DNA of 64,000 bases. It comes from Anaerotignum sp. (GTDB taxonomy: Bacteria; Bacillota; Clostridia; Lachnospirales; Anaerotignaceae). The notes under the pieces were generated by a model. The model had not been told where the DNA came from, ran no database searches, and saw nothing but the letters and a program-made list of their open reading frames with translations. The position numbers and the translations under genes are program-made. Of this stretch, positions 1 to 64,000 are shown one piece after another. Location of the stretch: NCBI RefSeq assembly GCF_030625865.1, contig NZ_DAOUQB010000012.1, positions 1 through 64,000 of the forward strand, given 5' to 3'. The stretch's first letter is position 1. The number at the start of each line of letters is the position of its first letter.

Positions 1-255
1 GTTTTGGAAGCAGTTACCTGATAAATCATAAGTGGTCTCCGACTTTTTTTCGTAATTCCCCTTAATAAATATATCCATGGGCTGATTCATTAAATAAAAG
101 TCACCATCGTCCACCATAACGCTTATTGTATATCCTTCATATGAATATGTACCATAAAAAGAACCAGTTAACACAGGTGTATCAATAATTTTTTTGATCA
201 GTAAACTACAAAGTATAATTAAAATAACTAACATTAAAGTTCGTTTATATTTCAT
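1..255 (-). CDS. Membrane-anchored or secreted hypothetical protein, C-terminus cut by window edge
   Basis: I read this ORF by hand from ATG at 255. It has GGGAG just upstream and 85 codons without a stop before the window ends. The N-terminus (MKYKR, then about 15 hydrophobic residues) looks like a signal anchor or uncleaved signal peptide. The exported part is polar and contains GTYSYEGYT and VDDGDFYLMN, as in small beta-rich extracytoplasmic proteins. It starts 23 bases after the stop of the secreted protein at 279-809, so the two are probably one transcript. I do not recognise the family, and its true length is unknown. Confidence 0.6.
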   Translation of the reverse strand, partial: MKYKRTLMLVILIILCSLLIKKIIDTPVLTGSFYGTYSYEGYTISVMVDDGDFYLMNQPMDIFIKGNYEKKSETTYDLSGNCFQN

Positions 256-278
256 AACAGCTCCCGTTTTATTTTATA

Positions 279-809
279 TTATTTTACAAATAACAGATAA
301 AATGTTTCGTCAATTTCTCTTACATAAGACCTTTTTCCAACATATTTCCAAGGCAAGCTTGATCCTGCTAATCGTTCATAAACCTTATAACCTGTAACTT
401 CAACCGTTCGTTCCACGCCCAATTTATAATAATGCCCATCAGCTGGTACATCAATGCCTTTTCCGCCTACGCCCGATGTTGCGGTTCCAATACTCAAAGC
501 AAAGCCAATTGGAACCCCTCCTATACTCACAGAAAAACTGGTGCTTTCTCCACCATCTTCCCAAATAAGCTTCCCAGTACCGCCTACAAATCGAGTTCCC
601 TCTGGTAATTGTCCTCCCGCTGCCCCCAGGTCATACGTTTTTCTGACAGGCTTTCCTATTTTTTCATATTTTGTTTCCATTTCATGAGCTCTTGTAGAAA
701 TCTGCGTTTCTTCAGCTGTTTGATTAGGTATTTCCTTGGCATATGCAGGCGCACTAATGCTTAACACACAAACTGTGCAAAGTAACAGTTTTGCAATATT
801 TTTCTTCAT
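279..809 (-). CDS. Secreted hypothetical protein (176 aa)
   Basis: A signal peptide is clear: MKKN, a hydrophobic stretch to about residue 20, then a likely cleavage after PAYA (near residue 24). The ATG follows AAGGAGG at good spacing. The mature protein has a polar stretch of about 35 residues, then a Gly-rich core (GAAGGQLPEG, SIGGVPIGFALSIGTATSG). Its end is rich in aromatics and basic residues. Length and composition suggest a small beta-sheet protein released to, or held at, the cell surface. No catalytic motif or sorting signal is visible and no family was recognised. The gene just downstream (1-255) is also exported. Confidence 0.75.
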   Translation of the reverse strand: MKKNIAKLLLCTVCVLSISAPAYAKEIPNQTAEETQISTRAHEMETKYEKIGKPVRKTYDLGAAGGQLPEGTRFVGGTGKLIWEDGGESTSFSVSIGGVPIGFALSIGTATSGVGGKGIDVPADGHYYKLGVERTVEVTGYKVYERLAGSSLPWKYVGKRSYVREIDETFYLLFVK

Positions 810-1173
810 AATCGTTCCTCCTTATAATTTCACAACACTCTTATTTATGATTTTTTAGAAGAACTGTGCAAAATTTAGAGAAGGCCTTCCGTGAACTTGT
901 TGTCACTTCTTCTGCCCTAATCATAATATATATATATATTGTCAATAAATACCAATCATTTAAGCTAAATAGATATCGACAAAATACTACATTTGTAATA
1001 CACATCCGCTCCATTCCCGTTTTACCAGATTTTTTAGCAGGTTGCTCAAATAAAAAAGCCACAAAAAAATTGCGACTTTTTAACAATAACATAACCTTTT
1101 ATTTACGCATGCTCAATGATATATAACCCATTCCGCTCGCCAAAAAGATAACCGGCTTTCAACAGATCATCCG
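810..1173. other. Intergenic region without a supported gene
   Basis: It holds the probable promoter region of the secreted-protein gene, a short TA-repeat tract near 926-944, and the terminator at 1053-1081. Two overlapping ORFs on opposite strands run through that terminator and have no good ribosome binding site, so I did not call them. Confidence 0.6.
1053..1081 (-). terminator. Terminator after plsX
   Basis: On the minus strand AAAAAGTCGCAA can pair over 12 positions (two G-U pairs) with TTGTGGCTTTTT across a 5-base T loop, followed by T and TATTTG. It lies about 90 bases past the plsX stop and would end the yceD-rpmF-plsX transcript. The other strand also has a short T run, so it may work both ways. 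Confidence 0.6.
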
Positions 1174-2166
1174 CTACATCTTATCCTTAATTTTCTCCAC
1201 AATATCCGCCTCGGTAAACAATACACACTGGCGAACTGCGTTCTTTATCGCCCTCGCATTAGAGCTGCCATGAGCCTTAACCACAAGAGATTTCAACCCA
1301 ATAAAAGGAGCGCCCCCAATCTCATCGGAGTCAAAACGCTTTTTCACATTTTTAAAGGGCGTTTTCAGCATTGCAGCCGCAAGCTTATATGTACCTGCAG
1401 TAATTTCTTCTTTAATAATGTCAATTAGAGTTTTGCTTAAGCCTTCCGCAAACTTCAAAATGGTATTTCCAACAAAACCATCACAAACAATTACATCTGC
1501 CTCACCAAAGGGGATATTCCTAGGTTCAATATTTCCTGTAAAATTGATGTCCTCACTTACTTCCAGCAATTCATAAGCTTCTTTAGTCAATGCATTGCCT
1601 TTTTCTTTTTCTGCACCGATATTCACCAAAGCTATCTTGGGCTGTGCCTTGCCAAAAATATTCTCCACATAGACAGAACCCATTTTTGCAAATTGCTCCA
1701 AATATTTCGCCTTACAATCTACATTTGCACCACTGTCTAAAAGGAAGGTAAATCCTGTTTTGGTAGGCAGACAAGTACCCAAAGCCGGCCGTTCCACCCC
1801 TTCCAGTCGTCCCACAATTAATAATGCCCCTGTCAGAAGAGCACCAGTGCTTCCCGCAGATACGAAGGCATCCGCTTCACCGTTTTTCACTAAATTAAGT
1901 CCCACAACCAAAGAGGAATTCTTTTTTCTACGGATGGCCGACGTGGGCACTTCATCCGTACCAATAACTTCTTCCGCATGGACTACTTGGATACGCTCTT
2001 TGGAATAATCATATTCCGCCAGCTCAGCTTCAACTACATCTTGACGACCAACAAGCTTAATATCCACTTCCAATTCTTTAACAGCAGCCACAGCCCCTTT
2101 CACAATCTCAACAGGGGCCAGGTCACCACCCATAGCATCTAAGGCTACAATTACTTTTTTACCCAT
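1174..2166 (-). CDS. plsX: Phosphate acyltransferase PlsX
   Basis: PlsX converts acyl-ACP and phosphate to acyl-phosphate, the acyl donor for PlsY in the first step of phospholipid synthesis. It is a peripheral cytoplasmic protein. The family N-terminus is clear (VALDAMGGDLAP), followed by SAGSTGALL, GANVDCKA, NIGAEKEKGN, CDGFVGN and the C-terminal GGAPFIGLKSLVVKAHGSS. The length of 330 aa is normal. I chose the ATG giving MGKKVIVALD; an ATG four codons upstream (2178) is possible but sits only 2 bases from its AAGGAA. It follows yceD and rpmF, a common arrangement in Firmicutes. No fapR or fabD follows within this window. Confidence 0.96.
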   Translation of the reverse strand: MGKKVIVALDAMGGDLAPVEIVKGAVAAVKELEVDIKLVGRQDVVEAELAEYDYSKERIQVVHAEEVIGTDEVPTSAIRRKKNSSLVVGLNLVKNGEADAFVSAGSTGALLTGALLIVGRLEGVERPALGTCLPTKTGFTFLLDSGANVDCKAKYLEQFAKMGSVYVENIFGKAQPKIALVNIGAEKEKGNALTKEAYELLEVSEDINFTGNIEPRNIPFGEADVIVCDGFVGNTILKFAEGLSKTLIDIIKEEITAGTYKLAAAMLKTPFKNVKKRFDSDEIGGAPFIGLKSLVVKAHGSSNARAIKNAVRQCVLFTEADIVEKIKDKM

Positions 2167-2238
2167 GAAATCACCCATTTCCTTTCTTTTCTTAATTCAG
2201 TATAATGAAATTTCATAAAAAAAACAATACATAAGAAG

Positions 2239-2264
2239 AAAAGACAGCATATATGCTGTCTTTT
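2239..2264 (-). terminator. Hairpin between rpmF and plsX
   Basis: AAAAGACAGCAT and ATGCTGTCTTTT form a perfect 12-bp stem, followed on the minus strand by CTTCTTATG. The T run is broken, so it may only partly end the yceD-rpmF transcript before plsX. Confidence 0.55.
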
Positions 2265-2275
2265 CGAATCTGACA

Positions 2276-2455
2276 TTAGTCAACTTTGATAATTGTTTTT
2301 TTGTTATATGCGCCACAAGCTTTGCAAACCTGATGAGGTGTCATCAGTTCACCACACTTGCTGCATTTTACCAAGCTAGGAGTTGCAATTTTCCAACTCT
2401 GTGCTTTTCTCTTATCTCTTTTAGATTTAGACACTCGTCCCTTGGGTACAGCCAT
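2276..2455 (-). CDS. rpmF: 50S ribosomal protein L32
   Basis: This 59-residue protein was read by hand. It begins MAVPKGRVSKSKRDKRKAQ, the L32 signature, and carries a zinc-ribbon of the CxxC type (CSKCGELMTPH, then CKACG), so it is the zinc-binding C+ form. The start lies 2 bases after the yceD stop at 2458, consistent with translational coupling. The YceD-L32 pairing is widely conserved in bacteria and supports both calls. Confidence 0.97.
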   Translation of the reverse strand: MAVPKGRVSKSKRDKRKAQSWKIATPSLVKCSKCGELMTPHQVCKACGAYNKKTIIKVD

Positions 2456-2457
2456 TT

Positions 2458-2964
2458 CTACACCTCCTCGTCAACATTGAAAAGAGCTCTTAAACTTTCA
2501 AACCTCGGATCTATATAGGTCGTATCGCATTCACACGCACCCTCATTTAGATTCTTTCCGCAAATAGGGCATAATCCCTTACAATCTTCGCGACAAAGAA
2601 CCTTCATAGGTAAAACGCCTATGATACCCCTTTTGACAAAGTCCGTAAGATCAATTTGATCTCCCGAAAAAGTTTCTGTCTCTTCGTTTCCTCTGCCTGT
2701 ATGAGCAAAACGTTCCTTGATCTCGAAGCAAAGCTCTTTTCTGACAGGCGCAAGACAACGGTCACACCTAAGACCGACCTCTGTATTGCCCTTTGCTTCA
2801 AAAACGAAAGTCTCATTTTCGTTTTTAAGAGTTCCCTCTATCTTTACAGGCTGCAAAAATTCCACAACATCGGGATAATCCGATGTATCATTGATTTGCT
2901 CTGTCAACACAACGGGCATAGATATCCCATTTTTGCCAAACAATTGAGCCATTCCAAGTAACAT
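2458..2964 (-). CDS. YceD family protein (DUF177)
   Basis: A 168-residue DUF177/YceD protein. Family members sit next to rpmF and in several species are linked to 23S rRNA levels; the exact role is not settled. Visible features are LRCDRCLAPV in the middle and a C-terminal cysteine cluster (CREDCKGLCPICGKNLNEGACEC) that probably binds zinc. The ATG has GGGGTGAT upstream. This is the first gene of the yceD-rpmF-plsX unit, starting 47 bases after the ackA stop on the same strand, so some read-through from pta-ackA is possible. Confidence 0.93.
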   Translation of the reverse strand: MLLGMAQLFGKNGISMPVVLTEQINDTSDYPDVVEFLQPVKIEGTLKNENETFVFEAKGNTEVGLRCDRCLAPVRKELCFEIKERFAHTGRGNEETETFSGDQIDLTDFVKRGIIGVLPMKVLCREDCKGLCPICGKNLNEGACECDTTYIDPRFESLRALFNVDEEV

Positions 2965-3011
2965 TCAAATCACCCCATAGTCGTACCTAAAATATTATAC
3001 TGAAAGGGTTC

Positions 3012-4208
3012 TTATTTGTCAAGAAGTTCCTTTGTATCTCTTGCAATTACCAATTCTTCGTTTGTAGGGATAACCAAAACTCTTACTCTGGAATCAGGAG
3101 CAGAGATTTCCATTGCTTTTCCTCTCAAACAGTTGTTGTAAGAATCAATATGAACACCTAAATAGCCCAAATAATCACAAATTAATCTTCTTGTAGAACC
3201 GGAGTTTTCGCCTAAGCCTGCTGTAAATACGATACAGTCAACGCCATTCATTGCTGCAGCATATGCACCAATTCTCTTTGCTACCTTATAAGCGAATACC
3301 TCTAAAGCTGCTTCAGCTCTTGTATTGCCGTGTTCACTTGCATCTTCGATATCACGGAAATCGCTGGATACACCAGAGATACCCAAAACACCGGATTTCT
3401 TATTCAGAATATTATCCATTTCCTGTGGTGTCAATTTTTCTTTTTCCATCAAGAATGTTATAACAGCAGCGTCAACGTCGCCGGCTCTCGTACCCATTAC
3501 AAGACCTTCCAAAGGTGTAAAGCCCATGGTTGTATCAATGGACTTACCGTTTCTTACTGCGCAGATGGAACCGCCGTTACCCAAGTGGCAAGTAATTGTT
3601 TTTGTCTGATCATAAGGTCTGTCCAACATCTTTGCAGCTTCTTCGGAAACAAATCTATGGCTTGTCCCGTGGAAACCATATCTTCTGATTTTATATTTTT
3701 CATAGTATTCGTAAGGGATTGCATACAAATATGCTCTTTCAGGCATTGTCTGATGGAAAGCTGTATCAAAAACACCAACCTGAGGTACACCTGGCATAAT
3801 CTTTTCACATGCAGCGATACCAATTAAGTTCGCAGGGTTATGCAAAGGCGCCAATTCGCTGCATTTTTCCAAAGCATCTTTTACAGCGTCGTCAATAATT
3901 ACAGAACTAGCAAAGTATTCCCCACCGTGTACTACACGATGCCCTACTGCATTAATTTCTGTCATGCTCTTAACTACACCATATTCAGGGTTAGTCAAAG
4001 CAGCCATAACTTTTCTTACAGCAACATCATGATCTTCCAAATATTCCTCAAAAACCACATCCTCCTTGTCAGCAGGCTGATGTTTTAATCTAGAACCTTC
4101 GATACCAATTCTTTCGCAAAGGCCTTTTGCCAATACTGCTTCATTTTCCATATCGAAAAGCTGATATTTCAAAGAGGAACTGCCACAGTTCAATACAAGA
4201 ATCTTCAT
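3012..4208 (-). CDS. ackA: Acetate kinase
   Basis: AckA makes ATP and acetate from acetyl-phosphate and ADP, the substrate-level phosphorylation step of acetate fermentation. At 398 aa it is full length for the ASKHA-fold family. Key motifs are present: [19 protein letters not shown] (phosphate loop), [17 protein letters not shown] (catalytic Asp), [20 protein letters not shown] (phosphate 2), [10 protein letters not shown] and TAGLGENSG (adenosine site). The ATG has AAGGAGAG upstream. It lies 95 bases after pta on the same strand, so the two form the usual acetyl-CoA to acetate module. Confidence 0.98.
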
Positions 4209-4303
4209 TGTTTTCTCTCCTTCATAATGTACCTTTTTTTATCTCAAATATACGTACTATATTGTATTCCCTTCACGAAAAAGGGCAAAAATCAAGTAAA
4301 GAA

Positions 4304-5305
4304 TTATTTACCCATTACATGAGCCTGAACAGCTGTCATAGCTACTACAGCAACAATATCATTAGCAGAGCAACCTCTGGATAAATCATTTACAGGCTTT
4401 GCAATCCCCTGCAGAACAGGGCCGAAAGCTTCTGCTTTTCCAAATCTCTGTACCAATTTGTAGCCAATATTGCCGGCATCAATGTCAGGGAAAACTAAGC
4501 AATTCGCTTTACCAGCAACAGGGCTTTGAGGTGCCTTTAATTCGCCAACTTCTTTTACGATTGCAGCATCCAACTGGATTTCACCATCCAATTTAACTTC
4601 AGGATATTTTTCCTTTGCAATTTTAACAGCTTCCACTACCTTTGTAACATCAGCATGTTTTGCGGAACCCATTGAAGAGTGGCTTAACATAGCAACTCTT
4701 GCTTCTTTTCCTACAAATGCAGCATAGGATTTTGCAGAGTCACCAGCGATACAAGCCAATTCAGCAGGTGTAGGATTCTGATTCAATGCACAGTCAGCGA
4801 ACAGCAAAATACCGTCGTCACCATATTCAGGTGTCTGTGTTACCATGATGAAGAAAGAAGATACCAATTCTGTGCCGGGTGCAGTTTTCAAAATCTGCAA
4901 CGCAGGGCGAAGTGTATCCGCTGTAGAATGGATTGCGCCGGAAACCATACCGTCTGCAACACCCATTTTAACAAGCATTACCCCAACAAACATGGAATCA
5001 TCCAAAAGAAGCTTTTTCGCTTCTTCTAATGTCATTCCTTTGCTTTTTCTAGCTTCAGCAAGACCAGCAACCATTTCGTCCATTCTATCATAGTTTTCAG
5101 GATCAACAAAAATCGCCTTGGACACATCAAAACCGCCCGCAGCTTCAGTGATTTTTTCTTTGTTGCCGATTAATACAATTTCAGCCAAACCATCTTTTAA
5201 ACATTCAGCTGCCGCTTCTAAGTTTCTTTTTTCATAGGATTCAGGTAAAACAATTACCTTCTTATTGGCTTTCGCCTTTTCTTTCATTAATGCTAAAAAG
5301 TCCAC
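4304..5305 (-). CDS. pta: Phosphate acetyltransferase
   Basis: Pta exchanges CoA for phosphate on acetyl-CoA to give acetyl-phosphate for AckA. I start it at GTG 5305 (MDFLALMKEKAK), which has AGGAGG nine bases upstream. The longer reading frame to 5440 runs back through the terminator of the previous gene and is not coding. The product of 333 aa matches the short, single-domain Pta. Motifs include VLPESYEKRNLEAA, MVSGAIHSTADTLRPALQ, SMGSAKHADVTKV, DGEIQLDAAIV, SPVAGKANCLVFPDIDAGNIGYK and LQGIAKPVNDLSRGCS. There is no N-terminal DRTGG or BioD-like regulatory region. Confidence 0.97.
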   Translation of the reverse strand: MDFLALMKEKAKANKKVIVLPESYEKRNLEAAAECLKDGLAEIVLIGNKEKITEAAGGFDVSKAIFVDPENYDRMDEMVAGLAEARKSKGMTLEEAKKLLLDDSMFVGVMLVKMGVADGMVSGAIHSTADTLRPALQILKTAPGTELVSSFFIMVTQTPEYGDDGILLFADCALNQNPTPAELACIAGDSAKSYAAFVGKEARVAMLSHSSMGSAKHADVTKVVEAVKIAKEKYPEVKLDGEIQLDAAIVKEVGELKAPQSPVAGKANCLVFPDIDAGNIGYKLVQRFGKAEAFGPVLQGIAKPVNDLSRGCSANDIVAVVAMTAVQAHVMGK

Positions 5306-5403
5306 AGTAAAAAACCTCCTAGTTGATTTGTAGAATTTTCTTTTGTTACCCACATCTATATTATTATAAACAAAATGTCCCACCCATACAAGGGAAAAGA
5401 GAT

Positions 5404-5440
5404 AAAAAAATGGCTGAAATTTACTCTTTTTTTCAGCCAT
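5404..5440 (-). terminator. Terminator after the CheA-like kinase gene
   Basis: On the minus strand ATGGCTGAAA pairs with TTTCAGCCAT and is followed by seven T residues. It lies 60 bases past the kinase stop and upstream of the pta ribosome binding site. This separates the kinase from pta-ackA and rules out the N-terminal extension of pta. Confidence 0.9.
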
Positions 5441-5500
5441 CTCGCAACTTTTTGCCAGAAAATAATACCCAAGTCCCTAATTATGATAAAAATAATTTCG

Positions 5501-6547
5501 TTATGCAACTACCGGAAATTCCATAAAAAATGTAGTTCCCATATACTCTCGACTCTCTATTCGCACCGTTCCTCCCAAAGAAGAAACCGCAGCATTCACC
5601 ACATCAAGCCCTACGCCTCTCCCGGAAAACATGGTAGCCCTGCTTTTTGTTGTAAAACCCGGACGAAGTAAAAATGAAAAGATTTCATTATCTTCATAGT
5701 CTTCTTCCGGCTTTTTCAAAAGCCCTTTTTCCCGTGCCGTTTGCAATATGCCGTGCTTATCCAAACCTCGACCATCGTCACGGAAAACAACAAATATCCT
5801 CTGTCCCGCTTTCTGTATTTCAACGGAAATTTCTCCCACCGGCGTTTTCCCCATTCGTTCTCTCACAATGGTACTCTCTAACCCATGGTCCATGCTGTTT
5901 TTCATCATTTGCATTACTGCCATGGAAATCTTCTCATAAATATCCCTTGGAACTTCCGTTTCCGCTCCCGATATTTTTACAACAAATTCCTTTGACAATT
6001 CTCTGCCCATGATATTGGCAAGCCGTTCCATTTGGGGTATCAATGTGCTGAAATTTGTGTAAGGAATAATCTGTTTTCCCTTTCTGGTATATGAAATTTG
6101 ATAGCTGGGGCCTTCCGGCTCATTGTCACTGTCTACATGCGCTAAAAAGTTTTTAATTCTACGCACCACCGCCCATCCAAAATCCGTAACCTCATCGTCC
6201 GTTTCCATACGCCGAAGTTCTCTTTTTAAAAATCCGGATACCATACGCAGCAACTGCAAGATTAATTTTAAGTCATTTTGTGCAGGATTTTCTTCTTCGC
6301 GCAAATAAGAGAACAAGTCTTCTGCACTGTGGGCAGTTTCCGAAATAGACGGATATCCCATCATGGATGCAGAACCCTTCACGCTATGCATCGTACGAAA
6401 TAAGCTGTCTACTTCTTCCCTAGAAACAAAAAATTCTTCTCCTTTTGCCTTTTCCTCTATGAAGTTGTCGATTTTATCTATATTTTTCCAAGTTTCTTCC
6501 AAAAAAATATCCTGCAAGAATTCCGGATTATCTACAAACTTCTCCAC
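5501..6547 (-). CDS. Minimal CheA-like protein: Hpt domain plus histidine-kinase ATPase domain
   Basis: This 348-residue protein joins an Hpt (P1) domain to a CheA-type ATPase (P4) domain. The Hpt motif MHSVKGSASMMGY holds the phospho-accepting His54. The ATPase has the N box (MKNSMDHGLE, about 214-224), the G1 box DDGRGLD (257-263) and a G2 box FTTK..FSGRGVGLDVV (298-317). The P2 response-regulator docking domain, the P3 dimerisation helices and the C-terminal P5/CheW domain all appear to be missing, because the protein stops right after P4. Translation starts at GTG behind AGAGG. No chemotaxis genes, receptor or response regulator lie nearby. It could pass phosphate to a distant regulator, or act as an ATP-dependent Hpt phosphotransfer hub. 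Confidence 0.85.
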   Translation of the reverse strand: MEKFVDNPEFLQDIFLEETWKNIDKIDNFIEEKAKGEEFFVSREEVDSLFRTMHSVKGSASMMGYPSISETAHSAEDLFSYLREEENPAQNDLKLILQLLRMVSGFLKRELRRMETDDEVTDFGWAVVRRIKNFLAHVDSDNEPEGPSYQISYTRKGKQIIPYTNFSTLIPQMERLANIMGRELSKEFVVKISGAETEVPRDIYEKISMAVMQMMKNSMDHGLESTIVRERMGKTPVGEISVEIQKAGQRIFVVFRDDGRGLDKHGILQTAREKGLLKKPEEDYEDNEIFSFLLRPGFTTKSRATMFSGRGVGLDVVNAAVSSLGGTVRIESREYMGTTFFMEFPVVA

Positions 6548-6991
6548 ATTATCAGCCTCTAATCATAAACTATTAACTAGAATTATACCCTTTTCTCCAA
6601 TTTTTTTCCAGCTAAATCTTTAACTATTTTATAATAATTCTTTAGTCTTTTTTCGTTACTTCACATATAAGTCTATTTTTGTGCCATAAATCAACATTTT
6701 CTATCTCATCTGTCCTATAAAACTTAAGAAGAAATGTTTTGATTATCCGTGACTAAAACTTTTGTGATATATGTGATATAATAATTAAGGAAAGATTTTA
6801 TTCCTCGTCACATTAAATATTTAGAGAAAATAAAGAAAAAACCAATAATTTTCTTTTTAAACCTTACATGTCAACTGATTTTTTCATTATATTAATATGT
6901 TAAGTGGCTTGGATATAATGTTCCAATGCATTCTTAACTTTTTATTTTTATTTGCAAAATAGCATTGTATTTGAAAAAGGGAGATGTAAAA
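6548..6991. other. Divergent intergenic region between the CheA-like gene and tmcAL
   Basis: AT-rich and non-coding as far as I can see. A TATAAT near 6776 could be a plus-strand -10 element for tmcAL, but no good -35 stands 17 bases before it. No riboswitch or terminator was recognised. Confidence 0.5.
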
Positions 6992-8218
6992 ATGAAAACA
7001 CTGGGTATTATAGCAGAATATAATCCTTTTCATCTTGGGCATCAATATATGATAGAAGAGGCAAAAAAAAAGAGCTGTGCCGACCGAGTTGTTGTAGTAA
7101 TGAGCGGTAGTTTTGTGCAAAGGGGGGAACCAGCTCTTTTTGACAAATGGACAAGAACCAAGGCAGCTTTAACAAACGGTGTTGATATGGTTTTAGAACT
7201 TCCCGTTCTTTTTGCCGCAGCCAATGCCGAAACTTTCGCCAGCGCAGCCGTACGAACTTTGGAAGAAACAGGAATCGTAGATACCCTTTGTTTCGGTTCC
7301 GAAAGTGGAAATCTTACTGTTCTAAAAGAAGCAGCCAAGCTTATGAGTAACGAAACAGAAGAATTTCGCTCTCTTTTAAAATCCCACTTAGATGAAGGAA
7401 TGTCTTACCCTACTGCCCGTTCCAAAGCTTTAGAAACAATCTCAAATATAAACAGCGAAATTTTAAGTCAACCCAACCACATTTTAGGTTTGGAATACCT
7501 GAAAGCTCTTACACGTTATCATTGTAATATGATACCAATGACCATCAAACGAGAAGGTGCAGCCTATCACGCTACATCTTTGGAAGATAAATTTGCATCC
7601 GCATCTGCAATTCGCAAAGGGATTTTTGAAGATCAGGTTGACGAAGCTTTTAAGCAGGTTCCAGAAAATTGTATTGATTTATATAGCAAAACCCTTTCTT
7701 TAGGAACCGCTCCTGTTTTTTGGAACAATTATGCCGGGGCGCTAAACTATAAATTGAGAACCATGTCCAGCGAAGATCTCCGTGAAATTTTTGAAGTAAC
7801 AGAAGGATTGGAAAACAGAATTCTTCGTTCCATAGACACCTGCTACAATATAGAGGATATCATTGATTTTATTAAATCCAAACGGTATACACGGACCAAA
7901 ATTCAACGTATTCTCCTTCATATCCTACTGGATATTAAAAATACCGAAGTAGATTATTTCATAAAAAAACCCCTTATGCCCTATATTCGAGTTCTGGGTT
8001 TCCGCAAAGATAATGCCGAAATTTTAGGAGACCTTACTATGAATGCAAAATGCCCTGTACTAACCAATTTAAAAAAAGCTCCCGATGTGCTAAATGATGA
8101 TGGACTGCACTTATTAGCCTTGGAAAAAGCCGCTACGGATCTCCATACAATGGCTGTGCCCAATCCTATTTATCGCAGTCCCAATCAAGATTTTACAATA
8201 CCCATGGCAATTCTTTGA
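6992..8218 (+). CDS. tmcAL: tRNA(Met) cytidine acetate ligase TmcAL (YlbM)
   Basis: TmcAL acetylates the wobble cytidine 34 of elongator tRNA-Met to ac4C, using ATP and free acetate in place of acetyl-CoA. The nucleotidyltransferase N-terminus is typical: MKTLGIIAEYNPFHLGHQYMI (HxGH nucleotide-binding motif), then MSGSFVQRGEPALFDKWTRTKAAL and VLELPVLFAAANAETFASAAV. The 408-residue length is normal. I start at ATG 6992 behind GGGAGATG; a reading nine codons longer has no better site. Family knowledge gives the function. In many Firmicutes it neighbours coaD and ylbJ, as it does here. Confidence 0.95.
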   Translation: MKTLGIIAEYNPFHLGHQYMIEEAKKKSCADRVVVVMSGSFVQRGEPALFDKWTRTKAALTNGVDMVLELPVLFAAANAETFASAAVRTLEETGIVDTLCFGSESGNLTVLKEAAKLMSNETEEFRSLLKSHLDEGMSYPTARSKALETISNINSEILSQPNHILGLEYLKALTRYHCNMIPMTIKREGAAYHATSLEDKFASASAIRKGIFEDQVDEAFKQVPENCIDLYSKTLSLGTAPVFWNNYAGALNYKLRTMSSEDLREIFEVTEGLENRILRSIDTCYNIEDIIDFIKSKRYTRTKIQRILLHILLDIKNTEVDYFIKKPLMPYIRVLGFRKDNAEILGDLTMNAKCPVLTNLKKAPDVLNDDGLHLLALEKAATDLHTMAVPNPIYRSPNQDFTIPMAIL

Positions 8219-8398
8219 CGTACGCTCCCGGACGCCCCCTTTTTTTGCGGCGAACCTCCGGAAAAGGAATACAAAGCATAGGAGCAACCATAAACTTGAA
8301 AGCTTTCAAAAGTTATTAATTCATATAGCCTTGCTTTTCATAGAATAGTCAGTTTAGGCATAAATTGTAACAATACATAACGGAAGAAGCTTTACAGA

Positions 8399-9502
8399 AT
8401 GAAAAAAAATTCTTTTGTAATCGTCTGTGCTTGTTTTTTAGTCTTTGCCTTATTACGCTATCCTCAAGCTATGTTAGAAGCAGGTGCCAGGAGTGTTACC
8501 CTGTGGTTTAATCAGGTTTTGCCTTCCCTTTTCCCTTTTATGGTAGCTTGCGGGCTCCTGTTGCGTATGGGAGCCGCCGAAATAGTTGGCGAATGGCTAA
8601 GACCTTTGATGAAGCCACTCTTTGGGTTACCGGGAATTGCCGCTTTTCCCTTTTTTCTTGGCATTTTTTCAGGATATCCACTTGGCGCAAAAATTACAGC
8701 ATCACTATATGAAGAAAAAAAAATCACTCTTTTGCAAGCAGAGCATATTTTAACTTTTTGTAACAATCCCGGTCCATTGTTTTTGGTAGGTACGGTAGGC
8801 GCTGCTTTTTTTCAATTGCCTTTTTGGGGATATATATTTTTAATTAGCTGCTTTTTGGGTGCACTTGCATCAGGAATATTATTTCGTTTATTTTATTCCG
8901 CTAAACACAGTTATGACTTTATTCCTTACCAGAAATCCCCTACTTCCTCCATCACTGAATGTCTCCCTCAAACCATAGCCGACTCTATTGATACTATCAC
9001 ACAAATCGGGGGATATATTATTCTTTTTGGTGTAGCTGTTGAAGCCTTTCACCAAACGGGGATTTTTCACTTTTTAGGACATCTCTTTTCTTTTTTGCCT
9101 GTTTCCCAGGAATTTCTTTGTGGAATTTGGGGAGGATTATTAGAAATGACCAATGGTACCTTTTTGTTAAGCAGCGCCCCTGACAGTCTCTACCTCAGGC
9201 TTACCGCCTCCTGTATGTTAGTGGCTTTTGGAGGGTTATCCATTCTGTGCCAAACGTTTGGAATTTTGCGAAATGTACCAATAAAAAAAAGCCGCTATAT
9301 CGCGGCAAAAATTTGTAATTGCATTTTTAGTGGCGTTTTTTTCTTTGCCATGGCTCCATTTCTGGAAAAATATGTACTAAAAACAGTTCCTACCCTTAAT
9401 TTACTGGCAGAAACTGCGTTTTCATTTCCTATTGTCTACATAAAATTCAGTATCTTCCTTTTTGCCTGCGCCTTACTCTTCACATTATACCAAAAAAGAT
9501 AA
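8399..9502 (+). CDS. ylbJ: Sporulation integral membrane protein YlbJ
   Basis: A 367-residue polytopic protein of the nucleoside-recognition (Gate) type, close to YlbJ, which Bacillus subtilis makes in the mother cell under sigma-E and needs for spore cortex formation. Supporting motifs are WFNQVLPSLFPFMVACGLLLRMG, FFLGIFSGYPLGAK, LTFCNNPGPLFLVGTVG and the repeated Gate segment IADSIDTITQIGGYIILFGV, with GGLLEMTNG near the middle. About eight hydrophobic segments are visible. The ribosome binding site (GGAAGAAG) is weak and distant. Its stop lies three bases from the stop of the convergent gene 9506-10009. Confidence 0.9.
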   Translation: MKKNSFVIVCACFLVFALLRYPQAMLEAGARSVTLWFNQVLPSLFPFMVACGLLLRMGAAEIVGEWLRPLMKPLFGLPGIAAFPFFLGIFSGYPLGAKITASLYEEKKITLLQAEHILTFCNNPGPLFLVGTVGAAFFQLPFWGYIFLISCFLGALASGILFRLFYSAKHSYDFIPYQKSPTSSITECLPQTIADSIDTITQIGGYIILFGVAVEAFHQTGIFHFLGHLFSFLPVSQEFLCGIWGGLLEMTNGTFLLSSAPDSLYLRLTASCMLVAFGGLSILCQTFGILRNVPIKKSRYIAAKICNCIFSGVFFFAMAPFLEKYVLKTVPTLNLLAETAFSFPIVYIKFSIFLFACALLFTLYQKR

Positions 9503-9505
9503 CGA

Positions 9506-10009
9506 TTATTTGCCTAAACGCAGTTCCTGAATATTCTCAGCCAATACATTTAGCGTTTGGGCAAAATAATCATCGGTTTTGATACTTTCACTATACACAA
9601 CCGCCTTTAGCTCCTTCAGCTTACCCTCCGCATCGGCTAATACACCCTCTGCATACTCCATAGCACCCAGACGCATTTCCTTTGAAGTTTTCTTTGCAGC
9701 ATCAATAATTGCAGCAGCCTGCTCGTACGCTTTCTTCGTAACTTCATTATCATCAATCATACGAACCATACGATCCTCTGCATTTTTCATCAACTCGTCT
9801 GCTTCTCTTTGTGCATCAATCAAAATTTTGTTTCTTTCTTCAATTACCCACTTGGATTGCTTTAATTCATTGGGAAGCTTCATGCGAATTTCACTGATAA
9901 TATCATAAATTTCGTCTTTATCCACGGATACCTTATTGCTAAAAGGCACCCCCTTGCTACTATCTAAAATTTCTTCTAATTCGTCTAACAACTGCAAAAC
10001 AGAATCCAT
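9506..10009 (-). CDS. Coiled-coil protein resembling V-ATPase subunit H / DivIVA-type proteins
   Basis: A 167-residue, highly charged and mostly helical protein. It starts with a leucine-rich helix (SVLQLLDELEEILDSS). From about residue 55 to 140 it runs as an Ala/Glu/Lys coiled coil (ILIDAQREADELMKNAEDR, then AIIDAAKKTSKEMRLGAMEYAEG). Such proteins in Clostridia are often annotated as ATPase or DivIVA-like, without proven function. I prefer ATG 10009, eight bases after GAGG, over ATG 10015, which is too close. It follows coaD by 10 bases and is cotranscribed with rsmD-coaD. It has no membrane anchor, so a peripheral b-subunit-like role is only a guess. Confidence 0.75.
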   Translation of the reverse strand: MDSVLQLLDELEEILDSSKGVPFSNKVSVDKDEIYDIISEIRMKLPNELKQSKWVIEERNKILIDAQREADELMKNAEDRMVRMIDDNEVTKKAYEQAAAIIDAAKKTSKEMRLGAMEYAEGVLADAEGKLKELKAVVYSESIKTDDYFAQTLNVLAENIQELRLGK

Positions 10010-10019
10010 AAGCATTCCC

Positions 10020-10499
10020 TCACTTCTTGTATTTTTCTATAATAAAAGGTTTAATTTCTTGAGGAACCATAAAATCAATATTCCCGCCAAAAACCGCAAC
10101 TTCCTTTACATTTGTAGAGCTTAGACTAATATGATCTTCGTCAGCAGCCAAGAAAACCGTTTCCATTTCCTTGCCCAGCTTACGATTAATCAAATACATC
10201 TGATACTCAGAAGCAAAATCAACCGCATTACGAAGCCCTCTCACCGCAACAGTCGCACCAATTTCCCTTGCAAAGTCAGCCAAAAGTCCGCTAAAAGAAG
10301 CAACCTCAATGTTTTCCATCTCTCCAAGAACAAGTTCCAATTGCTTTTTTCTTTCTTCTACAGTAAATAATGAACATTTATTTGGATTTTCCAAAACCGC
10401 AACAACCAGCGAATCAAACAGCTTTGCAGACCGTTTGATAATATCTAAATGTCCCAATGTAATCGGGTCAAAGCTCCCCGCATAAATCGCTTTTTTCAT
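10020..10499 (-). CDS. coaD: Phosphopantetheine adenylyltransferase
   Basis: CoaD adenylates 4'-phosphopantetheine to dephospho-CoA, the penultimate step of coenzyme A synthesis. The 159-residue length and motifs are textbook: YAGSFDPITLGHLDII (TxGH nucleotide motif), VAVLENPNKCSLF, TVAVRGLRNAVDFASEYQM and FLAADEDHISLSSTNVKEVA. The ATG overlaps the rsmD stop in an ATGA, so the genes are translationally coupled. A GGAGG lies ten bases upstream. Confidence 0.98.
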   Translation of the reverse strand: MKKAIYAGSFDPITLGHLDIIKRSAKLFDSLVVAVLENPNKCSLFTVEERKKQLELVLGEMENIEVASFSGLLADFAREIGATVAVRGLRNAVDFASEYQMYLINRKLGKEMETVFLAADEDHISLSSTNVKEVAVFGGNIDFMVPQEIKPFIIEKYKK

Positions 10500-11056
10500 A
10501 AATCTTTTTCCTCCAGGCCGAGAAACGTCATAACCGTGGTTTTGTACTCCTTTTCACGCAAAACCCGAAGCCCTGAGATTGATGCCAGTGGAATTTGCGC
10601 CGAGCGCTCAACAATAATATAGCCATCTTCTTTTAATAATCCGCACCTTACAATTTCCAATAAAGTTGGCTCTGCCAAACCCATATCATAGGGCGGATCT
10701 AAAAAAATAATATCAAACACTTCCTCTTCTTTGGCAAGCTGTGCTAACGCATAAGGAACTTCTTGTCCAATTATCCTAGCAAACCTGTCCAACTTTGTGT
10801 GCCTTAGATTCTCCCGAATAATCTCATGGCACTGGGGGTTATGGTCTACAAAGACCCCTTCTGCCGCCCCACGGCTTATCGCCTCAATTCCAATTGCACC
10901 GCTACCCGCAAATAAATCCAAAAATCGGGACTCAGGCAAATCAAAAGCAATAATATTAAATAAAGTTTCCTTTATTCTATCTGTTGTGGGCCTTGTTGAT
11001 AGCCCTTCAACCGTCTGCAGTTTTTGCCCTCTCGCCAAACCCGAGATTACCCTCAT
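10496..11056 (-). CDS. rsmD: 16S rRNA (guanine(966)-N(2))-methyltransferase RsmD
   Basis: RsmD methylates N2 of G966 in 16S rRNA with SAM. The protein (186 aa) has the family start MRVISGLARGQKLQ, the RPTTDRIKETLFNII segment, the SAM motif LDLFAGSGAIGIEAISRGA and the catalytic DPPYDMG (N/DPPY motif). GGTGAT stands before the ATG. It is the first gene of an rsmD-coaD-coiled-coil operon, the usual partnership in Firmicutes. Confidence 0.96.
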   Translation of the reverse strand: MRVISGLARGQKLQTVEGLSTRPTTDRIKETLFNIIAFDLPESRFLDLFAGSGAIGIEAISRGAAEGVFVDHNPQCHEIIRENLRHTKLDRFARIIGQEVPYALAQLAKEEEVFDIIFLDPPYDMGLAEPTLLEIVRCGLLKEDGYIIVERSAQIPLASISGLRVLREKEYKTTVMTFLGLEEKDL

Positions 11057-11532
11057 AACAAATCACCTATTACTCTCTGTTTCGATACATACATTAATAC
11101 TATAACAAATAACTTTATAAAAAACAATATAAAACTCTTTCAATTTTTCGTCAAATCCTAACTATTTCAGCACTTCAATAATATATTCATTAGGCTTGCA
11201 ACGCTTTTCCAAATATGATTTTTATACAAATGCACCTAAATTTCTTGATATTTAATAACTACTTCCCTTCTCTGGAAAACTTTTCATATTTCGGTTTTTT
11301 TCACACATTTTTTGGAGACTAATTTTTTATTCATTCCCTGCCATTCTCATCTCTTTTACCCTTATGATGCTTTGGAAAACTTATTTCCCAATTAAAAGGA
11401 AATCTTTGTATTTCCCTTTAACTTTCTTACTTAAAATTTCTTGGAATTTGTGTCATTGTCCAATCACCTTCATATTATGTAGTACGTGAACGTTCTCTTA
11501 ATTAATAAAAATAAAATTTAGGAGGTATTTTT
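11057..11532. other. Divergent intergenic region upstream of the DUF11 gene
   Basis: No ORF of quality and no known RNA element seen. It holds the rsmD promoter area and a long AT-rich leader for the DUF11 gene. TGGAAAACTT occurs twice (near 11273 and 11373). I could not fit a convincing sigma-A or sporulation promoter. Confidence 0.5.
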
Positions 11533-12387
11533 ATGGCAACTTTTCAAAACCAAGCAACCCTTTCCTATAACGGCAATGTAACCAATTCAAATGTTATTTC
11601 CGGCGAACTGTTAGATGTAATTTCCGCCACCAAAACCGCGGTAGTAAATAGTTATACTGCGTGTGACAATATCACTTATATCATCAGCATCGTAAACTCC
11701 GGAACAACAGCTTATACCGGATTAACCATTACTGATGACTTAGGCTCTTATGTAGTTGGTACACTTACTTTAGTACCACTCACCTATGTAGCAGGTTCTA
11801 TTCACCTTTATCTTAACGGCATAGCTCAGGCAGCTCCAACTGTAACTGCCGGTCCGCCATTGGTAATCTCCGGAATTACTGTTCCAGCCAATAGCAACGT
11901 AACCATTATTTATGAAGCTACCGCAAACCAGTATGCTCCTTTAACTACAGGTGCAACCATTCTAAATACAGCTACAATTGATGGTGGTGGATTATCCAGT
12001 CCAATTGAAGTAGATAATACAGCTACCGTTGACAATACTGCGATTTTGTCTATCACAAAATCTCTGTGCCCTACAACCGTATCGGAAAACGGACAAATAA
12101 CTTATACCTTTACCATCCAAAATGCTGGCAATGTTGCAGCAGTAGCAGGTGATAATGTGGTTCTTACAGATACCTTCGATCCTATTTTGGATCCAATTTC
12201 CGTAACTTTCAATGGCACTGCTTGGGTTGATCCTACGAATTACTCTTATGACAACACAACAGGCGTATTTGCAACTGTAGCTGGCCAGATTATTGTGCCT
12301 GCAGCAACCTTTACCCAAGATCCAGCAACTGGCACTTGGGTAGTTACCCCCGGCGTAGCTACGTTAATTGTAACCGGAACTGTCTAA
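11533..12387 (+). CDS. DUF11 repeat (Ig-like) protein without a signal peptide
   Basis: The 284-residue protein has two DUF11-type beta-sandwich repeats, about residues 30-165 and 170-284. The first carries TYIISIVNSGTTAYTGLTITDDLG and the second ITYTFTIQNAGNVA..VLTDTF. Composition is Thr/Val/Asn-rich with one Cys at the start of each repeat (YTACDN, KSLCPT) and almost no Lys or Arg. DUF11 domains usually sit in exported surface proteins, but this one starts MATFQNQATLSYNGN with no signal peptide, anchor or LPxTG. AGGAGG precedes the ATG. Because the host makes spores, assembly onto the spore surface from the mother-cell cytoplasm is a reasonable hypothesis, not shown by the sequence. Confidence 0.85.
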   Translation: MATFQNQATLSYNGNVTNSNVISGELLDVISATKTAVVNSYTACDNITYIISIVNSGTTAYTGLTITDDLGSYVVGTLTLVPLTYVAGSIHLYLNGIAQAAPTVTAGPPLVISGITVPANSNVTIIYEATANQYAPLTTGATILNTATIDGGGLSSPIEVDNTATVDNTAILSITKSLCPTTVSENGQITYTFTIQNAGNVAAVAGDNVVLTDTFDPILDPISVTFNGTAWVDPTNYSYDNTTGVFATVAGQIIVPAATFTQDPATGTWVVTPGVATLIVTGTV

Positions 12388-12397
12388 CACTTGGAAA

Positions 12398-12625
12398 ATG
12401 AACACAACAAAAAGCAAAAGAAAGACAGCTTTAGAAAATTGTCAGTCTTCTTCTTGGATGATTGAGGAAAGTTTGAATAGCTTAGAAACTCAAATTAAAT
12501 CAGAGCTTTCATTAATGTATAGATCTAACTTGATTCGCGTCAATCCAGATCTGTTTAAAGATGTTCTGGCGTCAATCACCCAGAGTAATAAAACGATTTG
12601 CAAACTTCGTAATATCTATAAATGA
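12398..12625 (+). CDS. Small hypothetical protein, probably cotranscribed with the DUF11 gene
   Basis: A 75-residue, lysine- and serine-rich, probably helical ORF beginning 10 bases after the DUF11 stop. It contains SSWMIEESLNSLETQIKSELSLMYRSN and KTICKLRNIYK. A terminator follows at 12704, so the two ORFs share one transcript unit. The ribosome binding site (TTGGAAA) is poor, and I know no family. It may be a true small partner or a chance ORF. The position directly between gene and terminator favours a real gene. Confidence 0.5.
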   Translation: MNTTKSKRKTALENCQSSSWMIEESLNSLETQIKSELSLMYRSNLIRVNPDLFKDVLASITQSNKTICKLRNIYK

Positions 12626-13143
12626 GCATACCAATTTGAGTTGAACCGCAGTATAAATGAAACACAAATTGATGTAACAAAAGCAATGCACATCTTCATA
12701 GAGAGAGCCTCCAAAAACAATGGAGGCTCTTTTTTTGCCAACGACAAAACTGCTGGCCAAAATTCAGAAAAATCAGAAGTAAATTTATTTCCCAGCTTTT
12801 CATATTAATCTTGTGCGTGTATAATAGTCTGTACTAATTCTTATTTGAAATTATTTATGGACGAAGGGATCACCAGAAATGGCATTTTGTTCTGCAACAA
12901 AAATATATTTTTCCCCAACAGGTACAACAAAAAAATTATCAACGCTATTGCCAAAGGAACGGGGCTCGTTCAAAGGGGAACATTTCATTTAACCTTACCT
13001 AAAGTAATATCTAATATTGCTAGCGAAAAGTAAATTTAAGAAACAACCAAAATTATATCTGTAATTCCATACATAATTTTTACTGTAAAACAATTTATTT
13101 CACTGAGTAAAGCCACATCAAACTATTTTTTAGGAGGACCACT
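12626..13143. other. Intergenic region with terminator and a possible promoter
   Basis: It contains the terminator at 12704-12737. A possible promoter TTTTCA-17-TATAAT has its -10 element near 12822-12827. A 62-codon ORF at 12845-13033 has no ribosome binding site and was not called. The segment just before 13144 carries AGGAGG for the exporter gene. Confidence 0.45.
12704..12737 (+). terminator. Terminator of the DUF11 transcript
   Basis: AGAGCCTCCA pairs perfectly with TGGAGGCTCT over a 7-base loop and is followed by eight T residues. It is a strong intrinsic terminator. Confidence 0.93.
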
Positions 13144-14010
13144 ATGGCGAATAAACAAAAAGTATGGGGACTTGGATTTTTAACCGTTTTTTTATGGGCA
13201 TCTGCCTTTCCCCTTACAAAAATCGTACAAGAACACTTTACTTCAAACCCTTTAGGCTTTCTGCGTTGCAGTGTTGCCGCAGTTTTACTGCTGATTATAG
13301 GAAAATTAAACCATATACATAAACCGAAAAAAGAAGATATTCCTTGGTTTTTTCTCTCCGGCTGTTTAGGGTTTACCCTTTACATGATTACATTTAATAC
13401 AGGTATTCAAACCTTAACCTCCGCCACATCCAGCATTATTATTGCCATCACCCCTATCCTTACTGCAATCGTAGCGGCAAAGCTATACAACGAAAAAATA
13501 CGCCCTGTCGGTTGGCTTTCAATTTTTATGGCCTTTGTGGGTGTGTTAATTCTACTCCTTTGGGAAGGTGTTTTTTCCATTAATATTGGTTTGATTTGGA
13601 CAATATTTGCCTCCCTGGTTTTTTGTGGATACAATATTTTGAGTAGAAAACTTGGCCAAAAAGGCTATTCTTCTTTAGAAATTGTTACCTACAGTATGCT
13701 TTGTGGCGCAGTATTACTTGGGTTTTGGTCTTTTGAAGGTTTTCGGCAATTGACAACCTCCAATGCAAAGCATATTTGGGCTCTTGTATACTTAGGTGCC
13801 CTCCCAAGTGCTGCTGCATACTTTTTCTGGGGCAAAGCAATGTCCTTTGCAGAACGTACCAGTGAGGTAACCAACTTTATGTTTATCACCCCCCTTCTTT
13901 CCACAATTATGGGGTTCATTATTTTAAAAGAAATTCCAAATATGGGAACTTTTATTGGCGGTGGGATTATTATTATCAGTATTATTCTCTTTAACTTAAA
14001 GGGAAAATAA
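13144..14010 (+). CDS. EamA/DMT-family transporter
   Basis: A 288-residue membrane protein with ten hydrophobic segments in two EamA repeats, the layout of the drug/metabolite transporter superfamily. The start MANKQKVWGLGFLTVFLWASAFPLTKIVQ is typical. Each half ends in a conserved Gly/Pro-rich helix pair (for example ITPILTAIVAAKLYNEKIRPVGWLSIFMAFVGV and FITPLLSTIMGFIILKEIP). AGGAGG stands at good spacing. Substrate cannot be told from sequence; amino-acid or metabolite export is usual. It is monocistronic, with its own terminator at 14048. Confidence 0.92.
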   Translation: MANKQKVWGLGFLTVFLWASAFPLTKIVQEHFTSNPLGFLRCSVAAVLLLIIGKLNHIHKPKKEDIPWFFLSGCLGFTLYMITFNTGIQTLTSATSSIIIAITPILTAIVAAKLYNEKIRPVGWLSIFMAFVGVLILLLWEGVFSINIGLIWTIFASLVFCGYNILSRKLGQKGYSSLEIVTYSMLCGAVLLGFWSFEGFRQLTTSNAKHIWALVYLGALPSAAAYFFWGKAMSFAERTSEVTNFMFITPLLSTIMGFIILKEIPNMGTFIGGGIIIISIILFNLKGK

Positions 14011-14047
14011 TTTCTCCTAAGAAAGCTTATACGAACAAATTTTAAGG

Positions 14048-14078
14048 AACCCCTATTCCACCATGATAGAGGTTTTTT
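14048..14078 (+). terminator. Terminator after the EamA transporter gene
   Basis: AACCCCTAT pairs with ATAGAGGTT (one mismatch) and is followed by TTTTTT, 38 bases past the stop. Confidence 0.75.
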
Positions 14079-14181
14079 AAAACCAAACTGAAAAAAATAT
14101 GCTCTTTTTTTACAAAAGTAATAATATAATAAGATAAAACAAATGTTTAAATCATTTTTTCAACCCTTTCTTCTTTCTTTC

Positions 14182-14218
14182 AAAAAGGACGGTCATTGCA
14201 CAAAATGCAATGACCGTC
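14182..14218 (-). terminator. Terminator after the 5'-nucleotidase gene
   Basis: A perfect 13-bp stem (GACGGTCATTGCA / TGCAATGACCGTC) with a 5-base loop. On the minus strand CTTTTTG follows; on the plus strand an A/T-rich tail follows, so it may act both ways. Confidence 0.85.
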
Positions 14219-14247
14219 TTAAAATTTTTTATTTTTTATGTAAAAAA

Positions 14248-16182
14248 TTATTTCTTAATAATCAATTCCTGACCAACATAAATCTTAGCCGGATCTTGGA
14301 TTTGATCCTTATTGTACTCATAAATTGTTTTCCACTCATTGCCGTCACCCAAAAGAGTTTTTGCAATCTTCCACAAGCTGTCGCCCTTTACAACCTTGTA
14401 AATATCTGTTGTCATCTGTGCGGGCTCTTTTTCGGGAACAACTTCAGTCTCTGTTACTGGTTCTTCAACCACTTCGGGTTCCGGTTTTACTTCAGGTTCA
14501 AGTCCCGGCTCTGGTTCAGGTTCAGTCGGAACAACAATGGGTTGTAAATCCTCAACAATTCTGCCCTGGGGCTTTACATACTCCGTTCCAATTACACCAT
14601 CCATGGAATTAACATACTGAATCAAAGCCTCTGCATCAACAATACCTGTGTCCTGTTTAAAGGAACCCTGCGTCAAAGCATAGTATGTATCGCCCCCCTC
14701 AGCCTGAAAGCTATTTACCACAACCGTATAGTTCGCCTTAGGGTCGAAAGCCTTGCCGCCTACGCTAGTAATCGTCACACGACTGCCAGGTGCAGCAGGC
14801 GCATAATATGTGGAATCGGGATACTGGGCACCGTTTTGATATTCAACAGCAGTATTTACGGTATATTCTGCCCCTGCAATCTGGGGGAATCCACCCAGGG
14901 CTGTTGGCGTACAGAATGTAGAAGCCTCCAAAATTTCAAGAAGCTGAGCGCCGGTTACTGTTACCAATGTTACTGTATTTCCGTAGGGGAACACAGTATA
15001 TAATGTATTCATGGAAATATCTCCTTTAGGAATGCTGGCGCGAATACCACCACCATTGGAAAGGGCAACATCAACGCTGATACCCAAATTCTGTTCCTCT
15101 GCATATTTTTTGCCCACATATAGGAAAGCATCTGCTGCAAAATCACCTAAATTGGTTTCCTCTGTACGAACACCAGGTTCTCTTTCACCATTCAAATCAA
15201 CTTCTGATTTTGCAAAAAGACCAGCATAATATGCATCCACCTCTGCTTTATCCGCAGCTACCATTTTGGTTAGTTTTTCATCATATTTGCCGATATTTGT
15301 TGCATAATCTGCGGCACTCATCAGCTTTGCCGTTGCTTCTTTTGTTGTTTTATCAATAGCAACAGTGCCAACGTTTTCTAAATAAGAGCCTGTACTTACA
15401 ATTAAAGTATCATTTACTTTTTCACCGCCATCCATTGCAGTATGACTATGTCCGTCAATCATAAGATCAATGCCCTTTACAGCCTTGGCAACATCAATAG
15501 AACGTCTTCCTGTGCTTTCATCGTCAACGCCCAAATGGGTCAACGCAATAATATAATCGCACCCTTTTTCCTTTAACGCATCAACCTCAGCTTGTGCTTT
15601 TTGTATCATTTCTGCCCCATCTAAGAAGTTCACGTCTTTTACACTACTGGGGCTGGACTTTGTTTGAGTTTCAGCTGTATCCAAACCAAATACGCCAATC
15701 TTCATACCACCCTTTTCCAAAACAATACTATCACCAAAATAAGGATTATCTGTACCTTTCTTCAGAATATTGGCATCAATAACCGGGATATTTCCTGCCT
15801 TTAATACAGCAACATTATCCAAAAGAGCATCAAAACCAAAGTCAAATTCATGATTACCCAAAGAAACCCCATCATACCCGGCAGAAGCAAGATACTCTGA
15901 AGCCTTAAGCCCCTTATCACGATTTACCAAGGTTGTCCCTTGTGAAAAATCACCAGCGTCCAAAAGAATAACGTCTGCACCTTGTGCGGCATAATAGTCC
16001 TTTAATCCTTTTACACCGGCAATCCCGATACATTTTTCTCCTGTTTGGTAATAACCATGCATATCGTTGGTATGGATTATAACCAACTTACCATCCATAT
16101 CCCCTGCCAACGCAGGAACAGTCATGCCTAATACTATTGTCATGGACAACAGGAAAGATAAAACCTTTTTCCCAAGTTTCAT
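14248..16182 (-). CDS. Secreted 5'-nucleotidase/metallophosphatase with C-terminal LysM domain
   Basis: The 644-residue protein is an extracellular UshA/YfkN-type nucleotidase. It has a signal peptide (MKLGKKVLSFLL to PALA, about 1-26), then a metallophosphatase domain with HTNDMHG, DAGDFSQGT, GNHEFDFG, THLG and DGHSHT as metal-binding blocks. A 5'-nucleotidase C-terminal substrate domain follows, with NGGGIRASIPKGDISM and FPYGNTV. After it comes a Pro/Glu-rich spacer of about 50 residues and a LysM domain (YKVVKGDSLWKIAKTLLGD..YVGQELIIKK) at the end. LysM binds peptidoglycan, so the enzyme is probably held in the wall, where it would free nucleosides and phosphate. AAGGAGG precedes the ATG. 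It is flanked by terminators and stands alone. Confidence 0.94.
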   Translation of the reverse strand: MKLGKKVLSFLLSMTIVLGMTVPALAGDMDGKLVIIHTNDMHGYYQTGEKCIGIAGVKGLKDYYAAQGADVILLDAGDFSQGTTLVNRDKGLKASEYLASAGYDGVSLGNHEFDFGFDALLDNVAVLKAGNIPVIDANILKKGTDNPYFGDSIVLEKGGMKIGVFGLDTAETQTKSSPSSVKDVNFLDGAEMIQKAQAEVDALKEKGCDYIIALTHLGVDDESTGRRSIDVAKAVKGIDLMIDGHSHTAMDGGEKVNDTLIVSTGSYLENVGTVAIDKTTKEATAKLMSAADYATNIGKYDEKLTKMVAADKAEVDAYYAGLFAKSEVDLNGEREPGVRTEETNLGDFAADAFLYVGKKYAEEQNLGISVDVALSNGGGIRASIPKGDISMNTLYTVFPYGNTVTLVTVTGAQLLEILEASTFCTPTALGGFPQIAGAEYTVNTAVEYQNGAQYPDSTYYAPAAPGSRVTITSVGGKAFDPKANYTVVVNSFQAEGGDTYYALTQGSFKQDTGIVDAEALIQYVNSMDGVIGTEYVKPQGRIVEDLQPIVVPTEPEPEPGLEPEVKPEPEVVEEPVTETEVVPEKEPAQMTTDIYKVVKGDSLWKIAKTLLGDGNEWKTIYEYNKDQIQDPAKIYVGQELIIKK

Positions 16183-16354
16183 ACTACTCCTCCTTTTTCA
16201 TTGGAAATATATTACTTTCTAATCATAACACTTTATTGGAAAAATGGGAACAGCCTTAACGTTTTTTTATTACACATATAACAAATATTTTACAAATTCC
16301 TTAGATATTTTATCTTTTTTCAACGAAAATAATATCCCTGCTATCAATAAAGCC

Positions 16355-16411
16355 AAAAGCCCAGATTGCAAAACTGACAGGTCAAATCCTGCAAAATGCA
16401 ATTGGGCTTTT
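16355..16411 (-). terminator. Hairpin downstream of the BlaR1-like gene
   Basis: AAAAGCCCAGATTGCA and TGCAATTGGGCTTTT form a long stem with an inner CAGG/CCTG hairpin. The T run is better on the plus strand (TTTTTTCTT) than on the minus strand (TTTTGG). By position it would end the blaI-blaR1-like transcript. Confidence 0.6.
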
Positions 16412-16448
16412 TTCTTATGCTCCCTTACGAAAGAGTTATACCAATCGG

Positions 16449-18860
16449 TTACATTTGTATAAACGAAATATATTTATTGACCTCTTGTATATCCTTTTCC
16501 TCCATATAAGAATTACCGTAAACCGTTATATTTGTTTTGTCATTCAAGTAAAAAATCAAATTTTGCATCAACAGCATTTGCATTTGTCTGGTATCATAGG
16601 AAATCATATCATTTGCAGCTCCAATGGTTCCTTTGCACATCTCTTTGATTGATGAGGTATACTCTGAGCCATCCTTTGCTTCCACCCATTCTACCAAATT
16701 CCATTTGTTATCCTTCCATTCAAAATCCAAACGGGAAGGAACACAACTTCCTCCACCTTCAATCAGCTGATATCCTAAATTAGGTGTCCGAAGAAAAGAA
16801 TATCGGGTTAAACCAATAACTGCATAAACGGACAGCTTATCTTCTTTTTGAGAAATATGGCTAATTAAGGGAGCAAATATTTGTACTTCACGATTGCCCC
16901 CCTCCTCAGAAAAACGCTGCTCCATGGCATTATACACAGCCTTCATCACATCACTGTGTCTGGTAATGAGACCTTCCTTTGTTGCATTTTTCATTGGCAA
17001 TAACCCGCTTTTTTCCAACGCCTCTGTATAGGTGCTTTCATCATATTGAAAAGGCAATACCGCCACAGAATCCAAAGCGCAATAGGCGACATACCATTGA
17101 CTGGGTGTCATCTCCTCTAGCAAGGTAGGAATCGTGTCTGCCGACGTCTTTAGTAGCTCTAAGCATGCTGCCATCATAATATACCCTCTGGTATCATCGG
17201 GTTGACCTTGCCCAAATTGAATCAACATCTCCGACAAAGCGCCCTCTCCAAGTTTTAATAGCTCATCATATTTTCCATTATTCCTTAAAGTATCATAGGA
17301 AAAACTTTCCCCCATTTCCTCACCAATTTCATCCAGTAATCTACTGCATTCAATTTGTCTTAAAGAATAATCGGTATCCTCCGAAAATAGTTGTTCTAAC
17401 TCATTCATAAAATTTCGGAAGGTACTCTCATCAACCGCCATACTTCTTAAATCTGTATCACCGAAATATTTCGCTGCATCCTCTCGGTCAAAATGCAATA
17501 TTTGTTCCTCTCCCTTTGTATCAGTAATGGCATACTCAAAAAATGATGCATTATCAACCAACGCTAAAAAAGTCATTGCATCTTTCTCAAACCATCCATT
17601 TTGTGGAATTTCCCCACCTTGGTCCAAAAGTAAATACCGCCTTGCACCATAAGGCTTTTCGTTAGTAAATAATTCAATCCCCTCATTACTAGATGAAATC
17701 CCCTCAGGCAAGGTTAAATTACTAAGAATATCGCCTACACCACTATGATTTCCAATATAATCCAACTTGCATTGATATAGCGTCCCAATCTCATCCTCTT
17801 CAGCAGGAGTTTGAGACATTTGCTGCTTTTCTCCACAACCAACAAACGCCGTTCCACCCCACACTAACAAAAGTAAAAACAGCAGTAGCAAAGTCCCCCG
17901 CTTTTTCTTTTTCATATCAAAAATATGGTCAATTCGTACCTTCAACTCCTCTTTATTTCCATGAAACGCTGTAGAAAGAGGATTTGTTTGCCCACCTTGA
18001 CGAATGCTGTCTAAAATAGTCAGCCCATAATCCTGTCGTTGGGATAACGAACATTTTTCCAAAACCAAACTGTCACAAGAATACTCGATGTCATGCTCAG
18101 CCAAACGCACCATCCAATGAACAAAGGGATTGAAAAAATGAATTCCCCTTGCAATAACCAGTAAAGCTTTGTACCATATATCCCGTCTTTTACAGTGTAC
18201 CAGCTCATGCTTTAATATATAGCTAAGTTGCTCAGCCTTGTATTCTTCATGGTTCAAGTATATTTTTTGACGCAAAAAGCCTACACAAAGGGGGCTTGGA
18301 AGTATACCACAATAAAATATTTCCGGCCTCTTTTTGATATCCATTTCTCTGCAAGCATCATAGTAAACCTCTAAAACCTCTGCATCTCTAATACTTCGGC
18401 TATTTCTATTCAGGTTAAGTAAAAATCTGCGGTATTTTTGCCCTTGCCAAATAAAAGAAATAACCATGCCAAATAACCAGAGCACCCAAAGCCTTTCCCA
18501 TATAGCATTAAGGGTTGTTGATAAACTTTCCATTTCGGATGGCTGACCCAACCCATTCTGTATTTTAACGCTATCAACCATGGGAAATGATACATCACTT
18601 AAAGCATCAACTTCCGTTGAAACCGGTTCTGTTTCGGCAATCGTTTGCATTCTCCCTTGTGGGGTAGGTATCTCCACAATAGGCTGAGAAGCAATAAAAT
18701 GAAACGGTACAATTAGCCTTATGCCAATCACCAACCATAGAAAATATCTCCAAATAACGCCATATCGTTTTCCTAATAAGTGGGAAAGCAGTCCCAATAT
18801 TAAAATTGCAACAGAGGTGAAAAAAGATATTTCCAACACATTTTGAAATAAAATATCCAT
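16449..18860 (-). CDS. BlaR1/MecR1-like M56 peptidase receptor with non-penicillin-binding sensor region
   Basis: An 803-residue membrane protein. Hydrophobic segments lie near residues 8-28, 35-55, 120-138 and 325-345. Between the third and fourth lies an M56 zinc protease with HELVH (218-222, in KHELVHCKRRD) and a downstream acidic ligand region AEHDIEYSCD. As in BlaR1, signal-induced proteolysis should inactivate the partner repressor just upstream. The roughly 460-residue external part lacks the SxxK/KTG motifs of the beta-lactam sensor. It begins after a CGEK sequence, and its first section (YIGNHSGVGDILSNLTLPEG) resembles the DUF4825 domain found on other clostridial M56 receptors. The ligand is unknown. 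The ATG overlaps the blaI-like stop by one base. Confidence 0.88.
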   Translation of the reverse strand: MDILFQNVLEISFFTSVAILILGLLSHLLGKRYGVIWRYFLWLVIGIRLIVPFHFIASQPIVEIPTPQGRMQTIAETEPVSTEVDALSDVSFPMVDSVKIQNGLGQPSEMESLSTTLNAIWERLWVLWLFGMVISFIWQGQKYRRFLLNLNRNSRSIRDAEVLEVYYDACREMDIKKRPEIFYCGILPSPLCVGFLRQKIYLNHEEYKAEQLSYILKHELVHCKRRDIWYKALLVIARGIHFFNPFVHWMVRLAEHDIEYSCDSLVLEKCSLSQRQDYGLTILDSIRQGGQTNPLSTAFHGNKEELKVRIDHIFDMKKKKRGTLLLLFLLLLVWGGTAFVGCGEKQQMSQTPAEEDEIGTLYQCKLDYIGNHSGVGDILSNLTLPEGISSSNEGIELFTNEKPYGARRYLLLDQGGEIPQNGWFEKDAMTFLALVDNASFFEYAITDTKGEEQILHFDREDAAKYFGDTDLRSMAVDESTFRNFMNELEQLFSEDTDYSLRQIECSRLLDEIGEEMGESFSYDTLRNNGKYDELLKLGEGALSEMLIQFGQGQPDDTRGYIMMAACLELLKTSADTIPTLLEEMTPSQWYVAYCALDSVAVLPFQYDESTYTEALEKSGLLPMKNATKEGLITRHSDVMKAVYNAMEQRFSEEGGNREVQIFAPLISHISQKEDKLSVYAVIGLTRYSFLRTPNLGYQLIEGGGSCVPSRLDFEWKDNKWNLVEWVEAKDGSEYTSSIKEMCKGTIGAANDMISYDTRQMQMLLMQNLIFYLNDKTNITVYGNSYMEEKDIQEVNKYISFIQM

Positions 18861-19255
18861 TAATCCTTCCCCCCTGTTTTCTGATGGATATAGGCCGCTA
18901 ACTCATCTAAATCATTCTTAGAAATCGCACAACTATCATAAAGAGAGGCAACTAGTTTTGTCAAAGAATTGTTATTTACCTTATCTAAAAATAGTTGATT
19001 TTCCAGCGCTAAATAAGTATCCTCTTCCACAATGGAAGTATAAAAACGATTTTTGCCCTCTTTATATGAGTCTAAAAACCCTCGGTCAATTAAACGATTT
19101 AATAATGTTTGTAAAGCCGAAATGTTCCAAGAACGTCTAATCTCCAAACGTTCTTTGATTTCCGAAGTAGAGAGTGTCCTTCCCTCATTCCAAATTACCT
19201 TCATAACCTCCAGTTCTGTATCTGGCAAACGAGAAATTTCCTTAGATTCTTTCAT
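18860..19255 (-). CDS. BlaI/MecI/CopY-family repressor
   Basis: A 131-residue winged-helix repressor. The BlaI start (LPDTELEVMKVIWNEGRTLSTSEIKE) is followed by the recognition region SWNISALQTLLNRLIDRGFL and a dimerisation and cleavage region EENQLFLDKV-like (ALENQLFLDKVNNNSL). It should repress its own operon and be inactivated by the M56 receptor encoded directly downstream. Two TACA-N2-TGTA dyads cover the promoter and ribosome binding site (see 19262-19318), which fits autorepression. GGAG lies eight bases before the ATG. No beta-lactamase gene is adjacent, so the regulated target lies elsewhere or is the operon itself. Confidence 0.93.
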   Translation of the reverse strand: MKESKEISRLPDTELEVMKVIWNEGRTLSTSEIKERLEIRRSWNISALQTLLNRLIDRGFLDSYKEGKNRFYTSIVEEDTYLALENQLFLDKVNNNSLTKLVASLYDSCAISKNDLDELAAYIHQKTGGKD

Positions 19256-19261
19256 AATATC

Positions 19262-19318
19262 AACTCCTACAAATGTATGTTATATTTAAATAATACAATT
19301 GTAGGAGTTTCTTGTCAA
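19262..19318 (-). promoter_or_regulatory. BlaI-type operator overlapping a strong sigma-A promoter
   Basis: The minus strand carries TTGACA (19318-19313), a 17-base spacer and TATTAT (19295-19290). Two TACA-N2-TGTA dyads lie at 19268-19277 and 19294-19303. The second overlaps the spacer and -10 element, and the first overlaps the ribosome binding site region. They also form the arms of a perfect 11-bp inverted repeat, AACTCCTACAA / TTGTAGGAGTT. TACA/TGTA half sites are the known BlaI/MecI recognition elements. Confidence 0.85.
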
Positions 19319-19330
19319 GTATCATTTTAC

Positions 19331-19359
19331 TTGAATTTACAATTTTTCTGTGTTATTCT
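19331..19359 (+). promoter_or_regulatory. Probable asnA promoter
   Basis: TTGAAT, 17 bases, TATTCT, about 38 bases before the asnA start. It is divergent from the blaI-like promoter, whose -35 element is only 13 bases away, so the repressor could affect asnA too. Confidence 0.55.
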
Positions 19360-19396
19360 AGAACAAGTAAAAAAAATAGGAAATGAGGATTCGTTT

Positions 19397-20404
19397 ATGG
19401 GCAAAACATTTATCCCCGAGGGCTATCAGTCCGCCCTTACTTTATATGAAACACAAAATGCAATTGGTTTGATTCATCATCACTTTGAAGAAAACTTATC
19501 TCAAACATTAAACTTGAAAAGAGTTTCTGCACCTCTATTTGTTGATCCAGAAACCGGTTTAAACGATAACTTAAATGGCGTGGAACGTCCCGTTAGCTTT
19601 GAAGTACCCGCAACCGGTGTGACTGCTGAAGTTGTACATTCCTTAGCAAAATGGAAACGTATGGCATTATGGCGCTATGATTTTCGTCCAGGCAAGGGTA
19701 TTTATACCAACATGAACGCAATTCGTCGGGATGAGGTTTTAGATAACCTTCATTCTATTTATGTTGACCAGTGGGACTGGGAAAAGGTAATCACCTCGGA
19801 AAAAAGAAACTTACAAGAGCTGAAATATACTGTACAGGGTATTGTAATTAGCATTTGTGATACTTTGGAAGTCATAAAAAAGAAGTATCCCCATATCACC
19901 ACTGAACTTTGTAGAGAAGTAACCTTTGTTACTTCACAAGAATTAGAGGATAAATACCCTGATTTAACAGCAAAAGAAAGAGAAAATGCTTTTGTAAAAG
20001 AGCATAAAACCGTATTTATTATGCAAATCGGTGATGTTTTAAAATCTGGCAAGCCTCACGATGGCCGTGCCCCTGACTACGATGACTGGAAACTTAACGG
20101 TGATATATTATTTTATAATCCCGTTCTAGACTGCGCATTCGAAATTTCCTCTATGGGTATCCGTGTAGATTCAATCGCTTTAGATCAGCAATTACGCAAG
20201 GCTGGCTGCGACGATCGCCGTGGACTTCCTTTCCATAAAATGCTGTTAGAAGGCAAACTGCCTTGCACTATTGGTGGCGGCATCGGACAATCTCGCTTGT
20301 GTATGCTTCTTTTAGGAAAAGCCCATATTGGCGAAGTGCAGTCCTCCATTTGGGATCAGGAAACTTTTGATGCTTGCAATGCAGCGGGGATTACACTATT
20401 GTAA
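19397..20404 (+). CDS. asnA: Aspartate--ammonia ligase (asparagine synthetase A)
   Basis: AsnA makes asparagine from aspartate, ammonia and ATP (AMP-forming) and shares the class II aminoacyl-tRNA synthetase fold. At 335 aa it is normal length. Motifs visible are VSAPLFVDPETGLNDNLNGVERPV, AEVVHSLAKWKRMALWRYDF, GIYTNMNAIRRDE, HSIYVDQWDWEKVI, FEISSMGIRVD and the C-terminal GGGIGQSRLCMLLL (class II motif 3). I start at ATG 19397 behind GAGGAT; the frame stays open further upstream but lacks a site. No T-box is visible in the short leader. Confidence 0.97.
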   Translation: MGKTFIPEGYQSALTLYETQNAIGLIHHHFEENLSQTLNLKRVSAPLFVDPETGLNDNLNGVERPVSFEVPATGVTAEVVHSLAKWKRMALWRYDFRPGKGIYTNMNAIRRDEVLDNLHSIYVDQWDWEKVITSEKRNLQELKYTVQGIVISICDTLEVIKKKYPHITTELCREVTFVTSQELEDKYPDLTAKERENAFVKEHKTVFIMQIGDVLKSGKPHDGRAPDYDDWKLNGDILFYNPVLDCAFEISSMGIRVDSIALDQQLRKAGCDDRRGLPFHKMLLEGKLPCTIGGGIGQSRLCMLLLGKAHIGEVQSSIWDQETFDACNAAGITLL

Positions 20405-20429
20405 AAACACCAACTTATTGATAAACAAT

Positions 20430-20935
20430 GCAGGTATACAACCACGCGTCAAACGCGTGGTTGTTCTTATGTGGGTATAGCCCTTTTCTCTTTGCATATG
20501 TGTAAACACATAATATAAGCCTGTCAACTGCATACTGTTCCTTGCGACCCTTAAAAGGACTTGCTTTTGGTAAACAAAATTGTTTAACATCATCGTACTA
20601 CTTTTCCCTTTCAGATCCCCCATAAAACTTGATATTGTAATCTTTGGTGGTATCGCTAATAACATATGTATATGGTCTAGGCATACTTCGGCTTTTATAA
20701 TCTTTTACTCCATTCCCAAAGCGTCCTCAAAAGCTTTCCTATTGCTTCTCTTTTTTCATAATAAAATATTTCCCTCCTGTATTTTTAGGTGCAAAAACTA
20801 TGTGATATTTGCAATTCCGCTTTGAATGAGATAAACTATTTATGTCGTTAAGACCCATATTAAAACTCCCTTCGTCATTTTATTCTTTGCAGTTGGCTGA
20901 CTACAAATTTTATTATAACGAAGGGGGTTCCTTTT
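20430..20935 (-). mobile_element. Degenerate IS200/IS605-family (IS200-type, tnpA only) insertion element
   Basis: The element reads on the minus strand. Near its left end, AACTCCCTTCGT (20864-20875) pairs with ACGAAGGGGGTT (20918-20929, one G-U), which fits the structured left end that overlaps the tnpA start in IS200. Near its right end is a perfect hairpin, CCACGCGT-CAA-ACGCGTGG (20441-20459), typical of the subterminal palindromes bound by HUH transposases. The tnpA between them is broken. No tnpB follows. Exact ends cannot be fixed by eye, since this family makes no target duplication and no inverted terminal repeats. Confidence 0.75.
20500..20858 (-). pseudogene. tnpA: IS200-type transposase TnpA, broken by frameshifts
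   Basis: Reading by hand on the minus strand, three frames together give one HUH transposase. Frame one from ATG 20858 gives HSKRNCKYHIVFAPK and stops at 20739. Frame two gives REIFYYEKREAIGKLLRTLWEW. Frame three gives KIIKAEVCLDHIHMLLAIPPK and FMGDLKGKSST. The HxH metal-binding motif (DHIHM) is intact, and a YYV segment may carry the catalytic tyrosine. The usual C-terminal 30 or so residues are missing. At least two frameshifts plus truncation make it inactive. Confidence 0.85.
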
Positions 20936-20995
20936 ACGCCTCATCACCGTAGGCTTTTATATAATTTGACTTATTTGTAGGATTTGGGTTGTTCA

Positions 20996-21475
20996 TTAGT
21001 AGGAATCATTGCTTTGGTTAGCCCGCGGCGTCCCACCATTACCAAGTAACTCAGCCAGTTTCATATACGTTGCTGCAGCTTCCCACTGACCGATTTCACC
21101 ATGACTGGTGCCCAGACGCAAACATACAAAACTGCATTCTCCACCATCCAGTCTAAGTGCATTTTCAAACCAAAAAATAGCTTGCTTCCATGCATGTCTT
21201 TTATAAAAATATTCCCCCAAACTAGTACATACCTCTAGTGAGGGTGCCTCCTCTTCTGCGCAGGTAATTAATAACTGATAGCCCTCATCATCAAGTTCCT
21301 TTCCTCGTAATCGTCCCATAAGCTGTCTGGTGCGAAGCGCACGCTGCTCCGTTTCCTCTTCCCCTTGATCCAGAAGTATAATTGCATCTGCCAAAGGTCT
21401 AATATACTGTAAACATTGAGAAAGTACCTCGTCATTTTCAATTGTTAAATATACACCGATGGAACTCAATCCCAT
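20996..21475 (-). CDS. Shortened glycosyltransferase/TPR-like protein
   Basis: A 159-residue protein that looks like the two ends of a GT2-TPR fusion protein with the middle removed. The first 40 residues (LSSIGVYLTIENDEVLSQCLQYIRPLADAIILLDQG) follow the GT2 opening, normally close to ISLCMIVKNEE..CL..V..IADEIIIVDTGS, but the DTGS/DxD residues are lost. The rest has TPR-like helices (EVCTSLGEYFYKRHAWKQAIFWFENAL and RLGTSHGEIGQWEAAATYMKLAELL). I start at ATG 21475, right after AGGGGGTG; a TTG at 21508 has no site. It cannot be a working glycosyltransferase. It may be a decaying gene next to a dead IS, or a small TPR adaptor. Confidence 0.6.
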   Translation of the reverse strand: MGLSSIGVYLTIENDEVLSQCLQYIRPLADAIILLDQGEEETEQRALRTRQLMGRLRGKELDDEGYQLLITCAEEEAPSLEVCTSLGEYFYKRHAWKQAIFWFENALRLDGGECSFVCLRLGTSHGEIGQWEAAATYMKLAELLGNGGTPRANQSNDSY

Positions 21476-21534
21476 CACCCCCTGCCATTTAATTATATGC
21501 AGGGACAAATTTCAGCGTTCTAAAAACATAAAAA

Positions 21535-21572
21535 CACCCCTTTTGTAGATTTTTTATCTAACAAAAGGGGTG
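21535..21572 (-). terminator. Terminator after the aminotransferase gene
   Basis: CACCCCTTTTGT pairs with ACAAAAGGGGTG and on the minus strand is followed by TTTTTATGTTTTT, 44 bases past the stop. Confidence 0.9.
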
Positions 21573-21615
21573 CACTTCATTTTTGGAAATATTTTTTTAT
21601 TTCATAAATAAAATT

Positions 21616-22815
21616 TTATTTATGGCCTGCAGCCTTATATGCTTCAATACCTTTGCCTAATAATTCGATACCTCTTGCCATATCATCAGCATTTAGGATA
21701 TAAGCAATACGCAGTTCGTTCTTGCCCAAGCCAGGTGTAGCATAGAAGCCTTCAGCAGGAGCATACATAACTGTTTCGTTGTTTTCTCTGAATTCTTTCA
21801 ACAAGAATACTAATAAATCTTCCGCATTTTCAACGGGCAACTTACAAGTAATGTAGAAAGCACCACCAGGTTTTTCACAAACAACGCCAGGGATTTTCTT
21901 AAGTGCTTCATAGGAAACATTTCTTCTCTTTTCATATTCAGCTCTAACTTCACCAAAGAAGGAAGGATCCAATTTGTAAAGAGCAGTTGCACCAACCATT
22001 TCCAATGTAGGGCAGCAAAGTCTACCCATAGCAATTTTCATAACATTTGCCATAAGATCCGCATTTTTGGAAATTAAGCAACCAATACGAGCACCGCAAG
22101 CGGAGAATCTCTTAGAAATAGAGTCAATAATGATAACTCTGTCAGCTACATCTTCGTACTGACCAAAAGATGTCATTTCTCTGCCGTCATATGCAAATTC
22201 TCTGTAAACTTCATCAGCCAAAATCCAAAGATCATGCTTCTTAGCAAAATCACAGATAACTCTCATGTCTTCTCTGGAGAGAATGCAACCTGTAGGATTA
22301 CCAGGGTTAACGATGGAAATCATTTTTGTCTTTTCAGTTACAGCAGCTTCCAATCTGTCCATATAAGCATATTTGTAGCCTTCTTCAGCGTATGTTGTTA
22401 CAGGCTTAATTACGCCGTCAGCAGCCTGAATGAATGTCAAATAGTTTGTGTAATATGGCTCAGCCACAATTATTTCATCACCAGGGTTAATTAAGGACAA
22501 AAATACCAAAGTCAAAGCTTCGGAACCACCGCTTGTAATTAAAATGTCTTTTCTGTCTAAATTCATATCAAAGGTTTTAAAGTAGTCAATGATAGAATCT
22601 TGCAATTCAGGAAGTCCTGGAGATTCAGCATAAGCCAAAACCTTCTGGTCAAAACCTTTAATTGATTCCATAAATACAGAAGGTGTTACGATGTCAGGTT
22701 GTCCAATATTCAGATGATAAATTTTAGCTCCCTTTGCCTTTGCCTCTGCAGCCATAGGATTAAATTTTCTGATAGGGGAATTCTGCATCGCTTGTACTCT
22801 GTCAGATAATTTCAT
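21616..22815 (-). CDS. PLP-dependent aminotransferase, class I/II (aspartate aminotransferase type)
   Basis: A fold-type I aminotransferase of 399 residues, probably moving amino groups between aspartate or another amino acid and 2-oxoglutarate. Seen in order: IYHLNIGQPDI, ITSGGSEALTLVFLSLINPGDEI (PLP phosphate region), EPYYTNY, IVNPGNPTGCILS, ILADEVYREFAYDG (Asp binding the pyridine N), IIDSISKRFSACGARIGC (Schiff-base Lys in SISKRFSACG) and the C-terminal ELRIAYIL with the substrate Arg. The Cys-Gly in the lysine loop sets it slightly apart from the common SKTYAMTGWRIG form. AAGGAGA precedes the ATG. It is monocistronic, between a long leader and its own terminator. Exact substrate is uncertain. 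Confidence 0.92.
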   Translation of the reverse strand: MKLSDRVQAMQNSPIRKFNPMAAEAKAKGAKIYHLNIGQPDIVTPSVFMESIKGFDQKVLAYAESPGLPELQDSIIDYFKTFDMNLDRKDILITSGGSEALTLVFLSLINPGDEIIVAEPYYTNYLTFIQAADGVIKPVTTYAEEGYKYAYMDRLEAAVTEKTKMISIVNPGNPTGCILSREDMRVICDFAKKHDLWILADEVYREFAYDGREMTSFGQYEDVADRVIIIDSISKRFSACGARIGCLISKNADLMANVMKIAMGRLCCPTLEMVGATALYKLDPSFFGEVRAEYEKRRNVSYEALKKIPGVVCEKPGGAFYITCKLPVENAEDLLVFLLKEFRENNETVMYAPAEGFYATPGLGKNELRIAYILNADDMARGIELLGKGIEAYKAAGHK

Positions 22816-23311
22816 TGTTTTTCACTTCTCCTTCATCATTTTTCATCATTTAATATGTGTTGTTCATAGGATGGATATACATTGCAATTATTTTATTGAA
22901 CTAAAAAAAGAACCAGCTCTCATTTATTGTTCAATAATCCCACAACAACTGCTTAAACCACACCTATTTGCACTTTTAGTATACCACTTTTCGTAATAAA
23001 AACAATACTTATAGTGAATTTTTCTACAATATTTAGAATTTTTGGTTGTTTTTAGTATGAATTTTTCATTATAAAAAACTAAATTGCATATAAATTGTAT
23101 GGTGCTATTTTATTTTCCATTATAACTTTTCATTTTAACAAGCTTATTAACAAAAATTGACTATTCTATCGTCTTTTTTAACAAATTTTGAAGAAAATGC
23201 TTCAAATAATAATTCACAAAAAATTTTTTTTAAAGGCTAATAGTACTTTATGTAAACAAAAAAGCTTAAATAAATTTTTAGCCCCATACAATATCTGCAT
23301 GGGGCTTTCTT
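22816..23311. other. AT-rich region upstream of the aminotransferase gene
   Basis: Non-coding. It holds a perfect 9-bp inverted repeat, TTATTGAAC (22893-22901) and GTTCAATAA (22929-22937), in the aminotransferase leader, and at its far end the hairpin at 23280-23306. I saw no T-box GGTGG sequence and no known riboswitch. Confidence 0.5.
23280..23306 (-). terminator. Hairpin at the end of the V-ATPase operon
   Basis: AGCCCCAT pairs with ATGGGGCT. On the minus strand AAAAATTTATTT follows, so the T run is weak and delayed. Position, 6 bases beyond the ntpD stop, argues that it marks the operon end. Confidence 0.6.
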
Positions 23312-23998
23312 CTATGAAACACTTTCTTTTTCAGCTTCCGCTTCACGTTTTTTCTTTTCTTCCAATGCTTTTTTCAAAACTAAATCTTTGACTTTCATCA
23401 TTCTCGTCGTTCCTGCGCGTTCATTTTCTTCCAATTTCATAGTAATATACTTAATTGTCTCCTGATAATTAGGAATCATAACGTTTTCCAAGGCATTTAC
23501 ACGACGACGTGTACGTTCAATTTCCTGTGCCAAAAGCTGGGCAGTTTTTTCACTCTCAGCTAAGCGCAGTAATGGTTCCATTGCGTTAGAAAAAGAAAGC
23601 ATTGCGCTGTCTAATTCTCCTGAAGAAAAGGCAAGTCCATAAGGATAAATATCTCCGCTGCTTTCTTCCGTCTGAAAGTCAAAAACAGGTACATTTACAC
23701 TCATAATATTCTTTTTTGCAACTTTTACAGCGACAGTTTGTTGGGGTATCATCAAAGATTCACCCAAAATACTTTCGCTTAAAACTGCTCTTGCAATGAT
23801 AAAATCTTTATAAGCATTTTCCAATGCCTCTTCTGCTTTTTCACGCAAAAGTTTATTTTCCCGTACGATATTTAAGAACTGCTTCATTAGCTCATCCAGC
23901 TTATCTTTCAACAACTTATGACCCCTTGTTGCTGTCTTAAGTTGCTGTTTTAATCTAGACATTTCCATACGGGTAGGGTTGACATTCAATCTAGCCAC
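23312..23998 (-). CDS. ntpD: V-type ATP synthase subunit D
   Basis: The central rotor shaft of the V1 part, turning inside the A3B3 ring. The 228-residue protein has the D-subunit start RLNVNPTRMEMSRLKQQLKTATRGHKLLKDKLDELM and the conserved C-terminal helix with TRRRVNALENVMIPNYQETIKYITMKLEENERA. Long coiled-coil ends with a short middle section are typical. It follows ntpB by 6 bases and is the last gene of the operon. Confidence 0.96.
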   Translation of the reverse strand: MARLNVNPTRMEMSRLKQQLKTATRGHKLLKDKLDELMKQFLNIVRENKLLREKAEEALENAYKDFIIARAVLSESILGESLMIPQQTVAVKVAKKNIMSVNVPVFDFQTEESSGDIYPYGLAFSSGELDSAMLSFSNAMEPLLRLAESEKTAQLLAQEIERTRRRVNALENVMIPNYQETIKYITMKLEENERAGTTRMMKVKDLVLKKALEEKKKREAEAEKESVS

Positions 23999-24004
23999 GA
24001 CTCA

Positions 24005-25381
24005 TCACTCCCCGTCTGCCAAATATTTTTCCAGATATTCATCACGAATACGCTTCAGCTCGCTCTTTGGCAACATACGAAGCAACTTCCATCCGGTTTC
24101 CAGCGTCTGTTCAATGGTTCTGTCGGTTCTAAAGCCCTGAGAAACATATTCCTTTTCAAACTCATCTGCAAATTTTGCATAAATTAAGTCAATATCTGAT
24201 AAAGCGGATTCACCCAAAATTGCCATCAACTCTTTTGCATCCTTACCACGAGAATAGGCCGCAAACAACTGGTTCATTGTATCAGCATGGTCTTCTCTGG
24301 TCTTGCCTTTACCAATACCTTTATCCTTCAAACGGGAAAGGGATGGCAAAACATTGATAGGAGGCTGAATTCCTTTTTTATACAAATCACGGCTCAAAAT
24401 AATCTGACCCTCAGTAATATACCCTGTTAAGTCAGGAATGGGATGAGTCTTATCATCTTCTGGCATGGTTAAAATAGGGATCATTGTAATGGAGCCCTCT
24501 CTGCCTTTCATACGTCCGGCACGTTCATACATAGTTGCAAGGTCAGTATACAGATAACCAGGATAACCACGACGACCGGGAACTTCCTTCTTTGCCGCAG
24601 ATACTTCACGAAGAGCCTCTGCGTAGTTTGTAATATCTGTTAAGATAACCAAAACGTGCATCCCTTGTTCAAATGCCAAATATTCTGCTGCGGTTAACGC
24701 CATACGAGGTGTACAAACACGTTCTACCGCAGGGTCATTTGCAAGGTTTACGAATACAACGGAACGGTCAATGGCTCCGGTTGCTTTAAAGTCATTGATA
24801 AAGAATTCCGCATCTTCAAAGGTAATACCAATCGCCGCAAAAACTACGGCAAACTTGGAATCTGTGCCACGAACTTTTGCCTGACGGGCAATCTGTACCG
24901 CCAAGTTTGCGTGAGGCAAACCAGCACCTGAGAAAATAGGCAATTTCTGACCACGTACCAGTGTGTTCAAGCCATCAATGGCAGAAACACCTGTCTGAAT
25001 AAATTCTGCAGGATATTCTCTAGCTGCAGGGTTAATAGGAGCACCGTTAATATCCAATCTTTTTTCAGGAATAATTTCAGGACCGCCGTCAATAGGCTTA
25101 CCCATACCACTGAATACACGGCCTAAAATGTCAGGGGACACACCAAAGTCCAAGCTTTTACCAAGGAAACGTACTTTGCTTTCCGCAAGGTTAATTCCTG
25201 TTGCGCTTTCAAACAACTGCACCAAGGCGGTATCGCCGTTTACTTCCAACACTTTACATCTTCTAACTTCGCCACTTGCCAGCTCAATTTCGCCAAGCTC
25301 ATCATATTTTACGCCTTCAACACCTGTCACAAGCATAAGGGGGCCGGCAACTTCTTGAATCGATCTATATTCTTTTATCAT
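24005..25381 (-). CDS. ntpB: V-type ATP synthase subunit B
   Basis: The non-catalytic nucleotide-site subunit of the V1 hexamer. At 458 residues it has the B-subunit pattern: [66 protein letters not shown] (degenerate P-loop), [45 protein letters not shown], then TITEGQI-like [14 protein letters not shown]. The ATG overlaps the ntpA stop as ATGA, which couples the A and B subunits and helps keep 1:1 stoichiometry. Confidence 0.97.
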
Positions 25382-27153
25382 AATTCATCTGCCCCCTTAC
25401 TGATTAACTCGTTGATTTCCAATTTAATATCCTTTTCGATTTCATCATAGCTCTTGTCAACATTAAGCTCTTCCACATACTTTGCACGACCAATACGTTC
25501 GATTACATCAATCTTTGTAATTTTCTGAATAGGTACACCTGCCTTAATTGCCGCTTGTGCTTCATGATAGAACGTCAAAATCAACTTTAACATTCTATAC
25601 TGCTTATGCAAAGAGGTATAGGTATCCACTTCATGGAAAGAGTTCTGATGCAAAAAGTCCTCACGAATAGAACGTGTTGTTTCAAGAATTAATCTATCAC
25701 CATGAGATAAGGAGTCAACACCAACCAACTGAACAATTTCCTGTAATTCTGCTTCCGTCTGTAAAAGTCGCATTGCTTCCGTACGGTGTTCAGAAAAATC
25801 AGGATGTACATTAATGTCAGACCATTCATCCACTCTATCTTGATACAAAGAGTAACTTGTCAACCAGTTGATTGCAGGGAAATGGCGCTTATATGCCAAA
25901 GAGGCATCAAGACCCCAGAATACTTTAACAATACGCAATGTAGCTTGAGATACAGGCTCAGAGGTATCACCACCGGGAGGAGATACTGCACCGATCGCTG
26001 TCAATGTACCAATTCTTTCTTCACTGCCTAAAGACACCACACGGCCTGCTCTTTCATAGAACTGGGCCAATCGAGAACCCAAGTAAGCAGGATAACCTTC
26101 CTCACCGGGCATTTCCTCCAAACGACCGCTCATTTCTCGAAGTGCTTCTGCCCAACGGGAAGTAGAATCAGCCATCAGGGCTACGCTGTAACCCATGTCA
26201 CGGAAAAATTCCGCAATGGTAATACCTGTATAAATAGATGCCTCACGTGCCGCAACGGGCATATCAGAGGTATTTGCGATCAAAACGGTTCTTTGCATCA
26301 AAGACTCGCCGGTACGAGGGTCTTTCAATTCAGGGAACTCATTCAAAACGTCAGTCATTTCATTACCACGTTCACCGCAGCCGATATAAACAACGATATC
26401 CGCATCCGCCCATTTTGCAAGCTGATGCTGTGTTACTGTTTTACCACTACCAAAAGGCCCGGGAATGGCAGCAACACCACCCTTTGTAATTGGGAAAAAT
26501 GTGTCAATAACACGCTGACCTGTTACCAAAAGGGCGTCCGGAGTCTTTTTGACTTTGTAAGGTCTCTCTCGACGTACAGGCCATTTTTGCATCATTGTTA
26601 CAGCAATGTCCTTGCCTTTTTCATCGGTTACAATACAAACCGTTTCCTCAATGGTAAATTCGCCAACATAAATCTCTTTTATCTTGCCCTTTACACCGTA
26701 AGGAATCATAATCTTACATACTACAACTGCTGTTTCTTGTACAGTACCGATTACGTCCCCAGCTTCCACGGCATCGCCGTTCTGCTTTGTGGGCTCAAAT
26801 TTCCATTTTTTTTCACGATCCAAAGATTTTACTTCAATACCCTTCTGGATATTCGTACCACTGGCTTCATATAACTTCTCCAGTGGACGCTGAATACCGT
26901 CATAAATAGTGGAAACCAATCCTGGACCCAATTCAACGCTCATTGGCATTCCTGTGGAAACAACTTCTTCGCCGGGACCAAGGCCTGAGGTTTCTTCATA
27001 TACCTGAATGGATGCTTTATCACCATGCATTTCGATAATTTCACCTATAAGGTGTTTATCGGATACACGCACCACGTCAAACATATTGGCGTCTCTCATA
27101 CCTTCCGCTACTACCAACGGCCCCGACACCTTTACTATCGTGCCTGTTTTCAT
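25378..27153 (-). CDS. ntpA: V-type ATP synthase subunit A (catalytic)
   Basis: The catalytic ATPase subunit, 591 residues. It has the family start [17 protein letters not shown], the Walker A loop [11 protein letters not shown], the A-subunit insertion between about 110 and 200 (the non-homologous region), the catalytic Glu region [16 protein letters not shown], and Walker [38 protein letters not shown] start at ATG 27153, behind AGGTG at about nine bases. A GTG four codons earlier lies too close to the same site. It follows the F subunit by 24 bases. Confidence 0.97.
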
Positions 27154-27177
27154 ATGCTCATTCACCTACAATCGTAT

Positions 27178-27495
27178 TTATTCACTAAACAATATATCCG
27201 CACCAATCGCTCGTTTTGCCGATTCTCTTACTTCATTCATACCCAAGCCCATGCTTCCGCCAATACCGGGAATCACAATAATTGCAGGCAATTCAAAGTC
27301 CTTATATTTTGCAATACTTTCTTTCGCCATCAAACTAGCTTGTTCTGTGATATAAATGATCGCATAATCTTTTTCTGCCAAATTATGGATTGTCTTTTTC
27401 ACCTCGTCTGCATTATATGCAGGGAAAATATCCATCCCAAGGGCGAGGAAACCCATAATACTGTCTTTATCGCCAATAATTCCAACTTTAGACAT
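27178..27495 (-). CDS. V-type ATP synthase subunit F
   Basis: The small rotor subunit that sits with D in the central stalk (called NtpG in Enterococcus hirae). The 105-residue Rossmann-like protein starts MSKVGIIGDKDSIMGFLALGMDIFPAYNADE and contains DYAIIYITEQASL and LPAIIVIPGIGGSMGLGM, all typical. Its ATG lies 8 bases inside the end of the C-subunit gene, so the two are coupled. Confidence 0.95.
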   Translation of the reverse strand: MSKVGIIGDKDSIMGFLALGMDIFPAYNADEVKKTIHNLAEKDYAIIYITEQASLMAKESIAKYKDFELPAIIVIPGIGGSMGLGMNEVRESAKRAIGADILFSE

Positions 27496-28465
27496 ATGCT
27501 TCTCTCACCCTTTCTTTTATGATGGCTGCGTCTATGTTTTGCATTTTACAAGTCATGATGATGCGAATGCATTTCGCTTCGGTTTCTTTGGCTAAAATAA
27601 ACGCCATAACCGGTTCAGGAGTCAAAGTTTTATATTTCGCATCTTTGATATACTCCATAAGGTAATCATCACAAGCTTTTTCAAAAGCCGTAAAACCCTG
27701 ATCCATATACTCTTCGCAAAGGGAACCATACGGTGTTTCCTTTAGAACTGCCACTGGGGAATCACTTCGGAACGCTCTGGACAATAACTCAAGCCCAATA
27801 CTGCCCCCCGGTACAAAGCTTTCCTCTAAAACCTGATAGTCTCTATCCATGGTTTTCACTCGTAAAAGTGTTTTCAGATTTGTAATATCCGCCAGCATCT
27901 GCACATACTTAGAAACATAGGCATTTCCCAGTTTCTTTGCTGCCTTTTCCATGGTGGAAAAGCAGGCCTTATCAAGAATGGTATCAATATATCTTCCGTT
28001 ACGTGTTTTTGCGTACATGCTAACTGCTTCTTCCACAGCTTCCCCATCAATATTAGGTAGTTCCACATAGTTTCTTTCCCGCAAATTCTTACGCAGTGTT
28101 TCTATTGGAATTGTTCCGCCTTGGATTAAAAACTTTTTGCCGTTTACCTTGGATACTTCCTCCTTCAGTAAAACCTTTATGTTATGGTAATCGTTTTTAT
28201 AGAGGAAAATATCAACAAGTGTTTCCTGGGGAATTAATCCATCCACCGCCTGATATGTTTCCTCCAGATGATTGCCAATCATCCGCTCAAAATCATGAGC
28301 ATCTTTAACTTGGGTTTTTCCGTAGGCACTGTCAGACAAAATACGCAAAGCTTCATCGACCGTTTTTGCATCTGCCATCTGCATCAGCTTTTGCTTTGTC
28401 ATCAAGGAATTTTCCATAGAACGTACACTGGCCACAGCGAAAGGGTAAATCTTATTTTTTGACAT
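27488..28465 (-). CDS. ntpC: V-type ATP synthase subunit C
   Basis: The d/C-type subunit that joins the rotor stalk to the K ring. The 325-residue, mostly helical protein starts MSKNKIYPFAVASVRSMENSLMTKQKLMQMADA. It carries VSKYVQMLADITNLKTLLRVK and ends FILAKETEAKCIRIIMTCKMQNIDAAIIKERVREAYV, the standard C-terminal family block. I start at ATG 28465, ten bases after GAGGGG, and not at the TTG one codon earlier. A 14-base gap separates it from the E gene. Confidence 0.94.
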   Translation of the reverse strand: MSKNKIYPFAVASVRSMENSLMTKQKLMQMADAKTVDEALRILSDSAYGKTQVKDAHDFERMIGNHLEETYQAVDGLIPQETLVDIFLYKNDYHNIKVLLKEEVSKVNGKKFLIQGGTIPIETLRKNLRERNYVELPNIDGEAVEEAVSMYAKTRNGRYIDTILDKACFSTMEKAAKKLGNAYVSKYVQMLADITNLKTLLRVKTMDRDYQVLEESFVPGGSIGLELLSRAFRSDSPVAVLKETPYGSLCEEYMDQGFTAFEKACDDYLMEYIKDAKYKTLTPEPVMAFILAKETEAKCIRIIMTCKMQNIDAAIIKERVREAYV

Positions 28466-28479
28466 CAAGAATCCCCTCC

Positions 28480-29040
28480 CTAAAATAAAATTTTTGCAGC
28501 TATTTGTCTAATCTCTTCTTGCTCCACCGCGATAATGGATTCAAAAGAATAGTTATATTCAATATCTCCATTTTTCACAATAAACCCACCATCAATTTCT
28601 CTGCTTTGTTCTGAAAGAACAAACCCTTTTTCTTTAATAACATTTGCAAGGCGTTCCTTATCCTTTTCAGAAACAATAATTTCTGTGCCTTTTTCTTTAT
28701 CCAAGCCCACAAGCATTCCGCCTATTGTTTCTGCATACTGTACATCGGGTAAGGTTTCCAAGCGCTTCTTTGCCTCAGCAATAACATCCTCTAGAATGCC
28801 TTGCTTTTCTTGTAAAATTGCAATTTTTCCTTGAAGCTCTGCGCCAGAAATAGCTTTTGCTTTAACTTTTTCCGCTTCAGCCTCCGCATTTTTTTTCAAA
28901 GCTTCACTTTCCCGCTTTGCTTTTTCTTGGGCTGCCTTTAAAATTACATCCACTTCCAAATTGGCTTTTTCTTTGATCGCCTTTGCTTCCGCATCTGCCT
29001 TCTCTATGATTTTATCGATTATAATTTTACCGTCATTCAT
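28480..29040 (-). CDS. ntpE: V-type ATP synthase subunit E
   Basis: The peripheral stalk subunit that pairs with G/H. The 186-residue protein has an N-terminal coiled coil of about 90 residues rich in Ala, Lys and Glu (ADAEAKAIKEKANLEVDVILKAAQEKAKRE). A globular C-terminal domain follows with GGFIVKNGDIEYNYSFESIIAVEQEEIR, a well-conserved E-subunit ending. AAAGGAGG stands before the ATG. It is placed between K and C as in other bacterial V-ATPase operons. Confidence 0.93.
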   Translation of the reverse strand: MNDGKIIIDKIIEKADAEAKAIKEKANLEVDVILKAAQEKAKRESEALKKNAEAEAEKVKAKAISGAELQGKIAILQEKQGILEDVIAEAKKRLETLPDVQYAETIGGMLVGLDKEKGTEIIVSEKDKERLANVIKEKGFVLSEQSREIDGGFIVKNGDIEYNYSFESIIAVEQEEIRQIAAKILF

Positions 29041-29071
29041 AGGAGTGCGCCTCCTTTTCTTTCAAGCTTCA

Positions 29072-31530
<2,459 letters not shown>

Positions 31531-31544
<14 letters not shown>

Positions 31545-31857
31545 ACGCTCCCACAACCCTTCCGATTACTGCCTGAACAGCGTCTTCTTTCTTTTGTGCC
31601 GCTTGTTCCCTGATTTTTAAACAAGCATTTTCCGTATCCTTTTGGATGTTCTGGATTTCGACGCGGCTTTCTTCATCCGCTTGTTTGGCAACAAGCTGCA
31701 TCAATTCTTTTCCTTGTTGTTGCACCTGTTGCAAAAGCACTTCCCTTTGTTTCTGCGCATCTTTTTTCAAAGCCTCCGCGTCTTCTGTGGCCTGCTTTAT
31801 GATCTGACCAGCCCGCTCTTCAGCCTCTACGATGCTTTTCAGGATCTCATAAGCCAT
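31531..31857 (-). CDS. V-type ATP synthase subunit G/H (peripheral stalk coiled coil)
   Basis: The first gene of the ATPase operon. The 108-residue protein is an almost continuous charged helix (SIVEAEERAGQIIKQATEDAEALKKDAQKQ and so on), as in the G/H stalk subunit that pairs with E. I start at ATG 31857 (MAYEILKSIVEA), about seven bases after GAGGTG; two upstream ATGs are less well placed. Identification rests on coiled-coil content, length and position before subunit I. Confidence 0.85.
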
Positions 31858-32515
31858 TACCATCACCTCTCTTATTTACAACTTGACCAACAAATTGTAT
31901 AGTATGCACTTCCTTGGGGAAAAAGACCTTTTTGTTAAACTTATAACACTTCTTTTTCTAAAAAAAGAAAAGGGTCTCCTTGCAATTTTGGCTGATTTTT
32001 TCATAATCCATGAAAAAACGAGCTCCTTTTTTGTAGAAACATAACTAAAACCATAGGTTTTTTTATGACTTCCCCCAGTATGTATTAAATCTAAAACATA
32101 CCTCAGTCTAAATAATAAAAGATTTACCTTGTATTGTCAATAACCCATTATCTCTCAGTAATACAGTAATATTTTATCGTTTGTTAAAAAAATTGTTAAA
32201 TTAAAATCAGTGTGTTTTTTATGATATAACCTTTCCATTGATATTTACAGGCTTTGCGAATGGTCATTTGCATGCAATTTATTAGTACCCAAAACTTTTA
32301 ATTAGCAATTTAAACACGTCTATAATTTTTCAATTATCAATATCGCACAAATAAATTTAACTTTTTTTGTGCAATATTATGTATATCTTTTTCCATCTAT
32401 ACTCTTTTAACAGTTTTTCAATGAAATATATTTCATTCTTTTCGTGAAATTATCAAGTTTTGTCCCTCATGTGCAGAAAATTCACAAAAAATAGGCTTAG
32501 ATTTCCAATCCAAAC
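31858..32515. other. Long AT-rich region upstream of the V-ATPase operon
   Basis: About 650 bases without a plausible gene. It must hold the ATPase promoter. Short A/T hairpins occur, for example TTTTTTCAT / ATGAAAAAA near 32000-32020 and a CTTTTTCT / AGAAAAG pair near 31952-31972. I could not fit a convincing promoter or known RNA element. Its right end holds the NUDIX terminator. Confidence 0.5.
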
Positions 32516-32517
32516 CT
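32486..32517 (-). terminator. Terminator overlapping the NUDIX stop codon
   Basis: On the minus strand AGGTTTGGATT pairs with AATCTAAGCCT (with G-U pairs) and is followed by ATTTTTTG. The stem begins inside the stop codon of the NUDIX gene and would end the SASP/methyltransferase/hslO/NUDIX run. Confidence 0.7.
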
Positions 32518-32959
32518 AACCTTCTTTTTCTAATTTTTCCTTCTTCTCTCTTTCAAAAGCACGGAGTACGTCTCTTTTCATCCAACTTGGCAGTTCACTG
32601 CTGTTGATTTCTTCCTTTGTCATCCAAAAATATGCTTCATGTTCATTGCTCAAAACCACATCCCCAGCCCTCCAACTGCAAGCAAATGTAAAAATACACA
32701 AATGAATATGATTCTTGATTACATCAAAAAGTGAAACAGGTTCGCCCACAAATACGTCCAAATTGGTCTCTTCTTTTATCTCTCTCTGTAGACCATCTTG
32801 ACTGCGCTCATAAAAATGCAGACCACCGCCGGGTAAATCCCATTTCTGGTGGTTGTTCATATAACTGCATTCCATCTCGTCTCTTGATCTTTGTAACACC
32901 AAAACCCTTTCATCTTTCACAATAACTGCCTTTACTGCCACCGCAAAATCTCGTTTCAT
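32516..32959 (-). CDS. NUDIX hydrolase
   Basis: A 147-residue pyrophosphohydrolase. The NUDIX box is read as GGLHFYERSQDGLQREIKEETNL, matching G-x5-E-x7-REUxEExGU with the metal-binding REIKEE. Before it are VLVLQRSRDEMECSYMNNHQKWDLPGG, the usual substrate-pocket strand. Such enzymes clean up or signal through nucleoside diphosphate derivatives; the substrate here is unknown. I start at ATG 32959, seven bases after GGAGG; the GTG two codons earlier is too close. It lies about 50 bases after hslO and is probably in the same transcript. Confidence 0.92.
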   Translation of the reverse strand: MKRDFAVAVKAVIVKDERVLVLQRSRDEMECSYMNNHQKWDLPGGGLHFYERSQDGLQREIKEETNLDVFVGEPVSLFDVIKNHIHLCIFTFACSWRAGDVVLSNEHEAYFWMTKEEINSSELPSWMKRDVLRAFEREKKEKLEKEG

Positions 32960-33010
32960 GGGCACACCTCCTCCCTATGCATCAAAAGTTTAATCTCCTA
33001 ATTAAAATTC

Positions 33011-33889
33011 TCACTTTGCCTCTTCCAACAGCTTCCTTAATTCTTCCTCAGTAAAATCATACTCTTTCCCACAGAAATGGCAGTGTAAATTTGCCTTTTT
33101 GTCCTCTTGGACAACCTTTTCCAATTCTTCCTTACCAATGCTGATTAACGCTTTTTCCACCCGCTCTTTGGTGCAATTACAATAAAACTCCGTAGGCACC
33201 TTGTCTAAAATCTTCATATCCATTCCCTCAAGAATCATTTCTAAAATTCCCTCAGGTGTTTGCCCCATATCCAATAAATCCGTAAAATAGGGAATGGTGT
33301 TCAAGCGATTTTCCAGCTGAGAAATCACTTCTTCCGTTGCATCAGGTAGAAGTTGAATGATAAACCCTCCTGCACAGCGAATAGAGGTATCCGTATCCAC
33401 CAAAACACCTAAACCTACTGCCGATGGTGTTTGCTCAGACTGGGCATAGTAATATGTTAAATCCTCGGCAATTTCTCCGGAAACAAGTTGAATACGGCCT
33501 GCATAAGGCTCTTTTAAGCCAATATCCTTAATAACACTCATATATCCTTGTCCAATGGCACCGCTTACATCCAATTTTCCGGGATATTTTGAAGGAATAT
33601 CCACACCGGGGTTAAATACATAACCTTTTACTCTGGAATGGCTGTCAGAGGTTACCACTGCCCCTTTTAAAGGCCCCAGCCCTCTGATTTGAATGGTCAC
33701 CAAGTCCTTTTCCCCTTTTAACATACTTCCCATCATTGCTGCGGCAGTCAATAATCTTCCCAATGCTGCTGAAGCCACAGGGGACGTATGATGTACTTCT
33801 CTGGCATGCTGAACCATTTCCCCTGTCGTAGCAGCAAAAGCTCGTATGGTTCCTCCTGCCGCTGTCGCTCTTACAATATAATCACCCAT
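33011..33889 (-). CDS. hslO: Redox-regulated chaperone Hsp33
   Basis: Hsp33 is a holdase that is switched on when oxidants release zinc from its C-terminal cysteines. The 292-residue protein has the family start MGDYIVRATAAGGTIRAFAATT, the TSPVASAALGRLLTAAAMMGSMLKGEKD segment, and the four-Cys zinc switch CNC (near 239-241) with CHFC (near 272-275). In an anaerobe it would protect proteins during oxygen exposure. GAGGAAAAG precedes the ATG, which lies 1 base after the methyltransferase stop. Confidence 0.97.
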   Translation of the reverse strand: MGDYIVRATAAGGTIRAFAATTGEMVQHAREVHHTSPVASAALGRLLTAAAMMGSMLKGEKDLVTIQIRGLGPLKGAVVTSDSHSRVKGYVFNPGVDIPSKYPGKLDVSGAIGQGYMSVIKDIGLKEPYAGRIQLVSGEIAEDLTYYYAQSEQTPSAVGLGVLVDTDTSIRCAGGFIIQLLPDATEEVISQLENRLNTIPYFTDLLDMGQTPEGILEMILEGMDMKILDKVPTEFYCNCTKERVEKALISIGKEELEKVVQEDKKANLHCHFCGKEYDFTEEELRKLLEEAK

Positions 33890-33890
33890 T

Positions 33891-34649
33891 TTACTTTTCC
33901 TCCTTTAGCTGCGCCACAAAAAAATAGCGTTGGCTATCCTCTTTTGTTCGCTCAAAACTATACCCATCGTATACATTCAATAATTCAAAATCATTTTCTT
34001 TCAGGCATTTTTTTACTTCTTCCAAAGAATATGCCCTTTCATAATGATATTCCTCTACACGCTCATAGGTCTCTTTATTTTTTTGACGTATAAAAAAGCT
34101 AACATAGTATTCGTTGATTCGTTCTTCTTCATCAAAGGAATTTTCCCAAAAATATGCAGCATCTTCCGTCATTGCCGCATAAGTCTTTTCACCCAAAGCT
34201 TCCTTAAATTTGTATTCTGTATTCATATCAAAAAGGAACAGACCATTTGGATTTAAATGCCTTTTTACAGCAGAAAAAGCGGCGGAAAGTTCTCCTTCCT
34301 CCGTCAAATAATTTAAAGAGTCACATAAACTCAATATACAGTCCACCTGATATGGCAAAGACATTTCCACCATATCCTGACAAAAAAAGGGTATGGAAAG
34401 ACCCTCGGAAAAAGCCTTTCTTTGTGCCTCAGCCAGCATTTCCTCGGAAATGTCAACACCAAAAACAGAAAAGCCCGCCTTTGTTAAAGGAATGGTTACG
34501 TTTCCTGTACCACATCCCAGATCAATGACGCTTTCCGGTATTTTATCAAGCCTTTTCCATAGATCTTGTATATATTGCACCCACTCATTGTAGTCTATTT
34601 CATCCATAAATTTATCATATACCGAGGCAAAGCACTCATAAGCTTCCAT
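33891..34649 (-). CDS. Class I SAM-dependent methyltransferase
   Basis: The 252-residue protein has the start YECFASVYDKFMDEIDYNEWVQYI and the SAM motif VIDLGCGTGNVTIPLTKAGFSVFGVDISEEML. Motif II to III follows as CILSLCDSLNYL and LNPNGLFLFDMNTEYKF. It is close to the YqeM/YdaC-like small-molecule or protein methyltransferases that sit with housekeeping genes in Firmicutes. Substrate is not known. I start at ATG 34649 behind GGGAG; the TTG five codons earlier has no site. It is directly upstream of hslO. Confidence 0.9.
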   Translation of the reverse strand: MEAYECFASVYDKFMDEIDYNEWVQYIQDLWKRLDKIPESVIDLGCGTGNVTIPLTKAGFSVFGVDISEEMLAEAQRKAFSEGLSIPFFCQDMVEMSLPYQVDCILSLCDSLNYLTEEGELSAAFSAVKRHLNPNGLFLFDMNTEYKFKEALGEKTYAAMTEDAAYFWENSFDEEERINEYYVSFFIRQKNKETYERVEEYHYERAYSLEEVKKCLKENDFELLNVYDGYSFERTKEDSQRYFFVAQLKEEK

Positions 34650-34706
34650 TTTCGTTACTCCCAAACCGCAATTATCTCTAAATTTACCATTATTTTCTCA
34701 TTATTA

Positions 34707-34928
34707 TTATAACTTTTCCTCGGATGTATTGCAAGGGGTTTTGGTCTTTGCAGCCGTCTCCCTCTTTTTCTTTCCCATAATTCCACCAATACGCCCGCTT
34801 TCCTTTGCCGTGAGGCCTTTCCACCCCACCTGTTCCACTTTTTCCAACAAGCCCAGTTCCTCTGCAATTTCGTACTTCATAGCAATGTCTCGCTTTTGTG
34901 CTTCCGTTAGTTCTTTTTTTTGACTCAT
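34707..34928 (-). CDS. Small acid-soluble spore protein, alpha/beta type (divergent)
   Basis: A 73-residue DNA-coating spore protein. It has the core DIAMKYEIAEELGLLEKVEQVGWKGLTAKESGRIGGIMGKKKRE, in which the KYEIAEELG and GRIGG blocks match the SASP helix-turn-helix halves that bind spore DNA. In the forespore such proteins protect DNA from UV and heat. The segment between the halves is longer and more charged than in the 49126 paralogue. The GPR cleavage region (around EIAEE) is recognisable. I prefer ATG 34928, seven bases after GGGGG. The next gene downstream, the methyltransferase, starts 58 bases further on. Confidence 0.88.
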   Translation of the reverse strand: MSQKKELTEAQKRDIAMKYEIAEELGLLEKVEQVGWKGLTAKESGRIGGIMGKKKRETAAKTKTPCNTSEEKL

Positions 34929-35038
34929 CATAAATCCCCCTTTTATTTATTTCTTTTTTAAAGTATTGCCAACTAGTAAAATTTTTTTTCATATTTATGT
35001 CCCTGTGAAAAAAATTATTGTCTATGAACGAAAATCAT

Positions 35039-35067
35039 TTGACAGATTACCTTTCTAATGGTAGACT
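35039..35067 (+). promoter_or_regulatory. Sigma-A promoter of the lysine riboswitch transcript
   Basis: A perfect TTGACA (35039-35044), a 17-base spacer and TAGACT (35062-35067). The riboswitch begins about 20 bases later, as expected. Confidence 0.85.
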
Positions 35068-35087
35068 ATGGATTAAGTAAATAGTTC

Positions 35088-35262
35088 TTAAAGTAGAGGT
35101 GCGTTTTTCAAGAGTACACGGGCGAATATCATAAGGGATAATGGTCGTCCGCCGAAAGGGGCAAACGCCGAAGAGAGAAAAAACCTTATTTTTTTGTCTC
35201 TGGTTGTCCGGTTAATAGCCGTCCAACTGTCATTGGTATTCCCAATGGAGCGCTACAAAACT
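35088..35262 (+). ncRNA. Lysine riboswitch (L box)
   Basis: The sequence carries the conserved L-box elements in order: AGAGGTGCG, TCAAGAGTA, GCCGAAAGG, GCCGAAG, a CTGG segment, ACTGTCA and the closing GGAGCGCTAC. GTAG at the start pairs with CTAC at the end to close P1. These match the Bacillus subtilis lysC leader from memory. It lies ahead of asd-dapA-dapB, genes of the lysine pathway. Lysine binding should stabilise P1 and let the downstream terminator form. Confidence 0.93.
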
Positions 35263-35304
35263 AAGTTTTTGCAAAACTATTTTTTGGTATATGCAAAATT
35301 TGGA

Positions 35305-35328
35305 AGTCGGCGCTGGTCGGCTTTTTTT
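35305..35328 (+). terminator. Riboswitch-controlled terminator
   Basis: AGTCGGC pairs with GTCGGCT (two G-U pairs) across a GCTG loop and is followed by seven T residues. AGCGC in the 3' strand of riboswitch P1 can pair with GCGCT inside this hairpin, which suggests the anti-terminator choice. Confidence 0.8.
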
Positions 35329-35505
35329 GTTTATGGTGAAACCACAACTTTGGAACACATATGCTCCGTAACAGCGAAGATATCATTATAAAGTTACTAT
35401 GTCCATCTAAATTTAAACGGTGGCAGAAACCTCTTTTAATTTTTAAATTCTTCGCACAAACCTACATTTTTATATTATTATATTAAGAAAGAAGGAAGTA
35501 AGAAA

Positions 35506-36504
35506 ATGAAAAAAATTAATCTGGCAGTAGTTGGCGCGACAGGAATGGTTGGCAGAACTTTTCTAAAAGTCTTAGAAGAAAGACAGCTTCCCATTGAAAA
35601 TTTTTACGTTATGGCCTCCAGTCGCTCCGCAGGAAAAACCATCACCTTCAACGGAAAAGATTATATCGTTGAAGAATTGACAGAAAACTCTTTTGATAAA
35701 CCCATTGATATTGCTTTATTTTCTGCAGGTGGCAGTACAAGCGAAAAATTTGCGCCTATTGCAGCAGCCCATGGATGCATTGTAATAGATAACAGCTCTC
35801 AATGGCGTATGGATCCAGAAGTTCCCCTGGTTGTACCGGAAGTAAATCCTGAGGATATTTCTTGGCACAAAAACATTATTGCAAACCCTAACTGCTCTAC
35901 AATTCAGGCAGTGGTTGCATTAAAGCCTTTGGATGACAAATATAAAATTAAGCGTGTTGTATATTCAACCTATCAGGCAGTTAGCGGTGCAGGTCTTGCC
36001 GGTTGGATGGATCTTGAAAACGGCTTAAAGGGCGAGGAACCCAAAAAATTCCCTCACCCTATTGCAAATAACTGTTTACCACATATTGATGTTTTCTTGG
36101 AAAATGGATATACAAAAGAAGAAATGAAGATGGTAAACGAAACAAGAAAAATGCTTCACAATGATGACTTGAAAGTAACAGCTACCACCGTACGCGTACC
36201 TGTTTTTAACTCCCACAGTGAATCCATTAACTTGGAGTTTGAAAAACCCTTTGCGTTAGATGAGTTAATCGAAACATTGAAAAATGCACCTGGCATTATT
36301 TTGCTGAATGACTCTAATAACAATGAATATCCTTTGGCTGTCAGCGCGACAGGTCGCGATGAAGTTTTTATCGGCCGTATTCGCCGTGATGAAAGTGTTG
36401 AAAACGGCGTAAACATTTGGGTAGTTGCCGATAACATCCGCAAGGGTGCCGCAACAAACGCAGTTCAAATTGCAGAAGAAATTATTAAAAATATGAACGC
36501 ATAA
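35506..36504 (+). CDS. asd: Aspartate-semialdehyde dehydrogenase
   Basis: Asd reduces aspartyl phosphate to aspartate semialdehyde with NADPH, the branch precursor for lysine, diaminopimelate, threonine and methionine. The 332-residue protein has the NADP motif VVGATGMVGRTFLKVLEE, the active-site Cys in ANPNCSTIQ, and the substrate region YQAVSGAGLAG. The late motif TTVRVPVFNSHSESINLEF contains the catalytic His. It is the first gene after the lysine riboswitch. No aspartokinase gene is in this window. Confidence 0.97.
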   Translation: MKKINLAVVGATGMVGRTFLKVLEERQLPIENFYVMASSRSAGKTITFNGKDYIVEELTENSFDKPIDIALFSAGGSTSEKFAPIAAAHGCIVIDNSSQWRMDPEVPLVVPEVNPEDISWHKNIIANPNCSTIQAVVALKPLDDKYKIKRVVYSTYQAVSGAGLAGWMDLENGLKGEEPKKFPHPIANNCLPHIDVFLENGYTKEEMKMVNETRKMLHNDDLKVTATTVRVPVFNSHSESINLEFEKPFALDELIETLKNAPGIILLNDSNNNEYPLAVSATGRDEVFIGRIRRDESVENGVNIWVVADNIRKGAATNAVQIAEEIIKNMNA

Positions 36505-36542
36505 CTATATCCTATAACAAAAATTTTGGAGGTGCTTGCATT

Positions 36543-37427
36543 ATGTCAATTTTTACAGGTGCTGGTGTTGCTTTGGTTACACCTACATTCCCCGATGGTA
36601 CTGTTAATTTTGAAAAAATGAAAGAACTGATCGAATTCCAGCTTTCCAACGAATCTGATGCACTAATTATTTGTGGTACTACCGGTGAAGCATCTACTTT
36701 GTCCGATGAGGTACAAATCGAATGTGTGCGTTTTGCCGTTGAAGTTACAAATGGCCGTGTGCCAGTCATTGCCGGCGCGGGCAGCAACGACACTGCCCAT
36801 TGCATCGAATTGGCAACAGCTTGTGAAAAAGTAGGGGCTGACGCTGTTTTACTGGTAACCCCTTATTATAACAAAGCAACACAAAAAGGGTTAATTCTGC
36901 ATTACACGGCTGTAGCGGAAAGCATCTCAATTCCTATTATTCTGTATAATGTTCCCGGTCGTACCGGATGTAATATTGCACCAAAAACAGTTTTGGAGTT
37001 ATCTAAAGTAAAAAATATTGTTGCTGTGAAAGAAGCAAGCGGAAACCTATCTCAGATAGCTGAAATTGCCTCCCTGATTGGCCCTGATTTTGATATTTAC
37101 AGCGGCAATGATGATCAAATTCTGCCAATTCTTTCTTTAGGCGGAAAAGGCGTTATTTCTGTCCTATCCAATGTTGCTCCAAAGCAAACCCATGATATGG
37201 TTACAAAATTCCTGGGCGGCGACGTTAAGGGCGCAATTGATTTGCAGTTAGGTGTAATCGAGTTAATTTCTGCCCTGTTTTGCGAAGTAAATCCTATTCC
37301 TGTTAAAACCGCCTTAGATTTAATGGGTTACGAAGTTGGTCCTTGCCGTATGCCCCTTTGTGCTATGGAAGATAAAAACTTGGAAACTTTGAAAAAAGCA
37401 ATGAAAAATTATGGTTTGATTTCGTAA
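36543..37427 (+). CDS. dapA: 4-hydroxy-tetrahydrodipicolinate synthase
   Basis: DapA condenses aspartate semialdehyde with pyruvate, the first committed step to diaminopimelate and lysine and, in spore formers, to dipicolinate. The 294-residue TIM barrel shows FTGAGVALVTPTF, CGTTGEASTLSDEE-like CGTTGEASTLSDEV, LVTPYYNKATQKG (catalytic Tyr), YNVPGRTGCNI, and the Schiff-base Lys in VAVKEASGN. GGAGG stands before the ATG. It lies 38 bases after asd. Confidence 0.98.
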   Translation: MSIFTGAGVALVTPTFPDGTVNFEKMKELIEFQLSNESDALIICGTTGEASTLSDEVQIECVRFAVEVTNGRVPVIAGAGSNDTAHCIELATACEKVGADAVLLVTPYYNKATQKGLILHYTAVAESISIPIILYNVPGRTGCNIAPKTVLELSKVKNIVAVKEASGNLSQIAEIASLIGPDFDIYSGNDDQILPILSLGGKGVISVLSNVAPKQTHDMVTKFLGGDVKGAIDLQLGVIELISALFCEVNPIPVKTALDLMGYEVGPCRMPLCAMEDKNLETLKKAMKNYGLIS

Positions 37428-37436
37428 AAATTCCCT

Positions 37437-37467
37437 TGCGGCAAAGGATAAAACTTTGCCGCATTTT
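37437..37467 (+). terminator. Weak terminator or processing hairpin between dapA and dapB
   Basis: A perfect 10-bp stem (TGCGGCAAAG / CTTTGCCGCA) followed by only four T residues, 10 bases past dapA. It may lower, but not block, read-through into dapB. Confidence 0.6.
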
Positions 37468-37628
37468 AACAAATTAAATTATGTACAAGCTTTAAAAATG
37501 ATCTATTACAAAAGGCGACTGTCATCAGTCAATGAAATAAACCGACTTTTTGACGCAAGAACATTGTAATTTCCAATTCTTGGTTCAAAGAGCAGTGATA
37601 AAGGTTTGATTTTAAAGGAGTGTAAAAT

Positions 37629-38381
37629 ATGATTAAAATTATCATGCATGGCTGCGGTGGTAAAATGGGACAGGTTGTAGCCGAAATTGTTGCAAATGAT
37701 GATGCCTGCCAAATCGTTGCCGGCATTGATCCAAGAGTGCCCGAGGCTAGCTTCCCCGTTTTCCCCACACCTGCAGATTGTAATGTTGCTGCTGATGTAA
37801 TAATTGATTTTTCCACAGCTATCGCTGTACCCGCTTTATTGGAGTTCTCAAAGACAAAAAACATTCCTGTCGTTGTTTGTACCACCGCCCTCAACGATGA
37901 AACCACGGCATTACTGCAAGAAACTTCCAACAGTGTGGCTGTGTTAAAATCTGCAAATATGTCTATCGGCGTAAACCTACTGCTTGATCTGGTTCAAAAA
38001 GCTGCGCAAGTGTTGTATGACGCAAATTTTGATATTGAACTTGTAGAAAAGCATCATAATCAGAAAATTGATGCACCCAGTGGTACCGCAATGGCACTGG
38101 CAAATGCAATCAACGATGCTATGGATCAGCAATTCCACTACGTATATGACCGTTCGCAAACAAACGAAAAAAGAGACCGCAAGGAAATCGGTATTCATGC
38201 TGTACGTGGAGGTAATATTGTAGGGGATCATGACGTAATTTTTGCCGGCAGAGATGAAGTTATCGAATTAAGTCATCGTGCCACCTCTCGTGAAGTTTTC
38301 GCAGTAGGTGCCGTAAAAGCAGCAAAATATCTGGCATTCAAAGGTCCAGGGCTTTATTCCATGAAGGATGTTTTAGCATAA
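37629..38381 (+). CDS. dapB: 4-hydroxy-tetrahydrodipicolinate reductase
   Basis: DapB reduces the DapA product to tetrahydrodipicolinate using NAD(P)H. The 250-residue protein has the nucleotide loop IMHGCGGKMGQVVAEIV, DFSTAIAVPALLEF, VCTTALNDE, and the signature VEKHHNQKIDAPSGTAMALA with catalytic His and Lys. Later DKRDRKEIGIHAVRGGNIVGDHDVIFAG-like sequence completes the substrate domain. AAAGGAG precedes the ATG. A 200-base gap with a hairpin separates it from dapA. Confidence 0.97.
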   Translation: MIKIIMHGCGGKMGQVVAEIVANDDACQIVAGIDPRVPEASFPVFPTPADCNVAADVIIDFSTAIAVPALLEFSKTKNIPVVVCTTALNDETTALLQETSNSVAVLKSANMSIGVNLLLDLVQKAAQVLYDANFDIELVEKHHNQKIDAPSGTAMALANAINDAMDQQFHYVYDRSQTNEKRDRKEIGIHAVRGGNIVGDHDVIFAGRDEVIELSHRATSREVFAVGAVKAAKYLAFKGPGLYSMKDVLA

Positions 38382-38405
38382 ATGATACCCCCTATAACAA
38401 ATTTA

Positions 38406-38446
38406 AAATCCACCACCAAAGGATTTTTCCTTTTAGTGGTGGATTT
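38406..38446 (+). terminator. Terminator after dapB
   Basis: AAATCCACCAC pairs with GTGGTGGATTT, with a further AAAGG/CCTTT inner stem. The T run is short, but the stem is long and stands 24 bases past the dapB stop. Confidence 0.75.
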
Positions 38447-38613
38447 CTAACTTAATTATAAATTTCTTTTTTGAATACATGATTCCTCTATTATCGGGAA
38501 TCCAAGCTTATCAAAAACATATAAATGCGAAAAATTTCAATACAAGGTAAGCAAAGCCTTCCCCATATTGTCTTCGCATTTCTTCTGTTCAATCAAAAAC
38601 CTTTCCAGAAGAC

Positions 38614-39099
38614 TTATTGTTTTTCTGCCTTCAACTGATAAATACAATCCACTCGCTCCCCAATGGTTGGAGGCAAAGAATCTCCGGTTAAGATAATATC
38701 CATATACTCAGGGCGTCGATCCAATAACTCATCTAACTGCTCCGCAGATAGGAACCCTTTTTTAATGCACTCTAAAATTCCGTCCAAAAGAAGCATTTCG
38801 CATTCCCCTGTATCCACAATTTTTCTGGCAAAATTAAAAGCATTTTTTATTTCGCTACTCATTTCCCTGAGAGCCGACTCATCAAGTTCTTGCTCTTCCC
38901 GTTGTTTTTCAAAACGGAAAATACGAAAATCAGGCTCCAGTTTTTTTAAAAGCTCAATTTCTTTCGTATTATGATAATCCATAAACTGTATCATCACAAC
39001 ACGCATATCATCGCCAATAGCCCTCAAGCCTCTACCAACAGCCACACAGGTTTTTCCCTTGCCTGCGCCGTAATAAACGGAAATCTGTCCTTGTCTCAC
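38614..39099 (-). CDS. cobO: Cob(I)yrinic acid a,c-diamide adenosyltransferase (CobO/BtuR type)
   Basis: This enzyme puts the 5'-deoxyadenosyl group of ATP on reduced corrinoids and so makes adenosylcobalamin. The 161-residue P-loop protein starts GQISVYYGAGKGKTCVAVGRGLRA (Walker A GAGKGKT). It continues with VVMIQFMDYH, LLLDGILECIKKGFL and PEYMDIILTGDSLPPTI, all family features, although the usual DEIN is replaced by DGIL. Start is GTG behind AGGAG. It sits 16 bases after the SSB-like gene on the same strand. B12-dependent enzymes are common in clostridial amino-acid fermentations. Confidence 0.88.
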   Translation of the reverse strand: MRQGQISVYYGAGKGKTCVAVGRGLRAIGDDMRVVMIQFMDYHNTKEIELLKKLEPDFRIFRFEKQREEQELDESALREMSSEIKNAFNFARKIVDTGECEMLLLDGILECIKKGFLSAEQLDELLDRRPEYMDIILTGDSLPPTIGERVDCIYQLKAEKQ

Positions 39100-39115
39100 T
39101 TTAATTCAACTCCTG

Positions 39116-39781
39116 CTATTCTTCGGTTGTATTTTCTACAGCATCTGTTTTTTCATCAGCATGGGGAATTTCTATTTTAGACACAGAAACTTCATAGGCG
39201 ATACGTTCTTCAATCATTTCGCCCATCTTTTTCTGATAAGTTCTGCTTTGTATTCTACCCCAAACTTTAATGTTCGCGCCCACTTTAAGGTTTGCCATAT
39301 ATCTAGCATTACGCCCCCATACGATACAAGGAATATAATCGGATTTGTTATATGCACGGTTTACTGCAACCAAAACATCTGATATTTCCCGACCAAACGG
39401 GGTCTTTCTATAAATTGGCTCTTTGCAGATAAATCCATTCAAAAAAATTTGATTAATATTCTTTTTTTCCTCTTCAGCTAAAATACAGATCTCTCTGGCA
39501 AAAACAGTAAGCACAAGTCTATTCTTCCTACTATTGTAGTTATTATAACTGCGAAGTTGTCCAAGAATATCCACACAAACACCAATTTTCAGCTGATCTT
39601 TGTCTATCAATCTTTCCGAAACGGTGATCGGAAGGATGTCAGCCTGATCGCTAAGACGCTCAGATGCTATCTTAAACGTATAGAAGCCCTCTCCATAAAC
39701 CTCGTGGCTAAACACACATTCCTCCACGATTTTACCGGCAATGGCAACATTGTTGTTTTCCGGCAATCCATCCATATGCAT
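39116..39781 (-). CDS. Single-strand DNA-binding-like protein with two OB folds
   Basis: The 221-residue protein appears to have two consecutive SSB-type OB folds. The first (about 10-105) has NNVAIAGKIVEECVFSHEVYGEGFYTFKIASERLSDQADILPITVSERL and CVDILGQLRSYN. The second (about 112-200) has NQIFLNGFICKEPIYRKTPFGREISDVLVAVNRAYNKSDYIPCIVWGRNARYMANLKVGANIKVWGRIQSRTYQKK, close to ordinary SSB. An acidic tail follows but lacks the DDDIPF end that binds partner proteins. I start at ATG 39781, six bases after GGGGAG. Such proteins occur in Clostridia in addition to the replicative SSB. Confidence 0.8.
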   Translation of the reverse strand: MHMDGLPENNNVAIAGKIVEECVFSHEVYGEGFYTFKIASERLSDQADILPITVSERLIDKDQLKIGVCVDILGQLRSYNNYNSRKNRLVLTVFAREICILAEEEKKNINQIFLNGFICKEPIYRKTPFGREISDVLVAVNRAYNKSDYIPCIVWGRNARYMANLKVGANIKVWGRIQSRTYQKKMGEMIEERIAYEVSVSKIEIPHADEKTDAVENTTEE

Positions 39782-39937
39782 CACTTTCTCCCCTTTTCTA
39801 TGCCGATTTTTTTCCTCGGCAATGCTTCCTTCTGTATTTCAGTTTACGCAAAAAAACAAACCTTTAGAAGTCCAAATGTAAAAAAACTCTTTTAGACCTT
39901 CTTCAGGTACATTTTGCCGTAGTCATAACCATCATTG

Positions 39938-40246
39938 TCAGAGGTCTGAAGCTTCTTTTCCATTACGGAAAATAAACCCTATCTTCACGCAATCAATAGC
40001 TACGATCATAGAGTAATCTTTTGTTTTGTATATTAATGGCTCCCCATTTTTCTTAACAATCACTGCTTCGACTTTTTTGTTGTTCTCCAACCAATAACAG
40101 AGGAAGTAAAAATCATCAACCTGACGCACTGTCCATTCTAACTCTAAAAGAGGCTTTAAAAAGAAATCCCTCTCGCAGCCAAATAAATCGGCCACCTTTT
40201 TGCTTGCCTGTACAAATTCCTGTACTGGTTCTTTTCCCTTCGCCAT
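39938..40246 (-). CDS. Hypothetical protein (102 aa)
   Basis: A small soluble protein with a lysine-rich helical start (MAKGKEPVQEFVQASKKVADLFG) and a beta-rich middle (WTVRQVDDFYFLCYWLENNKKVEAVIVKKNGEPLIYKTKDYSMIVAIDCVKIGFIF). The pattern looks like a compact alpha/beta domain with no visible catalytic motif. I start at ATG 40246, five bases after GGAGG. I do not recognise the family. Confidence 0.7.
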   Translation of the reverse strand: MAKGKEPVQEFVQASKKVADLFGCERDFFLKPLLELEWTVRQVDDFYFLCYWLENNKKVEAVIVKKNGEPLIYKTKDYSMIVAIDCVKIGFIFRNGKEASDL

Positions 40247-40407
40247 ACCTTCCTCCACATAACCAAAAATCTTATATACTTATGGTAATGATTTCTAAAC
40301 GACTTGTCAATATAAACATTTCTTTTGTGCAACAACCTTTTTCTGTATTATAACAAAAAAGTAGGAAATGTCAAAAAAACCGACTTTCCCACTATATTCT
40401 TTGTATT

Positions 40408-43242
40408 TTAATTTTTACTCATAATGTCTTTCAAATAATTTCCTGTAAAAGACTGCACCACCAAACAAATTTCTTCAGGCGTTCCCTTTGCAATAATGGT
40501 TCCACCCTTATCTCCGCCCTCAGGTCCTAAATCGATGATGTAGTCTGCCGTTTTAATCACATCAAGATTATGTTCAATGACTACCACAGTATTTCCACCC
40601 TCTGTCAGGCGTTGAATTATTTGTACCAATTTATGCACATCAGCAGTATGCAGTCCCGTTGTCGGCTCATCTAAAATATACATCGTCTTTCCTGTACTTT
40701 TTTTGCTCAGCTCCGTTGCCAGTTTTACCCTTTGTGCTTCCCCTCCGGAAAGTGTGGTGGAGGATTGCCCCAACTTCACATAGGATAAACCAACATCATA
40801 AAGGGTCTGGAGTTTTGTCCTAATACGAGGAATATTTTCAAAGAAGGCCAATGCCTCTTCCACCGTCATTTCTAATACATCGGCGATAGTCTTGCCTTTA
40901 TACTTTACCTCCAACGTTTCACGATTATACCGTTTCCCTTGACAAACTTCACAAGGTACATAAATATCCGGCAAAAAGTGCATCTCAATTTTTATAATTC
41001 CGTCTCCGGCACAGGCTTCACAACGCCCACCCTTAACATTAAAACTAAATCTGCCTTTTTGATAGCCTCTCATCTTTGCCTCCGTAGTCTGGGCAAATAC
41101 ATCACGGATCATATCAAAAACCCCCGTATAGGTGGCAGGATTGCTTCTCGGTGTACGCCCAATGGGAGATTGGTCAATATCAATTACCTTATCCAGCTTT
41201 TCATGTCCAACCATATCTTTATGGACACCTGGTCTTAGCTTTGCACGGTTTAGGTCTCTTGCCAAACGCTTATATAATATTTCGTTGACCAAGGAGCTTT
41301 TCCCTGAACCGCTGACCCCGGTAATACAGGTAAATACACCTAAAGGAATTTCCACATCTATATTCTTCAAGTTGTTTTCCGTTGCACCTTTAATTTTAAT
41401 TACATTATCAGATGAGAAGGTTCTGCGTTCTTTCGGCACCTCAATTTTCTTTCTGCCACTGAGGTAATCACCCGTAATAGAGCGTTCACAAGCCATAATT
41501 TCTTCTGCACTGCCAACACAGAGCACCTCACCGCCATCTGTCCCTGCCCCCGGGCCAATATCTACAATACAATCCGCCGCAAACATGGTATCTTCATCAT
41601 GCTCAACCACAATCAACGAATTACCAATATCCCGAAGATGCTGTAATGTTTTCAGCAACTTGTCGTTGTCCCTTTGATGCAAGCCAATACTGGGCTCATC
41701 CAATATATACACAACCCCAACCAAGCCCGAGCCGATTTGGGTAGCTAATCGGATTCTTTGCGCTTCCCCTCCTGAAAGCGTTCCTGCGGTACGGGAAAGC
41801 GTTAAATACTCCAGCCCCACATCCATCAAAAAACCAATCCTCGCATTGATTTCCTTTAAAATTCGCAGACCAATCATTTCTTCCCTTCCACTGAGTTGAA
41901 GATTTTGGAAAAAATTTTGTATTTCAGCCACAGAAAGTTCTGTTAACTCAGAAATATTTTTTCCTCCTACGGTAATAGCTAGAACTTCAGGACGCAAACG
42001 CTGTCCATGACAGACAGGGCACTGTATGTTCGTCATAAATTCTTCATATTCTCCGCGCATAGTTTCCGAAGTTTCGTTATATCTGCGCAGCAAATTTGGA
42101 ATTAAACCGTCAAAATCATAATCGTAGGTACCTGTTCCACGATAATTGGTATAAGTAATACGGATTTTTTCTCCACCTGTTCCATAGAAAATAATTTTTC
42201 GTATATTATCCGGGAGCTCACGAAAAGGTATATCCAGAGAAAAATTATATTTTTCTGCCAAAGCCTCAAACAACACACGACTCATGCTGTCCTTTGCAGA
42301 AATGGAATTATAGCCGGGAGCAACAATGGCTCCCCCTAAAATGCTAAGACTGTCATTGGGAACAATCAGACCTTCATCAAATTTCATCTGCATCCCCAAA
42401 CCTGTACAGGTAGGACAGGCGCCACTGGGGTTATTAAAAGAAAATAAACGAGGTTCAATTTCCATTAAATCAATGCCACAATCAGGGCATGAGAAATTTT
42501 GGCTAAATACCAATTCCTCCTCCCCTTGATTCACATCCACCACCAAAAGTCCGCCGGTTAAAGCTGATACGGTTTCTATGGACTCTGTCAAACGCTTTTG
42601 AATTCCTTCTTTTATTACCAAACGATCCACTACAATTTCTATCGTATGTTTTTTGTTTTTTTCCAGTTCGATTTTTTCCGATAGGTCGTATAAAAAGCCA
42701 TCTACACGGACACGAACATATCCGCTTTTTTTCGCATCTTCCAAAAGCTTAACATGAGTTCCTTTTCTCCCCCGAACCACAGGGGCAAGAAGCTGTAACT
42801 TTGTGCGCTCAGGCAACTCTAAGATACGGTCTACAATTTGGTCTATGGTTTGCTTTTTAATCTCTTTTCCACATTTTGGGCAATGGGGAATACCAATACG
42901 GGCATATAGCAAACGTAAATAGTCATAAATTTCCGTTACAGTTCCCACTGTAGATCGGGGATTATGACTAGTTGTCTTTTGATCTATAGAAATCGCAGGA
43001 GAAAGACCTTCGATTAAATCAACATCCGGCTTTTCCATCTGCCCTAAAAATTGACGTGCATAAGAAGACAAAGATTCAACATAACGTCTCTGCCCCTCTG
43101 CATAAAGGGTATCAAAGGCCAGAGAGCTTTTGCCCGAGCCGCTGACTCCCGTAAATACAACCAGTTTATCTCTTGGGATAGTTAGATCCACATTTTTTAA
43201 ATTATGCTCCCTAGCTCCCCGAATTACAATTTTATCCTTCAT
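40408..43242 (-). CDS. uvrA: UvrABC excision nuclease subunit A
   Basis: UvrA is the damage-sensing ABC ATPase of nucleotide excision repair. The 944-residue protein has two ATPase halves with Walker [10 protein letters not shown] near residues 31-39 and 640-650, two ABC signatures ([20 protein letters not shown] and [18 protein letters not shown]), and zinc modules ([31 protein letters not shown]). GGAGGAAC precedes the ATG. It follows uvrB by 30 bases and forms a uvrBA operon. Confidence 0.98.
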
Positions 43243-43272
43243 AGTTCCTCCTAAAGGCGGAAATACCGTCTA

Positions 43273-45252
43273 TCATTCTTCCAACATTTTTTTCAATTCC
43301 AATACCCTATCTCTCAGCTCTGCCGCACGCTCAAATTGTAACTCCACAGCCGCTTGTTTCATTTCTTTATTCATCTTTTGCAAAAGCTTCTTTAATTCCT
43401 CTTGGCTCATTGACTCAGGGTCCTTATCCAAACCAAACTTCTGCTTTTCCGTAGCAGTTTTGCTAATTTGAATAATATCATGAACCTTTTTTTGAATGGT
43501 TTGAGGCACAATACCATGGGCATCATTATAGGCTTCCTGAATACTGCGGCGTCGGTTCGTTTCCGTAATGGCCTTCTCCATGCTTTCCGTCATCACATTG
43601 GCATACATAATTACCCTGCCTTCCGCGTTTCTTGCCGCTCTGCCTACAGTCTGAATCAAAGAGGTCGCCGAACGCAAAAAGCCCTCTTTATCCGCATCCA
43701 AGATGGCAACCAGGCTCACTTCCGGAATGTCCAGCCCTTCACGCAGCAAGTTTATGCCTACCAAAACATCAAAAACATCCAAACGCAAATCTCGAATAAT
43801 CTCCAATCTCTCCAATGTATCAATATCCGAATGAAGATACCGTACCCGAACACCGGCCTCACGCATATAGTCCGTCAAACGTTCCGCCATCTTCTTCGTA
43901 AGCGTGGTTACAAGCACCTTTTGCCCGGCGGAGGTTGTTTTCTTCACTTCAGTCATCAAATTATCTATCTGCCCTTCAATGGGACGAACTGAAATTTCCG
44001 GGTCTAAAAGTCCGGTAGGGCGAATAATCTGCTCTGCAATTTGTTCCGAATGCTCCTTTTCGTACACAGAGGGCGTGGCGGAAACAAATAATAATTGGTT
44101 AATTTTACTTTCAAATTCCGGAAACTTTAATGGACGGTTATCCAAAGCAGAGGGCAGACGAAAGCCGAAATCCACTAATGTCGTCTTTCTGGACCTATCT
44201 CCTTCATACATCCCTCGAATCTGAGGGATGGAAACATGAGACTCATCCGCAATAATCAAAAAATCATCAGGGAAGAAATCAATCAGCGTAAAGGGGGTAC
44301 TCCCCGCCTCCCTTAAAGACAAATGACGGGAATAATTCTCAATCCCCGTGCAAAATCCCATTTCACGCATCATTTCAATATCATAATTTGTTCTTTGCTC
44401 CAATCGTTGGGCTTCCAACAGCTTGTCCTCTCTGCGAAGCTCATCTAAGCGATTTTTAAGCTCCGCTTCAATACGTTCAATAGATTGAGTCAGCTTCTCT
44501 CGAGATGTTACATAGTGAGAAGCGGGAAAAATAGAGATATGCGCTCTTGTCCCTAAAATTTCTCCCGTCAAAACATCTATTTCCGTTATTCTTTCTATCT
44601 CATCTCCAAAAAATTCAATCCGAACGGCATGTTCCGATGAACCGATAGGGAAAATTTCCACCACATCCCCTCGCACACGAAAAGAACCTCTTTCAAAATT
44701 CATATCATTTCTGTCATACTGCATTTCGATTAAGCTACGCAGCACCTCATCACGATCCTTTTCCATCCCCGGGCGTAAAGAAAGCATCATTCCATAATAC
44801 TCCTCGGGGTCACCTAAGCCGTAAATACAAGAAACACTGGCAACAACGATAACATCTTCCCTCTCTACCAGAGCCGCCGTTGCAGAGTGCCGTAGCTTAT
44901 CAATTTCATCGTTAACGGAAGAATCCTTTTCAATATAGGTATCTGTACTGGGAACATATGCCTCAGGCTGATAATAATCATAGTAGGAAACGAAATATTC
45001 CACTGCATTATCGGGAAAAAACTCTTTCAACTCATTATAAAGCTGTGCCGCAAGGGTTTTATTATGAGCAATCACAAGGGTAGGCTTTTGTAATTTTTCA
45101 ATAATATTTGCCATGGTAAAAGTTTTACCACTCCCTGTAACGCCCAGCAGTGTTTGAAATCTCTTACCTTCTTGAAAACCTTCCGCAAGCTTTTCAATTG
45201 CTTGCGGTTGATCTCCCGTAGGCTTATACTGAGATTGAACCTTAAATTCCAT
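43273..45252 (-). CDS. uvrB: UvrABC excision nuclease subunit B
   Basis: UvrB checks the damage that UvrA finds and recruits UvrC. The 659-residue helicase-like protein has Walker [16 protein letters not shown], the strand-separating hairpin [38 protein letters not shown], helicase motifs [31 protein letters not shown] and QTVGRAARN, and a C-terminal UVR domain that binds UvrC. GGAGGTG precedes the ATG. No LexA box was recognised in the 500-base upstream gap. Confidence 0.98.
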
Positions 45253-45756
45253 TTTTTCACCTCCGAAAAAATTCGTCTATGTTCAAAATAATCATTCGTT
45301 TTTATTTATAATAAATTTTGTGCAACAATAAAATTTCCCATTGCAATTTAATAGACAAATTAGCTTTGCTTATCTGCAAATTATAACACATATGTTTCAA
45401 AAAGTATAGCACAAAATACAAACATTAGTTCTAAATTCCCTATTTTAGGGAAAGTAAATTCTCTTTTCAAGTAACATTGCAAACCGTTCCTCCCATTCCC
45501 TAGGAGATTTCTACTTTTATCTTTTGAGACCATCATTTATGGAACTTCCTTACTTAAGCCTTCAATTTCATCTTGTCCCTTTTTCTACCTAAATAAATTA
45601 CAAAAATTAAATTTTATCCGATTCTTGAAAATAGACTCCCAAATCCGACAGAATAAGAATTCGTTCACAAAAAAATAGTATCTACATTTCTCTTTGCAGA
45701 TACCATTAATAGCCTTGGCTTATCTCAAATTTTACATTCGAAATCATCACAAATTT
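45253..45756. other. Intergenic region upstream of uvrB
   Basis: AT-rich. It holds the uvrBA promoter area and, at its left end, the antiporter terminator. I looked for CGAAC-N4-GTTCG LexA boxes and saw none intact. Confidence 0.5.
45671..45703 (-). terminator. Terminator after the antiporter gene
   Basis: On the minus strand GTATCT..AGATAC form a stem of six or more pairs and are followed by ATTTTTTTG, about 55 bases past the stop. Confidence 0.75.
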
Positions 45757-46932
45757 CTACTCAACATAATTTTTCATCACGATATTTAACAGAATCGGCG
45801 TAATAAACACCGTTGCAACAATAGCCAATATTAAGGCCGGAAAGACTTCTTGGGATACCATATGCAGAGAAAGTCCCTTTTGCGCAACCATTAAAGCAAC
45901 CTCACCTCTGGAAACCATACCCACCCCAACGCCTAAAGCCTGCTGTGTTGTCATTTTGCACAGTTTTGCTGCACCGCCACAACCAATTACTTTTGTCGCC
46001 GTTGCAATAATAAAAACTAACAAAACAAAAATCAAATCACTCTTATTTAGCCCTGTAACATTCGTATTGATCCCAATGCTTGCAAAAAAAACAGGGGAAA
46101 AGAAAAGAAAAGACGCAACAGAAATTTTATCGGTCACAAATTCTCTGGTTTTCGTAATATTGCAAAGTGTCAATCCGGCAAAATATGCACCCGTAATATC
46201 TGCTACGCCGAAATATTTTTCGGCAATATACGACATTAAAAAGCAAAATGCCAAAGACCAAACAACAACACGCTTACTTTTTCCGTGATGCTTATTCAGC
46301 ATTTTAAATGCATAATGCACAATCATTCCTACAATTGCCACAAATATGAAAAAGCCTCCAATTTTAGCCAAAACAACGAGTGGATGTCCGGAACCGCCCT
46401 CGCTCAAACCGGAAATAACTGACAATACGATAATCCCGATGACATCATCAATAATCGCTGCTCCAATAATTGTTGTACCAACCTTTGTTTTTATCTTGCC
46501 CATTTCAATGAGGGTTTCAACGGTAATACTAACAGATGTTGCAGAAAAAACAACACCCACAAATATGGTTCTGATCATATTCATGTAATTCATACCATCT
46601 TCATAAAAGAAGTAATATAGGCCACCACAAAGAAGAATAGGCAAAATTACACCTAAGGACGCAGCAAACAGTGAAACGCCTCCAGCTTTTTTCAATTCCT
46701 TTATATCTGTACCCAACCCTGCGCTAAACATCAGCATAATTACACCGATTTCCGAGGCAGTCATTAAAAAATCCGTTTCCTGAATGATCCCAAAGCCGCT
46801 TGGCCCAAGAATGACACCGGCTGCCAAGGCACCTAAAACCTGAGGTAAATTAATTCTCTCCGTCATTAAACCACAAATTTTAGTAGAGAATAGTATTAAC
46901 GCCAATACAAGTAAAAAACTATAAGACTCCAT
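45757..46932 (-). CDS. Cation:proton antiporter, CPA2 family
   Basis: A 391-residue membrane protein with about 12 hydrophobic segments, of the NapA/KefB type that exchanges sodium or potassium for protons. Features include LPQVLGALAAGVILGPSGFG, a paired acidic motif in IGAAIIDDVIGIIVLSVISG (Asp-Asp of electrogenic antiporters), ITGAYFAGLTLC and VGMVSRGEVALMVAQKGL. It ends at the membrane domain, with no TrkA-N/RCK regulatory part. I start at ATG 46932 (MESYSFLLVLAL) after AGAGATGAT; a start 11 codons earlier has no site. A dyad precedes it (see 46957-46993). Confidence 0.93.
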   Translation of the reverse strand: MESYSFLLVLALILFSTKICGLMTERINLPQVLGALAAGVILGPSGFGIIQETDFLMTASEIGVIMLMFSAGLGTDIKELKKAGGVSLFAASLGVILPILLCGGLYYFFYEDGMNYMNMIRTIFVGVVFSATSVSITVETLIEMGKIKTKVGTTIIGAAIIDDVIGIIVLSVISGLSEGGSGHPLVVLAKIGGFFIFVAIVGMIVHYAFKMLNKHHGKSKRVVVWSLAFCFLMSYIAEKYFGVADITGAYFAGLTLCNITKTREFVTDKISVASFLFFSPVFFASIGINTNVTGLNKSDLIFVLLVFIIATATKVIGCGGAAKLCKMTTQQALGVGVGMVSRGEVALMVAQKGLSLHMVSQEVFPALILAIVATVFITPILLNIVMKNYVE

Positions 46933-46956
46933 GTAATAATCATCTCTTTTCTTTGG

Positions 46957-46993
46957 TTTCATCAAATAAAACCAATTATTGGTTTTGGTGAAA
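46957..46993. promoter_or_regulatory. Inverted repeat upstream of the antiporter gene
   Basis: AAAACCAA-TTA-TTGGTTTT (46968-46986) is a perfect 8-bp inverted repeat, extended by TTTCATC on the left and GGTGAAA on the right. It ends 25 bases before the antiporter start and may be an operator or leader hairpin. Confidence 0.45.
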
Positions 46994-47450
46994 TTATAAA
47001 CTTTGATTTTTCTTTTTTCAAGTAATTTTAATGAGATCCAAATAAAGATGTCTGCTCATAAAAACGCAACATTAAGTTTTTTTTGTTATTTTAATTCTTT
47101 TTTAATGGTAATAACTATAAATTTTGGTGCTTTTTTAAATCAATTTTGTCTTTTACTTTCTTTTGTTTCAATGTTTTAATCAAAATACATTTATATTTCC
47201 ATATATTCATCGATTTATACAAAATTAAAATATCTGAGTTTGATTAATTTTTTCTAATTTATTACAAACAAATTAAAAAAACTATAGAAATCACTGTTTT
47301 CCAACAAATAAATTACTATATAAGCTGTCATGCTTTGCAAAAATTAATTTCAAAAATAATCTAAAACATCGTTTCCATGTTTATTCCTAAGGAAATTCAG
47401 GGTTCTGCCTTCTTAACTATTACTTATATGCTGGTAAATTTAAAATGACA

Positions 47451-47489
47451 ATAAAAAACTCCTCTTATTGATTTTCAATAAAAGGAGTT
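47451..47489 (-). terminator. Terminator after the ferredoxin-type gene
   Basis: AACTCCTTTTATTG pairs with CAATAAGAGGAGTT on the minus strand (one G-U) and is followed by TTTTATTG. It starts 9 bases past the stop. Confidence 0.88.
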
Positions 47490-47497
47490 GCTTTTGA

Positions 47498-48190
47498 TTA
47501 TTCAACAATTTCACCTTGTGTAGAAATTGTTACTACCTGCCAAGGAAGAAACTTTCCGCTATTTTGCAGCGCAGTTTTCACTGCCATTTCGATTCCCCCG
47601 CAGCATGGAACCTGCATTCTTACAACGGTCACACTTTTGATTTCATTTAACATAATAATTTGCTGAAGTTTTTGGGCATACTCTACCATATCCAGTTTTG
47701 GACAGCCGATGAGGGTTATTTTATTTTTCATAAATTTATTATGAAAATCTCCATAGGCATAAGCAGAACAATCTGCAGCGATTAATAAATTTGCACCTTC
47801 ATAATATGGTGCCTGCGTGGGTGCCAATTGAATTTGAACAGGCCATTGTCTAAGCTGAGATTTTGCAGTTTCTCCCTTAGGCTGTTGGATTTTCACTGCT
47901 TGCGTTTCCAGCGCTCGGGGCTGACTGCCTGGGCAGCCGCATGAATGCGCCTTCTCCTCCATATTTTTCTTAACCGCTTCCTCATCATAGGGCAATGCTT
48001 CTCTCTCTACAAATTGGATAGCCCCCGTAGGGCAAGTGGGCAAGCAATCCCCCAGGCCATCACAGTAATCATCTCGAATCAGTTTCGCTTTTCCTTCAAC
48101 CATAGCTATGGCACCCTCATGGCACGCCGTAGCGCATAATCCGCATCCATTACATTTATCTTGATTTATTTCAATAATTCTTCTTTTCAT
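47498..48190 (-). CDS. 4Fe-4S dicluster ferredoxin-type protein with C-terminal extension
   Basis: A 230-residue cytoplasmic iron-sulfur protein. The N-terminal 60 residues hold two 4Fe-4S motifs, CNGCGLCATACHEGA and CDGLGDCLPTCPTGA (the second is CxxxxxCxxxC-like). A linker has CGCPGSQPRALE. The C-terminal part (about 120-230) has LLIAADCSAYAYGDFHNKF, ITLIGCPKLDMVEYAQKL and MQVPCCGGIEMAV, Cys-rich and hydrolase-free, probably another metal- or electron-binding domain. I start at ATG 48190 after GGGGGTAGAG; the longer frame runs into the divergent promoter. It is divergent from the Crp/Fnr gene and shares a palindrome with it, so it is probably its target. Confidence 0.85.
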   Translation of the reverse strand: MKRRIIEINQDKCNGCGLCATACHEGAIAMVEGKAKLIRDDYCDGLGDCLPTCPTGAIQFVEREALPYDEEAVKKNMEEKAHSCGCPGSQPRALETQAVKIQQPKGETAKSQLRQWPVQIQLAPTQAPYYEGANLLIAADCSAYAYGDFHNKFMKNKITLIGCPKLDMVEYAQKLQQIIMLNEIKSVTVVRMQVPCCGGIEMAVKTALQNSGKFLPWQVVTISTQGEIVE

Positions 48191-48285
48191 CTTCTCTACC
48201 CCCAATATATTTTTAATTTGTTTTCTGTTTTTATTTTCTTCTTGTCTTTCTGAATAAAGAATACTATAATAAGCATAAAAATTCT

Positions 48286-48299
48286 GTTGTAAATACAAC
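48286..48299. promoter_or_regulatory. Palindrome in the ferredoxin/Crp-Fnr divergent promoter
   Basis: GTTGTA-AA-TACAAC is a near-perfect 14-base dyad. It overlaps the -35 element (TTTACA) of a minus-strand promoter TTTACA-16-TATTAT and ends just before the ribosome binding site of the Crp/Fnr gene. It is the natural candidate for that regulator's site. Confidence 0.55.
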
Positions 48300-48314
48300 A
48301 AAAAGGTGGTTTTT

Positions 48315-48986
48315 ATGAATTACTTTTCTATATTAAAAAAATCTCCTCTCTTTTCAGGCATAGAAATCAATGATATTCAGTCTATGCTTGGCTGCCTTGA
48401 CGCCGTAGAAAAAAAATATTCTAAAAATGAAATAATTCTTCGACAGGGCGAAACTATTGACTATATGGGGCTTGTTTTATCAGGTTGCGTGCATATTGTA
48501 AAGGATGATTTTTGGGGCAATCGAACCATACTAAGTGATATCACCCCTTCTCAAATGTTTGGGGAATCCTTCGCCTGTACGATTCAAGAGGACTTAACCG
48601 TCAGCGCTCTTGCCGTAGAGGCAACTACTGTTTTATTTTTGGATATCAAGCGAATATTAAACACCTGCTCCTCCGCCTGTGTATTTCATACCCGTTTGAT
48701 TCGGAATTTGCTTTCTGTTTTGGCAGAAAAAAATTTAATGTTAACGGGAAAAATCGAACATATAACAAAAAGAACAACCCGAGAAAAATTACTTTCTTAT
48801 CTTTCCGCTGAATCTTTAAAAGCAAGTTCTTCCACGTTTCAAATTCCTTTTAACCGTCAGCAGCTGGCTGAATATTTAGCGGTGGATCGCAGTGCCATGT
48901 CACAAGAGCTTTCTAGGCTGCAAAATGAGGATTATTTAACGTATCACAAAAATACATTCCGTTTAAAAAATAATTTTACGCAATAA
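48315..48986 (+). CDS. Crp/Fnr-family transcriptional regulator
   Basis: The 223-residue protein has an N-terminal cyclic-nucleotide-like beta roll (about 12-130: KNEIILRQGETIDYMGLVLSGCVHIVKDDFWGNRTILSDITPSQMFGESFAC). A dimer helix follows, then a winged helix with the recognition segment FNRQQLAEYLAVDRSAMSQELSRLQNE (about 178-205). There is no N-terminal FNR-type cysteine cluster. Two or three scattered Cys (CTIQ, CSSACVF) might respond to redox. GGTGG precedes ATG 48315. It probably controls the divergent ferredoxin-type gene. Confidence 0.92.
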   Translation: MNYFSILKKSPLFSGIEINDIQSMLGCLDAVEKKYSKNEIILRQGETIDYMGLVLSGCVHIVKDDFWGNRTILSDITPSQMFGESFACTIQEDLTVSALAVEATTVLFLDIKRILNTCSSACVFHTRLIRNLLSVLAEKNLMLTGKIEHITKRTTREKLLSYLSAESLKASSSTFQIPFNRQQLAEYLAVDRSAMSQELSRLQNEDYLTYHKNTFRLKNNFTQ

Positions 48987-49125
48987 AAATTAGTATTGCT
49001 CTTTATAAAAATGCACATCGAATTCCAAAGAAACTCATTCCAATATGTTCCTACATAATTAGGATTGACTGTGTAATAATATTAGTGCAACACAAAAACA
49101 CAGTTATTTCAAGGAGGTAATTAAA

Positions 49126-49350
49126 ATGAGTGGATCTTCTAACAGCACAAGCAACAAAATGAACGTACCTGAAGCTAGAGCAGCTATGGAACAGTTCAAA
49201 TATGAAGTAGCAAATGAAATCGGCGTACCTTTGAAAAAGGGCTACAACGGCGACTTAACATCCGCACAGAACGGTTACGTTGGCGGCTATATGGTTAAAA
49301 AAATGATCGAAGCTCAGGAAAGAGCAATGGCAGGCAAAACTCAGGGCTAA
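49126..49350 (+). CDS. Small acid-soluble spore protein, alpha/beta type
   Basis: A 74-residue spore DNA-binding protein. After a Ser/Asn-rich start it has the family core EARAAMEQFKYEVANEIGVPL and NGDLTSAQNGYVGGYMVKKMIEAQERAM, matching the FKYEVANE..G (GPR cleavage) and GxVGGxMVKKMI blocks closely. It is made in the forespore to protect DNA. A strong AAGGAGG ribosome binding site fits high expression. It is monocistronic, with a terminator at 49437. Confidence 0.97.
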   Translation: MSGSSNSTSNKMNVPEARAAMEQFKYEVANEIGVPLKKGYNGDLTSAQNGYVGGYMVKKMIEAQERAMAGKTQG

Positions 49351-49679
49351 TGAAACGCTCATGTTTCGCTGACTTAATTACAATTGGATAGAATAAGCGA
49401 TTGGATTGTCTCTCAAATCATTTGTATGAGGCAAAAGAAGAGCCTGAAGTAAACTTACTTCAGGCTCTTCTTCATGATTTTCAAAAACACTTTAATTCCA
49501 GACTCCCAGTAAATAAATTTATAAAAATAATGAATCAATTCCAACCAACACGCTTAACAGTTCTTTCGATTGTGCATATAATAAAGTACCGGATTACATA
49601 AAAATATAATGCAAAAATTTTATGTAAAACTCCCCTTTTACCGCAATCACAAAACCATAACAATTGACCAAGGCACCCC
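49351..49679. other. Region between the SASP gene and the LysE-type gene
   Basis: It holds the terminator at 49437 and otherwise about 200 AT-rich bases with no supported gene. A 66-codon ORF crossing the terminator was rejected. Confidence 0.55.
49437..49475 (+). terminator. Terminator after the SASP gene
   Basis: GAAGAGCCTGAAGTAA pairs perfectly with TTACTTCAGGCTCTTC, a 16-bp stem with a 2-base loop, followed by TTCATGATTTT. Confidence 0.85.
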
Positions 49680-50261
49680 CTATAAAAACAACGAAACTGC
49701 ACAATAAATTAAAAGTAAAGACATCACCATATTGATTACCTTTGCATGACGAGAAAACAATCGCCTGAACACAGAACCAAATACAGCCCAACAAAGATTA
49801 AAAAAACAACCGATTGAAGCCAACAACACAGCAAAGCCAAGAAGCTTTATTGGACTATCATGAAAATAGGGTAATATGTAAGATTCCATGGAAACCATCC
49901 CATAAATATAAATTTTGGGGTTAATAAACTGTAACAGCAAGCCAGACAAAAACCCATTTTTGACTTGCTTTTCTCCAATTTCTCCTGTTCTTTTCCATGT
50001 ATTATATGCCAAATAAAGCATATATGCCGCTCCAAGCATAAGCATAGGCGTTTTAATAAGAGGCATTAACGCATTTAATACACTGCTTAACACAGTACAA
50101 ATGATCATGACCGACGAAAAGCCTACCCAAATCCCCAAATTGAAAGGATAAGATTTTTTCAGTCCCACTCGTCCCGCATTTGACATAGACATAATATTGT
50201 TGGGTCCCGGCGTAGCTGTGGTGATTACCGCATACGTCAAAAAATTAATCCAATGAAACAT
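49680..50261 (-). CDS. LysE/RhtB-family amino-acid exporter
   Basis: A 193-residue membrane protein with five to six hydrophobic segments. It has the family start FLTYAVITTATPGPNNIMSMSNAGRVGLKKSYPFNLGIWVGF, where the TPGPN motif is typical of LysE/RhtB exporters. Later LLQFINPKIYIYGMV is the second conserved block. I start at ATG 50261 after GGGAGG; the frame is open for 56 more codons upstream without a site. Possible substrates are lysine, threonine or homoserine. No lysine riboswitch stands before it. Confidence 0.9.
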   Translation of the reverse strand: MFHWINFLTYAVITTATPGPNNIMSMSNAGRVGLKKSYPFNLGIWVGFSSVMIICTVLSSVLNALMPLIKTPMLMLGAAYMLYLAYNTWKRTGEIGEKQVKNGFLSGLLLQFINPKIYIYGMVSMESYILPYFHDSPIKLLGFAVLLASIGCFFNLCWAVFGSVFRRLFSRHAKVINMVMSLLLIYCAVSLFL

Positions 50262-50516
50262 AAACAGTACCTCCCAATTTTTATCTTTTGTATATTCACC
50301 AAATTTAGATTTCAACAGAATATCAACTTTTTTTGGTGAAACTTCTGTATTCAATTTATTTAGTATCTTTAAATTTTTTACATTGTACTTGAACAAATAC
50401 ATAATGTCAATATAATCTTTCTTTTTCATGGTTCAAAAAATCCAGAAATTTTAACCGTTTTTTCTGATTTCTTTTAACTTATAGATACTTTAGAAACACT
50501 TTTCGGGGGGAGACCT

Positions 50517-51653
50517 ATGAAAGCTGGAATTACAGAAATTAATTTATTGGGGATTATATTGTTTGTTGTCATGATTTTTGATGGCAAACTATCAGGTCGC
50601 GGACTGAATAATAATCGTTCTTTATATAAAGTGGTGATTTTCTTTTTAATCTCCTTGATAGCAGGTATCCTTTTTAATTTTACAGGGAACATGACCTCAC
50701 AAGCTACTTACTATGTTCATTTTTTTATCACCATTGCTTTTCTTCTTTTTTCATCAATAAGTGGTTATTTTTGGCTTATTTTTATTTGCCATGAACTCCG
50801 TCAGGATATACCATGCAGTCTTTCCATCCGAATTCTATCATCCATGCCGATTGTTTTTTTGTCTGTAATGGTTCTCTGCTCACCTTTTACGCATTGGATC
50901 ATCTATGTTAATGAAAAAAATCGGAACACCCAAAGTGATTTGTTTTTTTTGCAAAATATTATTGTTTATGGGTATATCTTCACGGGTGCAATTGCCTCCT
51001 TTATTCAGTTTAGAAAAGACTTTGACTTAGAAAAACAAAAAAACTCCATGCATCTGTTTATTTACTCTCTTCTACCTTTATTCGGAAAAGGAATAGAGAC
51101 TATATTTCCAAAAATTCATGTTGCTACCACTACTATAATCATTTCCATTGTGATGTTTTTTCTGGGTAGTATGAAAAAAGAAATTCAGTTAGATTCTTTG
51201 ACACAGTTGAATAATCGCAGGCAATTTGAACAATATTTGCAAAGAATCACAAAATCTTCAAACCAGAAAAAAATTTTTTTAATCTTCTTTGATATTAATA
51301 ACTTTAAAAAAATAAATGATACTTTTGGTCATATGGAAGGCGACAAAGCCCTGATTATTGTTGCACAAGTCCTAAAAGACATTTTTTCCAATACAAAAGC
51401 ATTTCTTTCCAGATATGGCGGAGACGAATTTGCTGTAATATTGGCAAAGGAAGAAGGTGAAGTTCTGCCTTACCTTCAAAAAATTGATGTCTCTCTGGTT
51501 GAAATTTCTGGGAATTTACCATATACCCTCTCCTTAAGTGTAGGTTATTCCATCTACGGTGAGGAAGACGCAACATCAATTGAAACATTTGTGCAGGCAG
51601 CCGATAAAAAAATGTACTGCGATAAAGAAGAAAAAAAGAAAACCCAATGCTAG
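50517..51653 (+). CDS. Membrane diguanylate cyclase (GGDEF)
   Basis: The 378-residue protein has seven hydrophobic segments in the first 215 residues, a likely membrane sensor region. A GGDEF domain follows with FFDINNFKKINDTFGHMEGDKALI and the active site SRYGGDEFAVIL near residue 300. It should make cyclic di-GMP from two GTP. The I-site RxxD before GGDEF is replaced (NTKAF), so product inhibition at that site is unlikely. GGGGGGAG precedes the ATG. It is monocistronic with a strong terminator at 51715. Confidence 0.93.
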   Translation: MKAGITEINLLGIILFVVMIFDGKLSGRGLNNNRSLYKVVIFFLISLIAGILFNFTGNMTSQATYYVHFFITIAFLLFSSISGYFWLIFICHELRQDIPCSLSIRILSSMPIVFLSVMVLCSPFTHWIIYVNEKNRNTQSDLFFLQNIIVYGYIFTGAIASFIQFRKDFDLEKQKNSMHLFIYSLLPLFGKGIETIFPKIHVATTTIIISIVMFFLGSMKKEIQLDSLTQLNNRRQFEQYLQRITKSSNQKKIFLIFFDINNFKKINDTFGHMEGDKALIIVAQVLKDIFSNTKAFLSRYGGDEFAVILAKEEGEVLPYLQKIDVSLVEISGNLPYTLSLSVGYSIYGEEDATSIETFVQAADKKMYCDKEEKKKTQC

Positions 51654-51714
51654 AACACCTTCACAAATTTAGACCTCTTAATTTATTTAGATTCTCCATG
51701 GGATTTTTTAAAAA

Positions 51715-51760
51715 AAGAACACCCAATAATACCTTATGGTATCTTGGATGTTCTTTTTTT
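51715..51760 (+). terminator. Terminator after the GGDEF gene
   Basis: AAGAACACCCAATAATACC pairs with GGTATCTTGGATGTTCTT and is followed by seven T residues, 62 bases past the stop. Confidence 0.92.
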
Positions 51761-51813
51761 ACCGAAATATGATAAAATACATTTTAAAACCGAGGATTTT
51801 CTATGGCCTCTAT

Positions 51814-52977
51814 TTAACACCAAAGCTTCATCATGCGCTGAAGCATCATATGTACACTTGCCTTTTCCACAGATTCAGAAGCAATTAAATCCGTTCTGCC
51901 TGCTTCCTTACCGTCCAAAATATAGATCAATTCACCAACCTTGGAGCCTTGGGCGATAGGCGCCTTAACAATAGGTAATATTTCCTGTTTTGTTTCCCAC
52001 TCTCCCTTACTCTCCTTACTCATCAGTACAGAAATTTCATCTTTCACAACAGCATTTATGCTTTCCTTCATTCCTTTTTCCACAGGAATCATACCCATAT
52101 CCTGACCAACAGGATAGCCTTTCTCTACAGTATAGTTTGCAAAGCCATAATCAAATAGCTTCATCACCTCTTGAAAGCGAATTTTATAATCAGGGGCTGC
52201 CATAACTACGCCAATTAAGCCCAAGTCATTTCGCTCCGCTGTACCCGACAAACAATACAGAGCCTTGCCTGTAGAACCTGTTTTTAACCCCGTTGCACCT
52301 TCATACCATTTAATTAGCTTGTTGGTATTGGTTAAGCCAAACTCCGACTCGCCTTTTTTTGTTTTGTGAGTGATGGTATCCATCCAAGTGGTTGTATATT
52401 CTTGGATTTCCGGGAAGTTCTTCATCAACTCTCGACTCATCAAAGCAATGTCGTACGCACTGGAAACATGACCATCTGCATCCAAACCACAGGCATTTAT
52501 AAAATTGGTGTCCTCCATGCCCAATTCCTTTGCTCTTTCATTCATTTTTTCAACAAATGCTTCTTCGCTTCCGGCAACAAACTCCGACATGGCCACCGCC
52601 GCATCATTGGCCGATGCAATGGCAATACACTTGGTCATATCCGCCGCCGTCTGCGTTTCTCCCGGCTCTAAAAACACCTGAGAACCACCCATTGCCGCTG
52701 CATGATCGCTGACCTGTACCGTATCTGTCCATTCAAACTTACCATCTGCCTGAGCCTCGTAAATCAGTAATAAAGTCATTACTTTCGTTACACTGGCAAG
52801 GGGCATTTGCTCATGGCTGTTTTTTTCAAATATTACAGTACCCGTGGACTGATCCATTAAAACAGCGCTTTTTGACTGTAGTTCTAAACCGCCGCTGCCG
52901 CCTTCCTCCGCACAAACAGAAAAGGGCGCCAGGAAACAGAAGAATGCTGTCACTGCCGCCAATATCCTTTTTTTCAT
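51814..52977 (-). CDS. D-alanyl-D-alanine carboxypeptidase (DacF/PBP5-type)
   Basis: A low-molecular-weight penicillin-binding protein that trims the terminal D-Ala of peptidoglycan stem peptides. The 387-residue protein has a signal peptide to about VCAEE (residue 23), then the catalytic SVTK (62-65), SAN (122-124) and KTG (232-234) triad. The C-terminal third is a PBP5-type beta domain ending in an amphipathic stretch (VHMMLQRMMKLWC) that may attach to the membrane. The RBS is weak (GGGGAGGAACGTGC before ATG). A DacF role in spore cortex would fit but is unproven. Confidence 0.95.
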   Translation of the reverse strand: MKKRILAAVTAFFCFLAPFSVCAEEGGSGGLELQSKSAVLMDQSTGTVIFEKNSHEQMPLASVTKVMTLLLIYEAQADGKFEWTDTVQVSDHAAAMGGSQVFLEPGETQTAADMTKCIAIASANDAAVAMSEFVAGSEEAFVEKMNERAKELGMEDTNFINACGLDADGHVSSAYDIALMSRELMKNFPEIQEYTTTWMDTITHKTKKGESEFGLTNTNKLIKWYEGATGLKTGSTGKALYCLSGTAERNDLGLIGVVMAAPDYKIRFQEVMKLFDYGFANYTVEKGYPVGQDMGMIPVEKGMKESINAVVKDEISVLMSKESKGEWETKQEILPIVKAPIAQGSKVGELIYILDGKEAGRTDLIASESVEKASVHMMLQRMMKLWC

Positions 52978-53040
52978 GCACGTTCCTCCCCAAAGACTAT
53001 ATTCCTTATTAGTTTATGTCCTCATGGGGATGGATATACC

Positions 53041-53739
53041 CTATCTTGGTTTTTCTATAATTGAGAAAACTTTTTTTGATAGCTGTAAAAAATCAATGCC
53101 CACGTCACAGTCGTATGCCAAAATGTTTACACCGGCTTCCTTTGCCTTTACCAAAGCCTCTGAAAAGGCGGCATCCCGCTCCCAATGGGGATAAAAAACG
53201 TTCACACCTTTCATCTGGATGACAAATATAACATAAGCCTCAAAGCCCGCCTCAACTGCTTGAATTAATTCCAAAACATGTTTCCGCCCTCTTAATGTTG
53301 GGGCATCGGGAAATCTGCAAATTCCATCCTCCTCCAAAGTAGCCCCTTTGACTTCGATAAACCCTCGGCGTTCTCCCGCCTCAAAGTACAAATCAAAACG
53401 GGAATTGCCAAAAACAACTTCACGCCGTAAAACAGAAACCTCTCCAATTTCCCCAATTTTCCCCTCCGCCAAGGCATCGGCAACAACTTGATTTGGTGCC
53501 TGGGAATCTATATTTACTAACGTAGACCCCTTATAAACAGAAATCAAAGAGTATTTTGTTTTACGTTCAGGGTTTTGAGCAGGTTCTAAATAAACCTTAG
53601 CACCTTCTTGCAATAATTCCCTGCAACGCCCCGTATTTTTCACATGAACCTGCGTTTCTTTCCCTTCCAAAAGCACAAAACCTGAAAAACGATTCTCCCG
53701 ACGTAAAAAAACAGCTTCTCTTATATTTTCATAAATCAT
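53041..53739 (-). CDS. sfsA: DNA/RNA nuclease SfsA family protein
   Basis: A 232-residue SfsA protein. The N-terminal OB-like part reads RENRFSGFVLLEGKETQVHVKNTGRCRELLQEGAKVYLE. The nuclease-type core has FDLYFEAGERRGFIEVKGATLEEDGICRFPDAPTLRGRKHVLEL (restriction-endonuclease-like E-x-K with D upstream), and FVIQMKGVNVFYPHWERDAAFSEAL follows. The name comes from sugar-fermentation stimulation in E. coli; nuclease activity is reported for the family. It is transcribed on its own, divergent from nothing nearby. Confidence 0.94.
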   Translation of the reverse strand: MIYENIREAVFLRRENRFSGFVLLEGKETQVHVKNTGRCRELLQEGAKVYLEPAQNPERKTKYSLISVYKGSTLVNIDSQAPNQVVADALAEGKIGEIGEVSVLRREVVFGNSRFDLYFEAGERRGFIEVKGATLEEDGICRFPDAPTLRGRKHVLELIQAVEAGFEAYVIFVIQMKGVNVFYPHWERDAAFSEALVKAKEAGVNILAYDCDVGIDFLQLSKKVFSIIEKPR

Positions 53740-53862
53740 AATATAATCTCCATTTGAAAAGAACCCCCTGTCTTATAAAACATTCCCGGAATGCTAAATC
53801 ACCAATCCAAGCTAGAATCATAAAATGGAGTTCTTTGCTTTGTAACATGTATTTTTATGTAT

Positions 53863-53883
53863 AAGGAGGAAACCCTCCTTTTT
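53863..53883. terminator. Small hairpin after rubrerythrin
   Basis: AAGGAGG pairs with CCTCCTT, with TTT on the plus strand and only ATACAT on the minus strand. It lies 5 bases past the rubrerythrin stop, but the T run is on the wrong side, so function is uncertain. Confidence 0.35.
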
Positions 53884-53887
53884 AATA

Positions 53888-54421
53888 TTAATAATTCTCT
53901 GCCTTTCTTTCAAAATACCCCTGTGGATACATACATACATGGCATTTTTTGGGGGGCTCTTTGCCAACATAAACATAACCACAGTTTCTACAAACCCAGA
54001 CAGTGTTTTCGTCACCTTGAAAAACCTTTTTCTCCTGCAATAATTGCAGTAAGTCCTGATAACGTTCTTCGTGCTCCTTTTCCACCGTGGCGACGTTTTT
54101 AAAGAAAGCTGCAATCTCAGCAAAGCCTTCTTCTTTTGCAACTGCTTCCATTTCCTTATATATTTGTGTCCATTCTTCATGCTCGCCATAGGCACCGGCT
54201 TTCAGATTCTCCACTGTGTTACCTATGCCCTGAATAAAATTTAAAATTCGCTTTGCATGCTGCACCTCGTTGTCCGAGGTTTCCTGGAAAATGCTTTTAA
54301 TTTGCTCATAGCCTTCTTCATGCGCCTTTTCCGCATAAAGCCTATAACGGTTTGCCGCCATAGATTCCCCTGCAAAAGCAGAAATAAGATTTTGCTCTGT
54401 TTTACTACCCTTTAGCTCCAT
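53888..54421 (-). CDS. Rubrerythrin
   Basis: Rubrerythrin reduces hydrogen peroxide in anaerobes. The 177-residue protein has the di-iron four-helix bundle with two E-x2-H type motifs (AGESMAANRYRLYAEKA, SDNEVQHAKRI, and ATVEKEHEERYQ). The C-terminal rubredoxin domain reads WVCRNCGYVYVGKEPPKKCHVCMYPQGYF. The usual CPVCxHPQ is changed to CHVCMYPQ but the four Cys remain. GGAGGG lies before the ATG. No PerR box was recognised in the 170-base upstream gap. Confidence 0.96.
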   Translation of the reverse strand: MELKGSKTEQNLISAFAGESMAANRYRLYAEKAHEEGYEQIKSIFQETSDNEVQHAKRILNFIQGIGNTVENLKAGAYGEHEEWTQIYKEMEAVAKEEGFAEIAAFFKNVATVEKEHEERYQDLLQLLQEKKVFQGDENTVWVCRNCGYVYVGKEPPKKCHVCMYPQGYFERKAENY

Positions 54422-54595
54422 ATAATTTCCCTCCTAAGATGTATTTCCTTCACAGTTTTCCCCAAACTATGAAAAAAATACTTAAAATGGGTAGAAATTC
54501 CACTCTGGAGAGCCTTCAAAATTTACATGAATTATAAAAAACATTTTAAATTTTTTTCAGAATTATCTTTAAAACCTTATAAAACCAAGGTGTAT

Positions 54596-54811
54596 TTATA
54601 TTACAAATCTACCTATAACTGCTAATATACTAATAATTCCTGTAATCAATAAAACGATAGCCAAAACAACAAACAGCCAAAGAACAGCTTTTCCCCATTT
54701 GGGTAATGTTTCTTTCTTCGTAGCCAGAGCCCAAATTGCCAAACCTGCTAATATAAGTCCTCCAAATATGGAAATCATCACAAAAATACCAATCAAAAAC
54801 ATTACGCTCAT
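54596..54811 (-). CDS. Small membrane protein (71 aa)
   Basis: Two hydrophobic segments (SVMFLIGIFVMISIFGGLILAGLAIWAL and AVLWLFVVLAIVLLITGIISILAVIG) flank a short charged loop (ATKKETLPKWGK). It is probably a two-helix inner-membrane protein. I start at ATG 54811, nine bases after GGAGG; an ATG five codons earlier overlaps that site. No family recognised and no operon partner visible. Confidence 0.65.
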   Translation of the reverse strand: MSVMFLIGIFVMISIFGGLILAGLAIWALATKKETLPKWGKAVLWLFVVLAIVLLITGIISILAVIGRFVI

Positions 54812-54960
54812 AAATTCTACCTCCATTTTTTCTTTCTTTATTATACCATAGCAATGAAAAAAAGAGTATAAACAAGTATCTCAGGATATAAGAAAATTTG
54901 CCCACTATCTTTTTTGAAAGATATTGCAACACCATTTCCTTCTCATTATAAAAAGTTTCG

Positions 54961-54989
54961 TTGTACTTTTTAAAAAGTTCCTTTATAAT
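54961..54989 (+). promoter_or_regulatory. Promoter with palindromic spacer upstream of the His-tailed protein gene
   Basis: TTGTAC (54961-54966), a 17-base spacer and TATAAT (54984-54989), 62 bases before the TTG start. ACTTTTTAAAAAGT (54965-54978), a perfect 14-bp palindrome, overlaps the -35 element and fills most of the spacer, a normal place for a repressor operator. Confidence 0.7.
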
Positions 54990-55050
54990 AGATGCGATAA
55001 TAGGTAATAACTTACTATGACCATTTTAAAACTTGAAAGGAGAACTTCTT

Positions 55051-56574
55051 TTGACAAATCATACAGAGGAACAAATAAAAAACCTTTCGGCAGACTATAT
55101 TTATCAGCAAGCTGTTGGCAGCCTGCTGTTGCTCTTAATGAGCGCAATGGAGGAGGAAGAAAAAGGTATTACTGCTCTTCCATATGAAATCCATCCGGAT
55201 ATTGCCGAGATCAGAAAAAAAATCCGCACTTATCTCCTTGACTTGGAAGATTTGCTGGAAAGCAATACCCAAGCACGTACCCATGCTTTAGCGGAATGCG
55301 TAGATCTAAAAAAACAGCTTTTATCCATTTATGAAATTGTATATAGCTATTTTTCTCAATGGAATATTGTTTCCACCATTATCAGCGATCAAATTGCAAT
55401 TAGAAAATATAGCGAAGATAAAGTTGCGCAAAAGCAGGTGGAATGGTCTTTATTTTTTGCTGACTGTCATGCCTTTATGGAAAGCGCAGAAACAGCATTG
55501 GAGCAAAACAATTATATGGGACAGCTTTTAAAGTGTATCCCTATTTTCATGACCAGAGATAAATTTTATGGTGAAGTAAAACAGTCTTTACACGCTGCTT
55601 TTGCAGGAGAAAGCAAAGAATTTGTCGAGAAATCATTGAAAACCTTTGAAGGTTTTTGTTGCCCGGAATCCAATGAACTTTATGGGAAATACTTCGGAGA
55701 AATCGCCGAAGTATTGGGGAAAAAACGTATAATTTTGCCCCACAATTTAACAGATGAAGCGCTTGCTACTGCCTATGATGAAATGACTGAACTATTGGAC
55801 GACTTAGAAAATATCGAAGAATATTTCTCCTGTATTCTTCACGATATCAACTCTTTAATTCTTTTATTCTACCTAACCTATACCTTTGCCGATTTAACAC
55901 AAAAAGATGTGGTGTATGCCGATTTGTACCACGCAGTATGTGATTTTGTTGGTGGAGAATGGAATTTAGCGGAAAAAGCAGCCTATTTGGATACATTAAA
56001 CGAGCAGTTAGAACAAGCTGTAGAACCTGTAATCGATCATGCCAATGAAATTGGCCGTAAGGAATACGAACTTTTAAAAACAGTAGGTTCTTTTGAAAAC
56101 TTTAACGAAGACACCAAAAAGGTTCTTATGACTGAAGAATTTATTCGTGATTGTTTCTTTGGCAATCTTAACGATGAATTGTTCCAGTTTAATCTGCCTC
56201 AGGATTTACCCCCTGTTGCCCAGAAAGAAAAAAATAGCTTGATTGAGAAATTTATCGAGAAAACAAGAAACAGCTTTGATACCTTGCCTGTACAAACAAG
56301 GAAAATTGCCATGCAAACCCTTTCCAGCGCATTGCCTCCCATTGGCACGGTCAAAGATTTGATGGATCGTATTATGGATGCCATTGACAATGTATCTACC
56401 GATGAACAAAGAATTTTAATTGTTGATAAAGTTGGCATGGTTTTTGCCGAACACGGATATGAATCCATTGCCACCCCAGAAGGCGAAGAGGAACACCACC
56501 ACGATTGCGACTGTGGCCACGAACATCATCACCATGAACACCACGATTGTAACTGTAATCACGACCACCATTAA
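55051..56574 (+). CDS. Unrecognised 507-residue protein with His/Cys-rich metal-binding tail
   Basis: A large, acidic, mostly helical cytoplasmic protein without signal peptide or membrane segment. I start at TTG 55051 (MTNHTEEQIKNLSADYIYQQAVG), nine bases after AAGGAG; the frame continues upstream through the ribosome binding site. The body alternates amphipathic helices (for example DLYHAVCDFVGGEWNLAEKAAYLDTLNEQLEQAVEPVIDHANEIGRKEYELLKTVG). The last 29 residues (479-507) hold 13 His and 4 Cys, with CDCGHEHHHHEHH in the centre, a probable nickel, cobalt or zinc binding tail. No catalytic motif or known family seen. It is cotranscribed with the VOC protein gene, 30 bases downstream. Confidence 0.85.
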   Translation: MTNHTEEQIKNLSADYIYQQAVGSLLLLLMSAMEEEEKGITALPYEIHPDIAEIRKKIRTYLLDLEDLLESNTQARTHALAECVDLKKQLLSIYEIVYSYFSQWNIVSTIISDQIAIRKYSEDKVAQKQVEWSLFFADCHAFMESAETALEQNNYMGQLLKCIPIFMTRDKFYGEVKQSLHAAFAGESKEFVEKSLKTFEGFCCPESNELYGKYFGEIAEVLGKKRIILPHNLTDEALATAYDEMTELLDDLENIEEYFSCILHDINSLILLFYLTYTFADLTQKDVVYADLYHAVCDFVGGEWNLAEKAAYLDTLNEQLEQAVEPVIDHANEIGRKEYELLKTVGSFENFNEDTKKVLMTEEFIRDCFFGNLNDELFQFNLPQDLPPVAQKEKNSLIEKFIEKTRNSFDTLPVQTRKIAMQTLSSALPPIGTVKDLMDRIMDAIDNVSTDEQRILIVDKVGMVFAEHGYESIATPEGEEEHHHDCDCGHEHHHHEHHDCNCNHDHH

Positions 56575-56604
56575 AACTTTCACATAAGAAAAAGGAGGCG
56601 CCTT

Positions 56605-56970
56605 ATGTTTACTTTTAATCACTATAATTTTAATATTTTAAATTTGGAAAAAAGCTTAAAATTCTATGAAGATGCCTTGGGATTAAAGGAAGTCCGCAGA
56701 TTGGAAGCTCCCGATGGAAGTTGGAAACTGGTTTATCTGGGTGATGGCGTAACCGATTTCAGCTTAGAATTGACCTGGCTTAAAGACCGCACCCAGCCTT
56801 ACAATTTAGGAGAAAATGAGTTTCATCTTGCCTTTGAATCAGCGGACTTTAATGCAGCTTATGAAAAACACAAAAAAATGGATTGCATTTGTTTTGAAAA
56901 TCCTGAAATGGGTATTTATTTTATCAATGACCCTGATAATTACTGGATCGAAATAATCCCAAAAAAGTAA
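56605..56970 (+). CDS. VOC-family protein (lactoylglutathione lyase-like)
   Basis: A 121-residue glyoxalase/bleomycin-resistance fold protein. Two beta-alpha-beta-beta-beta modules are visible. Candidate metal ligands are His6 (FNHYNFNIL), a Glu in SLELTW, His74 (EFHLAFESADF) and a Glu in YWIEIIPKK, the pattern of metal-dependent glyoxalase I. Clostridial glyoxalases often use nickel or cobalt, which would suit the metal-binding tail of its operon partner. GGAGGCG precedes the ATG. Detoxifying methylglyoxal is likely but unproven, since VOC enzymes are diverse. Confidence 0.85.
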   Translation: MFTFNHYNFNILNLEKSLKFYEDALGLKEVRRLEAPDGSWKLVYLGDGVTDFSLELTWLKDRTQPYNLGENEFHLAFESADFNAAYEKHKKMDCICFENPEMGIYFINDPDNYWIEIIPKK

Positions 56971-57022
56971 CCAAGGACAGCAAAATCCCTATCTCCAAGC
57001 CCACCTGTTCGAAAAAAAATAA

Positions 57023-57049
57023 GACCCTTCTTTTTAGAAGGGTTTTTTT
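57023..57049 (+). terminator. Terminator of the His-tail/VOC operon
   Basis: ACCCTTCT pairs with AGAAGGGT over a short T loop and is followed by TTTTTT, 53 bases past the VOC stop. Confidence 0.92.
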
Positions 57050-57109
57050 GATTCAGAAAGAATTACTCTAATTCTCAAGAAAAACAACCTTTGTCTTCCT
57101 ATCACTTTT

Positions 57110-57427
57110 TTATTTGTTTTTCTTTTTGGGTACAGGCAAATCATCCGCGATCTGTCGAACCACACAGGCTAAAAAATCTCTGTCGTCTATATTTTCAATG
57201 ACATATGATGGTTTTGCCCCTTCATATGCACAACCCATGGGAAAACCCTCAAGATTTTTCTGAGCAGAAGGTGTATTTTTCAAAAACAGCTGATCATCAC
57301 ATACCAAACCAATTACCTTATCATCACAATATAAACAATAATCTCCCATCATTTTGAGATAGCGAATACTTCCCGCTTCCCCCATTTGCTCTGCGATATA
57401 TTGAACCAATCCTTCATCCGAGGCCAT
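57110..57427 (-). CDS. TfoX N-terminal domain protein
   Basis: A 105-residue protein matching the TfoX/Sxy N-terminal domain: QYIAEQMGEAGSIRYLKMMGDYCLYCDDKVIGLVCDDQLFLKNTPSA, then GCAYEGAKPSYVIENIDDRDFLACVVRQI. In Proteobacteria TfoX controls competence, but single-domain proteins in Firmicutes have no known role. I prefer ATG 57427, seven bases after GGAG, over the adjacent ATG 57430. Convergent with the VOC operon. Confidence 0.85.
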   Translation of the reverse strand: MASDEGLVQYIAEQMGEAGSIRYLKMMGDYCLYCDDKVIGLVCDDQLFLKNTPSAQKNLEGFPMGCAYEGAKPSYVIENIDDRDFLACVVRQIADDLPVPKKKNK

Positions 57428-57792
57428 CATTTTTCTCCTTTCTAATCATACCAACGTACTTTTGTGGAAAATTTTATTGTCTATTGTAAAGCATATCACT
57501 AGACAGAAAAAAAAACAACTGCCTTTCGGCAGTCGAATTTGGGAGTGGGAATAAGGTTAAATAACCCCTTCCCTGCATAAACCAACAAAAAGAGGGTTTT
57601 TCATTGGCTTATTTTTGGAAGCATACATAAAATTTGTTTCTGATACTACAATATCATTATACACAAAAAGGTAAGAAAGACGTATTAATAAAGTGTTAAG
57701 GAATTTCCCAAGAAATGGGGAAATCCCGCACTTGCTTTTTACTCTTTTCCTTGAAAAAACAGACTTTTACTCTTCGTAGTTAGTCTCTCTCC
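57428..57792. other. Intergenic region between the TfoX-like and AEC genes
   Basis: It holds the terminator at 57507-57534 and a second inverted repeat, AATTTCCC / GGGAAATC, near 57700-57725 just past the AEC stop. No gene seen. Confidence 0.5.
57507..57534 (-). terminator. Minus-strand terminator downstream of the AEC gene
   Basis: ACTGCC-TTTC-GGCAGT stem, followed on the minus strand by TGTTTTTTTTT. It lies about 260 bases past the AEC stop, leaving a long 3' tail. Confidence 0.75.
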
Positions 57793-58743
57793 TTATATAA
57801 GTCCCACGTTCCGCAAAATATAAATGAAGAAAAACAATGTAAATGCTGAAAAGATCATGGAATAAATTAAAAAATCTCCTGCCAATTCATAATCTGCATC
57901 AAATTGTATTGCCATCTGATAATTGGTAATGGCTGTGGGTGCAGAAACAAAAATGAATACGGGAATTAAATCAACTCCTCTTAAATGGAGAAGGTATACT
58001 GCCGCCCATAAGAAAACTGAAGGCACAATTACCAGCTTTGTGATTAGCCCAACCAGCAATTCCTTCATGTTTCTTTTTGCCGAGCGAAATTCAAACTGCC
58101 CACCTAAAAATAGAAAAGCCAAGGGTGTTGCAGTTTTTGCTACATCGTTGCCTGCAGTATGTAAAAAAGTTGGAAAAGGCAACTTAAAAATATAAAATAT
58201 TAACCCTAAAATGACGCCCCAAATAATTGGGTTTTTCAATGCATTTAAAAAAGCTTTTTTTGCACTAGGTTTTTCTCCCCCCACGTCAGCAAAAGCAGCA
58301 TAAACAAATACCGCTAAGGTATTTAATATTGGTAAGGTAGCCGCCATAATTGACGTAGCCAAAGTAAGACTTTGGGCACCCCCCAAAGATTTTGAAAATG
58401 GTAATCCATACAACATAAAATTACCTCGATACATGCACTGAATCATAACGCCAACCTTCCGGCGTTCCTTAACAAATCTGGGAATCACTATTGTTAATAT
58501 TCCCACAGATATTAATATAACCCCAATACAGAATAAAATTATTTTCACATAAGTAAAATCAATACTTGCAGCATCATAAAGATTAAAAAATACCAGCACA
58601 GGAAACAAGACATTAAAACATAGGGCATTTCCCCTAGCAACAAACTCTTCTGTTAAAATGCCCCCTCTTTTTAGCAAAAAACCCAAAAATACAATACTAA
58701 AGGCCGGCGCAACCGCATTAAAAGCAAATATAAGATTTTCCAT
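57793..58743 (-). CDS. AEC-family transporter (auxin efflux carrier type, malate-permease-like)
   Basis: The 316-residue protein has about ten hydrophobic segments in two halves. It shows FNAVAPAFSIVFLGFLLKRGGIL, NALCFNVLFPVLVFFNLYDA, YRGNFMLYGLPFSKSLGG, LKNPIIWGVILGLIFYIFKLPFP and TPLAFLFLGGQFEF, the family pattern. Members in bacteria carry malate, malonate or other carboxylates; the substrate here is unknown. It starts 21 bases after the MBL-fold gene on the same strand, probably one transcript. Confidence 0.92.
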   Translation of the reverse strand: MENLIFAFNAVAPAFSIVFLGFLLKRGGILTEEFVARGNALCFNVLFPVLVFFNLYDAASIDFTYVKIILFCIGVILISVGILTIVIPRFVKERRKVGVMIQCMYRGNFMLYGLPFSKSLGGAQSLTLATSIMAATLPILNTLAVFVYAAFADVGGEKPSAKKAFLNALKNPIIWGVILGLIFYIFKLPFPTFLHTAGNDVAKTATPLAFLFLGGQFEFRSAKRNMKELLVGLITKLVIVPSVFLWAAVYLLHLRGVDLIPVFIFVSAPTAITNYQMAIQFDADYELAGDFLIYSMIFSAFTLFFFIYILRNVGLI

Positions 58744-58764
58744 CCAAACCCCTTCTTTCGACGT

Positions 58765-59517
58765 TTAAAAGGAGAGGTTTTGCCCGCTCTGATTCCAGAT
58801 TAAAACGGTTTCTCCCTCTTGCGTATTTTTTTCTACATCCCTTTGCGCCATTTTATAGTACATAAAACGATCGTCCGCGGGTGATGGCAAATGATAAATA
58901 ACAATTTGTTTCACCTTCAAATACGCACGCAATATTTTTCTACCCTTGGGATGATTATAGAAAATCGGAGTAACAAAAGCAATATCAGCGGTAAAATCTT
59001 TTTGCTTTTCAAATTCCTCCTCAAAATAATCCGCATCGGATAAAAATGCAAGCTTCACCCCATCTAAATCCAACCGAAAACATTGATTGGGAACATCATA
59101 GTATTTTTTATCCACATGCCTTGTAGTAAACACCTTTAACTTTATTCCTTGTTCCAGTACCGCCTCATTATTTTGATCAAGCTCAATAATCTTATCTGCA
59201 AATTCCGCCTCAGCAGCAGCCAAACCCATAGTATCATCAATGGGTGGAAAACAAATCCCTTTGACTTCATTTGCTGCCATGTATTCCATAAAGTACGGCG
59301 TATAGTAATGGTCATAATGAGAGTGGGAAAATAATAAATAATCTACATTTGCCAATTCGCCTTTTCCTTTTTTCATTAATTTCCACGCCCAATCAGGCAA
59401 ATCTGAAAAGTTTTCTCCTAAATCTTTATACAACCCATCTAACATGATTCTAACACCCTTATGAAACACAGCCACTCCGGCGTTAGAGATCAATATTGCA
59501 TAGCTTTTTTGCTCCAT
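58765..59517 (-). CDS. MBL-fold metallo-hydrolase
   Basis: A 250-residue metallo-beta-lactamase fold protein. The metal motif LLFSHSHYDHYYTPYFMEYM (HxHxDH) binds the two metals. RHVDKKYYDVPNQCFRLDLDGVKLAFLSDADYFEEEF has the later His and Asp (LSDAD) of the site. HLPSPADDRFMYYKMA near the end may supply a further His. Substrate is unknown; the family covers UlaG-like lactonases and phosphodiesterases. Close coupling to an AEC transporter suggests a carboxylate or lactone substrate, which is inference. Confidence 0.88.
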   Translation of the reverse strand: MEQKSYAILISNAGVAVFHKGVRIMLDGLYKDLGENFSDLPDWAWKLMKKGKGELANVDYLLFSHSHYDHYYTPYFMEYMAANEVKGICFPPIDDTMGLAAAEAEFADKIIELDQNNEAVLEQGIKLKVFTTRHVDKKYYDVPNQCFRLDLDGVKLAFLSDADYFEEEFEKQKDFTADIAFVTPIFYNHPKGRKILRAYLKVKQIVIYHLPSPADDRFMYYKMAQRDVEKNTQEGETVLIWNQSGQNLSF

Positions 59518-59559
59518 AATTATTCTCCAAATCAGTTTAATATATTATTTTAAAATAAA

Positions 59560-59577
59560 GGCGGCTAAAAAGCCGCC
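59560..59577 (-). terminator. Terminator after the PPC-domain gene
   Basis: GGCGGCT-AAAA-AGCCGCC, a perfect 7-bp GC-rich stem, followed on the minus strand by TTTATTTTA. It also separates that gene from the MBL-fold gene. Confidence 0.82.
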
Positions 59578-59667
59578 TCCTAACTTCTGTAACATGGGAT
59601 ATTGCACAAGTCCCCAAAATCTCAAAATGAGCTTTCAAGTGGCATAAAACAAAGTGCTTTTCCGTGT

Positions 59668-60135
59668 TTATTTCTGCTTTGGTGCAAAAATAAACACTTC
59701 TAAATCCTCATCATAGCCTCTGCCCATTTCAACACCATCAACTTCACCAATAATAACATCAACCGTCATAAGTACTTTATTGCCTTCGATCAAGTGTCCA
59801 CCGTGGCCATTGCCATATTGATCTGTTAAACCATAATGTACATGCAGCAATGTTTCCCCTTTGTCATCATGGCAAATCATACCGGACATATTGACTAATT
59901 CGATTGCACCCCTTAAAATTATGGGTTCTCCATATCCATAGCCTGCCTTTTTATCTTTCAGCGGAACTGGATTAAAGAATTGTGCACCATTTAAACTGCC
60001 AATACCGCTCAAAATAACACCGTCTTTGATGCCATAATCCTTGCAGATTTTTTCAAGTCCTAAAAGCACATCCTCACCGGGGCTCATTCTTGCAGCAACA
60101 ATTCTTTTGATATTACCTTGTGCAGATGTAATCAT
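59668..60135 (-). CDS. PPC-domain protein (DUF296)
   Basis: A 155-residue single-domain PPC/PCC protein (plants and prokaryotes conserved, DUF296). It shows RIVAARMSPGEDVLLGLEKICKDYGIKDGVILSGIGSLNGAQFF, HDDKGETLLHVHYGLTDQYGNGHGGHLIEGN and VDVIIGEVDG, in which the His residues of HVHYG and HGGHL form the conserved metal-like site of the trimer. The bacterial function is not settled; some are called DNA-binding by similarity to plant AT-hook proteins. It is monocistronic, with its own terminator. Confidence 0.88.
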   Translation of the reverse strand: MITSAQGNIKRIVAARMSPGEDVLLGLEKICKDYGIKDGVILSGIGSLNGAQFFNPVPLKDKKAGYGYGEPIILRGAIELVNMSGMICHDDKGETLLHVHYGLTDQYGNGHGGHLIEGNKVLMTVDVIIGEVDGVEMGRGYDEDLEVFIFAPKQK

Positions 60136-60186
60136 AATTTAGCTCCTCTCTGTCTCTCATATTTCACAAAAATTATTTTAATCAAA

Positions 60187-60250
60187 GAGAAAAAGCCCTC
60201 TGCACAATAGACTTCCATCCGAAAGTCCAAATACAAAGGGATTTTTCTCA
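60187..60250 (-). terminator. Terminator after the 3-hydroxyisobutyrate-type dehydrogenase gene
   Basis: On the minus strand GAGAAAAATCCCTTTG pairs with CAGAGGGCTTTTTCTC (with mismatch), enclosing a GGACTT..GAAGTC hairpin; the T run is part of the stem. It starts 40 bases past the stop. Confidence 0.7.
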
Positions 60251-60290
60251 GGAACAAGACCGTTCTCTGTGTTCCCTTCATTCAAATATT

Positions 60291-61169
60291 TTATTTTACT
60301 TCTACATCCATATCCCGTTCAAACATTTTCACAAGAGCGCACTGGTCTTCATTAATTAAACCTGCTTCTTCCATTCGATTCATGTAATGTAAAACCAGAG
60401 CAGACATAGGAATCTCTACACCCATATCCTCTGCAAGCTTTGCAGCATTTTTCATGTCTTTCTGATGAACTGCGATTCTGGCACTTGCACTAAAATCTCT
60501 GCTGATAATTTTAGGGACTTTCAAATCCATAACTGCATTTTGGGCAAACCCGTCCTTAATTGCATTAAACAATACCTCTGGATCTAAGCCGGCTTTTACA
60601 GCGAAAGTATATGCTTCAGAAACGGCAATCAAGTTACAACCAACAATCATATTGTTCGCCAATTTTGCCACATCACCGCATCCCGTAGAACCCATGTATG
60701 TTACTCTGCTTCCCACGCAGCCAATCAATTCTTCTACTTCATCAAATACTTCCTTGTCACCACCGCACATAACAACCAGTGTGCCTCCAATGGCACCTGT
60801 TTCGCCACCGCTGACAGGAGAATCAATCAAAGCCATCCCTGCTGCCTTTACCTCTGGATAGAGTTTGCGAATCACCCCAGGGAAGGTTGAACTGAAGTCC
60901 ACAATAATTGTCCCTTTTTTACCCTGAGCCATAATCTCACTTACTACACTCTCTACCAATTCATTTTTGGGCAAACACAAGAATATAATCTCACAATTTT
61001 CGTATATATCTTTTGCTTCTGACGTAGCAACGCCGCCAGCCTCAGCAAACTTCTGTCGGGAAGCTTCCATAACATCAAAACCAATTACAGGGCAACCGCT
61101 TTTTTTAAAAATATTTACGGCCATGGGAAGCCCCATAATACCCATTCCAATAAAACCGACCTTCTTCAT
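60291..61169 (-). CDS. NAD(P)-dependent beta-hydroxyacid dehydrogenase (3-hydroxyisobutyrate dehydrogenase family)
   Basis: The 292-residue protein has the Rossmann start VGFIGMGIMGLPMAVNIFKKSG, the substrate loop DSPVSGGETGAIGGTLVVMCGG and the catalytic Lys in DVAKLANNMIVGCN. The family includes 3-hydroxyisobutyrate, tartronate-semialdehyde and 2-(hydroxymethyl)glutarate dehydrogenases, and sequence alone does not choose between them. It follows the lipoyl-E3 gene by 15 bases, so it belongs to the same operon. That link would suit branched-chain acid metabolism, but this is inference. The ATG has AGGAGG upstream. Confidence 0.9.
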   Translation of the reverse strand: MKKVGFIGMGIMGLPMAVNIFKKSGCPVIGFDVMEASRQKFAEAGGVATSEAKDIYENCEIIFLCLPKNELVESVVSEIMAQGKKGTIIVDFSSTFPGVIRKLYPEVKAAGMALIDSPVSGGETGAIGGTLVVMCGGDKEVFDEVEELIGCVGSRVTYMGSTGCGDVAKLANNMIVGCNLIAVSEAYTFAVKAGLDPEVLFNAIKDGFAQNAVMDLKVPKIISRDFSASARIAVHQKDMKNAAKLAEDMGVEIPMSALVLHYMNRMEEAGLINEDQCALVKMFERDMDVEVK

Positions 61170-61184
61170 AGAGTTTCCTCCTAA

Positions 61185-62897
61185 TTATTTATTGGGAATA
61201 TGAATTGCTCTCTTTTCGGCCGCCAGTGCCGCTTCTCTTACCGCCTCTGTTACAGTGGGATGGGCATGTATTGTAGCAATGATATCTTCTACCGTTGCTT
61301 CCATCCCAATCGCCAATGCACATTCGCCAATCAAGTCTGTCGCTCTGGGGCCAAGAATATGAACGCCTAATACTTCTTTATATTCTTTGCCGATGATAAA
61401 CTTAATCATACCAATGCCACCGTTCATAATCAAGGACTTTCCGTTGGCCATAAGAGGGAACTTCCCTACCTGGAAGTCCATTCCCATTTCTTTTGCTTTT
61501 TCTTCTGTCAAACCAACGCCTGCAAATTCGGGGTCTGTATAAACACAGGAAGGGTTTGTTGCGCCATCATAAACTACATCTTCACCCAAAGCATTTTCCG
61601 CTGCAATTTCGCCCTGGGCAGATGCAACGTGAGCAAGCATAACTTTTCCTAAGCAGTCACCGATTGCGTATACATTTGCCAAGCTGGTTTCCATCTTATC
61701 GTTTACAGCGATACGACCTCTGTCATGGGCAATACCAACACCATCTAAGTTTAGCGCTTCGGTATCTGTTCTTCTACCCACAGCAACCAATACTTTTTCC
61801 GCTGTAAATACTTCAACTTTGCCGCCCACTTCTACGTTTACCTTTGTATTTGCGCCAGCCCCTTCTACAGACTGCACCTTTGCATCCGTCATAATCTTGA
61901 TGCCTCTGGTTTCCATCATTTTACGAAGCTGCGCTGTCAATTCTCCGTCCATCATCGGTAAAAGTTTGCTCATTGCTTCCACAACGGTTACTTCTGTGCC
62001 AAATCTGGAATAAGCAGTTGCCAATTCAATACCGATTACACCACCGCCAATTACCAACAGGCTCTTAGGAACGGTTTCAAAAGAAAGTGCACCTGTAGAA
62101 TCTACGCAATTTGCATTTTCTTTTACACCGGGAATAGGAGGAACTGCGGGAACAGAGCCGGACGCAATAATAATTTTGTCAAAAGTCAAATTTTCCTTAG
62201 AGCCGTCTTCCTTTGTTACAGTCAAAGTATCCTTTGTTGCAAAGGAAGCAACACCTTCAATCACTTTAATCTTGTTGGCTTTCATTAAGCTGGTTACACC
62301 GCTTACCAACTGATTTGTGACAGCGCTTTTCTTTGCCTGCACCTTGTTCCAGTCAACACCTTTTACTTCAACGTTGATGCCCAATTCTGCCATGTTTTTT
62401 GCTTCAGCCAATGCTTCTGCGGAGTGCAACAGAACCTTTGTTGGGATACAGCCAACATTCAAACAAGTGCCGCCCAGTTTGTTTTTTTCAATCAAAGTTA
62501 CTTCTCCACCCAACTGTGCTGCACGAATTGCAGTAACATAACCACCGGGGCCACCACCAATTACGGCAACGGTTGTTTTACCGACTTTTTTGGGGACGGG
62601 TGCTGCCGCAGGTGCCTGTGCTGCTGTGGGGGCAGGTGCTGCACCGCCAACAACTTCTCCAGCCTGTCCAATATATGCCAAAATACCCTTTACGGGTACA
62701 TCTTCGCCTTCTTGTGCTACAATTTTGATCAGTGTTCCTTCTGCTTCACTAGCTACTTCACTGGTCAGTTTGTCTGTTGTGATTTCTAAAAGAATATCTC
62801 CAACTTTTACGGTATCGCCTTCTTTTTTGACCCACTTGGAAACAGTACCTTCTTCCATGGTCAAGCCAAGCTGAGGCATTTTTACCTCTACTGCCAT
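61185..62897 (-). CDS. lpdA: Dihydrolipoyl dehydrogenase (E3) with N-terminal lipoyl domain
   Basis: E3 reoxidises the dihydrolipoyl groups of 2-oxo-acid dehydrogenase complexes and makes NADH. This 570-residue protein starts with a lipoyl domain (residues 1-78; lipoyl Lys43 in TTDKLTSEV), an Ala/Pro linker (about 82-115), then the flavoprotein. That has FAD loop VAVIGGGPGGYVTAIRAAQ, redox pair GGTCLNVGCIPTK, NAD loop LVIGGGVIGIELA, YAIGDCLGKVMLAHVA and the C-terminal His-Glu in HAHPTVTEAV. I start at ATG 62897 behind GGAGG. Lipoyl-E3 fusions are known in acetoin and some pyruvate dehydrogenases. Confidence 0.95.
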   Translation of the reverse strand: MAVEVKMPQLGLTMEEGTVSKWVKKEGDTVKVGDILLEITTDKLTSEVASEAEGTLIKIVAQEGEDVPVKGILAYIGQAGEVVGGAAPAPTAAQAPAAAPVPKKVGKTTVAVIGGGPGGYVTAIRAAQLGGEVTLIEKNKLGGTCLNVGCIPTKVLLHSAEALAEAKNMAELGINVEVKGVDWNKVQAKKSAVTNQLVSGVTSLMKANKIKVIEGVASFATKDTLTVTKEDGSKENLTFDKIIIASGSVPAVPPIPGVKENANCVDSTGALSFETVPKSLLVIGGGVIGIELATAYSRFGTEVTVVEAMSKLLPMMDGELTAQLRKMMETRGIKIMTDAKVQSVEGAGANTKVNVEVGGKVEVFTAEKVLVAVGRRTDTEALNLDGVGIAHDRGRIAVNDKMETSLANVYAIGDCLGKVMLAHVASAQGEIAAENALGEDVVYDGATNPSCVYTDPEFAGVGLTEEKAKEMGMDFQVGKFPLMANGKSLIMNGGIGMIKFIIGKEYKEVLGVHILGPRATDLIGECALAIGMEATVEDIIATIHAHPTVTEAVREAALAAEKRAIHIPNK

Positions 62898-63227
62898 TTG
62901 AATTCCTCCTAATCTTTCTTGTACATAACTTGTACACAACTTTTTTCGTTTTTTAAAAAAAGGGGTTTGAAAAGTTTGGAGAAATCCTCCTTAAAATAAT
63001 TCTGTAATAAGGAGGACCTCTCACTGGACGTTCTTTATAGAATAATTGAGGGATAGATAATATAAAACTATTTTATAGCATTCTAAATTACACTTCTATA
63101 AAGTCGCCCAACTTATTTACTTCAAAGAAAAGTCCAAACCCTTTTCCTTTTATCATTTGTATTTCTTTTGTATGCATTTAAAGTATTTTATCTTTTGTAG
63201 TTACGCAAAACAAGACTATATCAAAAA
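62898..63227. other. Intergenic region between E2 and lipoyl-E3 genes
   Basis: An unusually long gap inside an operon. It contains the inverted repeat CCTCCTTA / TAAGGAGG (62987-63016), and no gene. Either the lpdA gene has its own promoter here, or the hairpin processes the transcript. Confidence 0.5.
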
Positions 63228-64000
63228 TTAAAGTAAGATTTTCATAGGATTTTCCAACAACTCTTTAATTGCCAATTCAAACTTAGCCGCTGTTGCACCA
63301 TCAATCAGTCTGTGATCGAAAGTAAAGGAAATACGCATAAACTGTCTCTTGGAGATGTTCCCTTCGTCATCCATTACCAATTCATCCTGAACCGCACATA
63401 CGCCCAGGATACCGGAATCCGGCTGATTTATAATAGGATCGAAGGTTTCTACGCCAAACATACCCAAGTTTGAAATAGAGAATGTAGAACCTTTATATTC
63501 GTCCATGCCCAATTTATTTGTTCTTGCTCTTTCAGCCAAATCCTTTGCTGTTGCAGAAATTTCTTCAAGGCTCATTTTGTCAATGTCCTTCAAAACAGGA
63601 ACAATTAATCCCTCATCCAACGCAACTGCCATACCAATATTAACATGGGCACGTTTGATAATTTGATCGCCGTCCAATGAAACAAGGATGTGCTTGTTGT
63701 TTTTCAAAGCCTTTGCAACTGCCTTCAAAATAAAATCATTTACGGAATATTTTACGCCAAGATCTACGTTAATCTGCTTACGGAATTTCATCAAATCTGT
63801 TACATCAATCTTCACGTTTTGTGTTACGCTGGGGATTTCTCTGCGAGACTGTCCCATACGTTCTGCAACAACTTTTCTCATTCCTGCTAATTTTTCAACT
63901 TCATCGCCATCCATTAAGTCAACGGAACCTGATTTTACTACAGGTGCCGCTACTGGTGCAGGGGCTGCTACCGGTGCCGCGACTGGTGCATTTTCTGCTG
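63228..64000 (-). CDS. 2-oxo acid dehydrogenase E2 component (dihydrolipoyl acyltransferase), partial
   Basis: The C-terminal 257 or so residues of an E2 whose N-terminal lipoyl and binding domains lie beyond the window edge. The frame runs open to base 64000 through an Ala/Pro/Val-rich linker (APVAAPVAAPAPVAAP). The catalytic domain follows with LAGMRKVVAERMGQSRREIPSVTQ, GMAVALDEGLIVPVLKD, STFSISNLGMFGVETFDPIINQPDSGILGVC and the active-site SFTFDHRLIDGATAAKF (His and Asp of HxxxDG). The acyl substrate (pyruvate, acetoin-derived acetyl or branched-chain) is not clear without E1. An ATG at 63914 lies inside the frame and is not the true start. Confidence 0.93.
   Translation of the reverse strand, partial: AENAPVAAPVAAPAPVAAPVVKSGSVDLMDGDEVEKLAGMRKVVAERMGQSRREIPSVTQNVKIDVTDLMKFRKQINVDLGVKYSVNDFILKAVAKALKNNKHILVSLDGDQIIKRAHVNIGMAVALDEGLIVPVLKDIDKMSLEEISATAKDLAERARTNKLGMDEYKGSTFSISNLGMFGVETFDPIINQPDSGILGVCAVQDELVMDDEGNISKRQFMRISFTFDHRLIDGATAAKFELAIKELLENPMKILL

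Follow-up and report, generated by a model that had tools for sequence, protein, structure and literature searches.

The window analyzed here is the whole stretch of 64,000 nucleotides of Anaerotignum DNA, and the unit under study occupies its positions 54,961 to 57,049 (Table 1). The upstream gene is read from a TTG codon, which is kept in all 11 aligned upstream regions (the window plus 10 relatives), and encodes a protein of 507 amino acids with 13 His and 4 Cys among its final 29 residues, as the first-pass annotation had described. A VOC gene begins 30 nt past its stop codon. No metal transporter or metalloregulator was recognized adjoining the window gene, the neighbors being judged mostly by eye and six proteins by Pfam.

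Table 1. Features of the two-gene unit, in window coordinates
Feature	Position	Strand	Basis or remark
Promoter of the two-gene unit, TTGTAC-17-TATAAT	54961..54989	+	Sequence reading; TTGT..17..TATAAT in 11/11 upstream regions
Perfect 14-bp palindrome ACTTTTTAAAAAGT in promoter	54965..54978	.	Near chance; candidate operator, role not established
Shine-Dalgarno GAAAGGAG	55035..55042	+	Kept in 11/11 upstream regions
Gene of 507-aa protein, TTG start	55051..56574	+	ORF read; residues 1-470, helical body, no described family
Weak internal repeat, copy 1 (residues 149-190)	55495..55620	+	hhalign, N half versus C half
Weak internal repeat, copy 2 (residues 414-455)	56290..56415	+	hhalign, N half versus C half
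His/Cys tail, residues 479-507	56485..56571	+	13 His, 4 Cys; units CDCGHEH and CNCNHDH, one each
Gene of 121-aa VOC protein, glyoxalase-I-like	56605..56970	+	Pfam, alignment; metal positions H6/E55/H74/E116
Intrinsic-terminator-like hairpin and T run	57021..57049	+	Hairpin 57021-57046, terminator scan

Transcription signals and the VOC partner

The predicted promoter has a perfect −10 element, while its −35 element matches TTGACA at only three of six positions, and a generic promoter scan does not list it. The arrangement TTGT-N2-17-TATAAT is nevertheless present in each of the 11 aligned upstream regions, and this conservation is far better support for a promoter, here of the sigma-A kind, than the consensus match. 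The first-pass annotation had read the unit as palindrome controlled. The palindrome in the spacer is indeed perfect over 14 bp and the promoter around it is conserved, but the control was not established. Perfect 14-bp palindromes number 11 in the window, compared with 2 to 11 in 10 windows simulated with a Markov model; in about 6% of 2,000 simulations, a palindrome of this kind landed in a comparable upstream stretch. It is kept at a length of at least 12 bp in four of eight genus members (window included) and in none of three outside the genus. With one mismatch allowed, the palindrome occurs at 6 distinct sites of its own genome (12 over both strands) versus 18 for a reversed control, giving no genome-wide excess. 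Being near chance, weakly conserved, and without genomic excess, it was dropped as an operator. At the other end of the unit, the strong terminator that had been noted corresponds to a hairpin of 11 pairs (−14.4 kcal/mol) followed by a T run. Since the scan yielded two such sites in the region versus 2.2 in shuffled sequences, its support comes from position and stability, not from rarity.

The 121-aa protein is a member of the glyoxalase/VOC family PF00903, scoring 49.7 bits against a cut-off of 20.6. Its metal ligands were assigned by alignment to solved lactoylglutathione lyases, using the E. coli numbering of the glyoxalase I ligands, and all four positions are invariant in 27/27, which bears out the ligand pattern proposed earlier. 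The protein aligns over nearly its full length with short-chain bacterial glyoxalase I (GloA; 1f9z, 4mtq, and 5d7z) and carries the same ligands. However, it stays below the cut-offs of both models, with 85.1 bits versus 165 for NCBIfam GloA NF050074 and 53.5 bits versus 120 for glyox_I TIGR00068. Judged by these scores, it is a GloA relative and no confirmed GloA. Ni-type glyoxalase I is described as having a short chain with domains of about 120 residues (PMC5412262), a class that the 121-aa chain fits, and the VOC partner is probably a Ni-type glyoxalase.

The helical body and its inheritance

The first-pass annotation had recognized no family for the helical body, and this stood up to every library searched. 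The window protein matches no Pfam family at an E value of 1, and its best E values in the other libraries (NCBIfam, 0.05; PHROGs, 0.16; PADLOC, 0.033) are not convincing. Relatives gave scattered weak Pfam matches, the best with an E value of 1.7e-4, and no family was hit in more than 3 of 37 relatives among the matches listed (25 of 34 families). In a second set of relatives, no Pfam family among the matches listed was found in more than 1 of 56, and the best NCBIfam match (E value of 0.0013) was likewise confined to 1 of 56. When Pfam was run on 27 full-length relatives at an E value of 0.01, three families appeared with one protein each; the match to Galaxin_repeat, one of the three, falls within the Cys/His tail of L119. 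We read these weak library matches as chance. A sequence search of the PDB with the body gave an adhesin coiled coil at best (E value of 0.019). The two halves of the body share a weak repeat detected by hhalign (P of 1.2e-4, probability of 55%). Among the papers listed for the terms searched in an open-access library, none dealt with the family in its title or the opening of its abstract, so the body is undescribed within the literature and libraries covered.

The AlphaFold model of the window protein is all helical and confident (pLDDT of 91.2, pTM of 0.87). A structure-based search had been suggested as a check, and fold searches gave no confident match of the body to a known family of unrelated role: the best E values were 0.08 with Foldseek against the PDB and 0.014 in a viral structure library, and the best VIA Z score was 7.1 (rmsd of 23.7 over 210 residues), where the tool gives about 13 for helical models. 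The matches to helical pore formers of the ClyA/AhlB type, the membrane proteins Nramp and bestrophin, and MukB were set aside as generic long-helix likeness, the best VIA Z score being of a size against which the tool cautions for helical models. One half of the body may have a known fold; the C half modelled alone gave a pLDDT of 68 and a pTM of 0.32.

The body gene was found in 36 of 36 genomes of its own family in one sample and in 57 of 58 in a larger listing, where the single genome without a match is 90% complete (G282). Across the order, taken to be Lachnospirales, 187 of 392 sampled genomes carry the family, mostly in single copy. The gene tree follows taxonomic families, with 9 groups explained by the minimum of 8 changes. 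It is a quick tree of 77 bodies with several long branches, in which family f22 does not form a clade; sets A2, A3, and A5 hold 56, 32, and 27 of these bodies, respectively. The weak matches L067 and L068 were left out of the alignment, L068 being a COG0523-type protein matched through its His loop. As far as this tree goes, the body family is inherited vertically. A pattern scan of viral contigs and tblastn against plasmids and phages found no relative of the body, and with the vertical tree this led us to reject an origin from a mobile element.

Distribution of the tail and of the VOC pairing

A tail, defined as at least four His after the body, was present in 33 of the 35 proteins of the own family whose end could be read. 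More distant members examined for tails (40 loci plus L065 and L066) were taken non-randomly from the listed matches, both top and lower down. Among these, tails occur in f12 (14/14 read), f17 (2/2), f24 (6/7), and f2 (3/10), whereas none was seen in the remaining seven f2 members or in any member read of f6 (four), f22 (three), f21 (one), and f15 (one). Three proteins examined from beyond the order have no His tail either. In f6, f21, f22, and f15, the genes of tail-less members adjoin DUF2953 and Spore_YtfJ genes, not metal genes. At one such locus, L136, the body gene overlaps a preceding 415-aa gene (cinA by eye) by 4 nt and is followed by genes for a 110-aa protein, DUF2953, and Spore_YtfJ.

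The sequence of the tail varies among families, while its His/Cys composition stays. From 11 to 124 residues follow the body in f1, one tail has 66 His, the tails of L122 and L127 are without Cys, and that of L048 is encoded by a tandem array of a 30-bp unit (10.7 copies, 90% matching). On the evidence of composition, the tail is not a product of chance, because bodies contain 1.5% His on average versus 45% in the tail, and because the tail recurs across families. A DNA pattern for C-x-C-G-H-[DE]-H was present in 11 of 13 genomes and occurred 24 times in total, with 21 occurrences inside the body gene, and a reversed control gave none. The sequence CAYCAYCAYCAY occurs at 13 places in the genome of the window, where the open frame is long for just one copy, that in the window gene (514 codons versus at most 122 for the others), and no other gene-length frame of this genome has four adjacent His. 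The CxCGHDH motif, in the form CGCGHDHDH, also stands at the N terminus of a DUF1292 protein in the relatives G013 and G031 (Pfam run on the G031 copy). These proteins are small, carry the same kind of unit at the opposite end, and have a body unrelated to the window protein; the motif may thus be a general module that has another use as well.

In 26 of 36 own-family genomes, the VOC gene follows the body gene on the same strand after 11 to 42 nt, and in another it comes one gene later, making 27 of 36 in all. VOC starts for these gap lengths were set by a text rule, and genome G008, truncated by the end of its contig and without a VOC match, was excluded from the tail and gap counts. Conservation in close relatives had been proposed as a check, and both tail and VOC neighbor are kept in eight of eight genus members. 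Adjacency was seen only inside the family. VOC orthologues of 55 to 71% identity outside it stand on a different contig than the body gene (G038 and G055) or in genomes with no body match (G047, G052, G053, G057, and G059).

Within the family and beyond, tail and VOC gene come apart. The His/Cys tail persists in six own-family genomes that have no clear VOC orthologue, many tailed relatives have no VOC neighbor, and in G014 the VOC gene adjoins a body gene whose protein has no tail; a frameshift was ruled out there, since no His-rich frame lies downstream. The first-pass annotation had suggested for the large protein a possible role in supplying the VOC enzyme with metal, by storage or delivery, or in sensing damage linked to it. 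Because of this separation, metal delivery dedicated to the VOC protein is not favored.

Possible roles of the tailed protein

A close likeness to the tails was found in a COG0523-type (CobW-type) protein of A. neopropionicum (G007, L068:6765-7871; cobW, 6.7e-40; CobW_C, 8.8e-7), whose loop GCHCGHNHEDGHHHNCCAHEHHHD shares the CxCGHxH and His-run make-up. That protein is a G3E GTPase with the stretch in its interior, whereas the window protein carries it as a tail at the end of a helical body of unrelated kind; a cobW/HypB/UreG GTPase domain is absent from the 507-aa protein (Pfam, E value of 1), and cobW is absent from the 27 full-length relatives (E value of 0.01). A search for G3E GTPases (HypB, UreG, and COG0523) in the genome of the window gave three matches with E values of 1.4e-4 to 3.0e-4, the best being Era-like, and no G3E metallochaperone is evident in it. 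The tail is no simple stand-in for these GTPases, since the tailed relatives G007 and G015 have strong G3E matches. With HypB, UreE, and Hpn the tail shares a His-rich stretch and, by analogy, may be able to hold several Ni or Zn ions, but it mixes in Cys-x-Cys units, and Pfam did not find the domains of these proteins in the body. The His-rich regions of some HypB proteins bind several Ni ions and have been proposed to serve in storage or buffering (PMC7055735). SlyD, an FKBP isomerase with a metal-binding C-terminal domain (PMC11198818), has the same layout as that predicted for the window protein, a soluble body followed by a metal-binding C-terminal domain, but SlyD has FKBP in place of the 470 helical residues with a weak repeat; Pfam found no FKBP domain in the window protein or the 27 full-length relatives.

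Tentatively, and at slightly less than an even chance, we regard the 507-aa protein as a buffer or store of metal (Ni, Zn, or Co) that is co-expressed with its operon partner, a probable Ni-type glyoxalase, and is no dedicated chaperone. A metal role for the tail is plausible by analogy, because the VOC protein has the four glyoxalase I ligand positions and the short chain typical of Ni-type enzymes, and because the units of the tail look like the His/Cys loop in the COG0523-type metallochaperone of a close relative. The long-helix, all-alpha body would act as a scaffold, presumably in the cytoplasm, and tail units of the C-x-C-G-H-[DE]-H-H-H-H type would be flexible and hold several transition-metal ions, putatively Ni, Zn, or Co. 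Tail length may in general change through slippage of the short coding repeat, and because tails would lengthen and shorten in this way, selection would keep composition and capacity, not the exact sequence. In its own family, the body gene would head a co-transcribed two-gene unit with the short-chain glyoxalase-I-like enzyme, and co-expression may let this probably Ni-using enzyme share one metal pool with the large protein. The ancestral role of the body may be a different one, not necessarily connected with metal, since f6, f21, f22, f15, and most f2 members read have no tail.

Four other explanations were weighed. If the protein were a metallochaperone dedicated to the VOC enzyme, its body would dock on the adjacent glyoxalase I and its tail would hand over nickel. 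The same-strand pairing in 27 of 36 own-family genomes, held even where upstream synteny is lost, fits such a role, as does a chain as short as that of the usual Ni-type class (PMC5412262). The six genomes that keep a tail without a clear VOC orthologue argue against it, together with the tail-less G014 protein, a body that is spread more widely than the pairing, and VOC orthologues sited away from the body gene outside the family. Bacterial glyoxalase I, moreover, is not known to require a dedicated chaperone, and we consider this explanation improbable. We find it rather unlikely that the tail is a zinc-organized module for interaction or oligomerization on a body acting as an adaptor in protein quality control, the envelope, or housekeeping, with metal as structure and not as cargo. 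SecA and YecA (SEC-C) have a C-terminal Cys-x-Cys and His arrangement, a layout that the window tail shares; the CxCGHxH core could make a compact metal site, and the gene of tail-less relatives sits in housekeeping surroundings, as at L136. Unlike SEC-C, however, window-type tails have repeated units and poly-His runs, and Pfam found no SEC-C match in the window protein or the 27 full-length members. The widely varying number of units, up to the tail with 66 His, fits capacity better than a single structural site, and some tails lack Cys altogether.

A role of the body in spore formation or the coat, with the tail binding metal in the spore, would account for nine tail-less members that precede a Spore_YtfJ gene and for body genes that lie close to a SpoIVA gene in G228, in G306, and, with divergent orientation, in G235. 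Among the 392 genomes, SpoIVA is present in 156 of 187 with the body versus 117 of 205 without it (P of 1.4e-8, kinship ignored). Yet 31 of the 187 body genomes, including the near-complete G149, G062, and G070, have no SpoIVA above the cut-off, the 117 other SpoIVA genomes have no body match, and the promoter kept among relatives is a sigma-A-type one; we therefore doubt this role strongly. Neutral expansion of a low-complexity repeat with no metal role would agree with the tandem array of L048 and the highly variable tail length, but it is very unlikely given that several families preserve the His/Cys composition through changes in sequence, and that runs of four adjacent His are peculiar to this gene among the gene-length frames of its genome.

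We thus return to a metal buffer or store as the preferred reading. In its most far-reaching form, which we put forward as a speculative and rather improbable extension, the protein would be the main metal-buffering protein of much of Lachnospirales, with a possibly new all-helical fold and a disordered tail tuned by slippage, and would supply a co-transcribed Ni glyoxalase in relatives of Anaerotignum. The family is present in about half of the sampled genomes of the order and is conserved enough for a confident fold, with no entry in the libraries searched, and its tails look like metal reservoirs that differ in size by lineage. If metal binding is true, the protein would offer a bacterium that has no evident HypB or COG0523 chaperone a route to hold scarce Ni, Zn, or Co, and its relatives would provide a natural series of tail lengths for testing capacity.

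Body family, structure model, and distribution

We found that residues 1-470 of the window protein gave no match beyond chance in Pfam, NCBIfam, PHROGs, or PADLOC, and the bodies of its relatives returned only scattered weak matches in Pfam and NCBIfam. Searches of PDB sequences with the body, and of PDB and viral structures with its model, yielded nothing that stood out from generic long-helix proteins, and a literature search showed no paper on the family among the matches listed. As the first-pass annotation had stated, no family is recognized for this helical body, which is undescribed in the protein libraries searched.

Despite the missing library match, the body is a good family. Its gene was present in all 36 genomes (own genome included) of its own taxonomic family in the first search and in 57 of the 58 own-family genomes listed in an order-wide search, genome G282 giving no match. 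A profile built from 56 members matched 187 of the 392 order genomes searched but only 16 of 391 from the class, and 7 of these 16 lie within the order. The nearest loci are from Anaerotignum species (A. neopropionicum and A. lactatifermentans included) and Chakrabartyella, from which we take the own family to be Anaerotignaceae and the order Lachnospirales (GTDB rank names). No body gene was found in plasmids or phages by tblastn, nor any relative in viral contigs by a pattern scan. In a quick gene tree of 77 members, some on long branches, 8 changes accounted for nine taxonomic families, the minimum possible, which points to essentially vertical inheritance. Clostridium sp. MD294 strain ASF356 carries a second, broken body-gene copy (locus L216) with several internal stops, close to the start of the chromosome record.

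The AlphaFold2 model of the window protein, built with a 37-sequence alignment, is all helical (pLDDT 91.2, pTM 0.87), with long helices at 2-41 and 73-122 in the N half and at 235-274 and 306-345 in the C half, each set followed by shorter ones. Profile comparison of the two halves gave a single matching stretch (149-190 against 414-455; P 1.2e-4, probability 55%, 12% identity), which suggests, without proof, an old internal duplication. The C half folded alone gave no confident model, so the halves probably pack against each other.

Gene model, promoter region, and VOC partner

The open reading frame of 507 aa, with 13 His and 4 Cys in its final 29 residues, is followed after 30 nt by the 121-aa VOC gene, as first described, and then by a terminator-like hairpin where a strong terminator had been claimed. 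The promoter reported earlier was likewise recovered: TTGT-N2-17 nt-TATAAT aligned in all 11 upstream regions (the window and 10 relatives), as did GAAAGGAG and the TTG start, so the gene model is well supported. The 14-bp palindrome in the promoter spacer is present too, and the proposed control of the operon through it was not supported: at least 12 bp are kept in 4/8 genus members and 0/3 outside the genus, such a palindrome arises in about 6% of simulated stretches like this upstream region, and near-copies in the own genome are no commoner than a reversed control. In our view, this does not amount to a demonstrated operator.

The same upstream region is shared by a divergent gene for a hydrophobic 71-aa mini-protein with two likely membrane helices by eye, copies of which (53-66% identity) lie upstream in five relatives. 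The adjoining block of DacA-like carboxypeptidase, SfsA, and rubrerythrin genes is also conserved in part across the family.

Coordinates of the features discussed
Feature	Location	Strand	Remark
DacA-like carboxypeptidase, SfsA, rubrerythrin	window 51814-54421	minus	adjoining block
71-aa mini-protein	window 54596-54811	minus	
Palindrome	window 54965-54978		
507-aa protein	window 55051-56574	+	TTG start; ORF reading
VOC protein	window 56605-56970	+	
cobW + CobW_C protein	L068:6765-7871		genome G007
YtfJ-linked operon	L136:7065-10071		tail-less relative
Body and SpoIVA genes	G235:C17:51083-53378		divergent
Broken body-gene copy	G263:C1:2197-3603		L216

With 49.7 bits against PF00903 (cut-off 20.6), the VOC protein falls in the Glyoxalase superfamily; its closest solved structures are lactoylglutathione lyases, and the metal positions H6, E55, H74, and E116 are invariant in all 27 aligned copies. 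Its scores do not reach the curated cut-offs for GloA and glyox_I, and it is thus named glyoxalase-I-like; its length agrees with the short Ni-type glyoxalase class as outlined in an excerpt of PMC5412262. Strong orthologues (E 7e-47 or better) occur in 29 of the 36 own-family genomes, and in 27 of these the gene lies downstream of the body gene on the same strand, 11-42 nt away in 26 and behind an intervening gene in one. The adjacency is kept even where upstream synteny is gone, so the pairing is more than residual gene order. The pairing was seen only within the own family (27/36); VOC orthologues from outside it occur unpaired, as in G038 and G055, whose body and VOC genes lie on separate contigs.

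The His/Cys tail and its relation to the VOC gene

The end could be read in 35 own-family proteins (the window protein and those of 34 loci), and 33 of them carry at least four His after the body. Here 11 to 124 residues follow the body, and tail units differ between members, for example from HHHHDCDCGHDH-like to HHEHHHCDHGHH; at locus L048, 10.7 copies of a 30-bp repeat make up the array. Among members read outside the own family, a non-random sample, tails were found within the order in f12 (14/14), f17 (2/2), f24 (6/7, the seventh having 3 His and 2 Cys), and f2 (3/10), and none in f6 (4 read), f22 (3), f21 (1), f15 (1), or three members outside the order. On the gene tree, tail state changes seven times at a four-His cut. 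The tailed f2 loci L119, L113, and L117 have close kin (L108, L112, and L118) whose tail is instead acidic and ends at or near NFFGDD.

Scanning 13 genomes with a DNA pattern that encodes C-x-C-G-H-[DE]-H gave 24 hits, spread over 11 of them, versus 0 for the reversed control. Of these, 21 lie inside the body gene, two at the N termini of small proteins (G013 and G031, the latter DUF1292 by Pfam), and one in an 8-codon frame. The N-terminal motif of these small proteins, CGCGHDHDH or the like, lies at loci L139 (the DUF1292 copy) and L155. In the own genome, CAYCAYCAYCAY, a pattern that would miss His stretches interrupted by other residues, occurs at 13 places, with a long open frame only at the body gene.

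The tail and the VOC partner do not go together. Six genomes without a clear VOC orthologue (no hit, or a hit at E 2e-5 or weaker: G009, G010, G012, G023, G024, and G025, some assemblies being incomplete, G025 at 73% and G012 at 84%) all have the tail; G014 has an adjoining VOC gene and no tail in any frame, and in G021, likewise tail-less, the VOC gene lies away from the body gene. Tails are also found in families whose body gene has different neighbors, GlgB and a P-type ATPase in f2 and radical SAM or response-regulator genes in f12. Therefore, the tail belongs to the protein rather than to the operon, and the six tailed genomes and G014 speak against the earlier proposal that the large protein stores or delivers metal for the VOC enzyme.

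Possible roles of the tailed protein

We favor a metal buffer or store as the most likely role; UreE, SlyD, and Hpn are His-rich metal stores. This known kind also includes HypB, as described in an excerpt of PMC7055735. The window protein and its full-length relatives had no HypB, SlyD, or SEC-C domain match in Pfam, so the protein is not filed among these; it would at most work like such proteins. The own genome gave three matches to the HypB/UreG/COG0523 family (E 1.4e-4 to 3.0e-4, barely above the curated cut-off), of which the best is Era-like by Pfam, with Der-like and Ffh-like look-alikes in relatives, so no such metallochaperone is evident among these three weak matches. This does not hold throughout, since matches at 1e-10 or better occur in 5 of 11 genomes examined, tailed G007 and G015 among them. 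In G007 (read as A. neopropionicum), one of these matches, a COG0523-type GTPase with cobW and CobW_C domains, has an internal His/Cys loop, GCHCGHNHEDGHHHNCCAHEHHHD, much like the tails of the body family. Since COG0523 is a family of putative metal chaperones, as put in an excerpt of PMC2770081, this loop is the strongest hint from sequence of metal binding by the tail.

The strongest objection to a metal store is that many family members are tail-less, nine of those read here lying in YtfJ-linked operons. For this reason, the body may have an older, unnamed role in the family, one that metal may serve as a structural or regulatory ligand in the tailed lineages. A sporulation role would fit the co-occurrence of body and SpoIVA (156/187 genomes with the body versus 117/205 without, p 1.4e-8, uncorrected for kinship), but 31 body-bearing genomes, several near-complete, lack SpoIVA above the cut-off and the body-gene promoter is sigma-A-like, so a purely sporulation-specific role is unlikely.

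The nine tail-less relatives (L066, L130-L137) share one conserved operon in the order body, 110-aa protein (no Pfam match for the L137 copy), DUF2953 (YtfI-like), and Spore_YtfJ; in L136 the body gene overlaps a preceding 415-aa gene by 4 nt. The body and SpoIVA genes are divergent in G235, and they lie near each other in G228 and G306 too.

Metal binding by the tail, the metal concerned, and any gain for the VOC enzyme are all three what we infer. As a metal buffer or store, the protein would use its helical body as a scaffold holding a flexible multi-site tail, whose repeat number would tune metal capacity, and in Anaerotignum and its kin it would probably be co-expressed with a Ni-type glyoxalase drawing on the same metal.
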